Shown here one piece after another: positions 1 through 64,000 of a stretch of 64,000 nucleotides of DNA. The notes below the pieces were generated by a model. It was not told the origin of the DNA. It did not search any database and saw only the letters and a program-made list of their open reading frames with translations. Origin of the DNA: a bacterium (GTDB lineage: Bacteria; Zixibacteria; MSB-5A5; GN15; FEB-12); contig JAHLKV010000003.1 of the NCBI GenBank assembly GCA_020444475.1, forward strand, positions 62,001-126,000, in the 5' to 3' direction. The position numbers and the translations under genes were made by a program. Within the stretch, counting starts at the first letter, position 1, and every line of letters begins with the position of its first letter.

Positions 1-842
1 AAGGAATTGGCGCGGATGCGAAACACGAACCGTCCAAGCTTCTCTTCGACATACCCCGGACCATAGAGGACGTTCTCGATCTCTCCGGTGGCAATATTCG
101 ACTTCTGACCGTTCTGGTTGTGGACGATGGTCACTACCTGCTCAAACCGCTCGGTAAGCCCTTTCACCAACTCATCGGAGAACGGAAACTCGCCGTAGTT
201 GGTGACGACATTGACCAGCAGCTGTCCGGTGTTTTGTCCTTCGCGCATGACCAGGAACCGCATGTAGCCGTCGTGACGTGCGACATCGTAGACCGTCAGA
301 TCATGCGCGCGAACGAACTCCCGCATCCAGGCGACCAACTCGTTGCAGACCGGCGAGGTCAGATGGCAGTGGTCGAGATCGAATATCGAATCCCACCGTC
401 CGCGCTCATGCAGCCCCAGTGTGAACCCGCCCTCTTCGGTGACGTTAAACGAAAACTCCATCTTGTTGCGATAGGCGTACTGGTCGGGGGAACCGACAAC
501 ATCGTGCACCACCACCGACTCCAGCTTGCCGATCCGGGCGATACACTGCAGCACCTGATCTTTCTTGTAGTGCAGCTGCTGCTCGTAGCTGAGGTCCTGC
601 CAGGTACAGCCGCCGCAGATATCGAAATGAGCGCAGCGGGGTGCGATCCGAAGGTCGGACTTGCGAACGATCTCCTTCACTTTCGCCTGGCAATAGCGTG
701 GCTTCGATTTGACGATCTCGGCCAGCACCAGTTCGCCGGGCAGCCCGCCGTTGCAGAACACGACTTTGCCGTCGAGCCGCCCCACCGACTTGCCGTCGAA
801 CGCCAGGTCCTCTATCTCGATTTCCACGATTTTGGGAGTCAC
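1..842 (-). CDS. rlmD: 23S rRNA (uracil-5-)-methyltransferase, RlmD/TrmA family (partial, C-terminus off left edge)
   Basis: Class I SAM methyltransferases of this family make 5-methyluridine in 23S rRNA or tRNA. The minus strand reads through to the left edge. An N-terminal TRAM-like domain (residues 1-55) is followed by a C-x5-C-x2-C cluster at residues 70, 76 and 79 (RCAHFDICGGCTWQ), the [4Fe-4S] ligands of RlmD/RlmCD, with a further Cys in DLDHCHLTSP. The SAM-binding and catalytic parts lie outside the window. No in-frame ATG exists; GTG at 842 is preceded by AGGAA at a suitable distance. The exact target (U1939, U747 or both) cannot be told from this fragment, so the symbol is a family-level guess. 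Confidence 0.85.
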   Translation of the reverse strand, partial: MTPKIVEIEIEDLAFDGKSVGRLDGKVVFCNGGLPGELVLAEIVKSKPRYCQAKVKEIVRKSDLRIAPRCAHFDICGGCTWQDLSYEQQLHYKKDQVLQCIARIGKLESVVVHDVVGSPDQYAYRNKMEFSFNVTEEGGFTLGLHERGRWDSIFDLDHCHLTSPVCNELVAWMREFVRAHDLTVYDVARHDGYMRFLVMREGQNTGQLLVNVVTNYGEFPFSDELVKGLTERFEQVVTIVHNQNGQKSNIATGEIENVLYGPGYVEEKLGRFVFRIRANS

Positions 843-913
843 CGGCAGTTCCTGTCTGTTGGAGTGTGTCGCGCCATAGTCGTTATACGTAAAAGGTGAG
901 GGGAGTTTCGTTT

Positions 914-1408
914 TCAGGGGGCGCCCAATAACCGTCGCATTGTGTTGATGGTACCGAGATGCAGCGCCTCGTGGATCGTGAGAAAAGAGAGCGCCTCGAC
1001 AAACGTACGCAGCGTCTCATTGCCCGTCACCGTGATCGGCTCTACATAATCCCTGCCGTGCAGTGCGGGGAGATCGGCCCGAGAACGATCGAGCATCAGG
1101 TCGAGGTGAGAACGAGTTTCAGCGAAGTCCGGTGTGAAGTCATTCCACCCCGCCGGCGAGGTTCCCTTCGCGAACGAATCAAACCAGCGCTTCTCCAGCG
1201 GCGGCTCGACACCACACCTGAGATACAGCAGCGACGCCTGGACCGTGGCCAGATGTCCCGCCTGCCAGTGGATGTTGTTGCGGAGACCCCGAGGGATGGT
1301 CTCCCGAACATCCTCCGGTATGGCATCGATCGATACCATACACGCGGTGCGGAAGCGCGCGAAGCGGTCATACATTGATTCAATCGTCTGGCTGTACGAA
1401 TGAGCCAT
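914..1408 (-). CDS. DinB family protein
   Basis: A four-helix-bundle DinB/YfiT-type protein of about 164 residues; relatives are metal-dependent thiol transferases or of unknown function. Metal-ligand type histidines are visible in HWQAGH (N-terminal third) and in the C-terminal TIHEALHLG. It follows the YqaA gene with essentially no gap. A GTG at 1417 would overlap the upstream stop by 4 nt, but the AAGGTGG preceding the ATG at 1408 is better spaced, so ATG is preferred. No substrate can be inferred. A second, divergent DinB gene lies at 56.4-56.9 kb. Confidence 0.75.
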   Translation of the reverse strand: MAHSYSQTIESMYDRFARFRTACMVSIDAIPEDVRETIPRGLRNNIHWQAGHLATVQASLLYLRCGVEPPLEKRWFDSFAKGTSPAGWNDFTPDFAETRSHLDLMLDRSRADLPALHGRDYVEPITVTGNETLRTFVEALSFLTIHEALHLGTINTMRRLLGAP

Positions 1409-1413
1409 CGCGG

Positions 1414-2073
1414 TCACACCACCTTGATGATCAGGAAGCCGCCGATCAGCAGGAGCACGAACAGGATCGCCAGCAGATTGAAGTACTTGTCGATGAAGTC
1501 TGTAATGCGGGTGCCGTATTTCTCGAACAGCGTCCCGACCAGTCCGGCAACCACAAAAAACCGCGCTGAGCGACTGAGCGCCGAGGCGATCACAAAGACC
1601 AAGAAGTTCATTTCGAAAAAGCCCGCCGCGATCGTAAACACCTTGTACGGAATCGGTGTAAACCCGGCGATCCCCACCGCCCAGGCGCCGACCTTCATGC
1701 CGGCCACTTCCTTTTCGTTGAACCAGTAGCGCGCCGTCTCCAGCATCTGACTGGGATCACCGCCGGAGATAGCCGCGATCACGTCGAGTATCTTCGAACC
1801 GATCAACTCGAAGGCGCCGTACCCGATCAGATACCCGACCATCCCGCCTATGACGGACCCGATCGAACAGATCAGAGCGAACCGCACCCACTTGCGGTGA
1901 TCACCCATGCAGAGGGCGATCAAAAGCGGGTCCGGCGGGATGGGAAAAAAGGACGCTTCGGCAAGCGACAGGAAAAAAAGCGCCGTGCGGCTGTGTCGTG
2001 ACCTGGCCCATCGCAGAACCCAGTCGTAGAGCGAGCGGCTCCAGCGGAGCGGTGCGGACAGTATATGCAGCAT
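1414..2073 (-). CDS. YqaA family (VTT/SNARE-associated) inner-membrane protein
   Basis: A 219-residue polytopic protein of the DedA/YqaA superfamily, whose members act in envelope lipid homeostasis. Visible hallmarks are the early FFPIPPDPLLIALCMG segment (residues 43-58), a Gly-rich helix GSVIGGMVGYLIGYG, and a C-terminal helix before a Lys-containing end. The family motif G-x-x-P-x-P-Y-K appears as GFTPIPYKVF near residue 140. It sits 18 bp downstream of the CNNM-type gene and directly upstream of DinB, suggesting one transcript. The precise substrate is unknown. Confidence 0.8.
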   Translation of the reverse strand: MLHILSAPLRWSRSLYDWVLRWARSRHSRTALFFLSLAEASFFPIPPDPLLIALCMGDHRKWVRFALICSIGSVIGGMVGYLIGYGAFELIGSKILDVIAAISGGDPSQMLETARYWFNEKEVAGMKVGAWAVGIAGFTPIPYKVFTIAAGFFEMNFLVFVIASALSRSARFFVVAGLVGTLFEKYGTRITDFIDKYFNLLAILFVLLLIGGFLIIKVV

Positions 2074-2091
2074 GTCGGTGTGTCGCTCGGC

Positions 2092-3411
2092 TCAGGCGCC
2101 GATCTCTTCCTGCGGCGGCAGTTTTTCCACTTTCAACCGCAGTATGCGATTCTCCTGTTTTGCCAGAACCGTCAGGCGGGTGTTGGCTATCCGCACCGTC
2201 TCGTGTTTCTCCGGTACATGGCCGACCGTATCGATAAACAGTCCGGCCAGCGTATCAACATGCTCTTCGGGCAGACGGACATCCAGCAGCTCGTTGATTT
2301 CACCGGGCCACACCGTACCGTTGGCGTAGGCGACCGTGTCGGAGTGCTTCACCAGCGGCGCGGCCTCGGCATCGTATTCATCCTGTATCTCACCTACCAG
2401 CTCTTCGAGGATATCCTCGAGGGTGATAATCCCATCCGTGCCCCCGTACTCATCGAGTACGATGGCAAGGTGGTTTTTCCCTTTCTGGAATTCCCGAAGA
2501 AGCTTCGGCAGCGGCATCGAATTCGGCACAAAGAACGGCGGTCGAAGCAGTTTGTCCAGTGAGAAGTCTCCGTCCGCGGTGTTTATCTTAAGCAGATCCT
2601 TGGAGTAGATCACCCCCACCACTTCATCGATCGACTTGTCGAACACCGGATAGCGGCTGTACCCCTGCTCGCGGATGACGGCCATGATGTCGTCAAAACC
2701 GCTGGCCGCCTCGAACCCGACCACATCGGTCCGCGGCGTCATGGCGCGACTGACGGTCGAGTCGGCGAAATCAAACACCGAGCGCACGAAGTCCCGCTCC
2801 GTCTCATCGAAAAAGCCCCGCTCCTTCCCCTCGATGATCATCTGGTTGATCTCTTCTTCGGTGACGATGTTTTCATCGGTAGACTGCCTGACTCCGAGCA
2901 TTCGCACAATCAGCACCGCCATGCCGGAGAGCATCCGCGAGAAAACCGAGGTCACCGCGATGAACAGCGATATGGGTCGGGAGATAATCCGCGCATACCG
3001 CTCCGGGAACGACAGCGCCAGATACTTGGGGACCAGCTCGCCGATCACCACCGACAGGACCGTGATCGCCACTACCGCCACGACGACCGCGATCGGTCCC
3101 GCCGTGTCGGCAATCATGGGGACGGGGATGTAGCTGATGCCGTTGGCTATCTCATCAACGATCGTGGCGCCGGAGAAGACCCCCACCATGGCGCCGACCA
3201 GGGTAATTCCCACCTGGATGGTGGCGAGAAAGCGTTCGGGTTTTTCACGCAGACGGAGGGCGCGCGAAGCGCCGGGTTTGCCGTCGGAAGCTTTCTGACG
3301 GAGGCGCGCCTTGCGCGAGGCGATGATGGAAAACTCGGCGAGTGAGAACACGCCGTTGGCGAGTATAAGCAGAAAGATAGCCAGCAGTTCTACCCACAAC
3401 GGGATCTCCAT
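2092..3411 (-). CDS. CNNM/HlyC-CorC family membrane protein (DUF21 + CBS pair + CorC_HlyC)
   Basis: A 439-residue protein with the standard architecture: an N-terminal DUF21 transmembrane domain (residues 1-200, helices at 5-25, 65-90, 100-125), a CBS pair (210-335; SRAMTPRTDV and YSRYPVFDKSIDEVVGVIYSKDLL), and a C-terminal CorC_HlyC domain (350-435). The family is linked to Mg2+ efflux or resistance; older annotations call it hemolysin or TlyC. ATG at 3411 has GGGAG upstream. It appears to head the short run YqaA-DinB. Nothing is missing or truncated. Confidence 0.88.
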   Translation of the reverse strand: MEIPLWVELLAIFLLILANGVFSLAEFSIIASRKARLRQKASDGKPGASRALRLREKPERFLATIQVGITLVGAMVGVFSGATIVDEIANGISYIPVPMIADTAGPIAVVVAVVAITVLSVVIGELVPKYLALSFPERYARIISRPISLFIAVTSVFSRMLSGMAVLIVRMLGVRQSTDENIVTEEEINQMIIEGKERGFFDETERDFVRSVFDFADSTVSRAMTPRTDVVGFEAASGFDDIMAVIREQGYSRYPVFDKSIDEVVGVIYSKDLLKINTADGDFSLDKLLRPPFFVPNSMPLPKLLREFQKGKNHLAIVLDEYGGTDGIITLEDILEELVGEIQDEYDAEAAPLVKHSDTVAYANGTVWPGEINELLDVRLPEEHVDTLAGLFIDTVGHVPEKHETVRIANTRLTVLAKQENRILRLKVEKLPPQEEIGA

Positions 3412-3468
3412 GATCAGGCGGACTCCCTGATACTTCGTTGCGGACCACCGGCTGTCTCGTCGCTTTCT

Positions 3469-4359
3469 CTATCTTTGTCCAGCATATCCCTGGTATACGG
3501 ATTTTTGCGCATGCTCCTCTAGTCGCGCAAGTCGCTTATCCAGCGGCGGGTGAGTCGAAAAGAGATTGCTCAACCCCCGACCGGAAAGCGGATTGGCGAT
3601 CATAAGATTAGCCGTACCGGGCCGGTCGTCAAGGTTCAATCGATAGGGGGCCTGGTGGATCTTTTTCAGCGCCGAAGCGAGCTGCATGTGACGGCCGCCG
3701 GGCGCGGCGATACGTCCGCCGATCGCGTCGGCTTTGTACTCCCGCTGTCGGGAAATCGCCGTCTGCAACAACACCGCCATGAACGGGGCCAGGAGCGCGG
3801 TCACGAGCAATCCGATCCCGCCACCCCCGCGCTCGTCGCGGCTGTAGCCGCCGAAAATCGCGCCCCAGCGGGCGATCGAAGCCAGAATCCCGATCGCACC
3901 CACTAGCGTAGCCGCCACCGTGCCGATCAGCATATCTTTGTTTTTTACATGCGCCAGCTCATGCCCCATGACGCCCTCGAGTTCTCCCCGATCCAGAATC
4001 TCAAGCAACCCTTCAGTCGCGGCGACGGCAGCATGCTCGGCGTTGCGACCGGTCGCAAATGCATTGGGCGCTTTGGTGGGGATGACGTACACGCGCGGCA
4101 TCGGCATGCCGTTCAGGGTCGCGATATTACGCACGACTTCATACAACAGCCCCGGCTTGCCGCGCTCACCCGCCTGGACTTCGCGCGCCTTGTACATCTT
4201 GAGCACCATTTTGTCCGATGCCCAATAGGCGATGAAGTTCATCACGGCGGCGATGGCAAACGCGAGAATCATGCCGTTCTGTCCACCGAAATAGTAACCG
4301 ATAGCCATAAAAATGGCCATCAGCACCGTCATCATCAAAAACACCTTCATGGTGTTCAT
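3469..4359 (-). CDS. htpX: HtpX-type M48 membrane zinc metalloprotease
   Basis: Membrane-embedded protease for quality control of misfolded membrane proteins. The zinc motif HELAH (MGHELAHVKNKDM) is seen at about residue 130, the third ligand Glu in REYKADAIGG near residue 210. Two N-terminal helices (MKVFLMMTVLMAIFMAIGYYF and the next) and two central helices match HtpX topology, and 296 residues is the usual length. The ATG at 4359 is preferred because GGAGG lies 9 nt upstream; the upstream in-frame extension has no such site. No heat-shock promoter was identified. Confidence 0.92.
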   Translation of the reverse strand: MNTMKVFLMMTVLMAIFMAIGYYFGGQNGMILAFAIAAVMNFIAYWASDKMVLKMYKAREVQAGERGKPGLLYEVVRNIATLNGMPMPRVYVIPTKAPNAFATGRNAEHAAVAATEGLLEILDRGELEGVMGHELAHVKNKDMLIGTVAATLVGAIGILASIARWGAIFGGYSRDERGGGGIGLLVTALLAPFMAVLLQTAISRQREYKADAIGGRIAAPGGRHMQLASALKKIHQAPYRLNLDDRPGTANLMIANPLSGRGLSNLFSTHPPLDKRLARLEEHAQKSVYQGYAGQR

Positions 4360-4478
4360 TTCCACCAACCTCCGTTGGACGCTGCAGTTGTCGAGCCTAC
4401 CACACGGCAACTCGTTTATTCGCTCTTAATAGCGAAAAACGGCCCCAAAAAGTTCCAGAAATCGGCAGGACGCGGGCA

Positions 4479-6815
4479 CTATCGAATCCGTTTTCGCTTT
4501 CCGCGTCCGAACGACACGTTTTCGTTCGAGTAAGATCCTTCCGGCTCCGGCTGATCCTCCTGATCGGTGTCCGCAACCACCGGGCCGACTTCGGTTTCCG
4601 AAGACTTCTGGGCGGCGGTTGCACGTCCCTTGCGAGCGCGCGAACGACCATAGGACACAGTTTTCTGCTCGGGCTCATTGTCGGCTGTCTCCGACGCCGA
4701 CTCCCGGCCGGCAGCATCATCGCGCTCCCGTTTTGCCTCAGTCGGCGCGGCCTCGGCCTGTTCTACGACCTTCGGCGGGGTGGGCGCCTGGTCAACTGGC
4801 GGCTTTGCCTCCGGTTCGGAGGCGCGCCCCGGCAGAGTCTCTTCCTTCGGCGGGCTTTCCTGAGCGGTGACCGATTCAGTTTCGCTCGAGTTCTCGTCTT
4901 CGGGTTTTGGTGACCGACGCGGTTTCAGTTCGCGGCGACGCACCCGCGGGGCCCGGCCTTCGAATGAGCGACCGTTGCCCGGACGCTCGGCGGCGTTCGT
5001 CTCGTCCGGCTGCTCGACTTCCGGCTTTGTGTCGGCTTGGGGCTGAACAACCGGATCGGAGTCGAACGATGGTATCGGGGTCAGCCGGGAGGTGATCCGC
5101 GTCTCCTCGACAGGCACCTGCGCTTCGGGTTTCTCCGGCGGTGCGTCCTGACGGGCTGCCGATCTCGATTCGGCCTTGTCCGCACGGACGGTCTCTCGCT
5201 CGTCGGAGCGATCGCGCCGTTCCCGACGGTTGTCCGGGGCGCCGCGACGATTGTCATCGCGCGGACCGCGCTCCGGTCGCCGAGGACCGGACTCGCGCCG
5301 TCCCCGACGGTTATCCCGCTGAGAGTCGTCGCCGGTTCGTTCCGGGCGACGCCGCGAGCGGCGATCATCGCGATCGCTGCGTTCGGTCGGCGCCGACGGT
5401 CGGTCTTGCACCGGGGTCGGGGGGCTGTCGGTTCGACGGCCTCTTCCGATCGGTGGCTTGCGGTCACGATCCTGATCCCGTCCGCGTCCCGAGCGACGAT
5501 CCGGCCGATCGGGCCCTGAGCGTGAGGTCCGCGGATCGCGGCGCGTGGCTCGATTGCGTTCACCCGCCATACGGGCGCCGCGCTGACCGACGGTCTTGAA
5601 CTCGAACGTCTCGGCAATTACCGCCGCCGAGACACCGTCGCCGGTGACATTAACCACTGTCCGGATGCGATCGACAATCCAGTCGACTACCAGCAGCGCG
5701 GCAAAAGCCGCCATCGCTTCGCGCGGGAAGCCGGCAATCGAGGCAACTGCAATCACCCCCCACAGCGCCGCACTCGGCACGCCGCCCAGCGCCATGGAGA
5801 CAATCACCGATCCGACAAACAGCTGAATGATCTGGAGAATAGACAGGCTCAGCCCCGCAGCCTGCGCGACAAACACGCCGGCGGCGGCCAGATACAACGC
5901 CGAGCCGTTCATGTTCAGGCTCATGCTCAGCGGGAGCACGAACGAACCGGCCCGCTCGTCGACGTCATTGCGATTGACGACGCAGTCGTACGTCGCCGGG
6001 AAAGTCGCCGACGATGAGGCGGTTCCGAACGCCGTCCACAGCGCCGGAAGCATGTTGCTGAGGTAATCGACAGGTGAGCGCTGACCGTAGATACGAAGGA
6101 CCAGCGGCAGGACGATGATGCCCATAAAGAGCAGACCGATCACCACCACCAGCATGAGCATGGCCGAACCGACCGCCATATCCAGCAGCGAGCTTCGATG
6201 GTTGGCGACCACCGTTCCGACCAGAACTCCGAGACCGAGCGGAGCGACAAACATGACCCACGAAAGCAGCTTGGTCAACAGGTCGCGCAGATCCTTGAAA
6301 AACGAAAGCAGCGTCCGTCCCCGCGCGCCGCGGGTGATCAGGACGATACCAACAAGTATGCTCACCACCACCAGGCCGATATAGCTGCCACCATCGGCAG
6401 CCTCGATCAAATTGGCGGGGATCAGGGAGGTGAGAAAATCACCAAATGAACGCAGCTGCGACGGCATAACTTCGATCGGCAGCGGCGAAGAACCGACCGA
6501 GACACCCTTGCCCGGTCCGAAGATAAGTGCGAGAACGAGTCCCGCAGCGGCCGCGATACCTGATGTCGCGGCAAATAACCCCACTGTCTTGAGGGTCGTA
6601 CGACCGAGCTTGCGGTAGTCACCAAGCGTCGTGATACCGATAACGATCGTCGTAATAATAAGGGGGAAGACGATGATCTTGAGGGCGTTGAGAAACAGGG
6701 TACCGATAAAATCTACTGTCAGCATGACACTCGGCAGGAACCATCCGCATAAAGCGCCGAGTACGATACCGACCATTATCCAGTACGACAGATGTTGTGA
6801 TGATTGATCGCTCAT
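4479..6815 (-). CDS. Dicarboxylate/amino acid:cation symporter (SDF/DAACS) with long disordered charged C-terminal tail
   Basis: Residues 1-415 are a complete sodium:dicarboxylate (GltPh-like) transporter: eight-helix layout, the Ser-rich re-entrant hairpin (FGTASSSATFPATYDC) and the NMNGSALYLAAAGVF helix 7 motif. From about residue 418 to 778 the reading frame continues into about 360 residues dominated by Arg, Asp, Glu, Pro and Ser, first RD/RP-rich, then acidic PEE/EAxP-rich, ending with SYGRSR and SFGRGKRKR-like basic motifs. SDF proteins normally end soon after helix 8, so the tail is unusual; it resembles disordered RNase E-like scaffolds in composition only. The start at 6815 (MSDQSSQ) is chosen by family length; its SD is weak. 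Confidence 0.85.
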   Translation of the reverse strand: MSDQSSQHLSYWIMVGIVLGALCGWFLPSVMLTVDFIGTLFLNALKIIVFPLIITTIVIGITTLGDYRKLGRTTLKTVGLFAATSGIAAAAGLVLALIFGPGKGVSVGSSPLPIEVMPSQLRSFGDFLTSLIPANLIEAADGGSYIGLVVVSILVGIVLITRGARGRTLLSFFKDLRDLLTKLLSWVMFVAPLGLGVLVGTVVANHRSSLLDMAVGSAMLMLVVVIGLLFMGIIVLPLVLRIYGQRSPVDYLSNMLPALWTAFGTASSSATFPATYDCVVNRNDVDERAGSFVLPLSMSLNMNGSALYLAAAGVFVAQAAGLSLSILQIIQLFVGSVIVSMALGGVPSAALWGVIAVASIAGFPREAMAAFAALLVVDWIVDRIRTVVNVTGDGVSAAVIAETFEFKTVGQRGARMAGERNRATRRDPRTSRSGPDRPDRRSGRGRDQDRDRKPPIGRGRRTDSPPTPVQDRPSAPTERSDRDDRRSRRRPERTGDDSQRDNRRGRRESGPRRPERGPRDDNRRGAPDNRRERRDRSDERETVRADKAESRSAARQDAPPEKPEAQVPVEETRITSRLTPIPSFDSDPVVQPQADTKPEVEQPDETNAAERPGNGRSFEGRAPRVRRRELKPRRSPKPEDENSSETESVTAQESPPKEETLPGRASEPEAKPPVDQAPTPPKVVEQAEAAPTEAKRERDDAAGRESASETADNEPEQKTVSYGRSRARKGRATAAQKSSETEVGPVVADTDQEDQPEPEGSYSNENVSFGRGKRKRIR

Positions 6816-7024
6816 GATTTCTTTGGGTTGCAGCCCACCGCGAGCGGCGTCGGTCGCCGAACGGGGGCGTTCAACACGCAACGTGTCCTTCTTCCTTCTA
6901 GTTAGTTCCCGGAACAGGTCGACTCCGGCACGGTGACTATCGACACACCATAGTAAATCCCGCGCCGCTGGCCTGCTCGCTGGCTAAGACCGAGACAAAG
7001 GCCGGTCTTTCGCTAAAGCCTTGC

Positions 7025-7053
7025 ATGATAGACTAGAACATCGTGTCTGGCAA
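7025..7053 (-). promoter_or_regulatory. Putative sigma70-type promoter for the SDF symporter gene
   Basis: On the minus strand TTGCCA and TATCAT are separated by 17 nt. It would give a leader of about 200 nt before the ATG at 6815. Seen in sequence only; start site not demonstrated. Confidence 0.4.
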
Positions 7054-7111
7054 GGGGTTTTTGGCAACGGGGCCCCGCAATGAACAGCGCAAGCTATTGC
7101 CTCACTGATAG

Positions 7112-8140
7112 TTACAGCCGAAGGTCGCGGTTTAGCCGCTCCACATCGCCCCGGTCCCCAATAAGTACCAGCACATCCCCCGAGTTTAGCACCGTCGCCG
7201 GGCCCGGATTGATCGACATCCGGTTCCCCACCTTCTTGATGCCGATGATGGTCACGCCGTACTTGTTCTTCAGTCCGGAATCGATGACCGACTTGCCGTC
7301 GAGCACCGAGTCGGACGGCAGGCTCAGTTCTTCGATAATCAGGCCGTCGTGCTCGAACCCGGTCATTTGGACGAAGTCGACCACGTTCGGTCGGGTGGCC
7401 GCCATAGCCATGCGCACGCCGCCGAGGATGTGCGGAATCACGACATTGTTGGCGCCGGCGCGAATCAGTTTTTTCTCGCCTTCTTCGAAATCGGCCCGGG
7501 CGATGATGTTCAGATCGCCCCGCATGTGACGAGCGGTCAGGGTGAGATAGACGTTCAGGGCCTCATCGGGAAGGGTCGAAATGAGCGTCCGCGCCGTCTC
7601 GATACCCGCCTCGCGCAGCACATCCTCCTCGGTAGCATCCCCCTGCACGAAAAGATAGCCATCGTTGAGCAGGCGCTCGACCGACTGGTCATCTTTTTCG
7701 ATCACCACAAACGGCACCTGCTGTCGCTCGAACTCGACCGCCACCCGTCGTCCGACTCGTCCAAACCCGGCCACGATGAAGTGGTCGCTTAGCTTTCGAA
7801 GCCGCTTCTCCATTTTCCTCCTGCTCACTAGTTCGCGAAACTGACCTTCTATGATAAGCTGCCCGACGGCCGCCGCGATAAATCCGCCGAGTGCAACTCC
7901 GAACACGATCAGCATGATCGTAAACATCCGGCTCTCGGCATGTAGCTCGCGGATCTCTCCGAAACCGACGGTCGACAGGGTTATTATGGTCATGTAGAGC
8001 GCGTCGAGAAACGTCCAGTCCTCGAGATACATGTAACCGACCGTTCCGGCGCTGACAATCACCACTGCCCCCAGCATGGCAACACGCAATTGTTGCGCCG
8101 GGGACAATCTGCCTGCATCTCGCTGCCTGGGCCGTATCAT
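7112..8140 (-). CDS. Two-TM potassium channel with RCK (TrkA-N/TrkA-C) domains
   Basis: Residues 20-40 and 70-95 form two membrane helices flanking a pore with the selectivity filter TVGFGE. A cytoplasmic RCK module follows: Rossmann start FIVAGFGRVGRRVAVEFE (about 118), acidic ribose-binding region VVIEKDD, then a TrkA-C domain (about 255-342) ending in LVLIGDRGDVERLNRDLRL. This is the MthK/Kch-type architecture for ligand-gated K+ flux. Length (342) is normal. It is transcribed alone, divergently from the VanZ gene. Gating ligand (Ca2+, nucleotide or NAD) cannot be deduced. Confidence 0.9.
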   Translation of the reverse strand: MIRPRQRDAGRLSPAQQLRVAMLGAVVIVSAGTVGYMYLEDWTFLDALYMTIITLSTVGFGEIRELHAESRMFTIMLIVFGVALGGFIAAAVGQLIIEGQFRELVSRRKMEKRLRKLSDHFIVAGFGRVGRRVAVEFERQQVPFVVIEKDDQSVERLLNDGYLFVQGDATEEDVLREAGIETARTLISTLPDEALNVYLTLTARHMRGDLNIIARADFEEGEKKLIRAGANNVVIPHILGGVRMAMAATRPNVVDFVQMTGFEHDGLIIEELSLPSDSVLDGKSVIDSGLKNKYGVTIIGIKKVGNRMSINPGPATVLNSGDVLVLIGDRGDVERLNRDLRL

Positions 8141-8263
8141 GGCCGGAAATTAAGCGAGGCGATCAACCGCGCGCCAATTAAAAACTCCCTAACACACTTC
8201 TAGCGCACCGTTCACCGGGGATTGTTGTTGACTCCCGACCGACTGTCGTCTAAACAAAGCGTC

Positions 8264-8692
8264 ATGAACGTGCGTAAACCTCCGTCGACCACCGGCGCCC
8301 GATTTCTCTGGTACCACCTTCCCGTCCTGCTCTACGCCGGGTTGATAATCGCAGCCTCGTCGCTTCCGAACCTGAAGACGCCGAAGGTCGATTTTGTTGC
8401 TCTCGACAAGCTCATTCACTTCGTTGAATACTCCCTGTTCGCCTGGATCACCTTCCGGTCTTTCTCGCACATCGGTCGGCCAATCTCCCTCACGGTCGCC
8501 TACCTCCTCTCGGTCCTGTTCGTGTCCCTGTTTGCGATGGCAGACGAATATTATCAGAGTTTCGTTCCGGGCCGGGTTATGGACGTCAACGACCTCGTCA
8601 TGGACATCGGCGGCGCAATTCTTGTGGCGACCTTCTTCTGGCTCCGCGCCCGGCGACTGCACTCCCTCCAGAACGCCGAAGTGCAGAATTAG
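8264..8692 (+). CDS. VanZ-like membrane protein
   Basis: A 142-residue polytopic protein with the VanZ hallmark: a first helix ending in SSLP, the DKLIHFVEYSLFAWI motif, then DEYYQSFVPGRVMDVNDLVMDIGGA, matching the D-E-x-x-Q...R...D-x-x-x-N/D pattern of the family. Most members have unknown roles; VanZ itself affects teicoplanin resistance. ATG at 8264 is taken because the family begins near the first helix; the upstream ATG-less extension has no SD. A minus-strand open frame over the same region is a shadow. Confidence 0.8.
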   Translation: MNVRKPPSTTGARFLWYHLPVLLYAGLIIAASSLPNLKTPKVDFVALDKLIHFVEYSLFAWITFRSFSHIGRPISLTVAYLLSVLFVSLFAMADEYYQSFVPGRVMDVNDLVMDIGGAILVATFFWLRARRLHSLQNAEVQN

Positions 8693-9044
8693 GACAGCCC
8701 CGATTCGGCATAATCCCTTGACAGATGGGGCCCAAATGGTATATTTGAAACGGTCTATGTGGGGATCTACTTACCCTGCGTACTTACTGCATTGCATTTC
8801 GATTTTCCTGTTTCTAGGTCTGACGTACTGGCTGGAAATAAAAAACGACCGGGGATGTTACCCGGATAAGGGCTAATGAACCAGCGTGTAACGCACATGG
8901 CTGATTTCTTGTGGGGGACATCTGCCCGATTGTGCGTTCGTACGAAAAACTACGCGTCCATGGTGGCATGGTCCGCTCAGTTTCGATAGTAAGCAAAATC
9001 CGCAAATAAACACCTATAGTCTCGGAAAGTACTAGGAGAAGAGT
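8693..9044 (+). other. Intergenic region with promoter and about 290-nt leader of the giant secreted protein gene
   Basis: No coding sequence is supported. It holds the promoter at 8718-8745 and a long untranslated leader that ends with AGGAGAAGAGT just before the ATG at 9045. No known riboswitch motif was recognised in the leader. Confidence 0.5.
8718..8745 (+). promoter_or_regulatory. Putative sigma70-type promoter
   Basis: TTGACA, 16-nt spacer, TATATT. Well placed to drive the secreted-protein pair beginning at 9045. Confidence 0.5.
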
Positions 9045-12000
9045 ATGAGAAAGCTGCTTCGGTTACTTGCCCTGGTAACACTTCTGGCGCCGTTCGCGTC
9101 GGCCCAGGAGTATTCGATAACGCTCGATGATCCGACGGGCGTGTCTGCTGAGGGTACCATCGATATCGGGACCACGGTGACGTTCCCGATGCGCTTCAAC
9201 GTCGATGGTTCAATCGGCGGGAGCCGCCTGGCCGGTTTTACCAACGGCTTCCGTGTCTACTCGCCCGACAATTCGGCGCAGTGGAGCAACCTCACCCCTT
9301 ATTTCGACTCGTCATACATCAACAGCTCGACTTACGCCTTTGCCGTCCTGTCGACCTACAATCCGGACGGTCAGGGTGCGGACACGGTCTCCTATTCGGG
9401 AATCGCGTTCGGTACCGGTCTGCCGATTCCGGCCGGTGGTTTCTCTCAGCCGGTGCTGTTCCTCAAAGCAACGATCCCGAACAACACGGCTTTGCACAAC
9501 TCAACGATCTGCCTCGACTCGGTGGCGACCTACCCTCCGTCCAACGCCTGGAAATGGGGTGACGGTCTGATCCCGTCGAACGATATCTTCCCGACCTTCT
9601 CGGGTCCGCACTGCTACACGATCAAAGACCCGAACGCCTCGAGCAACCTGCCGCCGACAATCGGCACGCTGCCGGATACGGCGGTGACCGAAGGCGACCT
9701 GCTTGAGATGACCGTCGAGGCGAGCGATCCCGACGGCACCACGCCGACACTGAGCGCCCCGACTCTCCCGAGTGGTGCTTCCTTCACCGACAACGGTGAC
9801 GGCACCGGCTCCTTCTCGTGGCAGACCGCCGTCGGCGACGCCGGCGTGTATACCGCGATCTTCGAAGCCACCGACGGTGAAGAAACCGTCGCCGATACCG
9901 TACAGATCACAGTCAACGAACTGCCGCCCGCGGTACTCGTTGTCGACCCCGCTTCGTTCGCGTTTAGCGCCACCGAAGGCGACGGCAACCCGCCCACGCA
10001 GAGCCTGGCAATCTCGGAACAAACGGGCCGCGCGGTTGACATCACGCTGACCAAAGCCTACGACTGGCTGACTCTCTCCGCCGCCTCGGGCGCCACTCCG
10101 GCCTCGATCGATGTGAGCGTCGATATCACCGGTCTTGCAGTCGGCACCTACCGCGACACCATCATCGTGAACTCGCCCGACGCCGACGACCCGGTGGCCG
10201 TGCCGGTCGAACTGACCATCGCTGCCGCGCCGCAGTTCATCTTCACACCTGACACCGTGTTTTTCAGCGGCTATGCGGGTGGCCCGCTTCCGCCCTCTCA
10301 GGATGTACAGGTGGCGGTCGAGGGCGACCTGAATGTAACTGCCGACCTGTTTACCGGCGCTGCCTACATCGCGCTTGACCCGACGTCGCTTACAACGCCG
10401 AACGCGGTTACTGTCTCGGTCGATCTGACCACCCTGACCGCCGGCATGTATCTCGACTCGATCCTGGCCTCCGAAGGAGGCATTGAACAGAAGGGCTCCG
10501 AACTCGTCAAAGAAGCGTATATCTATGTGGTGACCGATGTCGGTACCGCGCCTGAGTATGTCTTCGCGCCCGATACCGTTTATCTCACGGCCGAATCCTT
10601 CAGCTCCGTCACGGACATCGATTATATCATGATCTCCGTCAGCGGCGGCCTGAATGTGCTCAGCGAGGTCGCCGGCGCGTCGGCGGGCTACCTGAGCTTC
10701 GACGACTTCACCTTCACGACTCCGACCGAACTGGGGGTCATTCTCGATGCCAGTACCCTGGCCGAAGGCACCTACTTCGACTCCGTGCTCATTCGGGAGT
10801 TCCTGCCGAAGAGCGGCGAGGAAGCGCAGCAGGTTGACGAAGCCTACTTCTATGTCGTGTCCGAGGTGACCTCGGCTCCCATAGAGTATGCACAGGTCCA
10901 GTTCATCCATAACGCCGCCGATCCGGCTCTGTCGACGGTCGACGTGTGGGTAAACGGCGAGCCGTTCCTTGATGACTTCACCTTCCGTCACGCCACGCCG
11001 TTTACCAATGTCCCGGCGGGCGTGAACCTGACGATCGGCTTCTCAGCCTCCGACGACCCGACTATTCTCGCGTCGTACGATGTCATGTTTGACGCTAACG
11101 TCCGCTATGTCGCCATAGCGGCCGGTGTGCTCGACACAAGTCTCTTCGGCCCCAATGTCGAAGGTCGCCCTCTTACTGTCAACGTGTACGCGCTCGCCAA
11201 CGCGCGGGCCGCGGCGATCGACGACTCCACGGTTGAGTTTTCCGCGTTCCACGGCGTGACCGACTTTGCCTCCGTGGCGGTTGAAGCTCGCGGGGTTGCG
11301 ACGCTGGTTGACTCCATAGGATACGGCGAGTTCTCTGATTACGTCGCCGTTCCCCCGGGCAACTACGTTGTGGATCTAACGCCTCCGGGTGCCCCCTTCA
11401 TCGCTATCCGGTCATATCAGGTTGATCTCTCCGGACTCGGCGGCGGTACGGCGATCGTGTTCGCTTCCGGATTCGGCAACCCGGCCAACAATCAGAATGG
11501 TCCTGCCGTTGGCTTGTTTGCAGCCCTGGTCAACGGTACCGTGATCGAGTTCCCGACGTACGAAGAGCCCTGCACCGAGATCATGATCAGTGATACGGTG
11601 TTTGCGTTTGAGGCTCCCGAAGGCGGCATGGCCGACCCGGAATCCCGGACCATGATCGTCATGGGCAGTCCGGCCGGTGACGGCTTCGACTTCACCGTCA
11701 CGACCGATACCAACACGGTCGTCTCTTTCGTCAACGTTCGGACCGGTGACACCGGTGAGACGGTAACGGGCACCATGAACGACTCGATCCTGGTCATCGT
11801 CGATGCTTCCGGCCTGAGTGTCGGGCAGCACGTCTTCGGCGGCATGGTTTCGTCGACCGATGAAAACGTCTGCGACCCGGGCATGGTCGAGTTTACCGTT
11901 CTCGTGGACGTCAACGAAGTGATCATCCCGAGCGACGACACGGTCCGTGTCGCGACCGTCCCGGCCGTGCCGGGTATGCGCGTAACGGTACCGGTCAACT

Positions 12001-14159
12001 TCGTTAACAGCTGCCCGGTCTCGATGATGACCGCCAATCTGTTGTTCAATGCCAATGCCTTGCACATCGATTCGATCTCACTCGACATGTCGCGCGTCGC
12101 CGACGAGATCAATACCTTCGATGTCGACAATGACATGGGCATGATCAGTCTGATGACCGAAGCCGACATGGCCGATATCGCGGTCGGTTCCGGCAACTGG
12201 GTCAACCTCCATGTCACCGTTAAGTGCGAAACACCGGGCGGATTCTATCCGATCTATGTCGGCCTTACGACCGGTACGGAAGTGAACCCGATGTTCGACC
12301 GGAACTGCGGGATGGGCTCGGAGATAGAACAGCCTGAGTTCGTACAGGGTGGCGTGGTGGTAGACACCGCCAACAACTACGTCTGCGGCTATGTCGTCGA
12401 CACCGCCGGCAACGCCATCGAAGGCGCCACGGTCGAACTGTGGGGCACTTTCCCGATCGGCTCGCCGATCGACGATATGCTGTCGACCTCGCTCGGCTCG
12501 TTTGGATTCGGTAACTTCACGACTATTCCGTTCGCTCTCTATGCCTACGCCGACGGGTACTACCCGGCCCTCGCCGAGAACCTGAATTTCGGGGACAAGG
12601 GCATCATGCTCGTACTCACGCCGCTGCCGGAGCTGACTCCGACCTCGATGTGGGTCGACTACTACTGCGACGGCGGCAGTACCTTCCGCGGTGAACCGCT
12701 CCCGATCGGCTCCGTGATCGAAGCCTGGGCGAGCGAAGGCACCCTGCTGGTCGGACGCCAGTTCGTCACCGACCCGGGTTCCTACTCCTTCATGCCGGTC
12801 TACCGCGCCTCCGAGCAGTTTGGCGATGACGGCGCCGTAACCGGTGAGATGATCACCTTTACGGTCAACGGCATGCCGGCGACCCCGGATGCCAACACCG
12901 TGTACCCGGCCGACTACGCTCAGATCGCGCTCTGTCTTGCGGTTGGCGATGTTGTCACGCAGGAATGCACCCTCTCCGAGGGCTGGAACCTGGTCAGCTG
13001 GCATATCGACACCGAGACCGATGATATCGAGACGCTGTTTGGTCCGTACATGGATCACATCGATGTCATCCTCGGCTTCGAGCGCGGCGGTTTGACCTAC
13101 GATCCCGACCTGACCGAGTTCTCCACCCTGTGGATGGCCGATCATCTGAGCGGCTACTGGATTCGCGTCAAGGAAGGCATGGGCTTCACGATGGTGATGG
13201 AAGGCATGGCCGTACCGGTCAGCACGCCGATTCCGGTCACTACCGGCTGGAACCTGGTCAGCTATCTGCCTGAGACGGTTCTGGCGCCCGATGTCGCCCT
13301 GGCTTCGCTCGACGGCATCCTTCTCTGGGCCTATGGATTCGACGGCGGCATCCTGAGCTACTCGCCGACTATGACCGAATTCAACACGCTCGACGAGATG
13401 ATGACCTGCAACGGCTACTGGGTGAAGGTGTCCGGCAACGGCACGCTGGTTTACCCGGGTGGTGCGCCGGTGGCGTTTGCCTCCTCGTACATCCTGCCGA
13501 ATCAGGAAGAACTCGGTGCCCGCAATGCGCAGGCGGTCTCGACCGCGGCCGGCATCAAGCCGACCACGCAGTGGGTCAACCTCTATTCATCCGACGTGAC
13601 TGTCGACGGCAACGTTGTCGCAGCGGGCTCCACTATCGAGGCGTTTACCTCCGACGGCAAGCTGGTCGGTTCGTTTGATGTCCTTCGCAACGGCTCATTC
13701 GGATTCATGCCGGTCTACGGCAAGAGTTCCGAAGCCGAGGTCGGCGTGGAGACGGGTCAGTCATTCTATCTTGAGATCGATGGCGCCCGGATCAACGAAA
13801 CGTTCACCTGGACGGGCAACGGCGACCGAATCGAGATCAGCGCGCTGACCTCGCAGTCGGCCGGCAGCAACACCGTTCCGGACAGCTACGAACTGGCTCA
13901 GAACTATCCGAACCCGTTCAACCCGTCGACCGTGATCAGCTTCTCGATGCCGAGCGCCGGTCACGCCAAAATCGAGGTCTATAACGTCCTCGGTCATCGG
14001 GTTACGACGCTGTTTGACGGTCAGGCCGGCTCCGGCACCACCGAGGTGGTCTGGAACGGTCGTAATGAGCGTGGCGAAACGGTCTCGTCCGGGGTATACT
14101 TCTACCGCCTGACGACCGATAGCTATACTGATACCAAGAAGATGATGCTTCTGAAATAA
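9045..14159 (+). CDS. Giant secreted multidomain protein with C-terminal sorting domain
   Basis: 1704 residues. Signal peptide 1-21 (LLRLLALVTLLAPFASA). Then, approximately: unknown N-domain (22-200), cadherin/Ig-like repeat (205-292, PPTIGTLPDTAVTEGD), three BACON-like beta domains (293-605), a DUF4397-like domain (610-835, QVQFIHNAADPALSTVDVWV), another BACON-like region (842-960), a cohesin-like beta region (963-1100), a carboxypeptidase-regulatory-like fold (1109-1190, VCGYVVDTAGNAIEGATVEL), two SEGWNLVS-type modules (1311 and 1399), two copies of a GSYSFMPVY-type module (1202 and 1507), and a terminal sorting domain (1613-1704, PNPFNPSTVISF ... KKMMLLK). Probably exported and surface-attached or released by a type IX-like route, but no such machinery is in the window. 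Function unknown. SD AGGAG is 8 nt before ATG. Confidence 0.85.
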   Translation: MRKLLRLLALVTLLAPFASAQEYSITLDDPTGVSAEGTIDIGTTVTFPMRFNVDGSIGGSRLAGFTNGFRVYSPDNSAQWSNLTPYFDSSYINSSTYAFAVLSTYNPDGQGADTVSYSGIAFGTGLPIPAGGFSQPVLFLKATIPNNTALHNSTICLDSVATYPPSNAWKWGDGLIPSNDIFPTFSGPHCYTIKDPNASSNLPPTIGTLPDTAVTEGDLLEMTVEASDPDGTTPTLSAPTLPSGASFTDNGDGTGSFSWQTAVGDAGVYTAIFEATDGEETVADTVQITVNELPPAVLVVDPASFAFSATEGDGNPPTQSLAISEQTGRAVDITLTKAYDWLTLSAASGATPASIDVSVDITGLAVGTYRDTIIVNSPDADDPVAVPVELTIAAAPQFIFTPDTVFFSGYAGGPLPPSQDVQVAVEGDLNVTADLFTGAAYIALDPTSLTTPNAVTVSVDLTTLTAGMYLDSILASEGGIEQKGSELVKEAYIYVVTDVGTAPEYVFAPDTVYLTAESFSSVTDIDYIMISVSGGLNVLSEVAGASAGYLSFDDFTFTTPTELGVILDASTLAEGTYFDSVLIREFLPKSGEEAQQVDEAYFYVVSEVTSAPIEYAQVQFIHNAADPALSTVDVWVNGEPFLDDFTFRHATPFTNVPAGVNLTIGFSASDDPTILASYDVMFDANVRYVAIAAGVLDTSLFGPNVEGRPLTVNVYALANARAAAIDDSTVEFSAFHGVTDFASVAVEARGVATLVDSIGYGEFSDYVAVPPGNYVVDLTPPGAPFIAIRSYQVDLSGLGGGTAIVFASGFGNPANNQNGPAVGLFAALVNGTVIEFPTYEEPCTEIMISDTVFAFEAPEGGMADPESRTMIVMGSPAGDGFDFTVTTDTNTVVSFVNVRTGDTGETVTGTMNDSILVIVDASGLSVGQHVFGGMVSSTDENVCDPGMVEFTVLVDVNEVIIPSDDTVRVATVPAVPGMRVTVPVNFVNSCPVSMMTANLLFNANALHIDSISLDMSRVADEINTFDVDNDMGMISLMTEADMADIAVGSGNWVNLHVTVKCETPGGFYPIYVGLTTGTEVNPMFDRNCGMGSEIEQPEFVQGGVVVDTANNYVCGYVVDTAGNAIEGATVELWGTFPIGSPIDDMLSTSLGSFGFGNFTTIPFALYAYADGYYPALAENLNFGDKGIMLVLTPLPELTPTSMWVDYYCDGGSTFRGEPLPIGSVIEAWASEGTLLVGRQFVTDPGSYSFMPVYRASEQFGDDGAVTGEMITFTVNGMPATPDANTVYPADYAQIALCLAVGDVVTQECTLSEGWNLVSWHIDTETDDIETLFGPYMDHIDVILGFERGGLTYDPDLTEFSTLWMADHLSGYWIRVKEGMGFTMVMEGMAVPVSTPIPVTTGWNLVSYLPETVLAPDVALASLDGILLWAYGFDGGILSYSPTMTEFNTLDEMMTCNGYWVKVSGNGTLVYPGGAPVAFASSYILPNQEELGARNAQAVSTAAGIKPTTQWVNLYSSDVTVDGNVVAAGSTIEAFTSDGKLVGSFDVLRNGSFGFMPVYGKSSEAEVGVETGQSFYLEIDGARINETFTWTGNGDRIEISALTSQSAGSNTVPDSYELAQNYPNPFNPSTVISFSMPSAGHAKIEVYNVLGHRVTTLFDGQAGSGTTEVVWNGRNERGETVSSGVYFYRLTTDSYTDTKKMMLLK

Positions 14160-14169
14160 AACGAGAGAA

Positions 14170-14198
14170 TCCGGCCGGGAGCCTGTCTCCCGGCCGGA
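14170..14198 (+). terminator. Perfect 12-bp intergenic hairpin between the two secreted-protein genes
   Basis: Left arm 14170-14181 (TCCGGCCGGGAG) pairs exactly with 14187-14198; 5-nt loop. No T tract follows, so it may be a processing or attenuation hairpin rather than a full terminator. Confidence 0.6.
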
Positions 14199-14217
14199 CT
14201 ATCCTGGTGGTGATACG

Positions 14218-15237
14218 GTGAAATATTTGTTAGCAAAAACGTTCCTGGTCGGGCTGATCCTGCTGGCGGCAACGGCTGCGCAGGCGCAGATTGTCGGGAC
14301 ACCGTTTTTCAACGACTTCTACAGCAGCAACACGACCTACAACGGCAATCCCGTTCCGGTCGGTTCGGTGATCGATGCCTACGACCCCGACGGCATTCAC
14401 TGCGGGCAGTTCATTGTCCATACGGCCGGCAGCTATGGCTTCCTGCCCGTCTACGGCGATGACTCCGGAACGCCCGGTGTCGATGAAGGCGCTGAAGCGG
14501 GCGACCTGATCTCCTTCAAGATCAACGGCCGCGATGCGGTTGCAACCGGCGACGTCTCCTGGACCAACCAGGCACAGGACGAGGTCGACCTTGACGTCGC
14601 CTCCGCGGTCATCGCGCTGACGGCAGTCGATATGCCGCTCGATGCCGCCGGTCGGTTCGCCGATACGGTCCGCTTCCAGATCGGCATTCGCAACGACGGC
14701 GACGGTCTCGACTTCTACGGCGTCACGGCCTCAACCGACATGTCTCTCTGGAACACGATCATCCCGGACTCCAACTTCTACAACGGCGTCGGCGAAACGA
14801 CCTGGGTCTATTTCGATGTCGATATGGACTGGGCCGATACTCCCGATGACTCGGTTGGGTTGGTCTCGTTTGAAGTCTTCTCGAAGATCGACACGACGCA
14901 GCGCGTTGTCGGAACGGTCAATCTGATTCTGTCGGTGACCGATGTCAACGACGGTAACCAGACGATCCTCCCCAACGGCTTTGCCCTCTTCCAGAACTAC
15001 CCGAATCCGTTCAACCCGACCACGACCATAGCGTTCTCGCTGCCGTCGAAGTCGGAGGTCCGTCTCGAAGTGTTCAACACGCTTGGGCAGCGGATCGAGA
15101 ATCGGAATCTGGGGGTACTCGCTGCCGGTGACTATACCGAAGAATTCAATGCTGAACGGCTGTCCAGCGGCGTCTACTTCTATCGCGTGGTTACCGAAAA
15201 TGCGGCCGTCGGCAGGAAGATGCTGCTGCTGAAATAA
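14218..15237 (+). CDS. Secreted protein with C-terminal sorting domain, paralogous module to upstream giant protein
   Basis: 339 residues starting at GTG 14218 with GGTGGT upstream. Signal peptide 1-24 (LVGLILLAATAAQAQ). Residues 30-85 (PVGSVIDAYDPDGIHCG ... GSYGFLPVYGDD) match a module found twice in the upstream giant protein (GSYSFMPVY and GSFGFMPVY copies). The middle (about 110-250) is a beta-rich region of unknown fold. Residues 260-339 form the sorting domain (NYPNPFNPTTTIAFSLP ... SGVYFYRV ... KMLLLK). Spacing of 58 bp and the hairpin in between suggest co-transcription. Function unknown; probably acts with its neighbour at the cell surface. Confidence 0.8.
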   Translation: MKYLLAKTFLVGLILLAATAAQAQIVGTPFFNDFYSSNTTYNGNPVPVGSVIDAYDPDGIHCGQFIVHTAGSYGFLPVYGDDSGTPGVDEGAEAGDLISFKINGRDAVATGDVSWTNQAQDEVDLDVASAVIALTAVDMPLDAAGRFADTVRFQIGIRNDGDGLDFYGVTASTDMSLWNTIIPDSNFYNGVGETTWVYFDVDMDWADTPDDSVGLVSFEVFSKIDTTQRVVGTVNLILSVTDVNDGNQTILPNGFALFQNYPNPFNPTTTIAFSLPSKSEVRLEVFNTLGQRIENRNLGVLAAGDYTEEFNAERLSSGVYFYRVVTENAAVGRKMLLLK

Positions 15238-15273
15238 TCGTCTCCTCTTCCCTTCTCATATAGACCAGAAAGG

Positions 15274-15300
15274 GCCCCGGTTTCCCGACCGGGGCTTTTT
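15274..15300 (+). terminator. Rho-independent terminator
   Basis: GCCCCGG at 15274-15280 pairs with CCGGGGC at 15289-15295, followed by TTTTT. Ends the secreted-protein pair. Confidence 0.85.
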
Positions 15301-15414
15301 CCTGAGCGGGAAGTTGTACCGGGGTGATCCAATATAAAACTTGCTCCTCCTGCGACCGATGGATATAATCGGAGGCAGGGATCAATCAGTACGAACTCCA
15401 GCAAGGAATCGCCA

Positions 15415-16422
15415 GTGGCTCTTAGCCTTCAGGTTGCAGGAAAAACCGATCGCGGTCTGGTCCGCCAGGGCAACGAAGACTCGCTGTCTGTCAATAAACG
15501 AAGCAATGTCTATGCGGTCTGCGACGGCATGGGCGGACATCAAGCCGGCGAAGTGGCTTCGCGACTGGCGGTCGAAACGATCGAGTCCGCGTTTAACGAC
15601 TTCTCCCGTGACCTGATGAGCGACCCGGGCCTGGCGCTCGGACGAACCCTCCCGGCCCAGGCCGAACTGCTGGTCAAAGCTATCCGCCTGGCCAACCGGG
15701 CCATCCACAACGCCGCCCGCACCGACACCGGCAAAGCCGGGATGGGGACGACCGTCGTTGCGACTGCGTTCGAGGCCGATATCGTCTCAATCGCCCACGT
15801 CGGTGACAGCCGATGCTACAAGCTGCTTCCCGACCGCCTGGAGCCGCTCACCGAGGATCACTCCTGGGTCGCGGAAATCCAGCACAGCCAGAAGCTCTCC
15901 AAAGAGGAAGCCGACAACCTGGTCGGCAAGAATATCATCACCCGCGCCCTCGGCGTAAAAGAGCTGGTCGAGGTTGACCTGTCGATCCTGAAAGTGCAGC
16001 CGGGGGATACGTTTATCCTCTGCTCCGACGGTCTCTGCGGCTACGCCGACGACGAAGAGATTTTCAGCGTCGCCAATGCCGCCCGCGATGATATTCAGCA
16101 GATCACCGGCGATCTCGTCCAGATGGCCAACGATCGGGGCGGCATGGACAATGTCACGGTGATTACGATTCGCGTGGTCGAAGCCGAGGATTCTCCCCTG
16201 CCGGATCTCGAGAAGATCACGCTGCCGGGGGAATCGGCGAATCTGCTCTCTCACGAAGATGACTGGCTGAAGAAGCTCGAACAGGCTAAAAAAAAAATCC
16301 CGGCTGAGTCTCCGCCGGCAGGCGGCCCCGAGAACAAGGCTAACCCGCTGTTGCTGATCGGCATCTTCGCCGTGTTTGTCATTATCGCAGCGGCTATTAT
16401 CTACCTGACCCAGCAGCCCTGA
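15415..16422 (+). CDS. PP2C-type serine/threonine protein phosphatase with C-terminal membrane anchor
   Basis: Metal-dependent phosphatase of the Stp/PrpC type. Motifs: GLVRQGNEDS (residues 14-23), CDGMGGHQAGEVAS (metal site), MGTTVV, HVGDSRCY, DHSW, ITRALG, CSDGLCGYADDEEI and DNVTVI, all in order. After about residue 245 a Lys/Pro-rich linker leads to a single C-terminal helix (LLLIGIFAVFVIIAAAIIYL), so the catalytic domain should be cytoplasmic and tethered. Start is GTG at 15415 with AAGGA upstream. No partner Hanks-type kinase lies in this window. Confidence 0.92.
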   Translation: MALSLQVAGKTDRGLVRQGNEDSLSVNKRSNVYAVCDGMGGHQAGEVASRLAVETIESAFNDFSRDLMSDPGLALGRTLPAQAELLVKAIRLANRAIHNAARTDTGKAGMGTTVVATAFEADIVSIAHVGDSRCYKLLPDRLEPLTEDHSWVAEIQHSQKLSKEEADNLVGKNIITRALGVKELVEVDLSILKVQPGDTFILCSDGLCGYADDEEIFSVANAARDDIQQITGDLVQMANDRGGMDNVTVITIRVVEAEDSPLPDLEKITLPGESANLLSHEDDWLKKLEQAKKKIPAESPPAGGPENKANPLLLIGIFAVFVIIAAAIIYLTQQP

Positions 16423-16437
16423 GCCGGCCAAAAGGGG

Positions 16438-16467
16438 TTGACAAAAGAGACTCCGGGGTCGTATTAT
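16438..16467 (+). promoter_or_regulatory. Promoter of tRNA-Arg
   Basis: TTGACA, 18-nt spacer, TATTAT; predicted start about 16474, some 18 nt before the tRNA. Strong match. Confidence 0.75.
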
Positions 16468-16491
16468 TAGGGCCTCGAAAAAACAGAGAAT

Positions 16492-16565
<74 letters not shown>

Positions 16566-16654
16566 TTTTTTAGTGGCTGATCCTCCTCCCCTTTCACTTC
16601 CTTGATCTCCAGCTAACGGTCCGTCTCCGACCCGTCATTGAGAGGTGGGATTCC

Positions 16655-17080
16655 ATGAACGACGATTTCATCCGCGACCTCAACCTGGAGCTCATCCAGG
16701 ATGATGATATCGGCGATTTCTGGGGGGGTGACGACGTGCAGGGGGAGCATCATTTCGAGGTGTTCATCACTGCCGACGAGGATGGCCCCAGCCCCCGCCA
16801 GATTGAGCATTATCGGAATATGGTCAGCGCCTTCGACCGCATTCTCACCGAGTCCACCTCGGCCCTCCAGCAAAAGCTCCGAGAATCTATCGATCCCCAG
16901 CACGCCAGGTACCGCGACCTCCCGATTCAAATAATCTTCGTGTCCGTGCTCAAAGACGACGACGAGAGTGATATCGAGCTGACGTGCGAGATCGAGCGGA
17001 AAGCTTTCCTTTTCAAGAAGCGCCTGAGCGCCGTGGTCTGCCTGAAAGACAACCGCCTCACCGAGACTATCCTGAACTGA
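16655..17080 (+). CDS. Conserved-looking hypothetical protein, acidic, 141 aa
   Basis: Not recognised with confidence. The protein is acidic and soluble with no signal peptide or membrane helix. It has an alpha/beta pattern: FWGGDDVQGEHHFEVFITAD near the start, an amphipathic helix (IEHYRNMVSAFDRILTEST), then LPIQIIFVSVLKDDDESDIELTCEI and a closing beta-rich part. The layout recalls small DUF proteins with a Trp-rich strand followed by a helix, but no family is claimed. AGAGGTGGGATTCC precedes the ATG, supporting translation. Confidence 0.6.
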   Translation: MNDDFIRDLNLELIQDDDIGDFWGGDDVQGEHHFEVFITADEDGPSPRQIEHYRNMVSAFDRILTESTSALQQKLRESIDPQHARYRDLPIQIIFVSVLKDDDESDIELTCEIERKAFLFKKRLSAVVCLKDNRLTETILN

Positions 17081-17183
17081 TATCCGCCCCCCGCCGATAC
17101 GCCCACTCCCCGCTTTCCCTTGCGTAATTTCGCCTGGCCTGCTATCGTATAGACATCACACACACGCGCTGAAGGAGGGATTT

Positions 17184-17468
17184 ATGGCGACCTTTATCAT
17201 GGCCATGACAATCAATCCGAACGCCAAGAAAGCACATCCCAACCTGTCGTTCACCGTCTCCGAGACTCTTGACGTTTTCAAGAAACACAACGTCCGCGTC
17301 AACAATCTGTACGCCACCCTGGGAAGGTATGACTACCTCGCCGTATTCGATGCTCCCGACCAGAGCCTCGCCTTCCGACTGGCCTCGGAGATCAACAACT
17401 CCGGCATTCTCGAAACCGAGACCTGGCCGGTGATCCCTTACGAAGACTTCTCGCAGATCATCGGCTAG
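17184..17468 (+). CDS. GYD domain protein
   Basis: A 94-residue ferredoxin-like small protein. The family signature G-R-Y-D-Y-L-A-V-F-D is intact at residues 48-57, with an upstream MTINPNAKK strand and a downstream helix LAFRLASEIN. GYD proteins have no established biochemical role; they resemble dimeric alpha/beta-barrel proteins. GAAGGAGGGA lies just before the ATG. It stands alone between the acidic hypothetical protein and a repeat-bearing intergenic stretch. Confidence 0.75.
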   Translation: MATFIMAMTINPNAKKAHPNLSFTVSETLDVFKKHNVRVNNLYATLGRYDYLAVFDAPDQSLAFRLASEINNSGILETETWPVIPYEDFSQIIG

Positions 17469-17495
17469 TCGACGAAGAGCGTGCTGTCAGGCACA

Positions 17496-17662
17496 GTAGG
17501 TCCGAACCCCTGCGGTTCGGACTTTGGGAACTGATCCGTCGGATGCTCCCCACCCGCCAGTCGATGTTCCGTCGGATGCTTCTCGCCGAAGGCGAGTACA
17601 TCCGACGGGTCCAGGCAGGCGTCACATGTCAACCGCCTCCAGCGGTCAGCATGCGACGCAAC
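17496..17662. repeat. Intergenic palindromic repeat mosaic (isolated copy)
   Basis: Contains GTCCGAACC/GGTTCGGAC (17500-17522), a nested hairpin CCGTCGGATG...CATCCGACGG with inner CTCGCC/GGCGAG (about 17570-17618), and at 17619-17662 the reverse complement of the 45-nt GTTGCGTCACATG... element seen five more times between 41 and 58 kb. No coding content seen in 17469-17741. Confidence 0.7.
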
Positions 17663-17741
17663 ATCCCTGGCACTATTGATCTCCCCGGCTTCACTACTTA
17701 TATTGGACAAACGACTACACGTTATGCTCGGCGAGGACATC

Positions 17742-18101
17742 ATGGCCAAAATAGCAATCATCGGCTGCCACCGCGTACAGGACCAGCTCTGTATCGCCTG
17801 CTCCAAGTGTCTCAAGGCAATCGCCAAACGCGAGGGGGAGTTCGCCCGCTACAAAGACGACGAGGTCGAACTGATGGCCCTTGGCGACTGCGGCGACTGC
17901 CCGGGACTGTTCATGCCGAAAGTCACGCTTGTCAACGAAATCACCCACATGATCGACCGCGACTTCGACATCATCCACCTCGGCACCTGCGTCGTCAAAG
18001 CCAAAAAGACCGGTCAATGCCCGCTTGATTTCGAGCAACTGGCAGCACTTGTCAAAGAGAAGATGGGCAAGGAACTGGTGGTCGGCACCCACGACTATTG
18101 A
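17742..18101 (+). CDS. CGGC domain-containing protein
   Basis: A 119-residue protein with an N-terminal Rossmann-like strand (MAKIAIIGCHRVQDQLCIAC), a CxxC-type pair early, and the LGDCGDCPGLFMPKV segment that matches the CGGC family, followed by IIHLGTCVVKAKKTGQCP with further conserved cysteines. The Cys pattern suggests metal or Fe-S binding; the function is unknown. ATG at 17742 is chosen because GCGAGGA precedes it and homologous proteins begin with this strand; upstream in-frame starts would extend into repeat DNA. Confidence 0.75.
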   Translation: MAKIAIIGCHRVQDQLCIACSKCLKAIAKREGEFARYKDDEVELMALGDCGDCPGLFMPKVTLVNEITHMIDRDFDIIHLGTCVVKAKKTGQCPLDFEQLAALVKEKMGKELVVGTHDY

Positions 18102-18193
18102 TCGACCACGCCGCAGGCCGAGTTTTTGTTGATCGGTGCCCCTGCCTGCCTTCCTTTGTACGGGAACACTGAACCGCGAGAGGAGCACACTCG

Positions 18194-18772
18194 GTGCGCA
18201 CGATATCGGTCGACGAACTCTGGGCCTGGGGGATCATTCTCACCACCGTGCTGGTGCTGGTCCTGATAACCGGCTCCACCCGCCGCCTCCGGCAGGAGTG
18301 GGACCGGCAGCAGGAAATCACCTCCCGGCGCTTCAAACACCTCTGGAATCCGCTCGCGGGCGATTCCCACTGGGGATCGGTCCGACCGCCGCTCGCGCTC
18401 CCCATCGCCTTTCTCGTCCTCGCCGCGGTCTGCTTCCGGCTGTTCTTCAATCCTCTCTGGGGATGCCTGTTCGCGATCTGGGGGAGCGTTATAGCACTGG
18501 CCGTCTGGCTTGACCGCGTCAATCGCAGACGCGCCCATCAGAAAAGCGAAGAACCTCCCGACATGGTCACACGCTGGATCCGTGTCGCAATCGTCTTCAT
18601 CGCCTCGCTCGCAATCCTGCTCTTCCTGCACGAGTTGATGGGAGTGACCATGCTGATTCTGAGTGCGGCCCTGGCGGCACTCACGTTCCGCGACCACCGC
18701 AAACTCATCGAAGAAGAAGCCCGGCGTCAGCAGGAAAACCGGGCCGTAATCCGCGACGCCGGCCGCATGTAG
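18194..18772 (+). CDS. Hypothetical membrane protein, four predicted helices
   Basis: 192 residues. Hydrophobic segments at about 12-30, 65-85, 88-105 and 128-160, with basic loops (RRLRQEWDRQQ, DRVNRRRAHQK) and a C-terminal helical basic-acidic tail (HRKLIEEEARRQQENR). No family recognised. GTG start at 18194 with GAGAGGAG upstream. Convergent with corA, whose end lies 14 bp away, so the two transcripts overlap at their 3' ends. Confidence 0.55.
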   Translation: MRTISVDELWAWGIILTTVLVLVLITGSTRRLRQEWDRQQEITSRRFKHLWNPLAGDSHWGSVRPPLALPIAFLVLAAVCFRLFFNPLWGCLFAIWGSVIALAVWLDRVNRRRAHQKSEEPPDMVTRWIRVAIVFIASLAILLFLHELMGVTMLILSAALAALTFRDHRKLIEEEARRQQENRAVIRDAGRM

Positions 18773-18786
18773 CGTCTCATCCGGCC

Positions 18787-19926
18787 CTACAACCACCGCT
18801 TCCGACGGAACCACCAGACCAGTCCGCCGCCCAACACGACTACGATCACCCAGAAGAGAATGTAGCCGTACTTCATCCCCAGCTCCGGCATATTGAACGG
18901 ACTGATCTCACGATCGAAGTTCATCCCGAATACCCCGGCCAGGAATCCGAGCGGAATGAATATTGTCGCGATTATCGTCAGCACCTTCATTACCGCGTTC
19001 ATCCTGTTGCTGACACTGGTCAGATAGATATCGAGCAGCCCCGAGGCCATATCCCGCGAAGTCTCTATCGTATCCAGCACCTGGAGTGAGTGTTCGTACA
19101 GATCGCGGATGTAGATCCGCGTCTCGGGCTTGATCAGCGCCGATTCCGAGCGTTCCAGCATACTCACCGTCTCCCGCACCGGCCAGACAGCTTTCCGGAT
19201 AGTCGCCAGCACCCGCTTGAGGGCGAGAATATCACTCAGGCGGTCGCGCTCTTCGTTCTGCACCAGGCTGTCTTCGATCTCTTCGATCTGATCGCCGATC
19301 GCCTCGAACACGAGGAAGTAGTGATCGACTATCAGATCGACCAGCGCGTACGCCAGATAGTCCGGGTTGATCATCCGCTGCCTCGGTATCGTCTTCTCGA
19401 TCCGCTCCTGAATCGGACCAAACGCCGACTGGCCCCCCTCCTCGAACGAAATCACCCAGCCACGCCCCCACACCACCGACACCTGCCGTGTGGAAAGTGC
19501 GCGGGTCTCCGGATCGTAGCCGATCGACTTCGCGACCACCGACAGATAGCTCCCGGAATCCTCGAAGCGAGGTCGGACGGTGGTGTTGAGGGCGTCCTCG
19601 AGGGTCAGTGGATGAATCTGGAAGTGGCTCCCGATCTTCTCGATCACAGCCACGTCGTGCACGCCGACCACCCGAATCCAACTCGTCGTGGCGCTGTCGC
19701 GAAACGCGAACACGTCCTCGGGGCGGACGGCCTCGATCAACCGATGCGTGGTCGCATCGAAATCGAAGACCGAGATCGATGCTGCTTGCTCGTGATGCTC
19801 ACCGACATACACCAGCGAGCCGGGCATCAGGCCCACTTTGTGGCGGGCCGACGTGCGGCCGGCGCGATGCTTCCTGCGCTTGTGGTTGTTTCCCGCTGCC
19901 GGACCGGGACTAGGCTCCGTTTCCAT
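18787..19926 (-). CDS. corA: CorA family Mg2+/Co2+ transporter
   Basis: 380 residues. N-terminal alpha/beta regulatory domain (about 40-250), long stalk helix, then two C-terminal membrane helices with the signature FGMNFD directly after the first (FLAGVFGMNFD). The end is strongly basic (WWFRRKRWL), as usual for CorA. ATG at 19926 has AAGGAGAC 8 nt upstream; the 33-residue upstream extension lies inside the MscS gene and is rejected. Overlap of 17 bp with the MscS gene end indicates a two-gene ion-transport operon. Confidence 0.92.
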   Translation of the reverse strand: METEPSPGPAAGNNHKRRKHRAGRTSARHKVGLMPGSLVYVGEHHEQAASISVFDFDATTHRLIEAVRPEDVFAFRDSATTSWIRVVGVHDVAVIEKIGSHFQIHPLTLEDALNTTVRPRFEDSGSYLSVVAKSIGYDPETRALSTRQVSVVWGRGWVISFEEGGQSAFGPIQERIEKTIPRQRMINPDYLAYALVDLIVDHYFLVFEAIGDQIEEIEDSLVQNEERDRLSDILALKRVLATIRKAVWPVRETVSMLERSESALIKPETRIYIRDLYEHSLQVLDTIETSRDMASGLLDIYLTSVSNRMNAVMKVLTIIATIFIPLGFLAGVFGMNFDREISPFNMPELGMKYGYILFWVIVVVLGGGLVWWFRRKRWL

Positions 19927-20821
19927 CGGCGGTCTCCTTCCGTTCCATGGCGACATAGAGCGGGTTGGCTTCGCCCTGCTTGCCCGCCCCCATATACACG
20001 GTGACGTGCGGATACGGGATTTCAATACCTTTCTTGTCGAAAGCGTACTTGAGACGGCGGTTGAACTCGCGGCCTACCCGCCACTGTTTGATCGGTCTGG
20101 TCTTCAGACGCATTTTGATCACCACCGCCGAGTCGCCGAACTTGTCGACCCCGAGCACTTCCAGCGGTTCGAGAATGTCGTCTTTGAAAGCTTCATCGGC
20201 GCGAAGATCCTCATCAACTTCCTTCGCCACGGCGACAACTTCATCGGTGCTCTCGCGATAGGCCACGCCGACATCAAACAGATAATAGGCGTAATCCATC
20301 GTCATATTGGTCACCAGATCGATTTGGCCGTTGCGGACATAGTGCACGGCGCCGCTCAGATCTCGCAGCACCGTCATGCGAAGCGTAACGCGCTCCACCA
20401 GGCCCCCTTTACCCGCGATATTCACGACATCACCGACCCGAATCTGATTTTCCATAAGAATGAAAAAGCCGCTGATGACGTCCTGCACCAACTGCTGTGC
20501 GCCGAATCCAATCGCCAGACCGACAATACCGGCGGCCGCCAGAATCGGGCCTATCTCGATACCCAGCTCGGGAAGAATCATCATGATGGCGACCGTGAGT
20601 ATTACAATACCACTGGCCCAGGCCACCACCGATCGGAGCGTCACAAGACGCTTCTGACCTTCGTCACTCGATTGTTTGGCGGCAAGGACGGAGAATATGC
20701 GGCGGACGATCATTCTCGTGACGGCCAGGGCGATCGACGCCAGCACGACTATAACCAGCACCCGCACGCCGCCGGTGAGGAGCCAACTCTTTGTACTGAT
20801 CCATATCTCGTGGAAATCCAT
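19910..20821 (-). CDS. MscS family mechanosensitive ion channel
   Basis: 303 residues, three membrane helices (about 18-38, 65-90, 93-125), the last carrying the Gly/Ala-rich pore helix AAAGIVGLAIGFGAQQLVQDVISGFFI. The beta domain (ENQIRVGDVVNI, VERVTLRMTVLRD, VRNGQI) and C-terminal cytoplasmic vestibule follow. It releases solutes on hypo-osmotic shock. Start may be the first or second Met at 20824/20821. Its 3' end overlaps corA by 17 bp. Confidence 0.9.
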   Translation of the reverse strand: MDFHEIWISTKSWLLTGGVRVLVIVVLASIALAVTRMIVRRIFSVLAAKQSSDEGQKRLVTLRSVVAWASGIVILTVAIMMILPELGIEIGPILAAAGIVGLAIGFGAQQLVQDVISGFFILMENQIRVGDVVNIAGKGGLVERVTLRMTVLRDLSGAVHYVRNGQIDLVTNMTMDYAYYLFDVGVAYRESTDEVVAVAKEVDEDLRADEAFKDDILEPLEVLGVDKFGDSAVVIKMRLKTRPIKQWRVGREFNRRLKYAFDKKGIEIPYPHVTVYMGAGKQGEANPLYVAMERKETADGNGA

Positions 20822-20937
20822 CAATCAACTCCCTGTGCTTAGCTGAGTGCGACTACGGCGGACCGGGACTGAGCCCGTTCATCAAACAACCCAAGTAAGC
20901 GACATATGTCAAGTTTGACAGCCGGATGAGCGACATG

Positions 20938-20971
20938 AAAAAGGGCGGGTCCGAAACACGGTGCCCGCCCT
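20938..20971 (-). terminator. Rho-independent terminator of the DUF4412 gene
   Basis: On the minus strand AGGGCGGG pairs with CCCGCCCT (arms 20964-20971 and 20942-20949) followed by TTTT. Confidence 0.75.
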
Positions 20972-21014
20972 GCGGAGATCGAATCAAATACCTGGAATTC
21001 GAACTAACCCGGGA

Positions 21015-21809
21015 CTAGTGCCCCATACCCGGCATCGACTTGCCGAAACTTTCCTTGGTGTATCCTTCGGGGACGTCATACGTGCCGGCCGGCGCGTCGT
21101 TTGTCGTAATTTCCAGCACCTCGTTGGTGGTTGTCATCTTCTGGCCCATCATCGTCGTGGTAGTCGACGTCTTGATCGGAATGCCCTTTATCTGTGACAT
21201 CTCTTTGACCATATCGTCGAAGCCCGGAAGAATGGCCAGCATCGCGCTCATCGCCGACCAGAGCACCTCGAAATCGACGTCGGCATCTTCCGTCACCCAC
21301 ATCTCGCTGGTCGTGGTGCCCATGTTCATGGTGATTTCGGAGATGTACTTGCGCGTATCCCAGTCACGAATCTTCATCGTCGAGTCGGTGGGGGTAACGG
21401 TCATCTTGACCTCACCCATCATCTGCTTCATCATCTGCTTGGCCTGTTCCAGCTCGGGCTCCGGTGTCCCTTCGGCGGCCTCCGCGACCATTGAATCCAC
21501 CAACTCACCGAAATCAACCGGCAGCTCGGTATACTTCTTGGCCGAGTTATCGATCATGTACATCACGCCCTTGTCGGCGCGGACCACCACCTTGCGATTG
21601 ACATCGGTGATCATCGCCACCCGGTCCTCACCGATCCAGATCGTGCCGGTGTCGGTACGGGCAGGCTGTGTTTGCCCCATCATCTGCAATTCCGGAGAAT
21701 GCGTGACCTGGCGAATGAAGGTGTCGGCCGAAGCAGCCGAAGCCAGCAGGCACACCATCGCCAGCAACAGGGCGACTCGTACGAGGGCGTTTCCATTAAT
21801 GCGTGACAT
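21015..21809 (-). CDS. Secreted DUF4412-like protein
   Basis: 264 residues with a signal peptide (LVRVALLLAMVCLLASAASA). The mature part follows the DUF4412 layout: a strand-rich N-terminal half with TGTIWIGEDRVAMI, the MYMIDNSAKKYTELP strand, a helical Met/Gln insert (EQAKQMMKQMMGEVKM), then IRDWDTRKYISEI and a C-terminal Met- and His-bearing tail ending MPGMGH. Likely periplasmic with a LolA-like beta fold; ligand unknown. ATG at 21809 has GGAGGAATCAG upstream. Confidence 0.7.
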   Translation of the reverse strand: MSRINGNALVRVALLLAMVCLLASAASADTFIRQVTHSPELQMMGQTQPARTDTGTIWIGEDRVAMITDVNRKVVVRADKGVMYMIDNSAKKYTELPVDFGELVDSMVAEAAEGTPEPELEQAKQMMKQMMGEVKMTVTPTDSTMKIRDWDTRKYISEITMNMGTTTSEMWVTEDADVDFEVLWSAMSAMLAILPGFDDMVKEMSQIKGIPIKTSTTTTMMGQKMTTTNEVLEITTNDAPAGTYDVPEGYTKESFGKSMPGMGH

Positions 21810-22025
21810 CTGATTCCTCCAGTGCGCCTCCCGGCGCGTCTCGTCAAGCGACCAGGTGGGCCGCACATACGTTATGTGATGAACGTCGTGATCCGGTGTA
21901 TTTGGTCAGGTCTTCCCGACAACGGTCATCACGATAGGTCAGGAGCGATGCCGACACAAGCAAAATTCTCCCGCACACCGGCAATACTGGAGCAAAGCAG
22001 ACCAGTTTACCGCGGCGAGTCCACA

Positions 22026-22059
22026 AGCAAAAGCGGCGGAGACCGAGTCTCCGCCGCTT
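22026..22059 (-). terminator. Terminator of the chemoreceptor gene
   Basis: 13-bp stem (22031-22043 with 22047-22059; AAGCGGCGGAGAC) and a T-rich stretch on the minus-strand 3' side. Confidence 0.75.
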
Positions 22060-22086
22060 TCATCTATCACGTATGCGCCTGCGCGC

Positions 22087-24210
22087 TTATTTGAGCTTGA
22101 ACTTCTCGACCATCCGGTTGAGACCATCGGCCTGGCGGCTGAGCTCTTCGGCAGCCGTCGCCGACTGCTCGGCGCCCTGCGCCGTCTCTTTGGTGACCGA
22201 AGAAATGTAGTCGATGTTTTTCAGGACGCTTTCGGCCGTCACCGACTGCTCCTCGGTAGCGGTCGCAATCTGCTGGATCATCGCCATCACTTCCTGCGTC
22301 ATGGTGACAATCTCGTTGAGACTGGCGCCGGCCTGATCGGCCAGCTCGCGACCCGAGTCGACTTCCTTGATACCGGATTCCATCGACGTGACCGCATCGC
22401 TGGTCTGACTCTGGATGCCCTTGATCATTTCGGTGATCTGACCGGTCGCCTTGCCGGTTCTTTCGGCCAGCTTGCGGACTTCGTCGGCTACCACCGCGAA
22501 ACCACGTCCCTGCTCGCCGGCGCGGGCCGCTTCGATAGCCGCATTGAGCGCCAGCAGGTTGGTCTGGTCGGCGATATCGTCGATCACATCGATAATCTCG
22601 CCGATCTGGTCGGCGGCCTCAGCCAACTGACCGATCGAATGCGCCGACTTGCGAACCACATCGGCGATCTTGTGCATACCGTTGATGGTCTCGGAAACGA
22701 TCATGCCGCCCTGCGAAGCGTTCTCCGAGGCGCGTTTCGATGCTTCCGTCACCGATCCGGCGTTTTTCGCCGACTCGGCGATCGCCGAGTTCATTTCTTC
22801 GATAGCCGTCGATACCTGCCCCACCTGATCGGACTGGTCGTGCGCACCGCGCGACATTTCTTCGGCCGACGACGCAATCTCGGTCGCCGCGCTTACCAGT
22901 TCCTGGGCATTGCTCGACAGCTGCTTGATCATATCGCTCAGGTTTCCGAGCATCTTCTTGAAGGCATGACCGAACGTATCTTTGTCCGAACGAGGCTCGA
23001 CCTCAACCGTCAGGTCATTGGCGGCGATCCGCTCGGCGGCCTGAGCGGCCCCCTGCAGATACTGGATCATCGCATTAAACGACTTAGCCAGTACGCCGAT
23101 CTCATCCTGCGACTTGACATGGACCGTCTTCGACAGATCACCCTGCGCCATCAACTCGGCGACCCCGGCAACTTCTTTCACCGGCCCGGCAATGGACCGC
23201 GCCATGAAAAAGGCGCCGATCAGTGAAGCAGCCAGACAGAGCAGACCGAGCCAAATGATTGCGTTGCGTACGTTGTTCACCGGCGCTGTGAATTCATCGA
23301 GATAGCTGCCAACCGCGACTATCCAGTCCCACTCCGGGAAGTAGGCATAGGCCACGATCTTCGTCCGCGGCTCGGTCTCGCCAAGCTCCTTGTTGATCCA
23401 GTCGTAATACACCCAGGCGATCTCACCCTCGGCCAAATTCGGCGCCTTCGCCATCATCTCCTTGGCAAAATCGTATCCGGACAGATCGGCGCCTTCCTTG
23501 GCGGGGTGGACCTGAAGGATACCCTTGGAATTCATCGTATAAATGTAACCAGTCTCCCCCACCTTCTGGCTGAGCATTCCGGCACGAAGCGCCGGCGTAC
23601 GCTCCTCGACGCCAACGAAGTATGAACCGACAATCGCTCCCGACTGATCTCGAATCGGCTCATAGGCCGTCACCAGCCAACGATCGACTACGAACGCGCG
23701 CCCGTAGTACGGCTTTCCGCTACGGAATACGACATCATAAACATCCTGTGAAATGTAGGTACCGACCGCACGTTTGCCGTCCTTGTCCGCCACGCTGGTG
23801 GCGATCCGACGGGCACGCTCCCCTTCTTTCATGAAGATGGTGCAGTATGCGCCTGTCTTCTCACGAACCCAGTCCACAAACTCGGTGTTGTCGTTGACGA
23901 TCCATCCGTCACCGATGCCTCCGGCGTACATCACGCCGTCCTGCACAACCACGTTGTCGCCGCCCTGCTCGTCGAACACGCGTCGGGTGGAAGCCAGATC
24001 GGCCTTCACGGCTGCTGTCGCACGCTCAGCACTGACCAGACAGGCATTTGTGGCCATTGAGGTTAAGTGTGATAGGTCTGATTTCGCCAGCTCCGTGAGA
24101 TATTTCTCTGATTGCAGCACGCTGATGACGGTCACACCGGTCATCGATATGACCAGAATAGCGAACATCATCAGCATCAGCTTCTGAGTGAGCTGAAACT
24201 TGATCTTCAT
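22087..24210 (-). CDS. Methyl-accepting chemotaxis protein with periplasmic Cache sensor
   Basis: 707 residues. TM1 about 11-31, a large periplasmic Cache-3/Cache-2-type sensor (35-310; [19 protein letters not shown] and [14 protein letters not shown]), TM2 about 315-335, HAMP (338-390, [14 protein letters not shown]), then a cytoplasmic signalling domain with the intact hairpin tip ([20 protein letters not shown]). No C-terminal receptor-tethering pentapeptide. Ligand unknown; Cache domains of this type often bind small organic acids. The gene is monocistronic, bounded by a terminator; upstream is a 350-bp gap. Confidence 0.92.
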
Positions 24211-24565
24211 TGAAGCCTGCTCCTCTCCTCCCCCAGTGCAATCCCGTGACCCTCGTACCCTCGCCAGCCATAGTCAAAGCGGGTGCCGATATGGTCCCGG
24301 AATTCCAGTGCCCGAGAGCACATGGAAAGGTGTGTTTAACTTCTTTGTTAGATGTATCGGCCCGATTCACGGTTGCTACACCGAGGCGCCTACCCGAAAC
24401 TAACTCCTCCTGGTCGATAATTGTCTCAATATGGATTGTGCGCCAATTACTTACAGGATTGACAGGAACTGGCAAACGTGGGTATTGCGAATTGTTCAGC
24501 GATTTAGCAGATGGGCTGCCCCTGGTTCACAGAAATGGGCTATCGCGGGGCGTGCGGGGGGCAGA
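24211..24565. other. Non-coding gap between porin terminator and chemoreceptor gene
   Basis: No gene supported. It should contain the chemoreceptor promoter; GAGGAGAGGAG lies before its start at 24210. No clear -35/-10 pair or sigma54 site could be fixed by eye. Confidence 0.4.
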
Positions 24566-24598
24566 ATAAAACCCGGCCATCAGTGCGATGGCCGGGTT
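24566..24598 (-). terminator. Terminator of the porin gene
   Basis: 12-bp stem AACCCGGCCATC (24570-24581 with 24587-24598), 5-nt loop, followed by TTATT on the minus strand. Confidence 0.85.
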
Positions 24599-24627
24599 CT
24601 GCACAAGACCGTGCGATATATCTCGGA

Positions 24628-25821
24628 CTAGAAGTTCATCACAAACGACGTCTGCCCGCGGAGGTTCTTGGCCTGCTCGCCGGAAAGATAGTCGGTCTGC
24701 CACTGACTCACTTCGAAACCGATCGAAACCGGATCGACCAGCTGGTATGTAACGTTTCCATAAATGCACTGGTTGTAGGAACGGTCGCCCATATTGAGGT
24801 CGGCATCTTCGGGATCATCCATGCCGAAACCGGCGCTGAATTTCACCTTCGGGGACACTTTGGCCCACACCGAGCCCCAGGCGCCGAACGATGCGACGCC
24901 CTCGATCGAGCTGTTGTTCGCAATAGCCGCGAAATAACTGCCGCCGTTCTGACCGGAGTATACTTCACCATTGATACCGAACGCCTTCGAGAAGTCGACC
25001 TGCAGATGGCCGGTGGCGATCCAGGTCTCGTAGTTCTCGTAGTTGCCCATGTTCGTTTCGGCCTTCAACTGACCCCACAGACCCGAGGCGCCGACCCGAA
25101 GCGCGCCGCCGTTGCTGAAGGCGTGCCGAATATCCAGCAGTCCCTGCACCGACGGGATACCGGCATCGGTACCGTCATCGGAACCCTCGGACAACTCACC
25201 CACCGACAGCGTGAAGGTCGGCGTCAGATCGCTGCCGATTGTGCGGAACGCACCAGCAGCCAGCGTCACATCGGACTCGCCCGCCTTGAACGACTGCCAG
25301 AGACTCACCTGAGCCCGGCGATAACCGATATTACCCACGCCCCAGAGAACCGAATAGTTCAGGGTCGACGGGTTCAGCGGCGAAATCAGATCCCAGCTCT
25401 GACCGGCCAGCAGCTTGGTCCCGCCCTTCTGGACGGTGAAGTAGGCATGGCGAAGCTGCAACATCGGCTTGTTTTCAGCAACCGTCGCACCGCCAACACC
25501 GGCGTACAGATCAAACTCGACCTTACCCTTGATGCTGACGTCTTCGTATCCCTTGCTGTTCATGTTCAGGCCGAACCGCGACTGGTTGGCAGTCATATTG
25601 AACTGCTCGTCGTCGGCATCAATTGATTTCGGCTTGACCCACATGGCGAAATTGCCGTGGCTGGTCAGATTCTGATCGTACGCGCCATCGAGTTTGAAGT
25701 ATCCGTATACGTTGTACTCGAAAGACTTCTCGTTGTCGGCCAACGCTGAACCACCGGCCATCATCGCGCACAGCACGACTGCCAGCAGGGCGCCCGCCAC
25801 TAAACGTGACACATTGTTCAT
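24628..25821 (-). CDS. Outer-membrane porin, DcaP-like
   Basis: 397 residues with a signal peptide ending SALA (MNNVSRLVAGALLAVVLCAM start). The mature protein is a run of amphipathic beta strands (VYGYFKLDGAYD, NQSRFGLNMNSKG, VSIKGKVEFDLYAG, ARHAYFTV-like, LLAGQSWDLISPLNP) ending in a terminal aromatic residue (SFVMNF), the outer-membrane assembly signal. The SLWQSF and LAGQSWD patterns resemble DcaP/porin-like proteins. Substrate unknown. SD GGGAGGTACACAG before ATG. Its presence supports a two-membrane envelope. Confidence 0.75.
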   Translation of the reverse strand: MNNVSRLVAGALLAVVLCAMMAGGSALADNEKSFEYNVYGYFKLDGAYDQNLTSHGNFAMWVKPKSIDADDEQFNMTANQSRFGLNMNSKGYEDVSIKGKVEFDLYAGVGGATVAENKPMLQLRHAYFTVQKGGTKLLAGQSWDLISPLNPSTLNYSVLWGVGNIGYRRAQVSLWQSFKAGESDVTLAAGAFRTIGSDLTPTFTLSVGELSEGSDDGTDAGIPSVQGLLDIRHAFSNGGALRVGASGLWGQLKAETNMGNYENYETWIATGHLQVDFSKAFGINGEVYSGQNGGSYFAAIANNSSIEGVASFGAWGSVWAKVSPKVKFSAGFGMDDPEDADLNMGDRSYNQCIYGNVTYQLVDPVSIGFEVSQWQTDYLSGEQAKNLRGQTSFVMNF

Positions 25822-26088
25822 TCTGTGTACCTCCCTAAGGGTTCTTCTGTCGGTGAGTTAACACTACGGGAATGTATCGGGAGGTTACGCGGAATGTTTA
25901 CATCCGAACCGACGGTGAAAGTCGACGATACCGCCTACGTTCACCTAAAGACAAGCGGGACTGCACGATACAAGTATCACACGGCCCCACTCGCACTCAG
26001 GAACTCACACTCTGTGCAGCGATTGAACAGACAGGCCTCCAACGCGCCTGACTATTTCTGTCAATCGACCGAAGCCCCGCCCCCTGCG

Positions 26089-27090
26089 CTATCGTGGCGG
26101 TGGCACCACCACCGTCTCAACTCCAACCAAAACGCCCCCCGGCCACACGCCGTACAACTCGACCGTCCACGTCCCCGGATACACATCGTAGAGGATGGAC
26201 CGAAGGTTGTACAGACAGTAGCAGTCGCACGCATCGAGCGAGTCCGCCTCGTAGGCGCGAATAACGTCGCCGTCAAACTCGAACGTCGTGTAAAACGCCG
26301 GACAGCAGTTCATGTAGGCATTACGATGATGGATGTACAGGTCGTTCCCCACCACATCCACATACATCGATTCCTCCCCGCCGATTGCCACCGTATCGAT
26401 CCCCACCGTATAACCATCGGCATGTACCAGTTCCACGACATACACGGTCGGCTCCGTGATCTCAGCCAGCGGCACCACCGCCTCCAGATCGAAATAGCAC
26501 ATGCAGTAGCAGGGATTCGAAGTCGTGTCGGCCTCCTGGACCGTCACATGATAACCGCCTGGAATCGCCTCAAACGAGACCGTCACGGCATACATCATAC
26601 AGCAGTTGTAGAAGGCGTTGAAATGGTAGACGTACAGGTCATCCCCGACGATGTCGGCATACATATACTCGGTGGAGTCATCACCCATCTCAGCCACACA
26701 CTCCGACTGAGAAGCCGAGACACGCTTGTCGCCCGCCAGCCCGGACTTGCCGCCGCTGATACAATAGCCACTTGCGGCGGCCGAGACAATCTCGGGACAG
26801 ACCGGCGCCGGCCCCCCAAGCATGAGGTAGTTTACCAGATAAATCAGATCAGACATATCGGTCGTACCGTCACCGTTGCAGTCGGACATGTAGGCACAGA
26901 CCGGCATCGGGCCACCCAGAAAGAGATAGTTCACATAGTATATCAGATCACCGAGGTCATTCGTGGTCCCATCGCCGTTGATGTCGCCGCAGGCCTGTTC
27001 CACCGCACGAGTAATCGGCGCCAGCACCGCTAAAAGAAGCAGCACAAGCAGGATCGAGCGGAGATATCGGGAAGTTACTCCGTGTAACAT
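26089..27090 (-). CDS. Secreted cysteine-rich protein with two dockerin-like repeats and a duplicated domain
   Basis: 333 residues. Signal peptide 1-29; two dockerin-like Ca-binding repeats directly after it (DINGDGTTNDLGDLIYYVNY, 36-60; CNGDGTTDMSDLIYLVNYL, 70-95), each ending LGGP. Then two copies of a roughly 85-residue beta domain: copy 1 about 140-225 (YVYHFNAFYNCC ... CYCMCYFDLE), copy 2 about 245-325 (YIHHRNAYMNCC ... CDCYCLYNLR). Each has an N-C-C pair and a C-x-C-x-C-like cluster. Family unknown. It lies 156 bp downstream of the ABC exporter of the peptide locus on the same strand, but nothing shows a functional link. Confidence 0.7.
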   Translation of the reverse strand: MLHGVTSRYLRSILLVLLLLAVLAPITRAVEQACGDINGDGTTNDLGDLIYYVNYLFLGGPMPVCAYMSDCNGDGTTDMSDLIYLVNYLMLGGPAPVCPEIVSAAASGYCISGGKSGLAGDKRVSASQSECVAEMGDDSTEYMYADIVGDDLYVYHFNAFYNCCMMYAVTVSFEAIPGGYHVTVQEADTTSNPCYCMCYFDLEAVVPLAEITEPTVYVVELVHADGYTVGIDTVAIGGEESMYVDVVGNDLYIHHRNAYMNCCPAFYTTFEFDGDVIRAYEADSLDACDCYCLYNLRSILYDVYPGTWTVELYGVWPGGVLVGVETVVVPPPR

Positions 27091-27246
27091 GATTCACCCC
27101 ATCAGCTCTATAGTTTACGAGCGCACTCGACGCAATTCAGAGGAAGTGTAGCCGGAAGTCATTCGCTGAAGACGTCAATAATATATCAGTTTGTCCACTT
27201 TATACAAGCGAAAAGGCGGCAGCGAGAGTGGCGGGTGGAGTGCGGA

Positions 27247-29007
27247 TTAGCTTCGCAGTTGTCGTTCAACCAGTTCGCGATACAGAGAGGAGCGCTCCAT
27301 CAGAACATCATGACGACCTTCGTCGACAATCTCCCCCCGATCGAGCGCGATAATCCGGTTGACATGCTTAATCGTCGACAGGCGGTGGGCGATGATTATC
27401 GCCGTCTTGTCCGCCAGTACCTTCTCCAGCGCCTGCTGAATCAGGTACTCGGAATTGGAGTCGAGCGCCGAAGTGGCTTCGTCGAGAATCACCACCGACG
27501 GATCCTTCAGGATCACCCGCGCCAGACAGAGACGCTGTTTCTCCCCTCCCGATATGGTCACCCCGCGCTCGCCGACTATGTGCTCATAGCGATCCGGCAG
27601 GCTGTCGATAAACGCCGCGATGTTGGCAATCGTCGCTGCCGACTCGACCTCGGAGGCGCTCGCTTCGGGTATACCATAACAGATGTTCTCGCGGATCGTC
27701 GCCCGGAACAGCAACGGTTCCTGGTCGACGATCGATATGGCGTTGCGAAGGCTCGCCAGCGAAAGCGACCGCAGATCGACGCCATCGAGCGTCACACTCC
27801 CCCGGTCCGGATCAAAAAAGCGCATGATGAGGTTGATTATCGTCGTCTTGCCCGACCCGGACGGACCGACTAGTGCGATCTTCTCGCGCGCGGCTACCCG
27901 GAGATTCAAATGCTCCATCCGGAAGCCGCTCGAGCCTCCATAGCTGAAAGAGACATCGCGGAGCTCTATCTCACCACGTGGCTCGACCAGCACCACCGGG
28001 TTCGCCGATTGTACCACCGACGGCGGGATATCCAGGTACTCGAAAATGCGGTCGACCGACGCCATCGCCGACTTCACCTCGATGTGTGTCGAGGCCAACC
28101 CTTCGACCGGACTGTACAGGTACGCCAGCAGCATGTAGAACGCAATCAACGCTCCCAGCTGCATCTGTCCCTGTGCGATCAGGTAGGTGCCCCAGGCCAG
28201 GACCACAATCGGTCCCAGCATCGAGATGAACTGCACCACGTTTACCGACAGAGAGGTGTTGACCGAAATCCGTACGTACAATTTCGTAATGCGGTCGATA
28301 ACCGAGCCGAGACGCTTCGCTTCACGCTCCTCCTGCCCGAACGCCTTGACGGTCTTTATCCCACTGAAAGACTCCTGCATACGTCCGGAGAGGGCCGCAA
28401 TGGTCTCCTGCAGGGTACGGTTCAGCGTATGCAGGCGGCGACCATACACCGATGTAATCACGATCGTCAAGGGGACAGGAACGATGGCAATGAGAGTCAG
28501 ATACCAGTTCACATTCAGCAGGTAGACCAGAATAGCTACCAGCATCAGAATGTTTGTGAAGAACATGAGCAGCGTCGACGTAAGCAGGTACTGCACCCGG
28601 GCGACATCGGAGAGAATCCGCGACATGATCTCGCCGACCTGATTGTTCTGGTGGAAGCTCAGCGACAACGACTGCAGGTGAGCGAACAACTCGCTGCGCA
28701 TGTCGGCTATGATACGCGCCCCGATATACCCTGCGAGATAATCCCGCAGCCACGAAAACAGAACATGGGCCAGATAGACGCCGACCAGGAAAAGGCCGAA
28801 CAGGACGATGGGCTGCAGATCCGGCCCTTCGCCTGCATGCGCCACCAGCGACGGAATCAGATCATCGATCAGGTAGCGCACCGCCCCCGGAAGCACCAGT
28901 GTCAGCGCCGCGATGACCATCATCACCAGCAGCGCCATCAACTCCGGCAGCCAGTAGGGCCGCAGATATTCCCACAGCCGGGCGATTTTCGAACGATCCG
29001 AATCCAT
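27247..29007 (-). CDS. ABC exporter (TMD-NBD fusion) of the radical-SAM peptide locus
   Basis: 586 residues, an MsbA/LmrA-type half transporter. Transmembrane domain 20-310 (six helices), NBD 340-586 with Walker A VGPSGSGKTTI, signature ISGGEKQR, Walker B VVILDEATSALD and H-loop IAHRLST. No N-terminal C39 peptidase domain, so leader removal would need another protease. ATG at 29007 (MDSDRSK) is chosen by family length; upstream in-frame codons are alternatives. It follows the second radical SAM gene by 116 bp with a hairpin between. By position I infer it exports the modified peptide, though lipid or drug export is equally compatible with the family. Confidence 0.88.
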   Translation of the reverse strand: MDSDRSKIARLWEYLRPYWLPELMALLVMMVIAALTLVLPGAVRYLIDDLIPSLVAHAGEGPDLQPIVLFGLFLVGVYLAHVLFSWLRDYLAGYIGARIIADMRSELFAHLQSLSLSFHQNNQVGEIMSRILSDVARVQYLLTSTLLMFFTNILMLVAILVYLLNVNWYLTLIAIVPVPLTIVITSVYGRRLHTLNRTLQETIAALSGRMQESFSGIKTVKAFGQEEREAKRLGSVIDRITKLYVRISVNTSLSVNVVQFISMLGPIVVLAWGTYLIAQGQMQLGALIAFYMLLAYLYSPVEGLASTHIEVKSAMASVDRIFEYLDIPPSVVQSANPVVLVEPRGEIELRDVSFSYGGSSGFRMEHLNLRVAAREKIALVGPSGSGKTTIINLIMRFFDPDRGSVTLDGVDLRSLSLASLRNAISIVDQEPLLFRATIRENICYGIPEASASEVESAATIANIAAFIDSLPDRYEHIVGERGVTISGGEKQRLCLARVILKDPSVVILDEATSALDSNSEYLIQQALEKVLADKTAIIIAHRLSTIKHVNRIIALDRGEIVDEGRHDVLMERSSLYRELVERQLRS

Positions 29008-29058
29008 AGTCAACCGGGCCGGTCCCTCCGAAACGATGTATGACCCCACAATACGGAC

Positions 29059-29084
29059 GCCGGGCGTTTTGCGCAACGCCCGGC
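29059..29084 (-). terminator. Hairpin between radical SAM gene and ABC exporter gene
   Basis: 10-bp perfect stem GCCGGGCGTT/AACGCCCGGC, loop of 6. Weak T tract only; may be a partial terminator lowering exporter expression. Confidence 0.5.
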
Positions 29085-29123
29085 GCGCGATTCACCTGCA
29101 ATCAAAAGATGACAGCCAACGAT

Positions 29124-30242
29124 CTACTGAGCCGGTATCTCCTCGCCGATCTGCTTGTAGACAGCCGTGAGCAGATTTGTAATCAGCTCGTTGTCCTGAC
29201 ACGGCACGCCCTGCTCGTGTTCGATACGGTAGGTGCAGTACGGGTTGTTGCCGCGCTCGCCCGAGGCCGACACGGCCGTTGTCGCACACCCCGCCCGACA
29301 CATCGGCAGGTACTTGCATTCCTTGCAGAATCCGCCCGCGTCGTCCCGCTTGAACTGGCGGTTGTAAGCGAACGCATTGGGATCGTTCCAGATCTCCGTC
29401 AGCGACCGCTCCCGGATGTTTCCTTCGACAAACTGCTCCGGCATCGAGAGACAGCCCTTGATATCGCCGTTCGACTCGATTCCGACTCCGCGCGTACCGG
29501 CGAAACAACCCCAGTACGGATGACCTTCCATCAGTGCCGTTCCCTTGCAGCCGTAGTAACCGATGTTCTCACCGACATCGATATCCAGCCGCTTATCCTG
29601 CTTGAGCTCGAGAATCTTGTCGACAAACCTCGGATAGTTGTCGAGCGACATCACCAGGTTGCCGTGCTCCTTCATCCGACCGGTCGCGGTCGTCATCTGG
29701 ATTCGCCACTGCGGCACACCGTTGTCGACCAGGATGTCCCGAATGCTCTCCATCTCGTCGAGGTTGATATTCGAGATCTGACTGAGGGCACAGAACTTCC
29801 GCAGCGACGGATGCTTCGCCATGAGTCCAAACGCCTTGAGCACCCGGTCGTAGCTGTCATCGCGCTGGCGGATGAAGTTGTGGGTCTTCTGCACGCCGTC
29901 GAAACTGACCCCGACATTCTGCATGCCGACGTCGGCGAACGTATCGACGATCTCCGGCGTGACCGCGAATCCGTTAGTGATGATGTACGGCTTGGCGCCG
30001 TTGTCGCGGATGCGCTTGGCCAGAAGCGGCCAGTCCTGACGCATCAGCGGCTCACCCCCCGAGAGCGTGATATCCACCGCCCCCAGCGCGCACAGCTCGT
30101 CGACCAGCGCCAGCGCTTCATCGGTCGTCAACTCGTCGGGACGCTGTTTGCCGGCCGCCGTACCGCAGTGCAGGCACCGCATATTGCAGGCAAACGTGAT
30201 TTCCCAGACGACGGCTTGCGGATAGAATTTAAACTCACTCAT
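29124..30242 (-). CDS. Radical SAM/SPASM enzyme 2 of the peptide-modification locus
   Basis: 372 residues. Radical SAM cluster motif CNMRCLHC (residues 19-26), SAM-binding LSGGEPLM and FDGVQKTHN. C-terminal SPASM region: YYGCKG, GCFAGTRGVGIESNGDIKGC, then CKECKYLPMCRAGC and a last Cys (NPYCTYR), enough ligands for auxiliary Fe-S clusters. Resembles anaerobic peptide-modifying or heme/AdoMet SPASM enzymes that make carbon-centred links in RiPPs. ATG overlaps the TGA of the first radical SAM gene (ATGA), so the two are translationally coupled. Substrate inferred from location to be the small Cys peptides at 31.8-32.2 kb; an alternative role in cofactor biogenesis cannot be excluded. Confidence 0.85.
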   Translation of the reverse strand: MSEFKFYPQAVVWEITFACNMRCLHCGTAAGKQRPDELTTDEALALVDELCALGAVDITLSGGEPLMRQDWPLLAKRIRDNGAKPYIITNGFAVTPEIVDTFADVGMQNVGVSFDGVQKTHNFIRQRDDSYDRVLKAFGLMAKHPSLRKFCALSQISNINLDEMESIRDILVDNGVPQWRIQMTTATGRMKEHGNLVMSLDNYPRFVDKILELKQDKRLDIDVGENIGYYGCKGTALMEGHPYWGCFAGTRGVGIESNGDIKGCLSMPEQFVEGNIRERSLTEIWNDPNAFAYNRQFKRDDAGGFCKECKYLPMCRAGCATTAVSASGERGNNPYCTYRIEHEQGVPCQDNELITNLLTAVYKQIGEEIPAQ

Positions 30243-31585
30243 GACTTCTCCTCCACAGCGGCTGTCATCCGCTGCTGTCGCTCGAGTGCAATTATTTCAA
30301 GCATAGGTTCAAGATTATGTTTCCAGCTGTCGCACAACTGATCGGTCGGTACGCCGTCCTCTGCCCGACGCGCCGGGCAGCCGCCCATGCAGATCGGCAG
30401 GATCGAACAGCCCCGACATTCAGCATCCTCGAACGGATCAAATGCAAACAGCTTCTGAAATTCTTCGTGGTGATAATCGAGCGGCTCGCTGATCTTCCCG
30501 GTCGACTTCGCATGATCGCCGACATAGTTGAAACAGCGATACAGATACCCTTCATGGTCGACCAGGACCGAATTGATCTGCTGCGACATGCACACGGTCG
30601 CGGTCGGCGACGGTAATGATTCGATCAAAAAGCCGTTTTCGAGCAGGAGACGATAGAACTCCGCCTCGATAGCCGCAAAATCACGGTTCCCGTAGCACTG
30701 CTCCGCTATGTTCGCACAGGCGGTCGTCGATGATTCGATCTTGCCGAAATTGACCGCCACCCGCTTCTGCAACCCGGCCGCCGCCAGCTCATCGAGAAGC
30801 TGCTGTACCATGTCGCCGGTGAAGGTGCGATCAACATTGACTCGCACACTGATCGACATGAAGCCGCTGGCGTACGTAATATTCTCCAGAATCCTGCCGA
30901 AACTTTCCTTGCCGTTTTTCAGCGGTCGCTTGCGGTTGTGGACGTGCGACGGGCCGTCGAGTGTGATCTGAATTTGATTGACCCGCATATCGCGAAGCCG
31001 ATCGACCACATCGCGGGTGAGCAAATAGCCGTTGCTGATCATCGACGCATCGTAGGGGATCTCGTGCTTCTTCGCGATATCCATGAAATCTGCGGTAAGC
31101 GCTTCGATAATATCCATGGCCAGCAGCGGCTCTCCGCCGTACCAGCACACATCGAGACTGCGCAGCAGCGGAGCCTGTCCGTCGACAAAACCGACCACCG
31201 CCTGAGCCACCTCATGGCTCATCCGGCCGGCCTTGTTGCCTTCGAAACAATACTCGCACGCCATGTTGCACGCCATGGTCGGGGCAATGACGAGGCCGAG
31301 GTTCTGGGTGTCGAATCGGGCGCGACGGTGCATGAACTTGAAGGATCTGGTTTCGTCGCGGGCGCCCTCGTATACGAACCGGCCATAGACCAACTGCTGC
31401 ACCAGCTGCCGCTCGTCATCCGTCAGAACCGGCGCCTGTCCGTTCGACAGCTTCTCGGCCAGCCGCCGGAAGGCGGCGTAATTTTCTTCGGTCATGAGCG
31501 CCACCGCGCCGCTGCTCGCATTGTACGCAATGTGGTACGCATCGGGCCCGGACTGAAAGTGATTAAAGCGGGACAGCTTGTACAT
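30239..31585 (-). CDS. Radical SAM/SPASM peptide maturase 1
   Basis: 448 residues. An N-terminal region (1-100) with YHIAYNASSGAVALMTEENY looks like the recognition or leader-binding front seen in many peptide-maturing radical SAM enzymes (inference). Cluster motif CNMACEYC (about 104-111), then CWYGGEPLL and ITLDGPSHVHNRKRP. SPASM end: VCMSQQINSVLVDHEGYLYRC, CRGCSILPICMGGCPARR and final C in LCDSWKH. Start: MYKLSRFN at 31585 is family-like; an upstream ATG at 31609 has a badly placed SD. It is the first enzyme gene after the twin small peptide genes, and overlaps the second enzyme by 4 nt. Confidence 0.87.
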   Translation of the reverse strand: MYKLSRFNHFQSGPDAYHIAYNASSGAVALMTEENYAAFRRLAEKLSNGQAPVLTDDERQLVQQLVYGRFVYEGARDETRSFKFMHRRARFDTQNLGLVIAPTMACNMACEYCFEGNKAGRMSHEVAQAVVGFVDGQAPLLRSLDVCWYGGEPLLAMDIIEALTADFMDIAKKHEIPYDASMISNGYLLTRDVVDRLRDMRVNQIQITLDGPSHVHNRKRPLKNGKESFGRILENITYASGFMSISVRVNVDRTFTGDMVQQLLDELAAAGLQKRVAVNFGKIESSTTACANIAEQCYGNRDFAAIEAEFYRLLLENGFLIESLPSPTATVCMSQQINSVLVDHEGYLYRCFNYVGDHAKSTGKISEPLDYHHEEFQKLFAFDPFEDAECRGCSILPICMGGCPARRAEDGVPTDQLCDSWKHNLEPMLEIIALERQQRMTAAVEEKS

Positions 31586-31620
31586 GATTCTCAACCAATC
31601 AGCTTTCATCCTCTATCTAT

Positions 31621-31651
31621 GGTGTGGGAGAGGGAGTCCCCCTCCCACACC
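31621..31651 (-). terminator. Hairpin between precursor peptide genes and radical SAM genes
   Basis: GGTGTGGGAG (31621-31630) pairs with CTCCCACACC (31642-31651), extended by GGG/CCC around an AGT loop. No T tract: suited to partial termination or 3'-end protection of a peptide mRNA. Confidence 0.6.
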
Positions 31652-31852
31652 GTCAGTATCCGATCTGGTGTTGAAGGTACCCGAATCCGAAACATCCCTC
31701 CGCAAATCGATAATTTGCAGAGCACCGACAGCGCCCAGCTGCGCTTTCCCATTCGGTGCGGTTGCCCTTTTCTCATACAGTCTCAACCACGGATTCGAAC
31801 GCCCGCGCCACCGACCGGAGAACCGGTCCGCTAAGACCGGACTAACCGTCGA

Positions 31853-31969
31853 TTAAATCGGTACCGGCGGAACACCGTACAGCGGATAAACGACGCCTTT
31901 GCAGCGACGGCTGCAATAGAACGTGCAGACCTGGGTGGTCACATCCTTCGGATCGATCAAATAGATCAC
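31853..31969 (-). CDS. RiPP precursor peptide A (38 aa, three Cys)
   Basis: Too short for routine gene calling. GTG start, with a perfect AAAGGAGGTG Shine-Dalgarno 7-8 nt upstream. The peptide opens MIYLIDPKDVTTQV, then C15-x3-C19-x3-C23 (CTFYCSRRC), then KGVVYPLYGVPPVPI. It shares almost every position with precursor B. A conserved acidic/hydrophobic front and a Cys-, Tyr- and Pro-bearing rear fit a leader-core plan for a radical-SAM-modified peptide. It is followed by the hairpin at 31621-31651 and the two radical SAM genes. Product and links are unknown. Confidence 0.8.
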   Translation of the reverse strand: MIYLIDPKDVTTQVCTFYCSRRCKGVVYPLYGVPPVPI

Positions 31970-32030
31970 TCTTGTTTCACCTCCTTTCGAGCACTGTGGG
32001 TTGTTCTTTGCACTGCCTGTTCTGAAACAA

Positions 32031-32058
32031 CGCGGTGAATGCGATGTCGCTCACCGCG
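32031..32058 (-). promoter_or_regulatory. Intercistronic stem-loop between precursors B and A
   Basis: Outer stem CGCGGTGA/TCACCGCG (32031-32038 with 32051-32058) with an inner GCGA/TCGC pairing. Could be an mRNA processing or stabilising element. Confidence 0.5.
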
Positions 32059-32070
32059 AGAAGGAATCGA

Positions 32071-32178
32071 TTAGATCGGCACTCCATAGAGCGGATACAC
32101 GATTCCCTTGCACCTCTTACTGCAATAAATGGTGCACACCTGGCTGGTAACATCCTTCGGATCGATTAAGTAGATCAC
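32071..32178 (-). CDS. RiPP precursor peptide B (35 aa, three Cys)
   Basis: GTG start, AAAGGAGGTGA Shine-Dalgarno 7 nt upstream. Begins MIYLIDPKDVTSQV, then the same C15-x3-C19-x3-C23 block (CTIYCSKRC), then KGIVYPLYGVPI. Differences from precursor A are conservative (T/S, F/I, R/K, V/I) and mostly supported by synonymous third-position changes elsewhere, so both copies look under purifying selection. It is the first recognisable full gene downstream of the promoter at 32598-32626. Confidence 0.8.
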   Translation of the reverse strand: MIYLIDPKDVTSQVCTIYCSKRCKGIVYPLYGVPI

Positions 32179-32590
32179 CTGCTGTCACCTCCTTTCGAAT
32201 GGCATGGCAAAGGGTTGTGAATGTATCGATACACTTCACACGGTGGGACCGATGCGAAGCTACCAATGGGCAGTACCCTCAGTGTAATCGCTAAGCGGTA
32301 GTCAAAGGAATGGAATAGAGAACGCCGTCGCACCTCCAAGGCGGTTTAGGTTTTGAAGGTATGAATCATGCGAACTACGGCGAGCACGCCGGTCCGCGTG
32401 CGACCTCAAAATACCGGCGGCTCATACGGCCGCTCGTCCAAGGCTGTGTATGATAGTCTGGCTACCCCCAGTGGAGCCTACACCCTCACATCTCAGTTGT
32501 TTCGTCGCCCAGTTATGTGAATAGCCACGTATAAAAAAGAGACATCAAACCGAGAAAAAATACAAACATCGCATCCCAACTCTACGATGG
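32179..32590 (-). promoter_or_regulatory. Long leader of the peptide operon
   Basis: About 410 nt from the predicted start (around 32590) to precursor B. It contains an 18-codon hydrophobic open frame (32513-32569), a GCACGC/GCGTGC hairpin (32384-32401) and a possible decayed precursor (32291-32369). No known riboswitch recognised. A regulatory role is inference from length and structure. Confidence 0.45.
32291..32369 (-). pseudogene. Possible decayed third precursor peptide
   Basis: An ATG at 32369 opens MIHTFKT then stops; in the neighbouring frame the sequence ends RCDGVLYSIPLTTA and stop, echoing RCKGVVYPLYGVP of the intact precursors. The gap between the two parts is shorter than in the intact genes and no SD exists. 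Chance resemblance is quite possible. Confidence 0.25.
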
Positions 32591-32597
32591 TAGAAAC

Positions 32598-32626
32598 AGT
32601 ATAAAATTCGTAGACTTTCCTGTCAA
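32598..32626 (-). promoter_or_regulatory. Near-consensus sigma70-type promoter of the peptide operon
   Basis: Minus strand: TTGACA (32621-32626), exactly 17-nt spacer, TATACT (32598-32603), in an AT-rich island. Strongest promoter match in the window. Confidence 0.75.
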
Positions 32627-32718
32627 GTATTTTCTCTCGTCACACACCAACGGCGCAACGATTTCACGTGTGAATCTGCGAGATGGCAGAGCAAGTGGCT
32701 GTGCGACGAAGAGATGGA

Positions 32719-33192
32719 CTAGCGACCGCGACGGCGACCTTTTTTCGCGGCGGTCGTATCGGGAGGTGTCGTGACACTCGTAAGATTGGACAAACGAGAC
32801 CAGTTTCCTGCTTCATCGGCGGCCTTGATCGCAAAGTAGTACGTCGTATCCGACCACAACGGCAGCCACACCGAAACTGACTCCCGTGTGCCCGCCCGCG
32901 ACGGTTCAGGCAGACCAGACACCGGCGCGGTCAGTGACCATGAAGTGCGCAACGCGATCGAATCGAGGGAATAGCGGATGTCGTACCGCGATGCCGTCCC
33001 CGACTCACCGTCATCGCCGACCGCCGTCCAACCGAGCGTCACCGGATAACCCTGCTCCGGCGGCGGAATCTCCCCCTCGGTCGACCTGCCGTTATCATCA
33101 CCGCAGCCGATTACGCCGGGCATAATTGTCGTTGCGATCAAAGCCGCGATGGCGAGTAGATGACCGGCATGGCGAAGGCTGTTGGAATGCAT
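32719..33192 (-). CDS. Lipoprotein with fibronectin type III-like domain
   Basis: 157 residues. Signal ending in the lipobox VIGC (about residue 30), then a Pro-rich linker and one FN3-like domain (PVTLGWTAVGDDGESGTASRYDIRYS ... TTYYFAIKAADEAGNWSRLSN) and a basic end (KKGRRRGR). Probably anchored to a membrane facing the periplasm or surface. The ATG at 33192 is chosen to give a proper signal; upstream residues are a leader-frame extension. It is just upstream of the peptide operon promoter (about 90 bp), same strand, unlinked in function as far as seen. Confidence 0.7.
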   Translation of the reverse strand: MHSNSLRHAGHLLAIAALIATTIMPGVIGCGDDNGRSTEGEIPPPEQGYPVTLGWTAVGDDGESGTASRYDIRYSLDSIALRTSWSLTAPVSGLPEPSRAGTRESVSVWLPLWSDTTYYFAIKAADEAGNWSRLSNLTSVTTPPDTTAAKKGRRRGR

Positions 33193-33249
33193 ACCGGAGA
33201 GTAAGCGGACCGGACGTCCTCCTGTAAAGCTAAAAAACGAGTCGCAGTA

Positions 33250-33283
33250 AACAGAGAGGCCGCCCGCATGAATGCGAACGGCC
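33250..33283 (-). terminator. Putative terminator after the dockerin-repeat gene
   Basis: Imperfect stem GGCCG-CC-CGCAT / ATGCG-AA-CGGCC (33258-33269 with 33272-33283), followed on the minus strand by TCTCTGTTT. Confidence 0.5.
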
Positions 33284-33321
33284 CCTTTATGGGATGGCGT
33301 TGACAAGTCAACGGTGCTTTG

Positions 33322-33963
33322 TTAACAACCGGGCAGACACGCCGCCGGAGCCGGCCCGCCGAGAAAGAGGTAATTCACCAGATAGATCAAATCGGAGAGA
33401 TCAACCGAACAGCCGATGTCGCCGTTGGTGTTTGCCTCTCCCACACACGGCGGAGCCGGCCCGCCGAGAAAGAGATAATTCACCAGATAGATCAAATCGG
33501 AGAGATCAACCGCTTCTCCGGCATCGCCGTTGACGTTGCCGGTCGATCCGATACAGCAGCCGGACGTCCCGGACGAAAAGTCCTGCCAGAAACCCTGATT
33601 AACGGTGTAGCTGGACGAACCGGCCATACCAACCGCCGGCTGCCCGACCGTACCCGACAACGAGAAACTCGTCGAGCTTGCCGATCCCCCGCCAACACCG
33701 ATCACCCACCAGTCGATCTGCTCACCCGCCATTGGCGCTTCAGCCTGCTGAGAGGCAGGTGCCGTTGGACTCACGGCCGTGCTCTCAACCGAAGTGTCGA
33801 TCTTCGCCTCGGCCGGAAGTGGGCTCCGACGATCATCGTGTGGCTTCGCACGCTTCGCCTCGGAGGAAACTCTCTCATCGAGAGTTCGATCCTTCGCGGC
33901 AAGACTTGTGACAACAGTCACCGCCAGCACTGCGGTGGCGATTAGTCGTATTGTTCGCTTCAT
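33322..33963 (-). CDS. Secreted protein with C-terminal pair of dockerin-like repeats
   Basis: 213 residues. Signal peptide (MKRTIRLIATAVLAVTVVTSLA), a low-complexity charged/Pro-Ala linker, a short GGGSASSTSFSLSGTVGQPAVG segment ending in NQGFW, then two dockerin-like repeats (NVNGDAGEAVDLSDLIYLVN and NTNGDIGCSVDLSDLIYLVN), each followed by YLFLGGPAP. The two repeats are encoded by almost identical DNA, suggesting a recent duplication. The repeats resemble Ca-binding dockerins; no cohesin partner is recognised nearby. ATG at 33963. Confidence 0.75.
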   Translation of the reverse strand: MKRTIRLIATAVLAVTVVTSLAAKDRTLDERVSSEAKRAKPHDDRRSPLPAEAKIDTSVESTAVSPTAPASQQAEAPMAGEQIDWWVIGVGGGSASSTSFSLSGTVGQPAVGMAGSSSYTVNQGFWQDFSSGTSGCCIGSTGNVNGDAGEAVDLSDLIYLVNYLFLGGPAPPCVGEANTNGDIGCSVDLSDLIYLVNYLFLGGPAPAACLPGC

Positions 33964-34003
33964 AATGTCCTGTGCCCCTACTGTGTTCTTCCTGCGGCCG
34001 TCA

Positions 34004-35530
34004 TCAGCGACGCTCCAGGTTGTCCAGACGGTTCTCAAGATTAGAGATCCGATCCTCATACAACTCCTGCTGCCGTGCCAGTTCGGCCCGCAGTTTCGCC
34101 TCGTGTTCCGCCACGCTAATGGTCTTGATCAAAGAGCGGGGCGCCGATTGTCCCTCGGGATCGTCCGGTGCGTCATACCCGGCAACCGCGGGGCGCTTCG
34201 TGAAATCGATATCCCCGTAATTGGTCGGGAAGTACATCGCGGTGGTGTGAACGCGACTGAAGCTGACGTAAGATGTCGCGGCCCCCGACGACAGATCGCA
34301 GGCAACGATGTACTTGCTGGTTGAGTACGCCGTCACCGTGTCCACCATAGTAAGTGAGAACCCATCGTAGTAGAGTCCCGTAGGCAGTGAGGACACGATG
34401 CTCGTGAACAGGAAATTGTCAAAGTCGAGCAGGCCATCGCCCGATACCCAAACACGACCGTTGGTTGTCGTACCATTGACGTGACCAACATTGAGATATC
34501 CGGTCACCGTGATAAGAACGTAGCCGTTGGCCGGCGCGGTGATTTCGACCGAGTCAATCCGTACATCGGTCCCGGAGTTGGCAACTACCGCACCGTACTC
34601 GAAGCTGTGGGCCAGACCGGGTTCATCGAGGATTTCCAATGAAGAGACGGAGCTGTCGGGAAGGCGCACCTTGGAGTTGTTCTGCAGCCCAGTCAGCATA
34701 TCGAAGACCAGCTTGGTACTGCCCGTCTGATCGTGCATGATAATCCGGGAACCATCGCCACCGATTAAATCAAGACCCTGCGTGTACGGACCGTCCTCGA
34801 TCGTCGCGAACAACTGCATCCGCGATCCAAAAGAGTTCGACGCTTCAATCCGCACGCGCTCGTCGGTGGCCGGCGCCTTGAAGAGCTTGAACCAACCGTT
34901 GAAAAGACCGTCGTAGCCGAGATGCACGGTGCGATCACCACTGTCATCGAAGAGATTGATCTCATTCGCCGACGGGTCTATCTCGACCACCGTTTCCGCT
35001 CCGTCTTCCCACAGTGACCGGGCGTTGTCGTGGACGAGATCCCCGGTTATATTGTCCCCCGACGCCAGCACGTATTGCGGGTGATCATCGTCAGCCAACC
35101 CCGACAACGCTCCGTGATCGTTCACTGCGTTGCCGGCAGACAGCGCGTAGGGCACCGCCCGGAGTCGGGTCCTCGGCGCCAGCTCCGGACCGGCCCCAAC
35201 CGTGATACCGAGCCAGAGTGTCGTGTCATTAAACAACCCGACAGGCAGGTCGGGCATTGGTGACTCGCCCAGGACGGTCGAAAAGAGCCCGCCAACGGTG
35301 GTCACCGAAACCGTACCACTGTTCCACAGGATGTCCACGGGCGCTGTTGACGTCGGAGAATTCCAGATGATGAAAAGAACAGTATTGCTGCCGTCCGGGA
35401 CAGGATCCCCTCCTGAGTCGGTAAGTCTCCCCTGGAACGAAAACGAGTTTGGTGCCTCGGCAAGCGCCGTGAGTACCAGCAGCGACACGCCGATCATTAC
35501 CGCCAGCAACAGCTTTGCTACTGCTTTCAT
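34004..35530 (-). CDS. Secreted protein with tail-fibre-like repeat and C-terminal coiled coil
   Basis: 508 residues. Signal peptide (MKAVAKLLLAVMIGVSLLVLTALAEA), an N-terminal domain beginning NSFSFQGRLTDSGGDPV and closing LRAVPYALSAGNA (a module I know from many FCB-type secreted proteins), a HGALSGLADDDHPQYV motif shared with phage tail fibres, a beta-rich middle and a heptad-patterned C-terminus (ELARQQELYEDRISNLENRLDNLERR) typical of trimerisation. ATG at 35530. Probably an extracellular trimeric fibre; binding partner unknown. It is upstream of the dockerin protein by 40 bp. Confidence 0.65.
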   Translation of the reverse strand: MKAVAKLLLAVMIGVSLLVLTALAEAPNSFSFQGRLTDSGGDPVPDGSNTVLFIIWNSPTSTAPVDILWNSGTVSVTTVGGLFSTVLGESPMPDLPVGLFNDTTLWLGITVGAGPELAPRTRLRAVPYALSAGNAVNDHGALSGLADDDHPQYVLASGDNITGDLVHDNARSLWEDGAETVVEIDPSANEINLFDDSGDRTVHLGYDGLFNGWFKLFKAPATDERVRIEASNSFGSRMQLFATIEDGPYTQGLDLIGGDGSRIIMHDQTGSTKLVFDMLTGLQNNSKVRLPDSSVSSLEILDEPGLAHSFEYGAVVANSGTDVRIDSVEITAPANGYVLITVTGYLNVGHVNGTTTNGRVWVSGDGLLDFDNFLFTSIVSSLPTGLYYDGFSLTMVDTVTAYSTSKYIVACDLSSGAATSYVSFSRVHTTAMYFPTNYGDIDFTKRPAVAGYDAPDDPEGQSAPRSLIKTISVAEHEAKLRAELARQQELYEDRISNLENRLDNLERR

Positions 35531-35773
35531 GTGTGCCCCTTGTCGTAATGCGTAAGTGTATCGTCGGTGGCGGGTGCCCTTGAGATGTGATTCGAAGCGG
35601 AGTTGAGTAATGGCACGTAAACAGGAAAGAGACACGCGCCCCGTGTGTGCGTTACAGCCGGCGACACCATTCGTCGGCTATGTCGAATCTATTATAGCAC
35701 ACGCCGGAAGGACTGGCAAGGTGAGAATAGGTGATCGCCAGGATGTGTCACTTCCGTGAGATAATCGCAGAGG

Positions 35774-35890
35774 TCAGGAGGCCGCCCTTGAGAGCACCGA
35801 CGGCCCGTCGAGATAGAGGTAACTGACAGCGTATATCGGATCCGACAGGCAGACCGCGTCCCCGGCATCGGCGATGTCCGCAACAGCATG
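35774..35890 (-). pseudogene. Decayed dockerin-repeat remnant
   Basis: Minus-strand frame reads DIADAGDAVCLSDPIYAVSY then LYLDGPSVL and a stop, clearly resembling DVNGDAGEAVDLSDLIYLVN-type repeats but with calcium-ligand Asn/Asp positions and the LGGPAP tail altered. No start codon, signal peptide or upstream domain remains. It is probably the tail of a lost secreted protein gene. Confidence 0.5.
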
Positions 35891-35980
35891 GAACACAACC
35901 GGTCGATCGTAACCACGGTCGTCGGCACGCTTGCGCAGGGGAAGTCGTATCTACCTGATCCATGTCTTACCGTCCCCCAC

Positions 35981-36010
35981 GAAAAGAGCCGGCCCTTCTG
36001 AGCCGGCTCT
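35981..36010 (-). terminator. Terminator of the methylmalonyl-CoA decarboxylase operon
   Basis: 9-bp stem AGAGCCGGC/GCCGGCTCT (35985-35993 with 36002-36010), then TTTTC on the minus strand. Confidence 0.85.
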
Positions 36011-36039
36011 GGTCGATCGACAATAGTATCGCGCACAAT

Positions 36040-37164
36040 CTATCCGAATGTCGCCAGCAGAATCCCCGCCGCCACCGCCGAGCCGATCACCCCGGCCACG
36101 TTCGGCGCCATAGCGTGCATGATCAGGAAGTTGTTCGGATCCTCCCGCGCCCCCACCACCTGGCAGACGCGCGCCGAGTCCGGCACTGCCGACACGCCGG
36201 CCGCGCCGATGATCGGGTTGATCTTCTTCTTCGACAACAGATTCATCAGCTTGGCGAACAGCACCCCCGATGCCGTCGCTACCGCAAACGACCCCGCCCC
36301 CAGCGCGAATATCTTGATCGAGTCCGGCGTCAGAAAACGACTGGCGTCGGTCGATGCTCCCACCGTCAGGCCGAGCAGAATCGTAATGATATCGATAAAC
36401 GCTGTTCGGGCGGTCGCCGCCAGACGCTCCGTCACACCCGACTCCTTCAGCAGATTGCCGAAAAACAAAAAGCCGAGCAGGTTGAGCGATCCCGGCGCGA
36501 TAAACGCGGTGATCAAAAAGGCGATGATCGGAAAGAGAATCCGAAGCCGCTTACTGACCGGCTTGGACGGTTTCATCCGAATCAACCGCTCTTTCTTCGT
36601 TGTCAACAGCTTGATGATCGGCGGTTGGATAACCGGCACCAGCGCCATGTACGAATACGCCGACACTGCGATCGCCCCCAATAACTGTGGCGCCAGTTTC
36701 GAAGACAGGAAGATAGCTGTCGGGCCGTCGGCGCCGCCGATGATGGCGATCGACGCGGCGTCGGTGTTGGTGAACCCGAGCGCGACCGCTCCGATAAATG
36801 TCAGAAATATCCCCGCCTGCGCGGCCGCGCCCAGCAGGATCAACCTCGGACTCGCCAGCATGCACGAGAAGTCGGTCATGGCGCCGATCCCTAAGAAGAT
36901 CAGCGGCGGATACCACCCCTGCGTGACCCCCTTGTACAGGATCGACAGCACCGACCCTTCTTCGTAGATGCTGATATTCATGCCCCACTGAAGCGGGATA
37001 TTGCCGACCAGCATGCCGAATCCGATCGGCACCAGCAGCAGCGGTTCATAATCCTTGGCGATTCCCAGGTAGATGAAAATACATCCCACCGCGAGCATGA
37101 TGAAATTGCCCCAGGTAAAATTGAACAGCGCGCCGGTATGGAGAAAATTGAGAAACGTTTCCAT
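36040..37164 (-). CDS. mmdB: Na+-translocating decarboxylase, beta (membrane pump) subunit
   Basis: 374 residues, nine or more membrane helices. The sodium-pathway region GGADGPTAIFLSSKLAP (about 148-164) and the late NTPDAVATAN-equivalent GVSAVPDSARVCQVVG are the landmarks of OadB/MmdB/GcdB. It couples decarboxylation of carboxybiotin to Na+ export. It is the last gene of the operon, 28 bp after the biotin carrier, and is followed by a terminator. Substrate specificity (methylmalonyl-CoA rather than oxaloacetate or glutaconyl-CoA) is inferred from the alpha subunit. Confidence 0.92.
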   Translation of the reverse strand: METFLNFLHTGALFNFTWGNFIMLAVGCIFIYLGIAKDYEPLLLVPIGFGMLVGNIPLQWGMNISIYEEGSVLSILYKGVTQGWYPPLIFLGIGAMTDFSCMLASPRLILLGAAAQAGIFLTFIGAVALGFTNTDAASIAIIGGADGPTAIFLSSKLAPQLLGAIAVSAYSYMALVPVIQPPIIKLLTTKKERLIRMKPSKPVSKRLRILFPIIAFLITAFIAPGSLNLLGFLFFGNLLKESGVTERLAATARTAFIDIITILLGLTVGASTDASRFLTPDSIKIFALGAGSFAVATASGVLFAKLMNLLSKKKINPIIGAAGVSAVPDSARVCQVVGAREDPNNFLIMHAMAPNVAGVIGSAVAAGILLATFG

Positions 37165-37192
37165 GTGAGTGCTCGATACGGTCAGGAGACCG

Positions 37193-37582
37193 CTACTCGA
37201 ATTCGACCAGCATCTGGTTTTCGCGGACCGAGTCGCCGACCGCTATCGGGATGTTTTTTACCTTGCCGGCGGCGGGCGCGGCAATCGAGGTCTTCATCTT
37301 CATCGCCTCGATCACCAGCAGCACCTGTCCTTCCGTGACCGAGTCGCCCACCTTGCACTTGATCTCGACGATCGTTCCGGCGATGGGCGATGCTACTCCG
37401 CCTTCACCGGAACCCGATGTTCTCGGCGCCGACGAAGGAGGCGGGGCCGACGGTGCGGCGGCGTTGGAAGATTTGGCTCGGGGACGTGGGGCGTAGGTGG
37501 GTGTCGGGAATCCTTCACCGGCATCCAGTACTTCAACTTCTACTTCGTAAGCCACCCCGTGGACGGTTATCTTGAGTTTCAC
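37193..37582 (-). CDS. mmdC: Biotin carrier subunit of the decarboxylase
   Basis: 129 residues: a short N-terminal strand region, a Pro/Ala/Ser-rich flexible linker (about 28-62; NAAAPSAPPPSSAP), and a C-terminal biotinyl domain with the acceptor lysine in IEAMKMKTS (about 95). Carries CO2 from the alpha to the beta subunit. The linker length matches gamma/MmdC subunits. It sits between the OadG-like gene and the beta subunit gene. Confidence 0.93.
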   Translation of the reverse strand: MKLKITVHGVAYEVEVEVLDAGEGFPTPTYAPRPRAKSSNAAAPSAPPPSSAPRTSGSGEGGVASPIAGTIVEIKCKVGDSVTEGQVLLVIEAMKMKTSIAAPAAGKVKNIPIAVGDSVRENQMLVEFE

Positions 37583-37657
37583 GACTGAACTCCTGAGAAA
37601 GTCACTCTCTCGACAAAGCAGTTATAGCACACCGTGCTCAAACGACAGGCTCTATTT

Positions 37658-38005
37658 TCAACGTTTCTTCGAAACGACATGGGAACCATGCAGAATCGCG
37701 CGACCCTGCATCGACCACCCACCCCCCTGTGGCGTACTCGACATCAGGCGACGAACCTTGCGGATATGAAACCGCCCCTGGATCATCGTCGCACACGCCG
37801 CCGCGATCAGCACCAGCGTCGTGGTGTCGATCGTCGGCTCGCGGTCGAGCGCCGCCTGCTCATCCCTCGCTTCTTTTCTCTGCCATCGCTCGTCGGCGGT
37901 CCGCACCAGCGTCACTGCGCCGGTGATAATGAACAACACCACGAAGACGATGGCGATGCCGATGACGGCGAATTCCAGACTGAACTGAATGGCCTCATTC
38001 ATCAC
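37658..38005 (-). CDS. OadG-like small membrane subunit (delta/gamma) of the decarboxylase
   Basis: 115 residues with one N-terminal helix (AVIGIAIVFVVLFIITGAVTLV), a charged linker, then LVLIAAACATMIQGRFHIRKVRRL, the hydrophobic stretch and basic end common in OadG-type proteins of methylmalonyl-CoA decarboxylases. It stabilises the membrane complex. It lies 9 bp after the alpha subunit gene. Confidence 0.85.
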   Translation of the reverse strand: MMNEAIQFSLEFAVIGIAIVFVVLFIITGAVTLVRTADERWQRKEARDEQAALDREPTIDTTTLVLIAAACATMIQGRFHIRKVRRLMSSTPQGGGWSMQGRAILHGSHVVSKKR

Positions 38006-38014
38006 TCGTCATCC

Positions 38015-39565
38015 TTATAGCGGGATCAACCCGTGTTTCTTCTGGGGACGAAGCTCGCGCTTGGCCTTCAGCACCTCCAGCGCCTGCGCGAGATAGGACC
38101 GAGTGTCCGACGGGTCGACAATCTCATCCACCAGTCCATGACCGGCCGCCACGTACGGATTGGCAAACAGCTCCTTGTACTCCCGGATCTTATCCTGCCT
38201 CGCCTTCTCCGGATCATCGGCCGAGCTGATTTCCTTGCGGTACAGCACACCCACCGCACCCTCTGCGCCCATCACCGCGATTTCCGCCGACGGCCACGCG
38301 ATCAGCGTGTCGGCCCCCATGCTCTTGGCACACATCGCCAGATACGCGCCGCCGTACGCCTTGCGAATAACCGTGGTCAGCTTCGGCACCGTCGCCGATG
38401 CGTACGCGAACAGCATCTTGGCGCCGTGACGGATGATACCGCCGTATTCCTGCTGCACGCCGGGCATGAATCCGGGCACATCGACAAATGTCAGAATCGG
38501 AATGTTGAACGCATTGCAGAATCGGATGAAACGCGACGCCTTGTCCGATGAATCTATATCCAGCACACCCGCCTTCACCAGCGGCTGATTCGCGACCACA
38601 CCCACCGAATACCCGGCCAGGCGGCCGAACCCGACGATAATGTTCGAGGCAAACTGCTCCTGGACCTCGAGAAAATCTCCCTGATCCAGTACCCGCGAAA
38701 TAACTTCGTGCATGTCGTACGGCTCCGCCGGATCCTCCGGAACAATATCGTTCATGGAATCGTCGGGGAAAACACCTTCGTCATGCAAATCGGGACGGAA
38801 CGGTGGATCTTCGGTGTTGTTGCTCGGCAAATACGACAGCAAACGCTTCGTCAGGGCGATCGCGTCCTCGTCATCCTCGGCGACAAAATGCACCACGCCC
38901 GAATAGTGCGCCGTGCTCTCCACGCCGCCGAGCTGCTCGGCCGTAATCTCCTCACCCGTCACCTGCTTGATAACCAGCGGACCGGTGATATACATCTGAC
39001 CTTCGCTGCGCACCTGGATGATGAAGTCGGTAAGGGCCGGCGAATACGCCGCCCCGCCGGCACACGGGCCGGCGATTATGCTGATCTGCGGCACCACGCC
39101 CGACAGCAGTACGTTGCGATAGAATATCTGTCCATATCCGGAAAGCGAGTCGACACCCTCCTGAATACGCGCGCCGCCGCTGTCGTTGATCATCACGAAC
39201 GGATCGCCCGTCTTTAATGCCGCGTCCATCGCCTCACGAATCTTGCGTCCGGTCATCTCACCCACCGAACCGCCCGCCACCGTGAAGTCCTGACTCGCCA
39301 CATACACCGGCCGACCGTCACAAATACCATGACCGGTCACGACCCCTTCACCCGGAAACTCCTTGTCGGCCATCCCGAACGATGTACACCGGTGTTTCAC
39401 CCACAAGAGCGATTCGCGAAACGTATCCTCCTCGAACAGAAGATCGATCCTCTCCCGGGCCGTCAGCTTGCCGAGTTCATGCTGTTTCTTGACTCGGTCC
39501 GGACCACCGCCCTGTACCAGCTTGGCCCGACGCTTCTGAAGATCCTGTATCCTGGATTTTGCCAT
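38015..39565 (-). CDS. mmdA: Methylmalonyl-CoA decarboxylase alpha subunit / acyl-CoA carboxyltransferase
   Basis: 516 residues, full-length carboxyltransferase of the PccB/MmdA family. Motifs: GKLTARERIDLLFE (about 33), GGSVGEMTGRKI, DSGGARIQEGVDSL, GPCAGGAAYSPAL (acyl-CoA oxyanion), and in the second half VDVPGFMPGVQQEYGGIIRHGAK and KAYGGAYLAM. Transfers the carboxyl of methylmalonyl-CoA to biotin. Presence of the dedicated sodium-pump genes next door argues for decarboxylation with energy conservation rather than propionyl-CoA carboxylation. AAGG is found upstream of ATG. Confidence 0.92.
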   Translation of the reverse strand: MAKSRIQDLQKRRAKLVQGGGPDRVKKQHELGKLTARERIDLLFEEDTFRESLLWVKHRCTSFGMADKEFPGEGVVTGHGICDGRPVYVASQDFTVAGGSVGEMTGRKIREAMDAALKTGDPFVMINDSGGARIQEGVDSLSGYGQIFYRNVLLSGVVPQISIIAGPCAGGAAYSPALTDFIIQVRSEGQMYITGPLVIKQVTGEEITAEQLGGVESTAHYSGVVHFVAEDDEDAIALTKRLLSYLPSNNTEDPPFRPDLHDEGVFPDDSMNDIVPEDPAEPYDMHEVISRVLDQGDFLEVQEQFASNIIVGFGRLAGYSVGVVANQPLVKAGVLDIDSSDKASRFIRFCNAFNIPILTFVDVPGFMPGVQQEYGGIIRHGAKMLFAYASATVPKLTTVIRKAYGGAYLAMCAKSMGADTLIAWPSAEIAVMGAEGAVGVLYRKEISSADDPEKARQDKIREYKELFANPYVAAGHGLVDEIVDPSDTRSYLAQALEVLKAKRELRPQKKHGLIPL

Positions 39566-39946
39566 CTCAGCACTACCTTACGGAATGAAGTTCCGAGACT
39601 CCGTTCAGCCGGAATGTCGCTTCAAAATTCGCCGGACAATAGCGTATCGAATCACTTTCCGAAAGGCTTTTTTTCATTTTCCGGTGGTGATGCATCAAAG
39701 TGGACCCTGATCACCTATGATTGCGTCTTCCTGCTCGACCGCCGGTCACGTTTGACGCGTATGCGGGCGGCATGGCCTACCCTACACCGTTCGCCCGATT
39801 TAACATCCTCCACGTATACAGCCATCGATCAGCGAGTTACGAACGGACGGGTGAAGGCAGGCCGACACATCAACAAGTGCGCGACATCTGCCGACACCAA
39901 AATCAACGACCGGTAGTCAATAATCGCTGGGAAGAATGGACCAACC
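39566..39946. other. Divergent intergenic region upstream of mmdA
   Basis: About 380 bp without a supported gene. It should hold promoters for the decarboxylase operon (minus) and the 239-aa protein gene (plus); none was located convincingly. Confidence 0.4.
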
Positions 39947-40666
39947 ATGCACGAGTACGTTGTCGTCGTCGGCGCCGCCGCCGTGCTGCTGATCATCGCC
40001 TTTTCGATTCGCAAGTCGATTGCCGCCCGCGCCGAATACCGCCAATACCTCCAGCAGGCCGGCTTTTTCGAATTGTCGATGCAGGACGATGAACTCGCCA
40101 GGCGCGTCAAAAGCCTCGCCAAACGGGGACGAAAAGAGCGCCTTCGCCTCAGCAAACCCTGGCGGGCAAGCGGCTCCTACGGTGAGTATTATCTCTACAA
40201 TCCGTTTGGCGGCGAAGACGACCCGCTGATCCTTACCGTCCGCTCGTCGTCGCTGAACCTTCCCCGCTTCTACCTCATACCGAAACTGCCGTTCCACGGC
40301 ATGGTCGGCTCCATGCTCAATAAGCTGGTATCCTCCGCCCTCAAGGGACAGCTGCCGCTTATCTCGATGACCGCGACACCTGAGTTCGATGCTCGCTATG
40401 CGCTCAGCGGCGAAGATGAGTTTGCTGTCCGACGGTTTTTCAGCGACGATCTCATCCGCGAATTGCTCAGCCACGAGACATCGTTCGCCATCAACGCCGA
40501 CCGCGATCTCTTCCTCTTCGACGCCCGCAACATGAAAAATCTATCCGAGTTTCGACCAGGCGGCAAGACGCCGCTCGATGTCTGGCGCACTCAGCTCGAA
40601 CGGGCGGAGAAAATCTGCGCCCTCCTGCGCAAACACAGCGACTCCTATCGCCGTATCAACGCCTGA
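39947..40666 (+). CDS. Hypothetical protein with N-terminal membrane helix
   Basis: 239 residues. One helix (VVVVGAAAVLLIIAFSI) followed by a cytoplasmic domain with helical LQQAGFFELSMQDDELARRVKSL and a beta-rich middle (YYLYNPFGGEDDPLILTVRS, RFYLIPKLP) and C-terminal helices. The pattern suggests a membrane-anchored sensor or DUF3137-like protein, but no family is assigned. Followed by the glycosyltransferase-like gene 67 bp later. Confidence 0.6.
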   Translation: MHEYVVVVGAAAVLLIIAFSIRKSIAARAEYRQYLQQAGFFELSMQDDELARRVKSLAKRGRKERLRLSKPWRASGSYGEYYLYNPFGGEDDPLILTVRSSSLNLPRFYLIPKLPFHGMVGSMLNKLVSSALKGQLPLISMTATPEFDARYALSGEDEFAVRRFFSDDLIRELLSHETSFAINADRDLFLFDARNMKNLSEFRPGGKTPLDVWRTQLERAEKICALLRKHSDSYRRINA

Positions 40667-40733
40667 TCGGATTTTTCGGCAACACCGACCACCAGATCTA
40701 CGTATCTTCCTTCAATAGCCGGAGGAAGATACC

Positions 40734-41645
40734 ATGTTCCACAGCCCGATTGTAATTGCTGTCTACTGCGACGATGAACATGCCCTGATCAATACTTGCC
40801 TGCTCGCCGAAAGCCTTCGTGCCTTCGGCGGCCGACTCAGCGCCTGCCCCATCCGCACCTACTCGCCGTCCGAGGCGAAGTTTGGCAATCCGTCAATACT
40901 CGAAAAGGCCACCACGCTCGGTATCGACCGAAGGACCATCGATACGCCCGAGTCGGTCCGCTGGCTCTTTTACGCCGCCAAGCCGTTCGCGGCAGCGAAG
41001 GCTGAGGCCGACCTTGACGGCAATGCCGAGATACTGATCTTCATGGACGATGACACTGTCATCCTCGACGAGCCAAAAGAACTCGAACTGACCGGGGAAA
41101 TCTCACTGGCCTACGTCCCGGTCATGCACAACCGCGCCGGTTCGTCACTCGAAACACCACCCGATGAACTCTGGACCAGAGTCTACGAGTTGCTCGGTAT
41201 CCGCGATAAACAGCTCTTCCCGATGGTCACGCCGGTTGACCGACAGAAGATCCGCGCCTATTTCCACTGCGGCCTGCTTGCCGTACGGCCGGAACTCGGC
41301 ATCATGCGCGCCTGGGCCGACTCGTTCGTGAAGCTCGCAGAGGATGCACGTGTGGAGGAACTCTGCCGCGATGACCGCACCCGCAAAGTCTTCCTCCACC
41401 AGCACGCCCTCACCGGACCGATCCTCCATACCCTGGACCGCCCGCACATGCACGAGCTACCGGAGCGCTACAACTACCCGGTCTTTTTCGAGAAGATCTA
41501 CGATTCCCCCCGCCCGTACAACTCGCTGGAAAGCGTCGTAACGATGCGACGGGTCGTGCCCCTCTCGAAAGTCGGCGCCGACTGGCCGGAACAACTCCAC
41601 GGCCCTTCAGACAGAATCACCTGGCTCCAAGACCACTGGGTTTAG
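40734..41645 (+). CDS. Glycosyltransferase-like (GT-A fold) hypothetical protein
   Basis: 303 residues. Starts IVIAVYCDDEHALINTCLLAESLRAFGG (nucleotide-binding-like strand and helix), with EILIFMDDDTVIL near residue 105, a DxD-type metal motif; later HCGLLAVRPELGIMRAW and LHQHALTGPILHTL resemble the acceptor half of GT-A enzymes. No signal peptide; cytosolic. Sugar donor and acceptor unknown. GGAGGAAGATACC precedes the ATG. A neighbouring cell-surface decoration role is possible but unsupported by nearby genes. Confidence 0.6.
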   Translation: MFHSPIVIAVYCDDEHALINTCLLAESLRAFGGRLSACPIRTYSPSEAKFGNPSILEKATTLGIDRRTIDTPESVRWLFYAAKPFAAAKAEADLDGNAEILIFMDDDTVILDEPKELELTGEISLAYVPVMHNRAGSSLETPPDELWTRVYELLGIRDKQLFPMVTPVDRQKIRAYFHCGLLAVRPELGIMRAWADSFVKLAEDARVEELCRDDRTRKVFLHQHALTGPILHTLDRPHMHELPERYNYPVFFEKIYDSPRPYNSLESVVTMRRVVPLSKVGADWPEQLHGPSDRITWLQDHWV

Positions 41646-41649
41646 TCGG

Positions 41650-41920
41650 CGTGCGTAGTGTACGTCCCCGCCGGGTGGCCCACCATTTATGGTGGGGCTT
41701 GCTCGTAAACGTGCGCAGTGTACTCCCCCTCGACAACCGTACCCCACGCGTCTCGCGTGGGTCTGTGCCGCGCGAACGTGCGTGGTGTACGTCCCCGTGC
41801 ACCACGATACCCTCGCACGTTGCGTCACGTGCTAGACCGCCGGAGGCGGTCGACACGTGACGCCTACTGCGCCCCCCCGTCGTCCCGAACCCGTAGGTCC
41901 GAACCCCTGCGGTTCGGACA
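41650..41920. repeat. Intergenic palindromic repeat mosaic
   Basis: Contains CCCACGCGTCTCGCGTGGG-type (41742-41760), GTGCGTGGTGTACGTCCCCG plus CACCACG arms, the 45-nt GTTGCGTCAC...GTGACGC element (41819-41863) and GTCCGAACC/GGTTCGGAC (41897-41919; 27 bp identical to 17496-17522). Non-coding; antisense open frames over it are spurious. Confidence 0.75.
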
Positions 41921-41940
41921 TGTCACCGCACCGCCTCCAC

Positions 41941-41973
41941 AAAAAAACGCCGCCAGGTTACCCACCTGGCGGC
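41941..41973 (-). terminator. Rho-independent terminator of the 155-aa lipoprotein gene
   Basis: 10-bp stem GCCGCCAGGT/ACCTGGCGGC (41949-41958 with 41964-41973) followed by T7 on the minus strand. Confidence 0.9.
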
Positions 41974-41994
41974 GCCTTTGGGAATGCTCCCGCC

Positions 41995-42459
41995 TTAGTC
42001 TGTGCTCAGCCCCCGGAAATCCAGCTTCCCTTCGCCCGGGTTCTGAATCCAACCCATGGCGCATCGCTTGTCGACCTTCACCGAATCACGCCAGAAGAAA
42101 TCAGCGTCGCTGCCCTGGGCAAACTCCATCCAGGCATTGGTCGCGTTGCCGTCGGCCATCGTCCACGAGATCTCCGTCGCGGACAGGGTCGGCATGACGA
42201 TCTGCTTGCCGTTATAGTAGACCTCACCGGTGGGCGTGACTTCCATGGGAATGCTGTACCGCCACAAACCGCTGGCTCCGCCCCAGCGATGATTGGTGAC
42301 ATACGTCCCGTAGGTCAGCGCCACTTTCGGCGACACCTGCGGCATGTTGTTTGAACTCATCGGATCGTCGTCTTTACTGCAGGACACGCAGACCATCGAG
42401 ATCGCGCTCAGGCCGAGAATGACAGCCAGTTTGCCGGTGTTTCTGAAAATCGAATTCAT
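41995..42459 (-). CDS. Small lipoprotein, function unknown
   Basis: 154 residues. Signal ending in the lipobox VSC (ISMVCVSC; about 20-27) followed by SKDDDPM. The mature part is beta-rich with WGGASGLWRYSIPMEVTPTG and FFWRDSVKVDKRCAMG. No family recognised. ATG at 42459 with GAGGAGTTGATC upstream. Divergent from the LamG protein; terminated by a strong hairpin. Confidence 0.65.
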   Translation of the reverse strand: MNSIFRNTGKLAVILGLSAISMVCVSCSKDDDPMSSNNMPQVSPKVALTYGTYVTNHRWGGASGLWRYSIPMEVTPTGEVYYNGKQIVMPTLSATEISWTMADGNATNAWMEFAQGSDADFFWRDSVKVDKRCAMGWIQNPGEGKLDFRGLSTD

Positions 42460-42855
42460 GATCAACTCCTCGTTTGTTTTCACAGGTCTTTGTTTTCGTC
42501 TCTGCCCACTACGCGCAGGGACGACCGGGAAGTGATCATGGATTCTGAAAGTCGATGTTACGAACCCGCTTTACGGGTAACGGAGGTCGGCTCTCTTGGT
42601 CTTTGTCCTATCAAGTATCTGTTCCCCCATTCTCTCCCGTCCGTCACCAATCACCACAAATCATGCAACCCCGTGCATACTCTCCGACTATCCAGCATTC
42701 TTCTGCGTACTCCAGCACCGCAGCGTGCATTCTCCCATTGCCAATCAACGACTTATGAAAGATCGCCTGATTTTCTCCACGATCACATTTCGGAGCGATT
42801 CTTGCTATATCCCCGCCTTTACTATCACCAGTTGGAGAAACCCGGAAGGAGAGGT
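42460..42855. other. Divergent intergenic region before the LamG protein gene
   Basis: Nothing coding is supported; open frames here extend the LamG protein upstream without an SD. Presumed promoters for both sides; none defined. Confidence 0.4.
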
Positions 42856-45800
42856 ATGTCCAAACGGAATTGCTCACGATCGACGATCTGGACCATCTGC
42901 ATGCTCGGAGCGCTGCTCGTGGTCGGTCTCAGCCACTCAGGATTAGCTCAGGTCCCGGAAATCAGCAACCTGACCGTCTCCTCCTCCGGAGGAAACAACA
43001 GCATCGATGAATCGGTTGACGCCGCCTATTCTCTCAGTGGTTCTGCTACCACCGCCGCCACCGCCTGGAACCACAACGGCCAGCCGACGATGGCCTATTT
43101 TATGCCGTTCGAAGGTGGCGCTACCGCCGCCCGCGATGATCTCTCCGGCAACGGCGTTGTCACCAGCCTGGTCGGTTCCCCGACCTGGTCGGCGACCTCC
43201 GGCCACGACAGCCGCGGCGCCTACACATTCTCCAACGGCAACTACCTCCGAGCCGCCTCAGGCTTCCCGACTTCGTCATCATACACCATTGCCGCCTGGA
43301 TCAACCGCTCCACTACCTCGGGCTATGCATTCATCCTCGGCAGTGACAATTCCACCGGCGGCCATGGCTTCCGAATCACCTACGACGGCCGCATCTCGGC
43401 CGGCCAAAACGGCAACTGGAAAATCGCGGAAAGCAACCGCCCCCGTGAAATAGCCGCCAACACCTGGTATCACGTCGCCGTCAGTTTCGACCACGCCTCC
43501 CGGGCTATGGTCCTTTACCTGAACGGCAACCCGATCGATACCGCCATTGTTGACGTCAACGATGCCGATGTCAGCGACGGTACCATCCAGATCGGCGCCG
43601 TCGGCGGCACCACGCCGTTTGTCGGCCGCATCGACGACCTCCGTATCTACAGGTCGGCCCTCACCACCGGTCAGATGGCCGAACTTCACCTCGCCACCGG
43701 CCCCAACCGTATCGCCCCCTCCGAATTGTCGGTCGGCGACACCTGGCAAGCACACGTCACGCCCTTCTCGGCCTCTGCAAAGGGCATAACCTATACGTCC
43801 AACACGCTGACCATCCTTGCGACCGCCCCCGCGTTCACTTCGACTCCCGTCGCATCAGGAATCGTCGGCAAGCGGTATCGCTCTTACGCCGAAGCTACCG
43901 GCGGTCCGGCCCCGACCTTCGCGCTGGTCTCCGGGCCGGCCGGCATGACGGTCGACCCGAACACCGGGCTTGTCTTCTGGATCCCCGGCGTCGCCGGCTC
44001 CTATCCGGTTACGATCTCAGCCGATAACAGCCAGGGCACCGACCTGCAGAACTTCTCCATTACCGTCGCCGACCCGACTGTCGGCGTCGCAAACGTCGTC
44101 CTGCAGCCACTCGGCAACGATGACCTCCAGGCTTCCTACGACCTGGCTCTCAACGCCACCACCGCCGCGACCGCCTGGTACAAAGAAGACCAGCCGATCA
44201 TGACACTCTTCATGCCGTTTGAAGGCGGACCGGAGTTCGCCACCGAGGATTACTCCGGTAACCAGCACGATGCGCTCGAAATCACCGGCAATCCGGTCTG
44301 GCTGGCCGATGGCGGTCACGACGGCAACGGTGCGTTCGAATTCGACGGCAGCAGCTTCCTGAACTGCGGAAGCATCTTCCCGACCCTGTCGTCCTACACG
44401 AAGACGGCCTGGTTCTACCGCACCGCCAGCCGTGAGTTTACCCACATCCTCTCCGGCTGGGACCACAACACCGCCGCCACCGGCGGCCATGGCCTCCGCT
44501 GCAGCTTCGATGACCGCCTCGGAGCCGGACAAAACGGCGACTGGCGACTCGTACAATCCGAAGCCGGCGCGGTCACCCTGAACGAATGGCACTTCGCAGC
44601 CGTAACCTTCGACTATGCCTCCGGTATGATGCGACTCTATCTCGACGGTGTCGAGGTTGACACCGCCACCCTCTCGGTTGACATGCGCGACGTTACCGAT
44701 GCCGGTGTCCTCGTCGGCGCTACCCGCGGCGAATATGCCTGGAAGGGTCGTATCGACGACGCCCGTATCTACAACTATGTCGTCTCGCCCGAACAGATCG
44801 CATCGATGTACGCCGGCAACGACGACATCATCGTCGCCAACGAAACCACTCTCGGCGAGCACTGGCAGGCCCGCGTGACCGGCTTCTCCTCCACCGAAGC
44901 CTCCGTCCCGTACGCCTCGGCTACCATCACTATCGGCGCCACCAATCAGCCGCCGACGCTGGCCGCTATCGGAGCGCAGTCAATCGATGAAAACGCGACC
45001 CTTTCGTTCACCGTCACCGCCACTGATCCCGACATGACTATCCCCTCGCTCTCGGCCGATCCTCTCCCGGCCAACGCGAGCTTCGCGGACAACGGCGACG
45101 GTACCGGCAGCTTCAGCTTCACGCCGGACTTCGATCAGGCCGGGACCTACGACATCACCTTCGCGTGCAGCGACGGCGTCGACTCCGATGAAGAACTCGT
45201 CACCATCACCGTCAACAACGTCAACCGCGCTCCTGTCGTGGCTGCGGTAGGCAACCAGCTGGTCGACGAGGGCCAGTTGCTTGAGCTAACCGTTACCGCC
45301 GACGATCCCGACGGCGATGCGCTCACCATGTCAATCGTCGATCTCCCCGAGAACGCTCTCTTCACGGACAACAACGACAACACCGCCGACTTCTCGTTCG
45401 CCCCGTCCTACCTCCAGGCCGGTGTCTACACGGTCTGGTTCCGGACATTCGACGGCGCAGGGGACGGTGACTCCGTGATGGTCGAAATCACCGTCGTTGA
45501 CATTCCGGTTAATTCTCTCTGGTCGGCCACCATCCACTCGCAGGGTGAGACCGACGGCACCGCTGTCACCGAAGCGTCGGTAATTATCGGCGTGAACCTC
45601 GACGCGCAGTCAACTGCCGCGAGTCCGTTCCCACCGTCCTACACCACCAGCCTGCAGCTCCGCGCCGCCGACTTCAGCGGTCCGTACTTCAGAGACATCC
45701 AGGCGGTTGGTCAGGACTGCTACTACTGGACGGTCGACCTCGATCCCCACGGCAACAGCGGCTCGCCGGCTACTTCTCGCTGTGCGACCCTGAGCTGGGA

Positions 45801-47157
45801 GCCACTCGAATTCAGTCCCGACCACCACTATGTCCTGCGCGAAGGCAGCTCGCCCGACGGACCGGTGGTCGTCGCCGACATGCGCACCACGACCAACTAC
45901 CAGGTATGCGACATCCAGACCTCGCGCTACTACACCGTTCACTGGGAATCCGATGCCTGCGCTGCGGCCGAGTGGGCCACGCTTTCGCTCTCCGAAGGCT
46001 GGAACCTCGTCTCGCTGCCGGTCATTCCCGCCTCGATGGATATCGCCGATCTTATCCCGACCGCCGAAGTCGCCTATGAATTCGACGGCATCTACAGCGA
46101 AGTCACCGCGTTCGAACCGTGCGTCGGTTACTGGGTGAAAGTGCCGGCGGCGGTCGATATCGTCCTCTCCGGCACGCCGATCACCGACTGCAGCCTCTCG
46201 CTGACCACCGGCTGGCATCTGGTCGGTGCTCCGACCTGCACCGCCACTCCGAGCACGACGCCGGGCGGCGCCCTGCAGTCGATGTTTGGATTCGACGGCG
46301 CCTATCAGGTCGCCTCGCAGACCACCGCCGGTAATGCCTACTGGGCGGAAATCAGTCCCGATGCCGACCTGAACATCACCTGCGGCGGCTCGTCCGCGCC
46401 GAGCACACCGGCTACGATGCTGACCGGTCCCGGCAGCCGCATGACCCTTCGTGCGCAGCGCAGCGCTGATCACGGCATGGTCGAACAGGCCATCGTCGAA
46501 CTCGGCGCCGACAACCAGTCCTCGACCCTCGTGGCGCCGCCGTCCGCGCCGGAATACGCCGTCCGCCTGAACCTCTACAAAGAGGATCTCGCCCGACCGT
46601 TCTTCCGCGATGTTCGCAACGACGATCTCGACAACATCTGGATCATCGCCGTCAACCCGCACGGCAACGATCCGTCACGCAGCGAGACGACCGCGATTCT
46701 CTCGTGGGATAACGCCGAGCTTGGCGACGATGTTTATGAGCTTCGCGAAGGTATCGGTGTCGACGGCCCGGTTGTCATCGCCGACATGAGCGACGCAACC
46801 AGTATCGAAGTCACCGGTAGCAACCAGGATCAGTTCTTCACCATCGTCCGCTCCGCCGCCAGCCTCACTGCGCTGCCGGAGGCGTACGAACTCAGCCAGA
46901 ACTATCCGAACCCGTTCAACCCGAGCACCCAGATCTCCTTCACCGTCCCGACCTCCCAGTCGGTCCGGATCGATGTCTTCAACGTGCTGGGTCAGAAGGT
47001 GATTACGCTTATCGACGGTCAGGTGGCCGCCGGTGAGCATACCGTCACCTGGAACGCCGTCGACCAGTCCGGCTCGCAGGTCTCCAGCGGTGTCTACTTC
47101 TACCGTCTGCAGACCGCCGATTTCTCCGATACGCGCAAGATGATGCTTCTCCGATAG
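42856..47157 (+). CDS. Giant secreted protein: two LamG-like domains, cadherin-like repeats, C-terminal sorting domain
   Basis: 1433 residues from the ATG at 42856 (AAGGAGAGGT upstream); the longer frame starting further upstream lacks an SD and a signal. Signal peptide 1-32 (LGALLVVGLSHSGLAQ). LamG/concanavalin-like domain 1 (68-278), Ig-like putative domain (323-410, VASGIVGKRYRSYAEATGG), LamG 2 (448-655), two cadherin-like repeats (696-780 and 789-880), a WTVDLDPHGN module (928-1035), SEGWNLVSLPV module (1046-1110), a second copy of the PHGN module (1225-1325), and the sorting domain (1342-1433, NYPNPFNPSTQISF ... KMMLLR). Carbohydrate or cell-surface binding is plausible; enzymatic activity is not evident. 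Confidence 0.82.
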   Translation: MSKRNCSRSTIWTICMLGALLVVGLSHSGLAQVPEISNLTVSSSGGNNSIDESVDAAYSLSGSATTAATAWNHNGQPTMAYFMPFEGGATAARDDLSGNGVVTSLVGSPTWSATSGHDSRGAYTFSNGNYLRAASGFPTSSSYTIAAWINRSTTSGYAFILGSDNSTGGHGFRITYDGRISAGQNGNWKIAESNRPREIAANTWYHVAVSFDHASRAMVLYLNGNPIDTAIVDVNDADVSDGTIQIGAVGGTTPFVGRIDDLRIYRSALTTGQMAELHLATGPNRIAPSELSVGDTWQAHVTPFSASAKGITYTSNTLTILATAPAFTSTPVASGIVGKRYRSYAEATGGPAPTFALVSGPAGMTVDPNTGLVFWIPGVAGSYPVTISADNSQGTDLQNFSITVADPTVGVANVVLQPLGNDDLQASYDLALNATTAATAWYKEDQPIMTLFMPFEGGPEFATEDYSGNQHDALEITGNPVWLADGGHDGNGAFEFDGSSFLNCGSIFPTLSSYTKTAWFYRTASREFTHILSGWDHNTAATGGHGLRCSFDDRLGAGQNGDWRLVQSEAGAVTLNEWHFAAVTFDYASGMMRLYLDGVEVDTATLSVDMRDVTDAGVLVGATRGEYAWKGRIDDARIYNYVVSPEQIASMYAGNDDIIVANETTLGEHWQARVTGFSSTEASVPYASATITIGATNQPPTLAAIGAQSIDENATLSFTVTATDPDMTIPSLSADPLPANASFADNGDGTGSFSFTPDFDQAGTYDITFACSDGVDSDEELVTITVNNVNRAPVVAAVGNQLVDEGQLLELTVTADDPDGDALTMSIVDLPENALFTDNNDNTADFSFAPSYLQAGVYTVWFRTFDGAGDGDSVMVEITVVDIPVNSLWSATIHSQGETDGTAVTEASVIIGVNLDAQSTAASPFPPSYTTSLQLRAADFSGPYFRDIQAVGQDCYYWTVDLDPHGNSGSPATSRCATLSWEPLEFSPDHHYVLREGSSPDGPVVVADMRTTTNYQVCDIQTSRYYTVHWESDACAAAEWATLSLSEGWNLVSLPVIPASMDIADLIPTAEVAYEFDGIYSEVTAFEPCVGYWVKVPAAVDIVLSGTPITDCSLSLTTGWHLVGAPTCTATPSTTPGGALQSMFGFDGAYQVASQTTAGNAYWAEISPDADLNITCGGSSAPSTPATMLTGPGSRMTLRAQRSADHGMVEQAIVELGADNQSSTLVAPPSAPEYAVRLNLYKEDLARPFFRDVRNDDLDNIWIIAVNPHGNDPSRSETTAILSWDNAELGDDVYELREGIGVDGPVVIADMSDATSIEVTGSNQDQFFTIVRSAASLTALPEAYELSQNYPNPFNPSTQISFTVPTSQSVRIDVFNVLGQKVITLIDGQVAAGEHTVTWNAVDQSGSQVSSGVYFYRLQTADFSDTRKMMLLR

Positions 47158-47184
47158 GCGTTACTTCTCAACGTTCCTGAAAAA

Positions 47185-47226
47185 CGGCCCGTCGCTGGCA
47201 ATCAGCGGCGGGCCGCTTCTTTTTTT
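47185..47226 (+). terminator. Rho-independent terminator of the LamG protein gene
   Basis: 13-bp stem (47185-47197 with 47203-47215, one G-T pair) followed by a T-rich tract (47216-47226). Confidence 0.85.
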
Positions 47227-47348
47227 CGGTGCGATTCAGCCGAAAGGAGAGCAATCCGGGAGTTTATGGTTTGCCCCATTCCGCCGATAACTTCAGAAAG
47301 ACTATCAACGGACCGGAGCGCTCCGGTCCCGACAAAGGTGCTCTCTAC

Positions 47349-47906
47349 ATGGAATCCAAGGACAGAACGGACAAACAGGAAACCACGAAGTCGACACTAA
47401 GCAAACGACCGTGGTATAAAAACACCGTCACCCTGGGACAGACTCTCCACGTGGCACTGACACTGGCGGCCTTCGGACTCGGCTGGATGGCCTCACGACA
47501 AAGTGAACAGGCCCGCGTCCTGACCCTGCAGCTCTGGGACAACTACTACAGCTATTTGATGATTGATGCCAACCGCGAAGGCTTTGCCGGAAAAACGACC
47601 GTCAACTTCGAAGAGCCCAACCTGCAATCTGTCAGCGACCACCTGTACATTCGTAACGCATCAATATCGAAAACGGACGATGGATACAAGCTGGCCGGTG
47701 AGGTCGTAAACAGCGCTGCCATTCCACTCGACGGCATCGCGATGCGACTCTTCCTCGATAATGGCGTGCACGACGTTGAAATCGGCGACATCGGCGCCGG
47801 CAAGGCCCGGAAGTTCTCGGTGAACCTGGTCGGCGTCTCCCCCGAGGAATTCCACGCCACCAAACTCCTCACCCGCTGCGACGATATCGCCTACGCCGTA
47901 AAATAG
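47349..47906 (+). CDS. Hypothetical protein with one membrane helix and a C-terminal beta domain
   Basis: 185 residues. A Lys/Thr-rich start, a helix (GQTLHVALTLAAFGLGWMA), then LQLWDNYYSYLMIDANREGF and a beta domain of FxLYD-like appearance (GYKLAGEVVNSAAIPLDGIAMRL). The start is uncertain: an in-frame ATG at 47229 would add 40 residues, but AAAGGTG stands before 47349. Function unknown. Confidence 0.5.
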   Translation: MESKDRTDKQETTKSTLSKRPWYKNTVTLGQTLHVALTLAAFGLGWMASRQSEQARVLTLQLWDNYYSYLMIDANREGFAGKTTVNFEEPNLQSVSDHLYIRNASISKTDDGYKLAGEVVNSAAIPLDGIAMRLFLDNGVHDVEIGDIGAGKARKFSVNLVGVSPEEFHATKLLTRCDDIAYAVK

Positions 47907-48208
47907 CTCTTCGCGCGCAGGCTCCCGACAGCCGCTGCAAACATTGCCGCCCGAGAACACTTGGCTCGGGCGGTCGCTCCATGACCACCGTGTCCTCGAC
48001 TTCCTCTTGACAACAGAGGCCAATACGTCTATGTTGAGGCTGTTCGACTGGGGAGACTCGATCACACCCTCTTCCAACACGGAATCTGACACCCCTTGAA
48101 ATGCCTTGCGCCATTCCCGGACTGAACGCAACGCCTCGACCTGAGGTGCCCTATGGACGGCACTGACGACAATACGCTGCTTACAGGCGGAACGAATAAG
48201 GAGGAGTC
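47907..48208. other. Gene-free stretch upstream of the Cys-rich secreted protein
   Basis: About 300 bp; no supported gene or clear promoter seen. Confidence 0.4.
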
Positions 48209-49375
48209 ATGAAACTCTGTGGTACTTTGGTCGCGATTATGGTTGCGGCATGGTGCGCCGCCGCCGCGCAACCCCCAGATCAAATCGAACCGGAGGACGT
48301 TGTCGCCCACTTCGAAGTCCTCGGCACCACTTGTGAACTACCAGACCAGGCACTGCCCTGGATTAACGGGTATTACTTCACTCCGTGTCAGCTGGGCTTC
48401 GCCTGCGAGGATGACCGTGCTATGGCATGCTTCCACGGATGGATTGGGAACGGAAGATTATACGACTCTCAATTCTTTCCCAGGGCCTGGAATCAGGACC
48501 GACTTGAATCTCCCCTGGCGCTGTACTACCGAAAGGCCACTTCGGACGATTCACCGACCGTCTGGGTGTACGGCGTCGACTTGGAAAGGAACATGCTCGT
48601 CAACAGCAGAGTCTTCGAGAGTGATACGAGCATCTGTCGTGGATGCTCCTTCGAAGGATGGCACATCATTCACCCAGGACCGGGATACACAAAGGTGAAC
48701 TTCGATCTCAAGGGCTCGCCCTTTGGGGGGCCCAATCCCGAAGGACGTCGTTTGGTTGGTTACGACATCATTGACCCGGCAGGCGAATGCAAGCACAAAC
48801 TCGAGCCGGGTTCGCGCTGGCGAGCCTTTCGCATCGATCGGCGACTGAGCTTGGACGCCGACCGAGTGTGGATCGTGGTCGCATACTACAGCGATGCCTA
48901 TGAGTGGGATCTTGCCGGAAGGTCTGATATTGATAGGCCTGGATACTCCGGCTGCGAAGAGTGCATCAAACACAACATCTTCCACCCGAGCTGTCGCGAC
49001 TGTTGGAAGCAATTGCCCGTCGAAAAGGTGGTCAGTGTCAGAAGTCGTGTCACCCTGGAGCGCGACCTCTGCCGTTTCCTTCCCGACTTGTACATGTGCT
49101 TGACCGATGAATTGGTTCCTGACTTCGGAAAGGGCTTGCTGCTCGAGTTTGAGGATGTTAAAGACTTCAGCCTTTATGTGCTGGATTCTCACAGCAGCAC
49201 GGCAATCGCTGGCGCAGAAGCGGTCAAAGGTGAGTCTGCCTCAATCCATATCACGCCGGCAATGCTCATCCGAGCGCGTGGGCTTCAGAACATGGCACTC
49301 GCTTTAATAGCACCTGAAGATGTCGAACGAGCTGAGAGGGAAGTTCAAGTTAAGATAATCCCATATCAGGAGTAG
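48209..49375 (+). CDS. Secreted Cys-containing hypothetical protein
   Basis: 388 residues with a signal peptide (MKLCGTLVAIMVAAWCAAAA). Several cysteines in SICRGCSFEGWHII and GCEECIKHNIFHPSCRDCW suggest disulfides or metal binding. The mature protein is rich in Trp and beta strands. No family recognised. AAGGAGGAGTC is just before the ATG, strongly supporting the start. Ends 72 bp before the bidirectional hairpin at 49447. Confidence 0.6.
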   Translation: MKLCGTLVAIMVAAWCAAAAQPPDQIEPEDVVAHFEVLGTTCELPDQALPWINGYYFTPCQLGFACEDDRAMACFHGWIGNGRLYDSQFFPRAWNQDRLESPLALYYRKATSDDSPTVWVYGVDLERNMLVNSRVFESDTSICRGCSFEGWHIIHPGPGYTKVNFDLKGSPFGGPNPEGRRLVGYDIIDPAGECKHKLEPGSRWRAFRIDRRLSLDADRVWIVVAYYSDAYEWDLAGRSDIDRPGYSGCEECIKHNIFHPSCRDCWKQLPVEKVVSVRSRVTLERDLCRFLPDLYMCLTDELVPDFGKGLLLEFEDVKDFSLYVLDSHSSTAIAGAEAVKGESASIHITPAMLIRARGLQNMALALIAPEDVERAEREVQVKIIPYQE

Positions 49376-49446
49376 ACATCGCCCATCAGGCTCATTATTC
49401 GCGTCAGACAGCAAGAGATCAAGACCGGAAACCAACAAGACAACAG

Positions 49447-49478
49447 ACCGCCTGCGACCAACCGCAGGCGGTCTTCGT
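49447..49478. terminator. Bidirectional terminator between convergent genes
   Basis: 10-bp stem ACCGCCTGCG/CGCAGGCGGT (49447-49456 with 49463-49472); T-rich flanks on both strands. Confidence 0.65.
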
Positions 49479-49652
49479 TTATCCGGAATCTTCCCCCTGC
49501 TTCGGCCTGTCCCGCCCGGCGTCGCGGAGCGACTTGCGGAGAAGAAACTCGATCTGTGCGTTCAAACTCCGCAAGTCATCATCGGCCCACCGCTGCAGCT
49601 GCTCGAGCACCTTCGGGTCGATCCGTATGAGAAACGACTTTCGCTGTGCCAC
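49479..49652 (-). CDS. Ribbon-helix-helix (Arc-like) small protein linked to SPFH protein
   Basis: 57 residues, missed by length filters. GTG start at 49652, only 2 nt after the SPFH gene stop (TAG 49657-49655). Begins MAQRKSFLIRIDPKVLEQLQ, then RWADDDLRSLNAQIEFLLRK: a short basic strand followed by two helices, the pattern of MetJ/Arc/CopG DNA-binding proteins, ending in a charged tail (AGRDRPKQGEDSG). This adjacency to a prohibitin-like SPFH gene is one I know from other bacteria, where the small protein is annotated as Arc-family or toxin-antitoxin-like. A toxin is not visible here, so a regulator of the SPFH gene is an alternative. Confidence 0.75.
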   Translation of the reverse strand: MAQRKSFLIRIDPKVLEQLQRWADDDLRSLNAQIEFLLRKSLRDAGRDRPKQGEDSG

Positions 49653-49654
49653 GA

Positions 49655-50512
49655 CTACTGGTAGATCGTCCCGGTATTGATCACCGGCTGCGTGGCCGAC
49701 TCACCACACAAAACGACCAGCAGGTTGGACACCATCGCCGCCTTCCGCTCCGGGTCGAACTCGATTATGCCCTTCTTCTGCAGCTCCTCCAGCGCCATCT
49801 CCACCATCCCGACCGCGCCTTCGACAATCAACGTCCGGGCGGCGATAATCGCTCCGGCCTGCTGGCGGCGAAGCATCGCCTCCGCGATCTCCGGCGCATA
49901 CGCCAGATGGCTGATCCGCGCCTCAATCACCTCGACACCCGCCTGGTCCAGACGGTCCTGAATCTCCGCTTTCAGCTTGTCCGAAATGCTTGTCGTGTTG
50001 CCGCGAAGTGACGTGATCTCGTCGGAGTGCGAATCGTACGGATACTGCGTCGCCAGGTTCCGCACCGCCGACTCCGACTGTATCTTCACGAACTGCTCGT
50101 AATTGTCGACCTGGAAACACGCCTCCGCCGTTTCAACAACCTTCCAGACGACGATCGACGCGATCTCGATCGGATTGCCGTCGATATCATTGACCTTCAT
50201 CCGACCGGTCTCGAAATTGCGCACCCGAAGCGATACCTTCTTCTTGCTGTAGAAAGGATTCGCCCAGCGCAGACCCTCTTCCTTCGCCGTCCCCACATAC
50301 TTACCGAATAGCTGCATCACGCGAGCCTCATTCGGATTCACCATGAACAGCCCGGCCAGAAGGAACATGCAGACGATCAGCCCGAAAACCGCGACCGCTT
50401 TCAGTAAAGGCGGAAGGATGATGATGCCGGCAATCATCGCCAGAATAGCCAGTACCAGCAGAACCAGCGCCGCCCATCCCGAAGCAACCTTGCGTTCACG
50501 TTCTTTGATCAT
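49655..50512 (-). CDS. SPFH domain (slipin/prohibitin-like) membrane protein
   Basis: 285 residues. Two N-terminal hydrophobic segments ([20 protein letters not shown] and [16 protein letters not shown]), then the SPFH domain (about 60-210; [32 protein letters not shown]) and a coiled helical C-terminus ([27 protein letters not shown]). Likely scaffolds lipid microdomains. Start at 50512 (MIKERER) with GGAGGTTGTC upstream. Forms a two-gene unit with the ribbon-helix-helix gene; promoter at 50551-50579. Confidence 0.9.
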
Positions 50513-50550
50513 GACAACCTCCATTCAAGTGATATCATAATGCTATTACG

Positions 50551-50579
50551 ATGATAACGCTGAGAATATTCATGATCAA
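50551..50579 (-). promoter_or_regulatory. Putative promoter of the SPFH gene
   Basis: Minus strand TTGATC, 17-nt spacer, TATCAT, in an AT-rich divergent region (50513-50878) which otherwise holds no gene. Confidence 0.45.
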
Positions 50580-50878
50580 ACGATTTTCTAACAAAAAAAG
50601 TGCGGACGTCGAATTAATCACTTATATAACAACAACTTAATGTTTTCGTCGCTGCCCTGTTCAAAAACTGAACAGCGGGCAGAGCCCCCCGAGACGGTAC
50701 CTCCCAGCCTCGATAGCTACCGTCCGCTCACGCGCCGTGTTCAATCTTGTCACATTCGGGGCCAACGCAGCAACCCGGACCGGCTTCCGACGTATATCTC
50801 TTCACTACGGGGGCGGAGACCATCAACATCTCACAACACTACTCACCCGAACACCCGAACGAAACCACGGAGGCATCC

Positions 50879-51715
50879 ATGTCCCGAGCGCCCATACCCT
50901 CACTCGTACTGACCCTGTTCGCTCTGCTGCTTTTCGCGACGGCAGCCCCGGCGGCTAACCAGCCGTCAATCGAGATCCTTCGCTCATCCGACAACACCGT
51001 CTCCCGATCGGTGCTGAGCGGCAGTTCATACGAAGGCTCCCTCGACCTGACCGGTTTCCACCTCCGGCTGAGTCCAACCGAAGGGCCCGTCATCGTCCGC
51101 ACCTCCGGTTATGATTCGTACAGTCTGGCTCCCGATGCTGCCGTCGTCCAGGCCGCCGCCCTGTACCAGGGGGTGCTGATTGTCGCCGGCCGGTTTTCAC
51201 CGGTCGCCTCGACGCGTTCGAGCAATATCGTCGGCTGGGATGGCGAGCGATGGGTGTCAATCGGACGCTTCGGAACCAATGGGCCCGTCTTCGCCCTGAC
51301 CGTCTTTGAGCATAACCTGATCGTGGCGGGCGATTTCGCCACCGCCGGCAATGACCTTGTCAACCATATTGCCGCCTGGGACGGTCAGTATTTCTCACCT
51401 CTCTCACAGGGCTTGCAGGGGCCGGTCTTTTCGCTCGCTGTCCACCGCCACCGCCTCATAGCCGCCGGCCTCAACGGCCTCGGCCGCGCCTACGGCACCG
51501 GACAGAGCGGCGTCATCGCCTGGAACGGTTCGAAATGGTTGTTTGATGGTATGGAGATTCAGGGGATCGTCCGCGAAGTCGCCACGTCCGGCGACCAGCT
51601 CAGCGTCACCGGCCAGTTCTTCGGCTTCCCGATTGGCCGGCCCGACACCACCCTCTATTTCGACGGCGCCGCCTGGAGCACCTCGACCGGCACCCACGCC
51701 GTCATGCCCCGATAA
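50879..51715 (+). CDS. Secreted beta-propeller-like protein
   Basis: 278 residues. Signal peptide (LVLTLFALLLFATAAPAA). Repeated blades of the form ALYQGVLIVAGRFSP, FEHNLIVAGDFATAGN, VHRHRLIAAGLNG alternating with WDGERWVSIG, WDGQYFSPLS, WNGSKWLFDG, at about 45-residue spacing: typical of a small propeller of the delta-60/Kelch-like type. ACGGAGGCATCC precedes ATG 50879. Divergent from the SPFH gene. Ligand unknown. Seems to lack a C-terminal sorting domain. Confidence 0.7.
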   Translation: MSRAPIPSLVLTLFALLLFATAAPAANQPSIEILRSSDNTVSRSVLSGSSYEGSLDLTGFHLRLSPTEGPVIVRTSGYDSYSLAPDAAVVQAAALYQGVLIVAGRFSPVASTRSSNIVGWDGERWVSIGRFGTNGPVFALTVFEHNLIVAGDFATAGNDLVNHIAAWDGQYFSPLSQGLQGPVFSLAVHRHRLIAAGLNGLGRAYGTGQSGVIAWNGSKWLFDGMEIQGIVREVATSGDQLSVTGQFFGFPIGRPDTTLYFDGAAWSTSTGTHAVMPR

Positions 51716-51716
51716 A

Positions 51717-52080
51717 GATGGTGATGAAACATGTTGCGTCACATGCCGGATCGACGCAGTCGATCGACATGTGACGCCTCCTCCCAGCAGAGACTTGTAG
51801 GGCAGGACCCGAGACCCGCACCAGCGGGGCGAAGTGGTCCTGCCACTAGCGAACTGCAGCGGTTCGCCCATAGCGTGCTATGGGTACCTGACGTCTATAC
51901 TTACTGTAGCCCACGCGTCTCGCGTGGGTGACAACCACCGGCAACTGCCGGTCGGGTCGCCCATAGCTTGCTATGGGTTCTCCACGGTCAGGCGTGCCGC
52001 AGTTCTCCACGACCGTCACCCTGAGCGGAGTCGAAGGGTGACAAGCACCGGCAACTGCCGGCACGTATGAAGACAGACGT
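51717..52080. repeat. Intergenic palindromic repeat mosaic
   Basis: Holds the 45-nt element (51733-51777), a GGCAGGAC...GTCCTGCC nested hairpin (about 51801-51842), CCCATAGCGTGCTATGGG and CCCATAGCTTGCTATGGG copies, CCCACGCGTCTCGCGTGGG, two ACCGGCAACTGCCGG palindromes, and a CCCTGAGCGGAGTCGAAGGG motif of a kind I recognise from other bacteria. No gene seen. Confidence 0.75.
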
Positions 52081-52083
52081 CCC

Positions 52084-52839
52084 CTACTCGCTCTTCATCC
52101 CCCGCAGCGCCTCAACCACCAGCTCTCCCACCCGGTGCGCCGACTGCGGATTCTGCCCCGTCACCACCCGCCGATCGCTCACCGCATTCGACTGCCACGC
52201 CGGCGCCGACACCTGAATCCCGCCGCGCTGGATCAATCGATCCTGCAACAGAAACGGCACCACGCTTTCAAGCTTGACCTGCTTCTCTTCCTCGTTGGTG
52301 AACGCTGCAAACCGCTTCCCATCGATCAAGTACGAACCATCGGACAACGTCACGTCGGTTAGCGCCGCCGGACCGTGACAGACCGCACCGACCACACCTC
52401 CCTTTTCATAGATGCGGGCGCTTACTTCGTTCACCGAAGAGTCTCCCGGGAAGTCCCACATCGTTCCATGCCCGCCGACGAAAATCACCGCGGCGTAATC
52501 ATCAGCATTCACTTCGGAGAGCTTCAGGCTCGTGAACACCTTCGCCATAAGGTCGGTGTCCTTGAGAAACCGCCGGTTGACCACATCGCTCGTGTCCATG
52601 CTCCGCGGATCGATCGGCGCCGGTCCGCCTTCGATACTCGCAAGATCAACGCCATACCCGGCGTCGTTGATCACGTAGTAAGGATGAGTCAGTTCGGCCA
52701 GCCAGAACCCGGTCCGCTTGTCCGCATCACCCATCTGTCCATGACTGGTCATCACCATCAGTACTTTGTCGGCGGCAAGGGCGAAGGTTGCAGGTAGAAG
52801 TACGGCTGCGAATAGCATCACATGAAGAAGTCGTTTCAT
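52084..52839 (-). CDS. Exported DJ-1/PfpI family (type 1 glutamine amidotransferase-like) protein
   Basis: 251 residues. Signal peptide (LLHVMLFAAVLLPATFALA), unusual for the family. DJ-1/PfpI fold: VLMVMTSHGQMGDADKRTGFWLAEL (Glu of the catalytic site), VIFVGGHGTMWDFP, nucleophile elbow GAVCHGPAAL with the catalytic Cys about residue 157. Relatives are glyoxalase III-like HchA or hypothetical hydrolases. Here it should act in the periplasm. No operon partner; divergent from the transporter gene. Confidence 0.85.
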   Translation of the reverse strand: MKRLLHVMLFAAVLLPATFALAADKVLMVMTSHGQMGDADKRTGFWLAELTHPYYVINDAGYGVDLASIEGGPAPIDPRSMDTSDVVNRRFLKDTDLMAKVFTSLKLSEVNADDYAAVIFVGGHGTMWDFPGDSSVNEVSARIYEKGGVVGAVCHGPAALTDVTLSDGSYLIDGKRFAAFTNEEEKQVKLESVVPFLLQDRLIQRGGIQVSAPAWQSNAVSDRRVVTGQNPQSAHRVGELVVEALRGMKSE

Positions 52840-53059
52840 GATCAAAAGTCCTTTCGGGTGTAATCGAATGAGTACTCTGTTGACGAAACGACCTCCCCGC
52901 CGCCGTTGTTCCGTACTCGCAAATCCAACCCTGCCACGCAGACCACCTCCAAAATATGTTTCGCGGCTACCCGGGGACTACTATACTGACCAGGGCAACC
53001 GAAGCTCACGAGCAACAATTTCCGCTATCTGCTGGACCGCACACCTTTCAGGAGAGGGA

Positions 53060-55276
53060 ATGAACCTGGACAAACAGCCAAAAGGAACCTTGGGGGCCTT
53101 CCTCGGAGTCTACACCCCCACCATCCTCACCATCCTCGGCGTCATCATGTATTTACGCTTTGGGTGGGTGGTCGGTCACCTGGGCTTGTACCAGACCATC
53201 ATGGTCGTGGTGATTGCCAATGCCATCACCCTTATCACCACCCTGTCGTTTTCCTCCATGGCCACCAACATGAAAGTCGGCGGTGGTGGCGCGTATTTCA
53301 TTATCTCGCGAAGTCTCGGCCTCGGTGTCGGCGCCGCTATCGGCGTCCCTCTCTTCCTTTCCCAGGCGATCTCGGTGACCCTCTACTCCTATGGTCTGGC
53401 CGAGTCCCTGCGAATCGTGATGCCCGATCTTCCGCTCGTCCCGGTCTGCATCGCGATCATCCTTCTGGTGTCGGCCCTCTCAGTCTACGGCGCGGGCTTC
53501 GCACTCAAGTCACAGGTCCCGCTCCTCATCCTGGTCGGCCTCTCTCTCGTTGCGCTGGTAATCGGCGCCCTGACCACGTCTTCCGCAACAGATACTATCA
53601 CGCCGATACTCCCACCCGACATCGATGTCGGCTTCTGGGTAGGCTTCGCCGTCTTCTTCCCCGCCGTTACCGGCGTCATGGCCGGGCTCAGTTTGTCCGG
53701 CGACCTCAAAAATCCGGGCAAAGCGATCCCCGTCGGCGCCATCGCCGCAACCGTGACCGGCTTCATCGTCTACCTCACCATCCCGGTCCTGCTCTCGCGC
53801 GCCGCCGGACCGATCGAACTGCAAACCGACTCCCTGATCTGGCTCAAAATCGCACCCCTGGGCGTCTTCCTCGTCCTGCCCGGACTCTGGGGCGCCATCC
53901 TCTCCTCCGCGGTTGGCTCAGTCCTCGGCGCTCCAAGAACACTACAGGCCATCTGCCGTGACCAGATCGCCAACCGGCGTGCTCGATCGTTCATCTCCGG
54001 CCGCCACGGACTAACCGTCGCGCTCGCCCTCACTTCCCTTATCGCCCTGGCGGCCGTCTTTCTCGGCGACCTCAACGCCGTCGCACAGGTCGTCACCATG
54101 TTTTTCCTCACCGTCTACGGCACCGTCAACGTCGTCGCCGCCCTCGAAACCCTCAGCGGCGATCCCTCCTGGCGCCCCAGCTTCCGCATCCCCTGGCCGG
54201 TCAATTTGGTCTGTGGACTCGCCTGCGTGTGGGTGATGTTCCTCATCGACCCTCTGGCCAGTATCGTCGCCATCAGCATAGAAATCATCCTCTGGCTCGT
54301 CTTCGCCCGACGCGAGAAACTCGCCGTCTGGGGTGATGCTCGACGGGGTCTCTATGAAGCGATGCTCCGATGGGTCCTCATCCGACTTTCTCGCCGAACC
54401 ATGAGCGCCCGCAACTGGCGACCGCACGTTCTGGTCTTTGTCGATGATGCCCGGCGCAAACTCGACCTCATCCGATTCGCCACCTGGTTCTCGCAGAACC
54501 GCGGTGTCGTCACCGTCTGCGAACTCGTTGTCGGCGACCTCCTGCAGGAACAGGACGAACGAGATCAGCGCCTCAGCGCCATTCAGGATCTCCTGGACAG
54601 CGAAGACCTCACCGTCTTCGCCGAAGTCGACGTCGTCGACAACATCATCGATGGTATCGCCGATGTCGCCCAGGCCAACGGAATCGCCGGCTTCGCCAGC
54701 AACACCATCGTGATGGGCTGGCCCAAAGAACACCCTATGATGGTTGACCTGCTGACTACCACCCGACGGCTGGAACGCATCGGGAAATCGGTCGTCATCG
54801 GTAAGATCAATCCCCAGCATATCTACCCGGTCCGGCAGGTACGGAGAGAGATTCACGTCTGGTGGGGGGGCTTCAAACAAAATGGCGATCTCATGCTCCT
54901 GCTCGCCTATCTCCTCACCCGCAATCCGGAATGGCGCGGCTCGGAGTTGAAAGTCCTGTGCGCCGCTTCAAACGAGTTCGCCCGGCAGAACACCTCGCGA
55001 TATCTCGAAACCATGTTGAAGGAGATTCGAATCGATGCTGAGTGCGATGTCTTCATCAGACCCGAAGATTCCAGCATCGGCGAACTGATTCAGTCGCGAA
55101 GTGCGACCGCCAGCGCGGTCTTTCTCGGACTGGCGATGCCTGAACCCGGCAAAGAGCTCGCCTATGTCGAACGGCTTGAGTCACTCGTCGGCGACCTTCC
55201 CGTCGTCTTCTTCGTCAAAAACTCCTGCCTCTTTGTCGGTAAACTGATGGTCGACGAGGTCCTCGAGCCGGAATAA
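53060..55276 (+). CDS. Cation-chloride cotransporter (SLC12/APC superfamily)
   Basis: 738 residues. Twelve-helix APC core (about 10-470): TLGAFLGVYTPTILTILGVIMYLRFGWVVG is the SLC12 TM1 signature, SFSSMATNMKVGGGGAYFIISRSLG the TM3 region, and GVMAGLSLSGDLKNPGKAIPVG a further conserved block. A cytoplasmic C-terminal domain (480-738) follows with RxNWRPHVLVFVDD-like and WWGGFKQNGDLMLLLAYLL segments, as in eukaryotic NKCC/KCC. ATG at 53060 with AGGAGAGG upstream; the 74-codon extension is non-homologous. Ion specificity not deducible. Bounded downstream by repeats. Confidence 0.88.
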   Translation: MNLDKQPKGTLGAFLGVYTPTILTILGVIMYLRFGWVVGHLGLYQTIMVVVIANAITLITTLSFSSMATNMKVGGGGAYFIISRSLGLGVGAAIGVPLFLSQAISVTLYSYGLAESLRIVMPDLPLVPVCIAIILLVSALSVYGAGFALKSQVPLLILVGLSLVALVIGALTTSSATDTITPILPPDIDVGFWVGFAVFFPAVTGVMAGLSLSGDLKNPGKAIPVGAIAATVTGFIVYLTIPVLLSRAAGPIELQTDSLIWLKIAPLGVFLVLPGLWGAILSSAVGSVLGAPRTLQAICRDQIANRRARSFISGRHGLTVALALTSLIALAAVFLGDLNAVAQVVTMFFLTVYGTVNVVAALETLSGDPSWRPSFRIPWPVNLVCGLACVWVMFLIDPLASIVAISIEIILWLVFARREKLAVWGDARRGLYEAMLRWVLIRLSRRTMSARNWRPHVLVFVDDARRKLDLIRFATWFSQNRGVVTVCELVVGDLLQEQDERDQRLSAIQDLLDSEDLTVFAEVDVVDNIIDGIADVAQANGIAGFASNTIVMGWPKEHPMMVDLLTTTRRLERIGKSVVIGKINPQHIYPVRQVRREIHVWWGGFKQNGDLMLLLAYLLTRNPEWRGSELKVLCAASNEFARQNTSRYLETMLKEIRIDAECDVFIRPEDSSIGELIQSRSATASAVFLGLAMPEPGKELAYVERLESLVGDLPVVFFVKNSCLFVGKLMVDEVLEPE

Positions 55277-55304
55277 TACTCGTTAGGATTGTTTCCAAAA
55301 ACCG

Positions 55305-55660
55305 AGTAGCCCACCCATCCTGGGTGAGCGGTCGGGTCGCCCACAGCTTGCTGTGGGTTCCTCACGAATCGAAATTCGGGTACCCCACCGCTTGCGGTGG
55401 GCTCGATCAAGGTACAAACCGGAGACATGGTTTACATTTTGATCCGACGACATGGCTCGCGTCGCCCACAGCGTGCGATGGGTCCCGGTGTCTATCCGTG
55501 CCGAAGTGGTTGAAGAGCAGGCCGTCGGCCCCGCCGACTCGTGTATGTCCCCGTGCACCACGCCACCCCACCGTTGCGTCACATGCTGGATCGTCGCAGT
55601 CGATCGACATGTTACGCATCCCCTCCGGCAGAGTAGCCCACCCATCCTGGGTGGGCGGCA
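55305..55660. repeat. Intergenic palindromic repeat mosaic
   Basis: CCCACCCATCCTGGGTG, CCCACAGCTTGCTGTGGG (55340-55357), CCCACCGCTTGCGGTGGG (55384-55401), a conserved roughly 45-bp connector (ACCGGAGACATGGTTTACA...), the 45-nt element (55573-55617) and another CCCACCCATCCTGGGTGGG. Composite order matches arrays at 57.1 and 57.9 kb. Confidence 0.75.
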
Positions 55661-55666
55661 CCGCAT

Positions 55667-56077
55667 CTAATTCTTCTTCAATTTCTCCACCGCTGATTGC
55701 ACCATCGACGTCAGTACATCGACATTGATATCACTGAGCCGATTGACATACAAACACCCCTTACCCGTCTTGTGCTTGCCCAACTTCGCAAGATGTTCTG
55801 ACTGATGTTCCAGGCCACCCATGAGATAGATACTGAAGTTCTTCTTCCGTGGCGAAAAGCCGACCATGAACCAATCCCCCTCACGACCACTCTCGTAGAC
55901 ATAGTGGTACGTGCCGAACCCGACAATCGAGTCGCCCCACATGACCGGATCGGCCTTCGTGGCCTTCTTCATGATCTTCATCAACGTGCGACAGTCCTCA
56001 CGCCGTCCCTCGTCATCGACACTGCTGATGAACTTCTCCACACTCGCCTTGTTTGCTTTTGTCTTCAGCTCCGCCAT
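55667..56077 (-). CDS. DUF1801 (YdhG-like) domain protein
   Basis: 136 residues. MAELKTKANKASVEKFISSV starts a helix, CRTLMKIMKKATKADPVMWG and GFGTYHYVYESGREGDWFMVGFSPRKKNFSIYLMGG give the typical DUF1801 strand pattern, and the end is a helix (LTSMVQSAVEKLKKN). Function unknown. The true start is 56077: the longer open frame's front end is a translation of the neighbouring repeats and should not be used. Flanked on both sides by repeat mosaics. Confidence 0.8.
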   Translation of the reverse strand: MAELKTKANKASVEKFISSVDDEGRREDCRTLMKIMKKATKADPVMWGDSIVGFGTYHYVYESGREGDWFMVGFSPRKKNFSIYLMGGLEHQSEHLAKLGKHKTGKGCLYVNRLSDINVDVLTSMVQSAVEKLKKN

Positions 56078-56157
56078 ACGATCTTTCCCTGTATCAGAAT
56101 TCGAGTCATCACCAACGTCACTCTGAGCCTCTCGAAGAGTGGCCGACGTCGCCCACA

Positions 56158-56395
56158 TCGGGTCGCCCACAGCTTGCTGTGGGTTCCTCACGAATCGAAA
56201 TTCGGGTACCCCACCGCTTGCGGTGGGCCCGATCAGCACCCCCCTACCCCTTCACCGCCTCCCAGATCCTGTCAAGTCGGGTCGCCCACAGCTTGCTGTG
56301 GGTTCCTCACGAATCGAAATCCGGGTACCCCACCGCTTGCGGTGGGCTCGATCAACACCCCCTTACCCCTTCACCGCCTCCCAGATCCTGTCAAG
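56158..56395. repeat. 119-bp direct tandem duplication of repeat mosaic plus DinB gene end
   Basis: Copy 1 56158-56276 and copy 2 56277-56395 are nearly identical (few substitutions). Each has CCCACAGCTTGCTGTGGG, the connector TTCCTCACGAATCGAAAT, CCCACCGCTTGCGGTGGG and 33 bp equal to the end of the downstream DinB gene. Copy 1's version of that end is non-functional. Confidence 0.9.
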
Positions 56396-56893
56396 CTGCC
56401 TGTAATGCACGAGATCATGCCCCGCCCAGCGCACCATCAGATCCGCCACCGACTCCTTCCCCCGCACCGAATGCACGCCGAACCGCTGACGCTGCTCATC
56501 GGAGAGCGACCGAAGAAACGCAATATTCACCCGCCGCACCGAATCAAACACCGACAACATCGCATCGAGCGCCACCTCGCGATACCAGTTTTGCGCCACC
56601 CAGCCATCCTGATCCATCGTCAGGAACTCCGGCTGGTCCAGCGTCACGATCTGCCGCGTGCGATAGCCATACAGCAAATCGACATCGTACATATGATCGA
56701 CCACCTGGCGCATCGACCACTTCCCTTCGGCCTCTCGCACATTCAGCTTATCAGTGGGTTTATCCGCGAAGAACCTGGACAGCTCAACGTAGAGCCCCGC
56801 CATGATATCGAGTGGATCAGCATCGCCGACCAGCTTGTCGACCGCGGCCTTGTAGATTTTGGCGTCTTTGCCGGAATACGGACTGTCGGACAT
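56363..56893 (-). CDS. DinB family protein (second copy)
   Basis: 176 residues, four-helix DinB_2-type fold. Histidines in MRQVVDHMYDVDLLYGYR and in WAGHDLVHYRQL match the metal-binding pattern (H...HxxxH). Start at 56893 (MSDSPYSG) with AAGGGAGAACGAC upstream. Its last ten codons are within the 119-bp tandem duplication, so the duplicated fragment next to it carries a copy of its own end. Function unknown; not closely related to the DinB protein at 0.9-1.4 kb. Confidence 0.78.
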   Translation of the reverse strand: MSDSPYSGKDAKIYKAAVDKLVGDADPLDIMAGLYVELSRFFADKPTDKLNVREAEGKWSMRQVVDHMYDVDLLYGYRTRQIVTLDQPEFLTMDQDGWVAQNWYREVALDAMLSVFDSVRRVNIAFLRSLSDEQRQRFGVHSVRGKESVADLMVRWAGHDLVHYRQLDRIWEAVKG

Positions 56894-56984
56894 GTCGTTC
56901 TCCCTTGCTTGAAGATAGAGTAAGATAGTCCAGAATGACGGAACACACAACTACTGCGTGCCGTCAATCCCCCCGGTTCGGGTC

Positions 56985-57360
56985 CCCCACCGCTTGTGCA
57001 TCCCGTGCGTGGTGTACGTCCTCGTGCACCACGTGACCTAAGCGTTGCGTCACATGCTAGCCCGACGTAGTCGATCGACATGAGACGCGTCCTCCGAACA
57101 CTGGGTACCCCACCGCTTGCGGTGGGCTCGATCAAGGTGCCAACCGGAGGCATGGTTTACATTTTGATCCGACGACATGGTTCGCGTCGCCCACGGCTTG
57201 CTGTGGCGGGTCGCCCATAGCGCGTCGCCCACAGCTTGCTGTGGGTTCCTTGCGACATTGCATCACGTGCATAGTGTACGTCCTCGTGCACCACGTGACC
57301 TAAGCGTTGCGTCACATGCTAGCCCGACGTAGTCGGTCGACATGTGACGCGGCATCAGAG
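56985..57360. repeat. Intergenic palindromic repeat mosaic with two copies of the compound element
   Basis: Two copies of GTGCGTGGTGTACG...CACCACG + GTGACCTAAGCGTTGCG... (57005-57088 and 57267-57350), with CCCACCGCTTGCGGTGGG, the connector block and CCCACAGCTTGCTGTGGG between them. No gene seen. Confidence 0.75.
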
Positions 57361-57370
57361 CCTGCGCCTG

Positions 57371-57802
57371 CTACCGACGCACCACCCGGGTACCCGCCAC
57401 CCGATCCCCGAACCGCGCCCGCTCCGGCGATCGCATGATAAGTACAACTCCAACGATGTTTAACGCGGGAAGGCCGTCGACCAATCGAAGCAGGTTACGG
57501 ACCACCGCCTGCCCGAGCGAGATCGCCATCCCGTCTTCACGAGTAACACGCAAACCGAGCACACGTTTCCCGATCGTGGCGCCGAACATCCCTTCACCGA
57601 TTACGAAATACACGAAGATAGCGAGGAGAAATATCAAACAGAGTGGATCGGTGACAATCCAGCCGTACCCCCAGAGATGGTCGGTGGGCTGCATCAGCCA
57701 GACGCCTTTGACGATACGTGTAACCGGGAAAAACACGGCGCTCAGCGCAGCGAAGTCAATCACCAGCGCCCAGAACCGCGATTGTAGCCCTGCATAATGC
57801 AT
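57371..57802 (-). CDS. RDD family membrane protein
   Basis: 143 residues with three to four membrane helices. The R-D-D pattern appears as FWALVIDFAALSAV near the start, with the final GDRVAGTRVVRR containing the usual basic end; VGEGMFGATIGKRVLGLRV is the conserved loop. Some RDD proteins are transporters, most are unassigned. ATG at 57802 with GGAAGGGGG upstream. Lies between two repeat mosaics. Confidence 0.78.
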   Translation of the reverse strand: MHYAGLQSRFWALVIDFAALSAVFFPVTRIVKGVWLMQPTDHLWGYGWIVTDPLCLIFLLAIFVYFVIGEGMFGATIGKRVLGLRVTREDGMAISLGQAVVRNLLRLVDGLPALNIVGVVLIMRSPERARFGDRVAGTRVVRR

Positions 57803-57844
57803 CTCTGCCCCCTTCCAAACAACCCAATCTCTGCAACACCGGTC

Positions 57845-58062
57845 AGCGTCGCCCATAGCTTGCTATGGGTTCGCCACGACATTGCGTCCGATGCGTGGTG
57901 TACAGGGTACCCCACCGCTTGCAGTGGGCTCGGTCAAGGTACCAACCGGAGACATGGTTTACACTTTGATCCGACAACATGGCTCGCGTCGCCCACAGCT
58001 GGCTGTGGGTTCCTCACGATAGTGTCTCCGGTACCCCACCGCTTGCGGTGGGCCCGGTTTTC
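57845..58062. repeat. Intergenic palindromic repeat mosaic
   Basis: CCCATAGCTTGCTATGGG, CCCACCGCTTGCAGTGGG, the connector block (57942-57985), CCCACAGCTGGCTGTGGG, then CCCACCGCTTGCGGTGGG. Non-coding. Confidence 0.75.
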
Positions 58063-58493
58063 TGACACAGTGCGGATATCAGTAGTCCCCACACGTTCCC
58101 CACCAATTCAATGGCAATGACGATTTCCTCCCCCTTAGTATAAGACAATTCGTGGAATCATGCCCGAAACGGAATGCGAAAAAGGAGGCAAATCAGTGGC
58201 TCGGCGTCATTACAGACGAACTGGAAATTCCATGCATATACGCTGTGCCTCAACTACTTGCGCGGGAAACGCGAAAAAGAGCACCCCGAAAAAATACCAA
58301 ACAAACCCATTTCGACGTAACCCCCACGCCGCCAGCCTTGTACCTCGACTTCTTGCATTTTCGGAGGATTGACGCCCTGCGTGGTGTCCACCAACGCGCG
58401 CAAACCGGACTATCGAACACGAGTAGGTGGGTATCGCGATGACAAACCGTAGCCCATCCGTCCCGGGTGGGCGCCGTGAAAGGCACAAAAAAG
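58063..58493. other. Gene-free region between repeats and tRNA-Ser
   Basis: About 430 bp. The open frames here lack SD sequences, family matches or codon bias. It includes a short palindrome GCCCATCC...GGGTGGGC at 58449-58475 of the same family as the mosaics. Confidence 0.5.
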
Positions 58494-58583
58494 CGGAGAG
58501 GCAGGGATTCGAACCCTGGATAGAGCTTAACACCCTATAACGGATTAGCAATCCGCCGCCTTCAGCCTCTCGGCCACCTCTCC
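58494..58583 (-). tRNA. tRNA-Ser (anticodon GCT)
   Basis: Minus strand: acceptor GGAGAGG/CCTCTCC, anticodon stem GCGGA/TCCGT with loop TTGCTAA (GCT), long class II variable arm (TATAGGGTGTTAAGCTCTAT), T-loop GGTTCGAATCC. Discriminator G; CCA not encoded; T6 follows. Confidence 0.95.
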
Positions 58584-58703
58584 GTCAAACTCGATTGGAG
58601 GCAAAAATATAGGCGCTTCCCCGGCGTTCGCCAAGAGATTTTTCAGGCCTCGCCGGCCCGGCGAAAACGATTGATACGGAAGGGAGATATGAGATGAAAC
58701 AGA

Positions 58704-60107
58704 CTAATCGCGGATCGCGCTGACATGCACCTGACCGTTTTCGCACAACACCTTGCAGCGCTCCCGCTCCTCGACAAACTCGCGGTAGACCACCCCAAAC
58801 TGCACCTTGACCCCGGGGTAGATGATCGTATCGGCAATCACCCGGGCATCATCGAACTCCTTGAGCTGCGCCTCGAGCTCGGCTTTCTGCCTGGTAAGTT
58901 CCTCGATATTCCCGGGAATCGCCTTCTGCACCGCCTCCAGCTTGGCCAGGGCGGCCTTTTTGTCGGCCGGCAGTTTGCCGTCCATCTGCAGGCGATAAAG
59001 CGAATACAACGCATCCTTGATCCGCTTGCCGTCTTCGGTCAGCCGCACGATCTCCTTGGTGACTTCGGAGTACTTCGCGGTCAACTCCGGATTGTATCCG
59101 GCATAGATAATCGTCTTGGTACCGGCGTCGGAGCCGAACACCGAAGCGTGCACCGACTTACCGGCCTTGACTACGCCCCCGACTATCTTCCCTCGATTAC
59201 CTTTAACCTCGACATCCTGACCCGCCGAGACCCGGCAGTTGATGATCTCGCCGCCCACCGTGATCGTCCCCCCCGCCTCGAGATTCTCCCCTTCCGCATA
59301 CTTGACGACGATGTCGTTTTCGGCCTTGAGTATCCCTTTTCCTTCGCCGAAGAAACCACCCTTGATGTAGATATTGCCGGCCACCTCGATCGTCGAGTCC
59401 TCAACATTGCCCTCGACCTCGAGATTCCCGTCGACCTTGATCGTAAACCCGGTCTTGACATTCCCGGAGACCTTGACCGATCCGGCACAGTCGATATTGC
59501 CGACATTGAAATCGACATCACCTCGAATCACCGTGACATCGTTCACCGACACTTTGCCCTTCTGAAAAACGATCGCTCCCGAGGCGGTCGCGATCAGCTG
59601 CGAACCGTCTTCGGTGATCTTCGTGTTCAGGCCGCGCTTAAACGGCACCTCGCGGCCCATCGGGCCCTGGATCTCTTTCCCGAACACGTTCCGACCGGGC
59701 GTCCCGCGGGTAGGCGGCGTCTTGGTGACCAGGACGTCCCCCTCGTGGGTATTCTGGATGAAGTTGATATCTTTGTAGTCGATCCGGCCGTCTTCGTCTT
59801 CCTTCGGCGTCTTCTGATTGGTGGTATCGAAATGGTACTCGAATCTCGCCGAAATGCCGGGCTGGGGAAGGTCGCCGCCGGCGATCTTGATCGGCGTGAC
59901 ATACACGCCGTCGCTCACTCCTCGGGTGATCTCGGTCTCATCGATCCCATACACCACACCCTCCGCAGCCAGGGCCTCCTTGACCTCGTCGACCGTAATC
60001 GGCGGATCGGTAGGCTCCGGCTTGTACAGCACCATCGTCGCCGACATCGAATCGCCCGAGATGGTGATCCGTACGCGCTTGCGGGTTGAGACCGAGGAAC
60101 CGGCCAT
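58704..60107 (-). CDS. fapA: FapA family protein (DUF342)
   Basis: 467 residues. N-terminal region with GVVYGIDETEI and GISARFEYHFDTT, then the polymer-forming right-handed beta-helix region (about 190-330) recognisable by repeats such as GDVDFNVGNIDCAGSVKVSGN and VDGNLEVEGNVEDSTIEVAGN and a GGVVKAGKSVHASVFGSD motif, and a long C-terminal coiled coil (VTKEIVRLTEDGKRIKDAL, EELTRQKAELEAQLKEFD). FapA/DUF342 proteins are linked to flagellar assembly or polar organisation. Start could be the first or a downstream Met. It is followed upstream by two receiver proteins on the same strand. Confidence 0.85.
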   Translation of the reverse strand: MAGSSVSTRKRVRITISGDSMSATMVLYKPEPTDPPITVDEVKEALAAEGVVYGIDETEITRGVSDGVYVTPIKIAGGDLPQPGISARFEYHFDTTNQKTPKEDEDGRIDYKDINFIQNTHEGDVLVTKTPPTRGTPGRNVFGKEIQGPMGREVPFKRGLNTKITEDGSQLIATASGAIVFQKGKVSVNDVTVIRGDVDFNVGNIDCAGSVKVSGNVKTGFTIKVDGNLEVEGNVEDSTIEVAGNIYIKGGFFGEGKGILKAENDIVVKYAEGENLEAGGTITVGGEIINCRVSAGQDVEVKGNRGKIVGGVVKAGKSVHASVFGSDAGTKTIIYAGYNPELTAKYSEVTKEIVRLTEDGKRIKDALYSLYRLQMDGKLPADKKAALAKLEAVQKAIPGNIEELTRQKAELEAQLKEFDDARVIADTIIYPGVKVQFGVVYREFVEERERCKVLCENGQVHVSAIRD

Positions 60108-60114
60108 GATCTGT

Positions 60115-60528
60115 TTACTCCTGCACTTCGGCGTCCATCGCCCGCCCGGAGGCCGACAAGATGCGCCAGTATGCTCGTTCCACTATGAGCGACACTTCGA
60201 AGCTCTTGAACGGCTTCGTCAGGTATTCATCGGCGCCCAGCAGGAGGGCGTCCTTCACCGTGTACGTGTCACCATAGGCCGTCATCATTATCATCCCGAT
60301 TCGGGGATACTCTTTCTTGACGATCTTGAGCAGTTCAAAACCGTTAAGACGGGGCATCTTCATATCCGAGATAATCAGATCGACCTTGGTCTTTTCGAGG
60401 ACATCAAGCGCCGCCTGACCGTCTTCGGCCGTCAGAACCTGATAGCCGTCACGAGACAGTATCTTACTGAGCAGATCCCGCATCATCTGCTCGTCATCGA
60501 CCACAAGTATGGTTATCGAGTTTTTCAT
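60115..60528 (-). CDS. Stand-alone response-regulator receiver protein
   Basis: 137 residues, single REC domain: acidic pair VVDDEQ, phosphoacceptor Asp in LIISDMKMP (about residue 52), Thr/Ser switch MMTAYGD, and Lys in LTKPFKSFE. A short C-terminal helix (ASGRAMDAEVQE) but no output domain, so it works by protein contact (CheY-like). ATG at 60528 (MKNSITI) preferred over an upstream in-frame Met. Directly upstream of fapA by 7 bp. Confidence 0.88.
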   Translation of the reverse strand: MKNSITILVVDDEQMMRDLLSKILSRDGYQVLTAEDGQAALDVLEKTKVDLIISDMKMPRLNGFELLKIVKKEYPRIGMIMMTAYGDTYTVKDALLLGADEYLTKPFKSFEVSLIVERAYWRILSASGRAMDAEVQE

Positions 60529-60594
60529 CGTTTTCCTTGTTCTTGCTCCCGCTTCCCCGTCGCGCCAACCCGGCATCGAGCCGGAACCCCTCAC

Positions 60595-61011
60595 TTATCG
60601 AATCAAAGCGCGGGTCAGTTCTCCTATGAATTCTTCCAGCTGGACCGGCTTGTACATGACCCGGCAGGCCCCCAGCACGCCCGCTTCGCGAACCAACTTG
60701 TCCGTGGCGTTGCCCGTAATGACCATCACCGGAACCCGAGGCGATTTCTTTTTGATATCGATCAGGGCGTCGAGACCGGACATCTCCGGCATGATCAAGT
60801 CAAGCGTAATCAGGTCGTACTGCGTGTCCGTGATCTTGTCCAGCGCTTCGGCGCCGCTCCGCGCGATATCAACATCAAACGCGTTCGTCAGGGCACAGAA
60901 GTCTCTGAATACCTCGCGAACCCACTTCTCATCATCGACAATGAGGATCTTGAACGGATTGCCCCGCTCCTGCGCCCTCTGCGTGAGTTTCTGGAGGTTA
61001 CCCGATGTCAT
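60595..61011 (-). CDS. Stand-alone response-regulator receiver protein
   Basis: 138 residues, REC domain with LIVDDEK, LITLDLIMPEMSG (phosphoacceptor Asp about 67), VITGNATD and MYKPVQL. No output domain. It is 67 bp upstream of the other receiver and they differ in sequence, so they are not a recent duplication. Possibly phosphorylated by a kinase elsewhere, since the kinase-like protein in this cluster lacks an ATPase domain. Confidence 0.85.
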   Translation of the reverse strand: MTSGNLQKLTQRAQERGNPFKILIVDDEKWVREVFRDFCALTNAFDVDIARSGAEALDKITDTQYDLITLDLIMPEMSGLDALIDIKKKSPRVPVMVITGNATDKLVREAGVLGACRVMYKPVQLEEFIGELTRALIR

Positions 61012-61151
61012 GAGACTCGACCCCTTCTGCTTCCGACCTGTTTAGCTCCGCCTCTTGACGGCAATGGCCACTCATTATATAGAGTATCGACATGCTTGCT
61101 CCGTTTCTCCAGTCTCGATTTCCGCCCGCCAAGGCCGGAATCCGGCCTCAG

Positions 61152-61511
61152 TCAATGGCTTTCTCCCAGATCTCGCAGGATTGACGCACACTGTCGCGCA
61201 ATCGCCTGCAATCGCACCGATAGATGGTCCTCGACCTGCTTTCCCGACGGTGGATCGTACGCCATCACTTCAGTGTTCTTGGCGGCGTTCAGCAGGACCG
61301 TCATCTCCTGCACCACCTTGACCGTACCGTTTACCAGCCGGATGAACTCCGGCTCAAGACGTTCGAGTTGCACCGATGGGTTCTTGCTCTTGGCCTTGGC
61401 CAGGTATATCGCCAGATTGAGCGCCAGGGTCTTGACCTGTTCGTTCAACTGGTCGACCTCGGCCACCAAATCCGTCTCTTCAGGCGGCTGCCGTCGGCGG
61501 GTCCGTTCCAT
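61152..61511 (-). CDS. Hypothetical helical protein
   Basis: 119 residues, mostly alpha-helical with heptad-like spacing (LVAEVDQLNEQVKTLALNLAIYLA, LVNGTVKVVQEMTVLLNAAK). No family recognised. Start ATG at 61511 sits 1 nt after the upstream gene's stop with GGAGGAATAAC as SD inside the upstream coding end, indicating tight coupling to the GAF/HisKA protein. A regulator or adaptor of that protein is a reasonable guess only. Confidence 0.6.
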   Translation of the reverse strand: MERTRRRQPPEETDLVAEVDQLNEQVKTLALNLAIYLAKAKSKNPSVQLERLEPEFIRLVNGTVKVVQEMTVLLNAAKNTEVMAYDPPSGKQVEDHLSVRLQAIARQCASILRDLGESH

Positions 61512-61512
61512 G

Positions 61513-62421
61513 TTATTCCTCCACCGTCGGATAGGCCGGTGTCAGCCACTCCACGTCGCGAGCCGGGTGCCGATACCAGTCCGGCGCGGTGTCGAGAAAA
61601 TCCTCGGCGGACAGGTGATCGATCGCCAGCAGCTTGCGGTTGATCTCGCCGACATGCAGCGCAGCCGCCTCGATCCTCCGAAGTCGCGAGAGCACTTTCT
61701 GGTTCGGAATCTCACCCTCGGCGATCAGGCATTGTATGTTGCCCACTATCACCGCCAGCGGATTGTTGATTTGATGGTTGATCACAGCCGCCATTTTGAG
61801 CACTACCCGGAGTTTCTCAGCGGCCACCTTCTGCGAGTGCGCTACCAGCAGCTGATTGTGCGCATCAGCCAGTTCGCTGTTCTTGCGCTCGATCTCCTGC
61901 TGGAACAACTGGCGTTCGATCGAGATCGCCAGTTGATCGGCGACCACGCTCATCAACCGGACATCTTTCTGCCCGAACACTTTCGGTTGATGACAGCCGA
62001 GATTCAGCACGCCCAGCGCCTCGCCATCGATCAGGAGCGGCAGCGACATGAAACTCCGGAACGTGATCTCTCCTTCAAAGTCGGTCGTCTCGGGACGGTC
62101 GGCCAGGAGAACGGGTTTCTTGGTCGACGCTGCCCAGCCGGACAACCCCGTGCCCTGTCCGATCCGAAGAAAACTGATCGGCTCGACCCGTTCGCCGAGC
62201 GACGCCACTTCGTCGAGGCGGTTCGCCTTTTCATTCTTGAGATACAGCGTCGCCCCATCGAACGGCAGGATAACTTTGATCTTGTTCAGGATCTCAGCAA
62301 ACGTCGTCGGTGACGGCGCCTTACCCCGGCAGTACGAAGCGATCTCCGCGATCAGGCCGATCTTCTCCCAGAAGCGGCTCGGATCGGAATCGGTCGTCGA
62401 TGTCTTGCGAGTAGTCGCCAC
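61513..62421 (-). CDS. GAF domain protein with HisKA-like dimerisation helix but no ATPase domain
   Basis: 302 residues. GAF domain (about 45-175; FDGATLYLKNEKANRLDEVA ... SFMSLPLLIDGEALGVLNLG), a coiled linker, then an H-box segment INHQINNPLAVIVGNIQ (about 215-230) typical of histidine kinase DHp domains. After that helical hairpin the protein stops within 50 residues: no N, G1 or G2 ATP-binding motifs. It may be a phosphotransfer or scaffold protein, or a kinase acting with a partner. It overlaps or abuts its neighbours (0-1 nt spacing) in an operon. Confidence 0.82.
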   Translation of the reverse strand: MATTRKTSTTDSDPSRFWEKIGLIAEIASYCRGKAPSPTTFAEILNKIKVILPFDGATLYLKNEKANRLDEVASLGERVEPISFLRIGQGTGLSGWAASTKKPVLLADRPETTDFEGEITFRSFMSLPLLIDGEALGVLNLGCHQPKVFGQKDVRLMSVVADQLAISIERQLFQQEIERKNSELADAHNQLLVAHSQKVAAEKLRVVLKMAAVINHQINNPLAVIVGNIQCLIAEGEIPNQKVLSRLRRIEAAALHVGEINRKLLAIDHLSAEDFLDTAPDWYRHPARDVEWLTPAYPTVEE

Positions 62422-63024
62422 TCAGTGGCCTCCCATCACGGGCGACAGCTCGTCGAGAAGCTGGCGCGCGCATTCATCGTACAACTTCGAAAACAACAAC
62501 ATCTTCTCGTCGGGGCGAAGGTGGATGTCGGGATCGTTTCGATCATCATCCATCGTCGCCTGGAAAACCCGCTTCGCCGACAACTGGGTCACGAACCGGT
62601 CGGCCGACAGCAGTCGTCCGCGGCGCAGATCGATCAGTCGGTATTCGCCCTCAATCACACCCAGTGTTTCCCACTTGTGAAAGATGAGCGGCATATGGAA
62701 CGATTTGCGACGCTCGATCCGCTGACGATCGACTTCAAGACTGAGCAGATATCGTCCACCGATCTCCATCCCCCAGTTCGTGAGAGAGTCAAGGTCGAGC
62801 GACGTGCCGGGAAAGGCGGGATAGGCCGGATCATCAGGCGCGATCGCAATCACCCGAAGGTTGGGATCGCGCGTCATACGAGCCCTCAGCGCTTCCTCGA
62901 GTCCGTTCTCCGCCCAGGCGTTGGGGACGGATTGGACGCGAAGAATGACATTGCGTTCACCCGCAGCAAGACTCCCGGCGATCAGCAGCGCCGCCGCCAT
63001 GAACAGGACGATACGTTGGTACAT
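62422..63024 (-). CDS. Hypothetical exported protein
   Basis: 200 residues with an N-terminal signal (IVLFMAAALLIAGSLAAG). The mature part is alpha/beta (ERNVILRVQSVPNAWAENGLEEALRARM, GGRYLLSLEVDRQRIERRK). The fold may resemble periplasmic CsgG/curli-type or TolB-like N-domains, but this is only an impression. It is directly upstream of the GAF protein gene (0 nt gap) and downstream of the PilZ gene (9 nt). Confidence 0.6.
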   Translation of the reverse strand: MYQRIVLFMAAALLIAGSLAAGERNVILRVQSVPNAWAENGLEEALRARMTRDPNLRVIAIAPDDPAYPAFPGTSLDLDSLTNWGMEIGGRYLLSLEVDRQRIERRKSFHMPLIFHKWETLGVIEGEYRLIDLRRGRLLSADRFVTQLSAKRVFQATMDDDRNDPDIHLRPDEKMLLFSKLYDECARQLLDELSPVMGGH

Positions 63025-63033
63025 GGTTTTTCC

Positions 63034-63555
63034 TCAGGCCGAGGCGATCCGGCTCTCCTCGAAAACGTACTTGCTCAGGACTTTGCGTACGGTATGCTCG
63101 AAGTCATCGAGCGTGTCCGGGAGCATGTCGATCTGCCCCTGGGACATCAGGTCGGCAACCTCGTTGCGCGTCACGAACGAGATACCGGCGATGATACCTT
63201 CGGCGTCCTGCTCGACCCGCTTGACGAGACCGAGCACGTCGTTCAGCGCTTCGATATCCTGCATGATGAAATGCAGCGCCACAACGTCCCCGGTAAGTAC
63301 CTGCTGGTCCAGTTCCACCAGCAGTCCACCGGCGGAGATGTTGAGGATCGTGCCGTTGATGACGTGCCATTCACCATCCGGCCAGAACTGACCCTCGGCG
63401 TCACGGATCTTGTTCAACGTGACGGGCGATGCGATTTCGATACGGACGAACCGCCGACGGTTGTCTTCCTCGACACGGAACGGTCGACGAGCCGCGACCA
63501 CTGTCGATTCGGTCGGGACTTCCTGAATGAACTTCACCTTTTCCTTGGTCGCCAT
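63034..63555 (-). CDS. PilZ domain protein
   Basis: 173 residues. c-di-GMP-binding motifs: RRRFVRIEI (RxxxR type) at about residue 34-42 and NISAGGLLVEL (D/NxSxxG) at about 72-82. The rest is the PilZ beta barrel and a C-terminal helical extension (TLDDFEHTVRKVLSKYVFEES). Probably a c-di-GMP effector for motility or surface behaviour, in an operon with the other PilZ gene and the exported protein. Confidence 0.85.
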   Translation of the reverse strand: MATKEKVKFIQEVPTESTVVAARRPFRVEEDNRRRFVRIEIASPVTLNKIRDAEGQFWPDGEWHVINGTILNISAGGLLVELDQQVLTGDVVALHFIMQDIEALNDVLGLVKRVEQDAEGIIAGISFVTRNEVADLMSQGQIDMLPDTLDDFEHTVRKVLSKYVFEESRIASA

Positions 63556-63561
63556 GAGTCT

Positions 63562-64000
63562 CTACCCCTTCCCGGAAAACCGGGGCTTATCGGATTGCAT
63601 CCATGCTTGTATTTCGTAATCTCTTTTTTCGCGATCGGAGGCGGTATAACTGAAAACGGCGTTCGGCAAATGCTCGAGCCGTCGCTCGTTGAGGTGACGA
63701 CGGCTGGCTTCCCGCACCATGAATTCCACGCCGACGTGGTAGGTCGACATATCGAGCTGAAAGCAGTGCCGGACCCGTCCGAGAATCAGATCGGGCAGGA
63801 CTTTTCTGGGAAGGTCGAAATGCAGCAGCAGCAGGATATCGGGCTGCACGAAACTGGTCAGGCGAATCAGTGCCCCGCCGCTGGAAATGTTAATGGTCTC
63901 GGTTTTCAGCCAGCGCAGACGGGCAATATCGACCGGTCCGAACGTGCGGCTTGGATAGGGAGCGAGATCAACCGGACGCGACAAAGGCATCCTGACGAAC
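63562..64000 (-). CDS. PilZ domain protein (partial, N-terminus beyond right edge)
   Basis: The Met at 63990 is not the likely start: the frame continues upstream to the window edge and reads FVRMPLSRPVDL, which matches the RxFVRIEI start of the neighbouring PilZ protein, so part of the RxxxR motif is outside the window. Inside: TINISSGGALIRL (NxSxxG motif) and a beta barrel, then a C-terminal helical part (REASRRHLNERRLEHL). It lies 6 bp upstream of the next PilZ gene, an operon of two c-di-GMP receptors. Confidence 0.75.
   Translation of the reverse strand, partial: FVRMPLSRPVDLAPYPSRTFGPVDIARLRWLKTETINISSGGALIRLTSFVQPDILLLLHFDLPRKVLPDLILGRVRHCFQLDMSTYHVGVEFMVREASRRHLNERRLEHLPNAVFSYTASDREKRDYEIQAWMQSDKPRFSGKG

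What the first reader, a model, noticed from the sequence alone, without database searches (positions are those of the whole stretch)
27247..32626. Putative new radical-SAM peptide (RiPP) locus with twin three-Cys precursors and two different SPASM enzymes
Seen: promoter, two 35-38 aa paralogous genes with perfect SD sequences, two non-identical radical SAM/SPASM genes overlapping by 4 nt, and an ABC exporter, all on one strand. Known: radical SAM/SPASM enzymes next to small Cys peptides often install thioether, C-C or epimer modifications, and a linked exporter is usual. Inference: a RiPP of a type I cannot match to a named class (not lasso, lanthipeptide, SCIFF or mycofactocin by what is visible). 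The C-x3-C-x3-C core and Tyr/Pro-rich tail are distinctive.
Basis: partly seen in the sequence, partly recalled or inferred. Interest (0 to 1): 0.88.

Follow-up and report, generated by a model that had tools for sequence, protein, structure and literature searches.

The report
Twin-radical-SAM peptides with PxYG tails
In the uncultured phylum Zixiibacteriota, 36 of 132 genomes searched carry a side-by-side pair of radical-SAM enzyme genes, nearly all of them together with tiny genes for peptides that share a MIYLIDP-type start and a P-x-Y-G end; these likely form an undescribed peptide-modifying pathway, one enzyme predicted to act on the cysteines and the other on the tyrosine tail.

Summary
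In detail: on the minus strand lie two peptide genes (35 and 38 aa), two different SPASM radical-SAM genes overlapping by 4 nt, and an ABC exporter. It is a conserved system. Of 132 genomes of the phylum (Zixiibacteriota), 38 carry the rSAM1 clade, 37 the peptides, 36 both. rSAM2 (39 hits at E 1e-100) lies beside this rSAM1 every time but one, a contig fragment. Of 71 peptides selected by leader and a Cys, 67 end in P-x-Y-[GS]. Among 85 more distant rSAM1 loci none has rSAM2, and 0 of 51 leader-type peptides has that tail. The constant features are the MIYLIDP leader, C-x3-C spacing and P-x-Y-G-[VI] tail, not three cysteines. Leader and rSAM1 are distant kin of NCBI's Clo7bot family, far below its cut-offs. 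The rSAM1 model has an RRE-like N-terminal domain and matches CteB, a thioether maturase, though a sulfatase maturase scores equally; rSAM2 matches SkfB and PqqE and lacks that domain. About half of the loci add a B12-radical-SAM gene; the window does not. Most likely: a new RiPP family, thioether bridging by rSAM1, tail modification by rSAM2, then export. All chemistry is untested.

The parts
32071..32178 (-). precursor peptide gene 1, 35 aa, MIYLIDPKDVTSQVCTIYCSKRCKGIVYPLYGVPI (GTG start)
   Evidence: profile hit E 4.4e-15 in own genome
31853..31969 (-). precursor peptide gene 2, 38 aa, MIYLIDPKDVTTQVCTFYCSRRCKGVVYPLYGVPPVPI (GTG start)
   Evidence: profile hit E 3.7e-16 in own genome
32179..32196 (-). 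Shine-Dalgarno stretch of peptide 1 (GAAAGGAGGTGACAGCAG)
31970..31987 (-). Shine-Dalgarno stretch of peptide 2 (AAAGGAGGTGAAACAAGA)
30239..31609 (-). rSAM1: RRE-like N-terminal domain + radical SAM + SPASM maturase, 456 aa
   Evidence: clade present in 38 of 132 phylum genomes
29124..30242 (-). rSAM2: radical SAM + SPASM enzyme without an RRE domain, 372 aa; overlaps rSAM1 by 4 nt
27247..29076 (-). MsbA-like ABC exporter half-transporter, no C39 peptidase domain in Pfam; possible start ATG at 29007
   Evidence: seen in 27 of 33 stretches not cut by a contig end, window included
32598..32626 (-). sigma-70-like promoter TTGACA-17-TATACT upstream of the operon
   Evidence: a consensus match only; the TTGACA box is kept in the genus relative L037

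Best explanation
The two small genes encode likely RiPP precursors whose shared MIYLIDP start is predicted to be held by the N-terminal domain of rSAM1, which would bridge their cysteines by thioether bonds, while rSAM2 is predicted to modify the conserved P-x-Y-G-[VI] tail, after which the ABC transporter would likely export the product. Shown: the peptides, both enzymes and their joint conservation; a confident model with an RRE-like domain on rSAM1 and none on rSAM2; the pairing of rSAM2 with P-x-Y-G-tailed peptides. Inferred from fold, context and motif: leader binding, thioether chemistry on C-x3-C, tail chemistry by rSAM2 (my first guess is a crosslink of the Tyr within Y-G-[VIL] or to the residue before the Pro), export. 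In 19 related loci a B12-dependent radical-SAM enzyme would add a further step, probably methylation; the window's locus lacks it.
Confidence: 0.57

Rival explanations
1. The two SPASM enzymes work as one complex on the same residues, as TrnC and TrnD of thuricin CD do: both are needed for the Cys thioethers, and the P-x-Y-G tail is a second recognition element rather than a modified site.
For: In thuricin CD two rSAM enzymes form a tight complex and only one activity is strictly needed (PMC12093266, abstract read). rSAM1 and rSAM2 overlap by 4 nt in the window, and rSAM2 was not found away from rSAM1 apart from one contig fragment; rSAM2 has no RRE of its own.
Against: rSAM1 relatives stand, by context, without any rSAM2 (85 loci, 24 of them with leader-type Cys peptides), and the L184 copy seems to have lost rSAM2 and tail together. 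rSAM2 keeps its own full set of cluster cysteines.
Confidence: 0.2
2. The peptides are not exported natural products but a small cofactor or redox or metal-binding peptide, modified and kept in the cell, as with PQQ or mycofactocin; the ABC gene is a neighbour.
For: rSAM2 resembles PqqE and mycofactocin and heme-pathway enzymes; the conserved leader is only seven residues; six stretches show no ABC gene; some precursors stand alone among other genes.
Against: One genome (G028) has eight precursor matches and others up to seven, with divergent cores, unlike a cofactor precursor; the ABC gene is present in 27 of 33 stretches not cut by a contig end.
Confidence: 0.15
3. The small frames are chance or regulatory (attenuator-like) ORFs upstream of unrelated metabolic radical-SAM genes.
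For: Short ORFs upstream of an operon are common, and the promoter-like site lies about 420 nt before the first peptide.
Against: Leader and tail conserved across families of the phylum (64 sequences), third-position changes, separate ribosome sites, several copies per locus, copies on other contigs.
Confidence: 0.03

Closest known systems
Clo7bot Cys-rich peptide and its maturase (NCBIfam TIGR04333 / TIGR04334)
   Same: rSAM1 aligns nearly end to end with the maturase model (334 bits, residues 11-443); 5 of 64 precursors touch the peptide model weakly (best E 3.2e-4); some related loci show M-x-[YF]-[IL]-x-[KE]-P leaders before Cys-rich cores.
   Different: rSAM1 is far below the cut-off (334 of 600); leader mostly ends in DP (55 of 64) rather than KP; no P-x-Y-G tail and no rSAM2 in the 85 distant loci examined.
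Ranthipeptide and sactipeptide maturases (CteB, PapB, SkfB, RumMC1/2)
   Same: RRE + radical SAM + SPASM layout of rSAM1, as described for RumMC2 (PMC8188230, passages); best fold matches CteB for rSAM1 and SkfB for rSAM2. PapB acts on Cys-X3-Asp/Glu (PMC9413430, abstract), a spacing like C-x3-C.
   Different: No acidic residue at the PapB position in the window's cores; second enzyme and tail motif have no counterpart that I saw; chemistry untested.
Thuricin CD (TrnC/TrnD with two precursors)
   Same: Two rSAM enzymes and two precursors in one system (PMC12093266, abstract).
   Different: TrnC/TrnD sequences were not compared here; no P-x-Y-G tail or B12 enzyme is mentioned in the abstract read.
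GDL-motif peptide rSAM maturase (NCBIfam TIGR03913) and nif11-class maturase 3 (TIGR04103)
   Same: Best family models for rSAM2 (246 and 234 bits).
   Different: Cut-offs 592 and 725 not reached; no GDL ending or nif11 model match in the two window peptides.
Triceptides (three-residue cyclophanes)
   Same: Y-G-[VIL] in 62 of 64 tails has the aromatic-x-x layout; Tyr cyclophanes are known (PMC11002830, passages read).
   Different: The listed rSAM2 models (best 25 of 75) are led by other families; the crosslinking ones in that list (WgkB 93 bits, DynA 67 bits) are far below cut-off. No evidence of such a bond.

Membership tests
RiPP biosynthetic cluster (general) | small conserved precursor gene linked to its modifying enzyme | tested here: met
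   36 of 38 genomes with the enzyme clade have precursors; 36 of 40 stretches have them near the enzyme
RiPP biosynthetic cluster (general) | the peptide is enzymatically modified and becomes the product | not testable with these tools
   needs expression and mass spectrometry
Clo7bot system (TIGR04333/TIGR04334) | maturase scores above NCBI's equivalog cut-off | tested here: not met
   334.4 bits against 600
Clo7bot system (TIGR04333/TIGR04334) | peptide matches the Clo7bot peptide model | tested here: not met
   window peptides: no match at E 0.001; 5 of 64 family members weak, best E 3.2e-4
Ranthipeptide/sactipeptide | SPASM maturase with RRE domain | tested here: met
   rSAM1 model aligned with 5wgg including its N-terminal domain (few other chains test that part); SPASM cysteines. 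A sulfatase maturase ties over the rest
Ranthipeptide/sactipeptide | Cys-to-carbon thioether in the product | not testable with these tools
   chemistry untested
SCIFF, mycofactocin, PQQ | enzyme model above its cut-off | tested here: not met
   SCIFF maturase 90 of 425 (rSAM1), mycofactocin 130 of 265 and PqqE 85 of 381 bits (rSAM2)
Lasso peptide, lanthipeptide | their synthetase or cyclase domains in the cassette | tested here: not met
   Pfam scan of the cassette proteins at E 0.01 shows none
Triceptide | aromatic-x-x motif in the core | tested here: met
   Y-G-[VIL] in 62 of 64 (set partly chosen by its tail); a weak criterion
Triceptide | C-C cyclophane bond formed by the rSAM enzyme | not testable with these tools
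   needs NMR or MS/MS

The most novel reading that the evidence does not exclude
This is a distinct RiPP class in which the labour is split along the peptide: an RRE-bearing SPASM enzyme threads C-x3-C thioether bridges, a second, RRE-less SPASM enzyme closes a carbon or ether crosslink on the Tyr of the P-x-Y-G-[VI] tail, and in half of the loci a B12 enzyme methylates the product; one cassette serves several precursors, some of them encoded far away in the genome.
Probability: 0.3. Interest if true: 0.78.

Novelty: new variant of a known kind. Interest (0 to 1): 0.64.

Why it matters
It gives an uncultured phylum a conserved peptide-maturation system with about 70 collected precursors, a sharp substrate motif for a second SPASM enzyme of unknown reaction, and a natural contrast set (loci without rSAM2 or without the B12 enzyme) that makes enzyme-to-motif assignment directly testable by coexpression. 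New crosslinks on short peptides with a seven-residue leader would be of use to peptide chemists.

Tried and rejected
Clo7bot membership: rejected on cut-offs. A third, decayed precursor upstream in the window (about 32291-32353): a CDGVLYSIP-like frame is visible, but local DNA alignment to the two peptides showed only the shared ribosome site, so it is not claimed. A partner gene for precursors on other contigs: the neighbouring frames, judged by eye, look like unrelated housekeeping genes; no family search was run on them. B12 enzyme and tail type: Lys before the Pro in 18 of 32 peptides of B12 loci and 5 of 22 of loci without (10 more unassigned; p 0.024), not independent by descent, so not used. 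Third-enzyme families: only weak matches (best NF038361, 85 of 575 bits).

Limits of the counts. The alignment A2 (64 precursors) was partly gathered by leader or tail pattern, adds one named locus (L074), and leaves out 4 near-copies in L045, the 3 tail-less L184 peptides and one tail-less L179 peptide; the less biased counts are those. In one search the script passed L042 by an indexing slip (no bases precede that ATG), so I count 14 of 16 there; the same scan also listed 7 frames that are not of the family. Cut or not cut by a contig end was judged by hand. The 85 control loci are 16 of the phylum and the 69 weakest of the 80 listed; by the leader filter only 24 of the 85 show any such peptide.

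Prior print: no paper in the held library for PLYG with radical SAM, for Clo7bot, or for Zixibacteria with RiPP and radical SAM or gene cluster (the spelling Zixiibacteriota was not searched); none of the three TIGR numbers in the 15 papers shown of 82. Subscription papers are mostly not held, so this is weak evidence of absence. VIA-align rows do not exclude families that are not listed.
Full report
What is there. On the minus strand between 32626 and 27247 the window holds, in order of transcription, a promoter-like site, two small genes, rSAM1, rSAM2 and an ABC transporter gene. The small genes encode MIYLIDPKDVTSQVCTIYCSKRCKGIVYPLYGVPI and MIYLIDPKDVTTQVCTFYCSRRCKGVVYPLYGVPPVPI, both from GTG and both behind AAGGAGGTGA. 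rSAM1 and rSAM2 share 4 nt; both have CxxxCxxC and a full set of SPASM cysteines. The transporter is MsbA-like with no C39 peptidase in the Pfam scan.

Where it comes from. The window is part of a 3.4 Mb genome. The FCB-labelled locus shows the same hits as G080, a genome of the window's phylum.

The peptides belong to the enzymes. In 16 close loci, a scan that asked only for a ribosome site, 22 to 90 residues and two cysteines found peptides of one family upstream of rSAM1 in 14; in L042 the peptide starts at the contig's first base, and the L047 contig starts inside rSAM1 (which also listed 7 other frames). A profile of 64 peptides finds precursors in 37 of 132 phylum genomes, while the rSAM1 clade is in 38 of 132 (36 by a score of at least 540 bits, two as contig fragments; the 39th genome listed there has only a distant relative). 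Both are in 36. The exceptions are G055 (contig starts inside rSAM1), G106 (no precursor found) and G089 (precursor, no clade rSAM1). In the window's own genome only its two peptides match, even at E 10. A search of 5.8 billion predicted proteins gives 162 relatives at E 0.01 or better; the 120 listed carry no name or hypothetical protein.

What is constant. Methionine 1, proline 7 and the P and Y of the tail are invariant in the 64; Leu4, the first and last Cys and the Gly of the tail reach 90% or more. The number of Cys before the tail is 1 to 5, mostly 2 or 3 (21 and 33 of 64), and the spacing C-x3-C makes up 79 of 116 intervals against 11.9 expected in shuffled cores. The tail is P-x-Y-G-[VIL] in 62 of 64. 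That set was partly gathered by these motifs; selected by leader and one Cys only, 67 of 71 peptides in 40 stretches have P-x-Y-[GS].

The cassette. In the 40 stretches (window plus 39), rSAM2 is found in 38; in the two others the contig ends first. The ABC gene is seen in 27, not seen in 6 and not assessable in 7. A third enzyme, with B12-binding and radical-SAM domains, lies between rSAM2 and the ABC gene where both flank it; it is seen in 19, not seen in 18 (with a decayed remnant in L041) and not assessable in 3 (contig ends judged by hand). The window lacks it. On a quick rSAM1 tree the B12 state changes at least 7 times among 32 rows. At E 1e-100 rSAM2 gives 39 hits in the phylum, each beside this rSAM1 except a G040 fragment on another contig. 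Nine genomes carry further precursors on other contigs, or in G082 more than 1 Mb away on the same contig; 11 of these 19 peptides have the tail. Some of these contigs end close by, so hidden linkage cannot be excluded for them; the G082 case suggests that one cassette can serve distant precursors.

Kinship. Peptides with M-x-[YF]-[IL]-x-[KE]-P leaders and Cys-rich cores lie beside some distant rSAM1 relatives, in Bacillota and others. This is the Clo7bot neighbourhood: rSAM1 scores 334 bits on the Clo7bot maturase against a cut-off of 600, and 5 of 64 peptides touch the Clo7bot peptide model weakly. So the system is a new branch of a known kind of RiPP, with a new tail motif and a second dedicated enzyme, rather than something without relatives.

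Papers. Seen: abstracts of PMC12093266 (two cooperating rSAM enzymes in thuricin CD) and PMC9413430 (PapB, Cys-X3-Asp/Glu); passages of PMC11002830 (ranthipeptides, triceptides), PMC8188230 (RumMC2 and its RRE) and PMC9062424 (SPASM mapping; no occurrence of Zixi). None describes this family in what I saw.

What stays open. The chemistry of both enzymes, leader removal, the role of the product, and why the B12 enzyme comes and goes.

Noticed in passing
window 26089-27090 and 33322-34059: Proteins with dockerin-like repeats (GDxNGDG..DLIYLVNYLFLGGP) flank the locus on both sides; Pfam Dockerin_1 on the first, the second by eye.
   Followed up: no
L204-L216: 19 precursor frames of the same family on other contigs or far from the cassette in nine genomes; neighbours look like unrelated genes by eye.
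   Followed up: partly
L041:11900-12460: Decayed remnant of the B12-radical-SAM gene between rSAM2 and the ABC gene.
   Followed up: no
L184: Two rSAM1 copies, one lacking rSAM2, with precursors that lack the P-x-Y-G tail.
   Followed up: partly
L074; protein P0061: Members in records labelled Calditrichaeota and Terriglobales: transfer or mislabelled bins.
   Followed up: no
window about 32291-32353, minus strand: A frame ending CDGVLYSIPLTTA looks faintly like a precursor core; no leader and no DNA similarity, may be chance.
   Followed up: partly
L082: Eight Cys-rich peptides with MKYIVKP-type leaders upstream of one distant maturase in a Clostridia bin.
   Followed up: no
L068 and L065: Other rSAM1-like loci in the same phylum with different small peptides (MEFIT[NQ]PF...CCCLALTGS; MDF[IM]IE...) that may be further RiPP families.
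   Followed up: no
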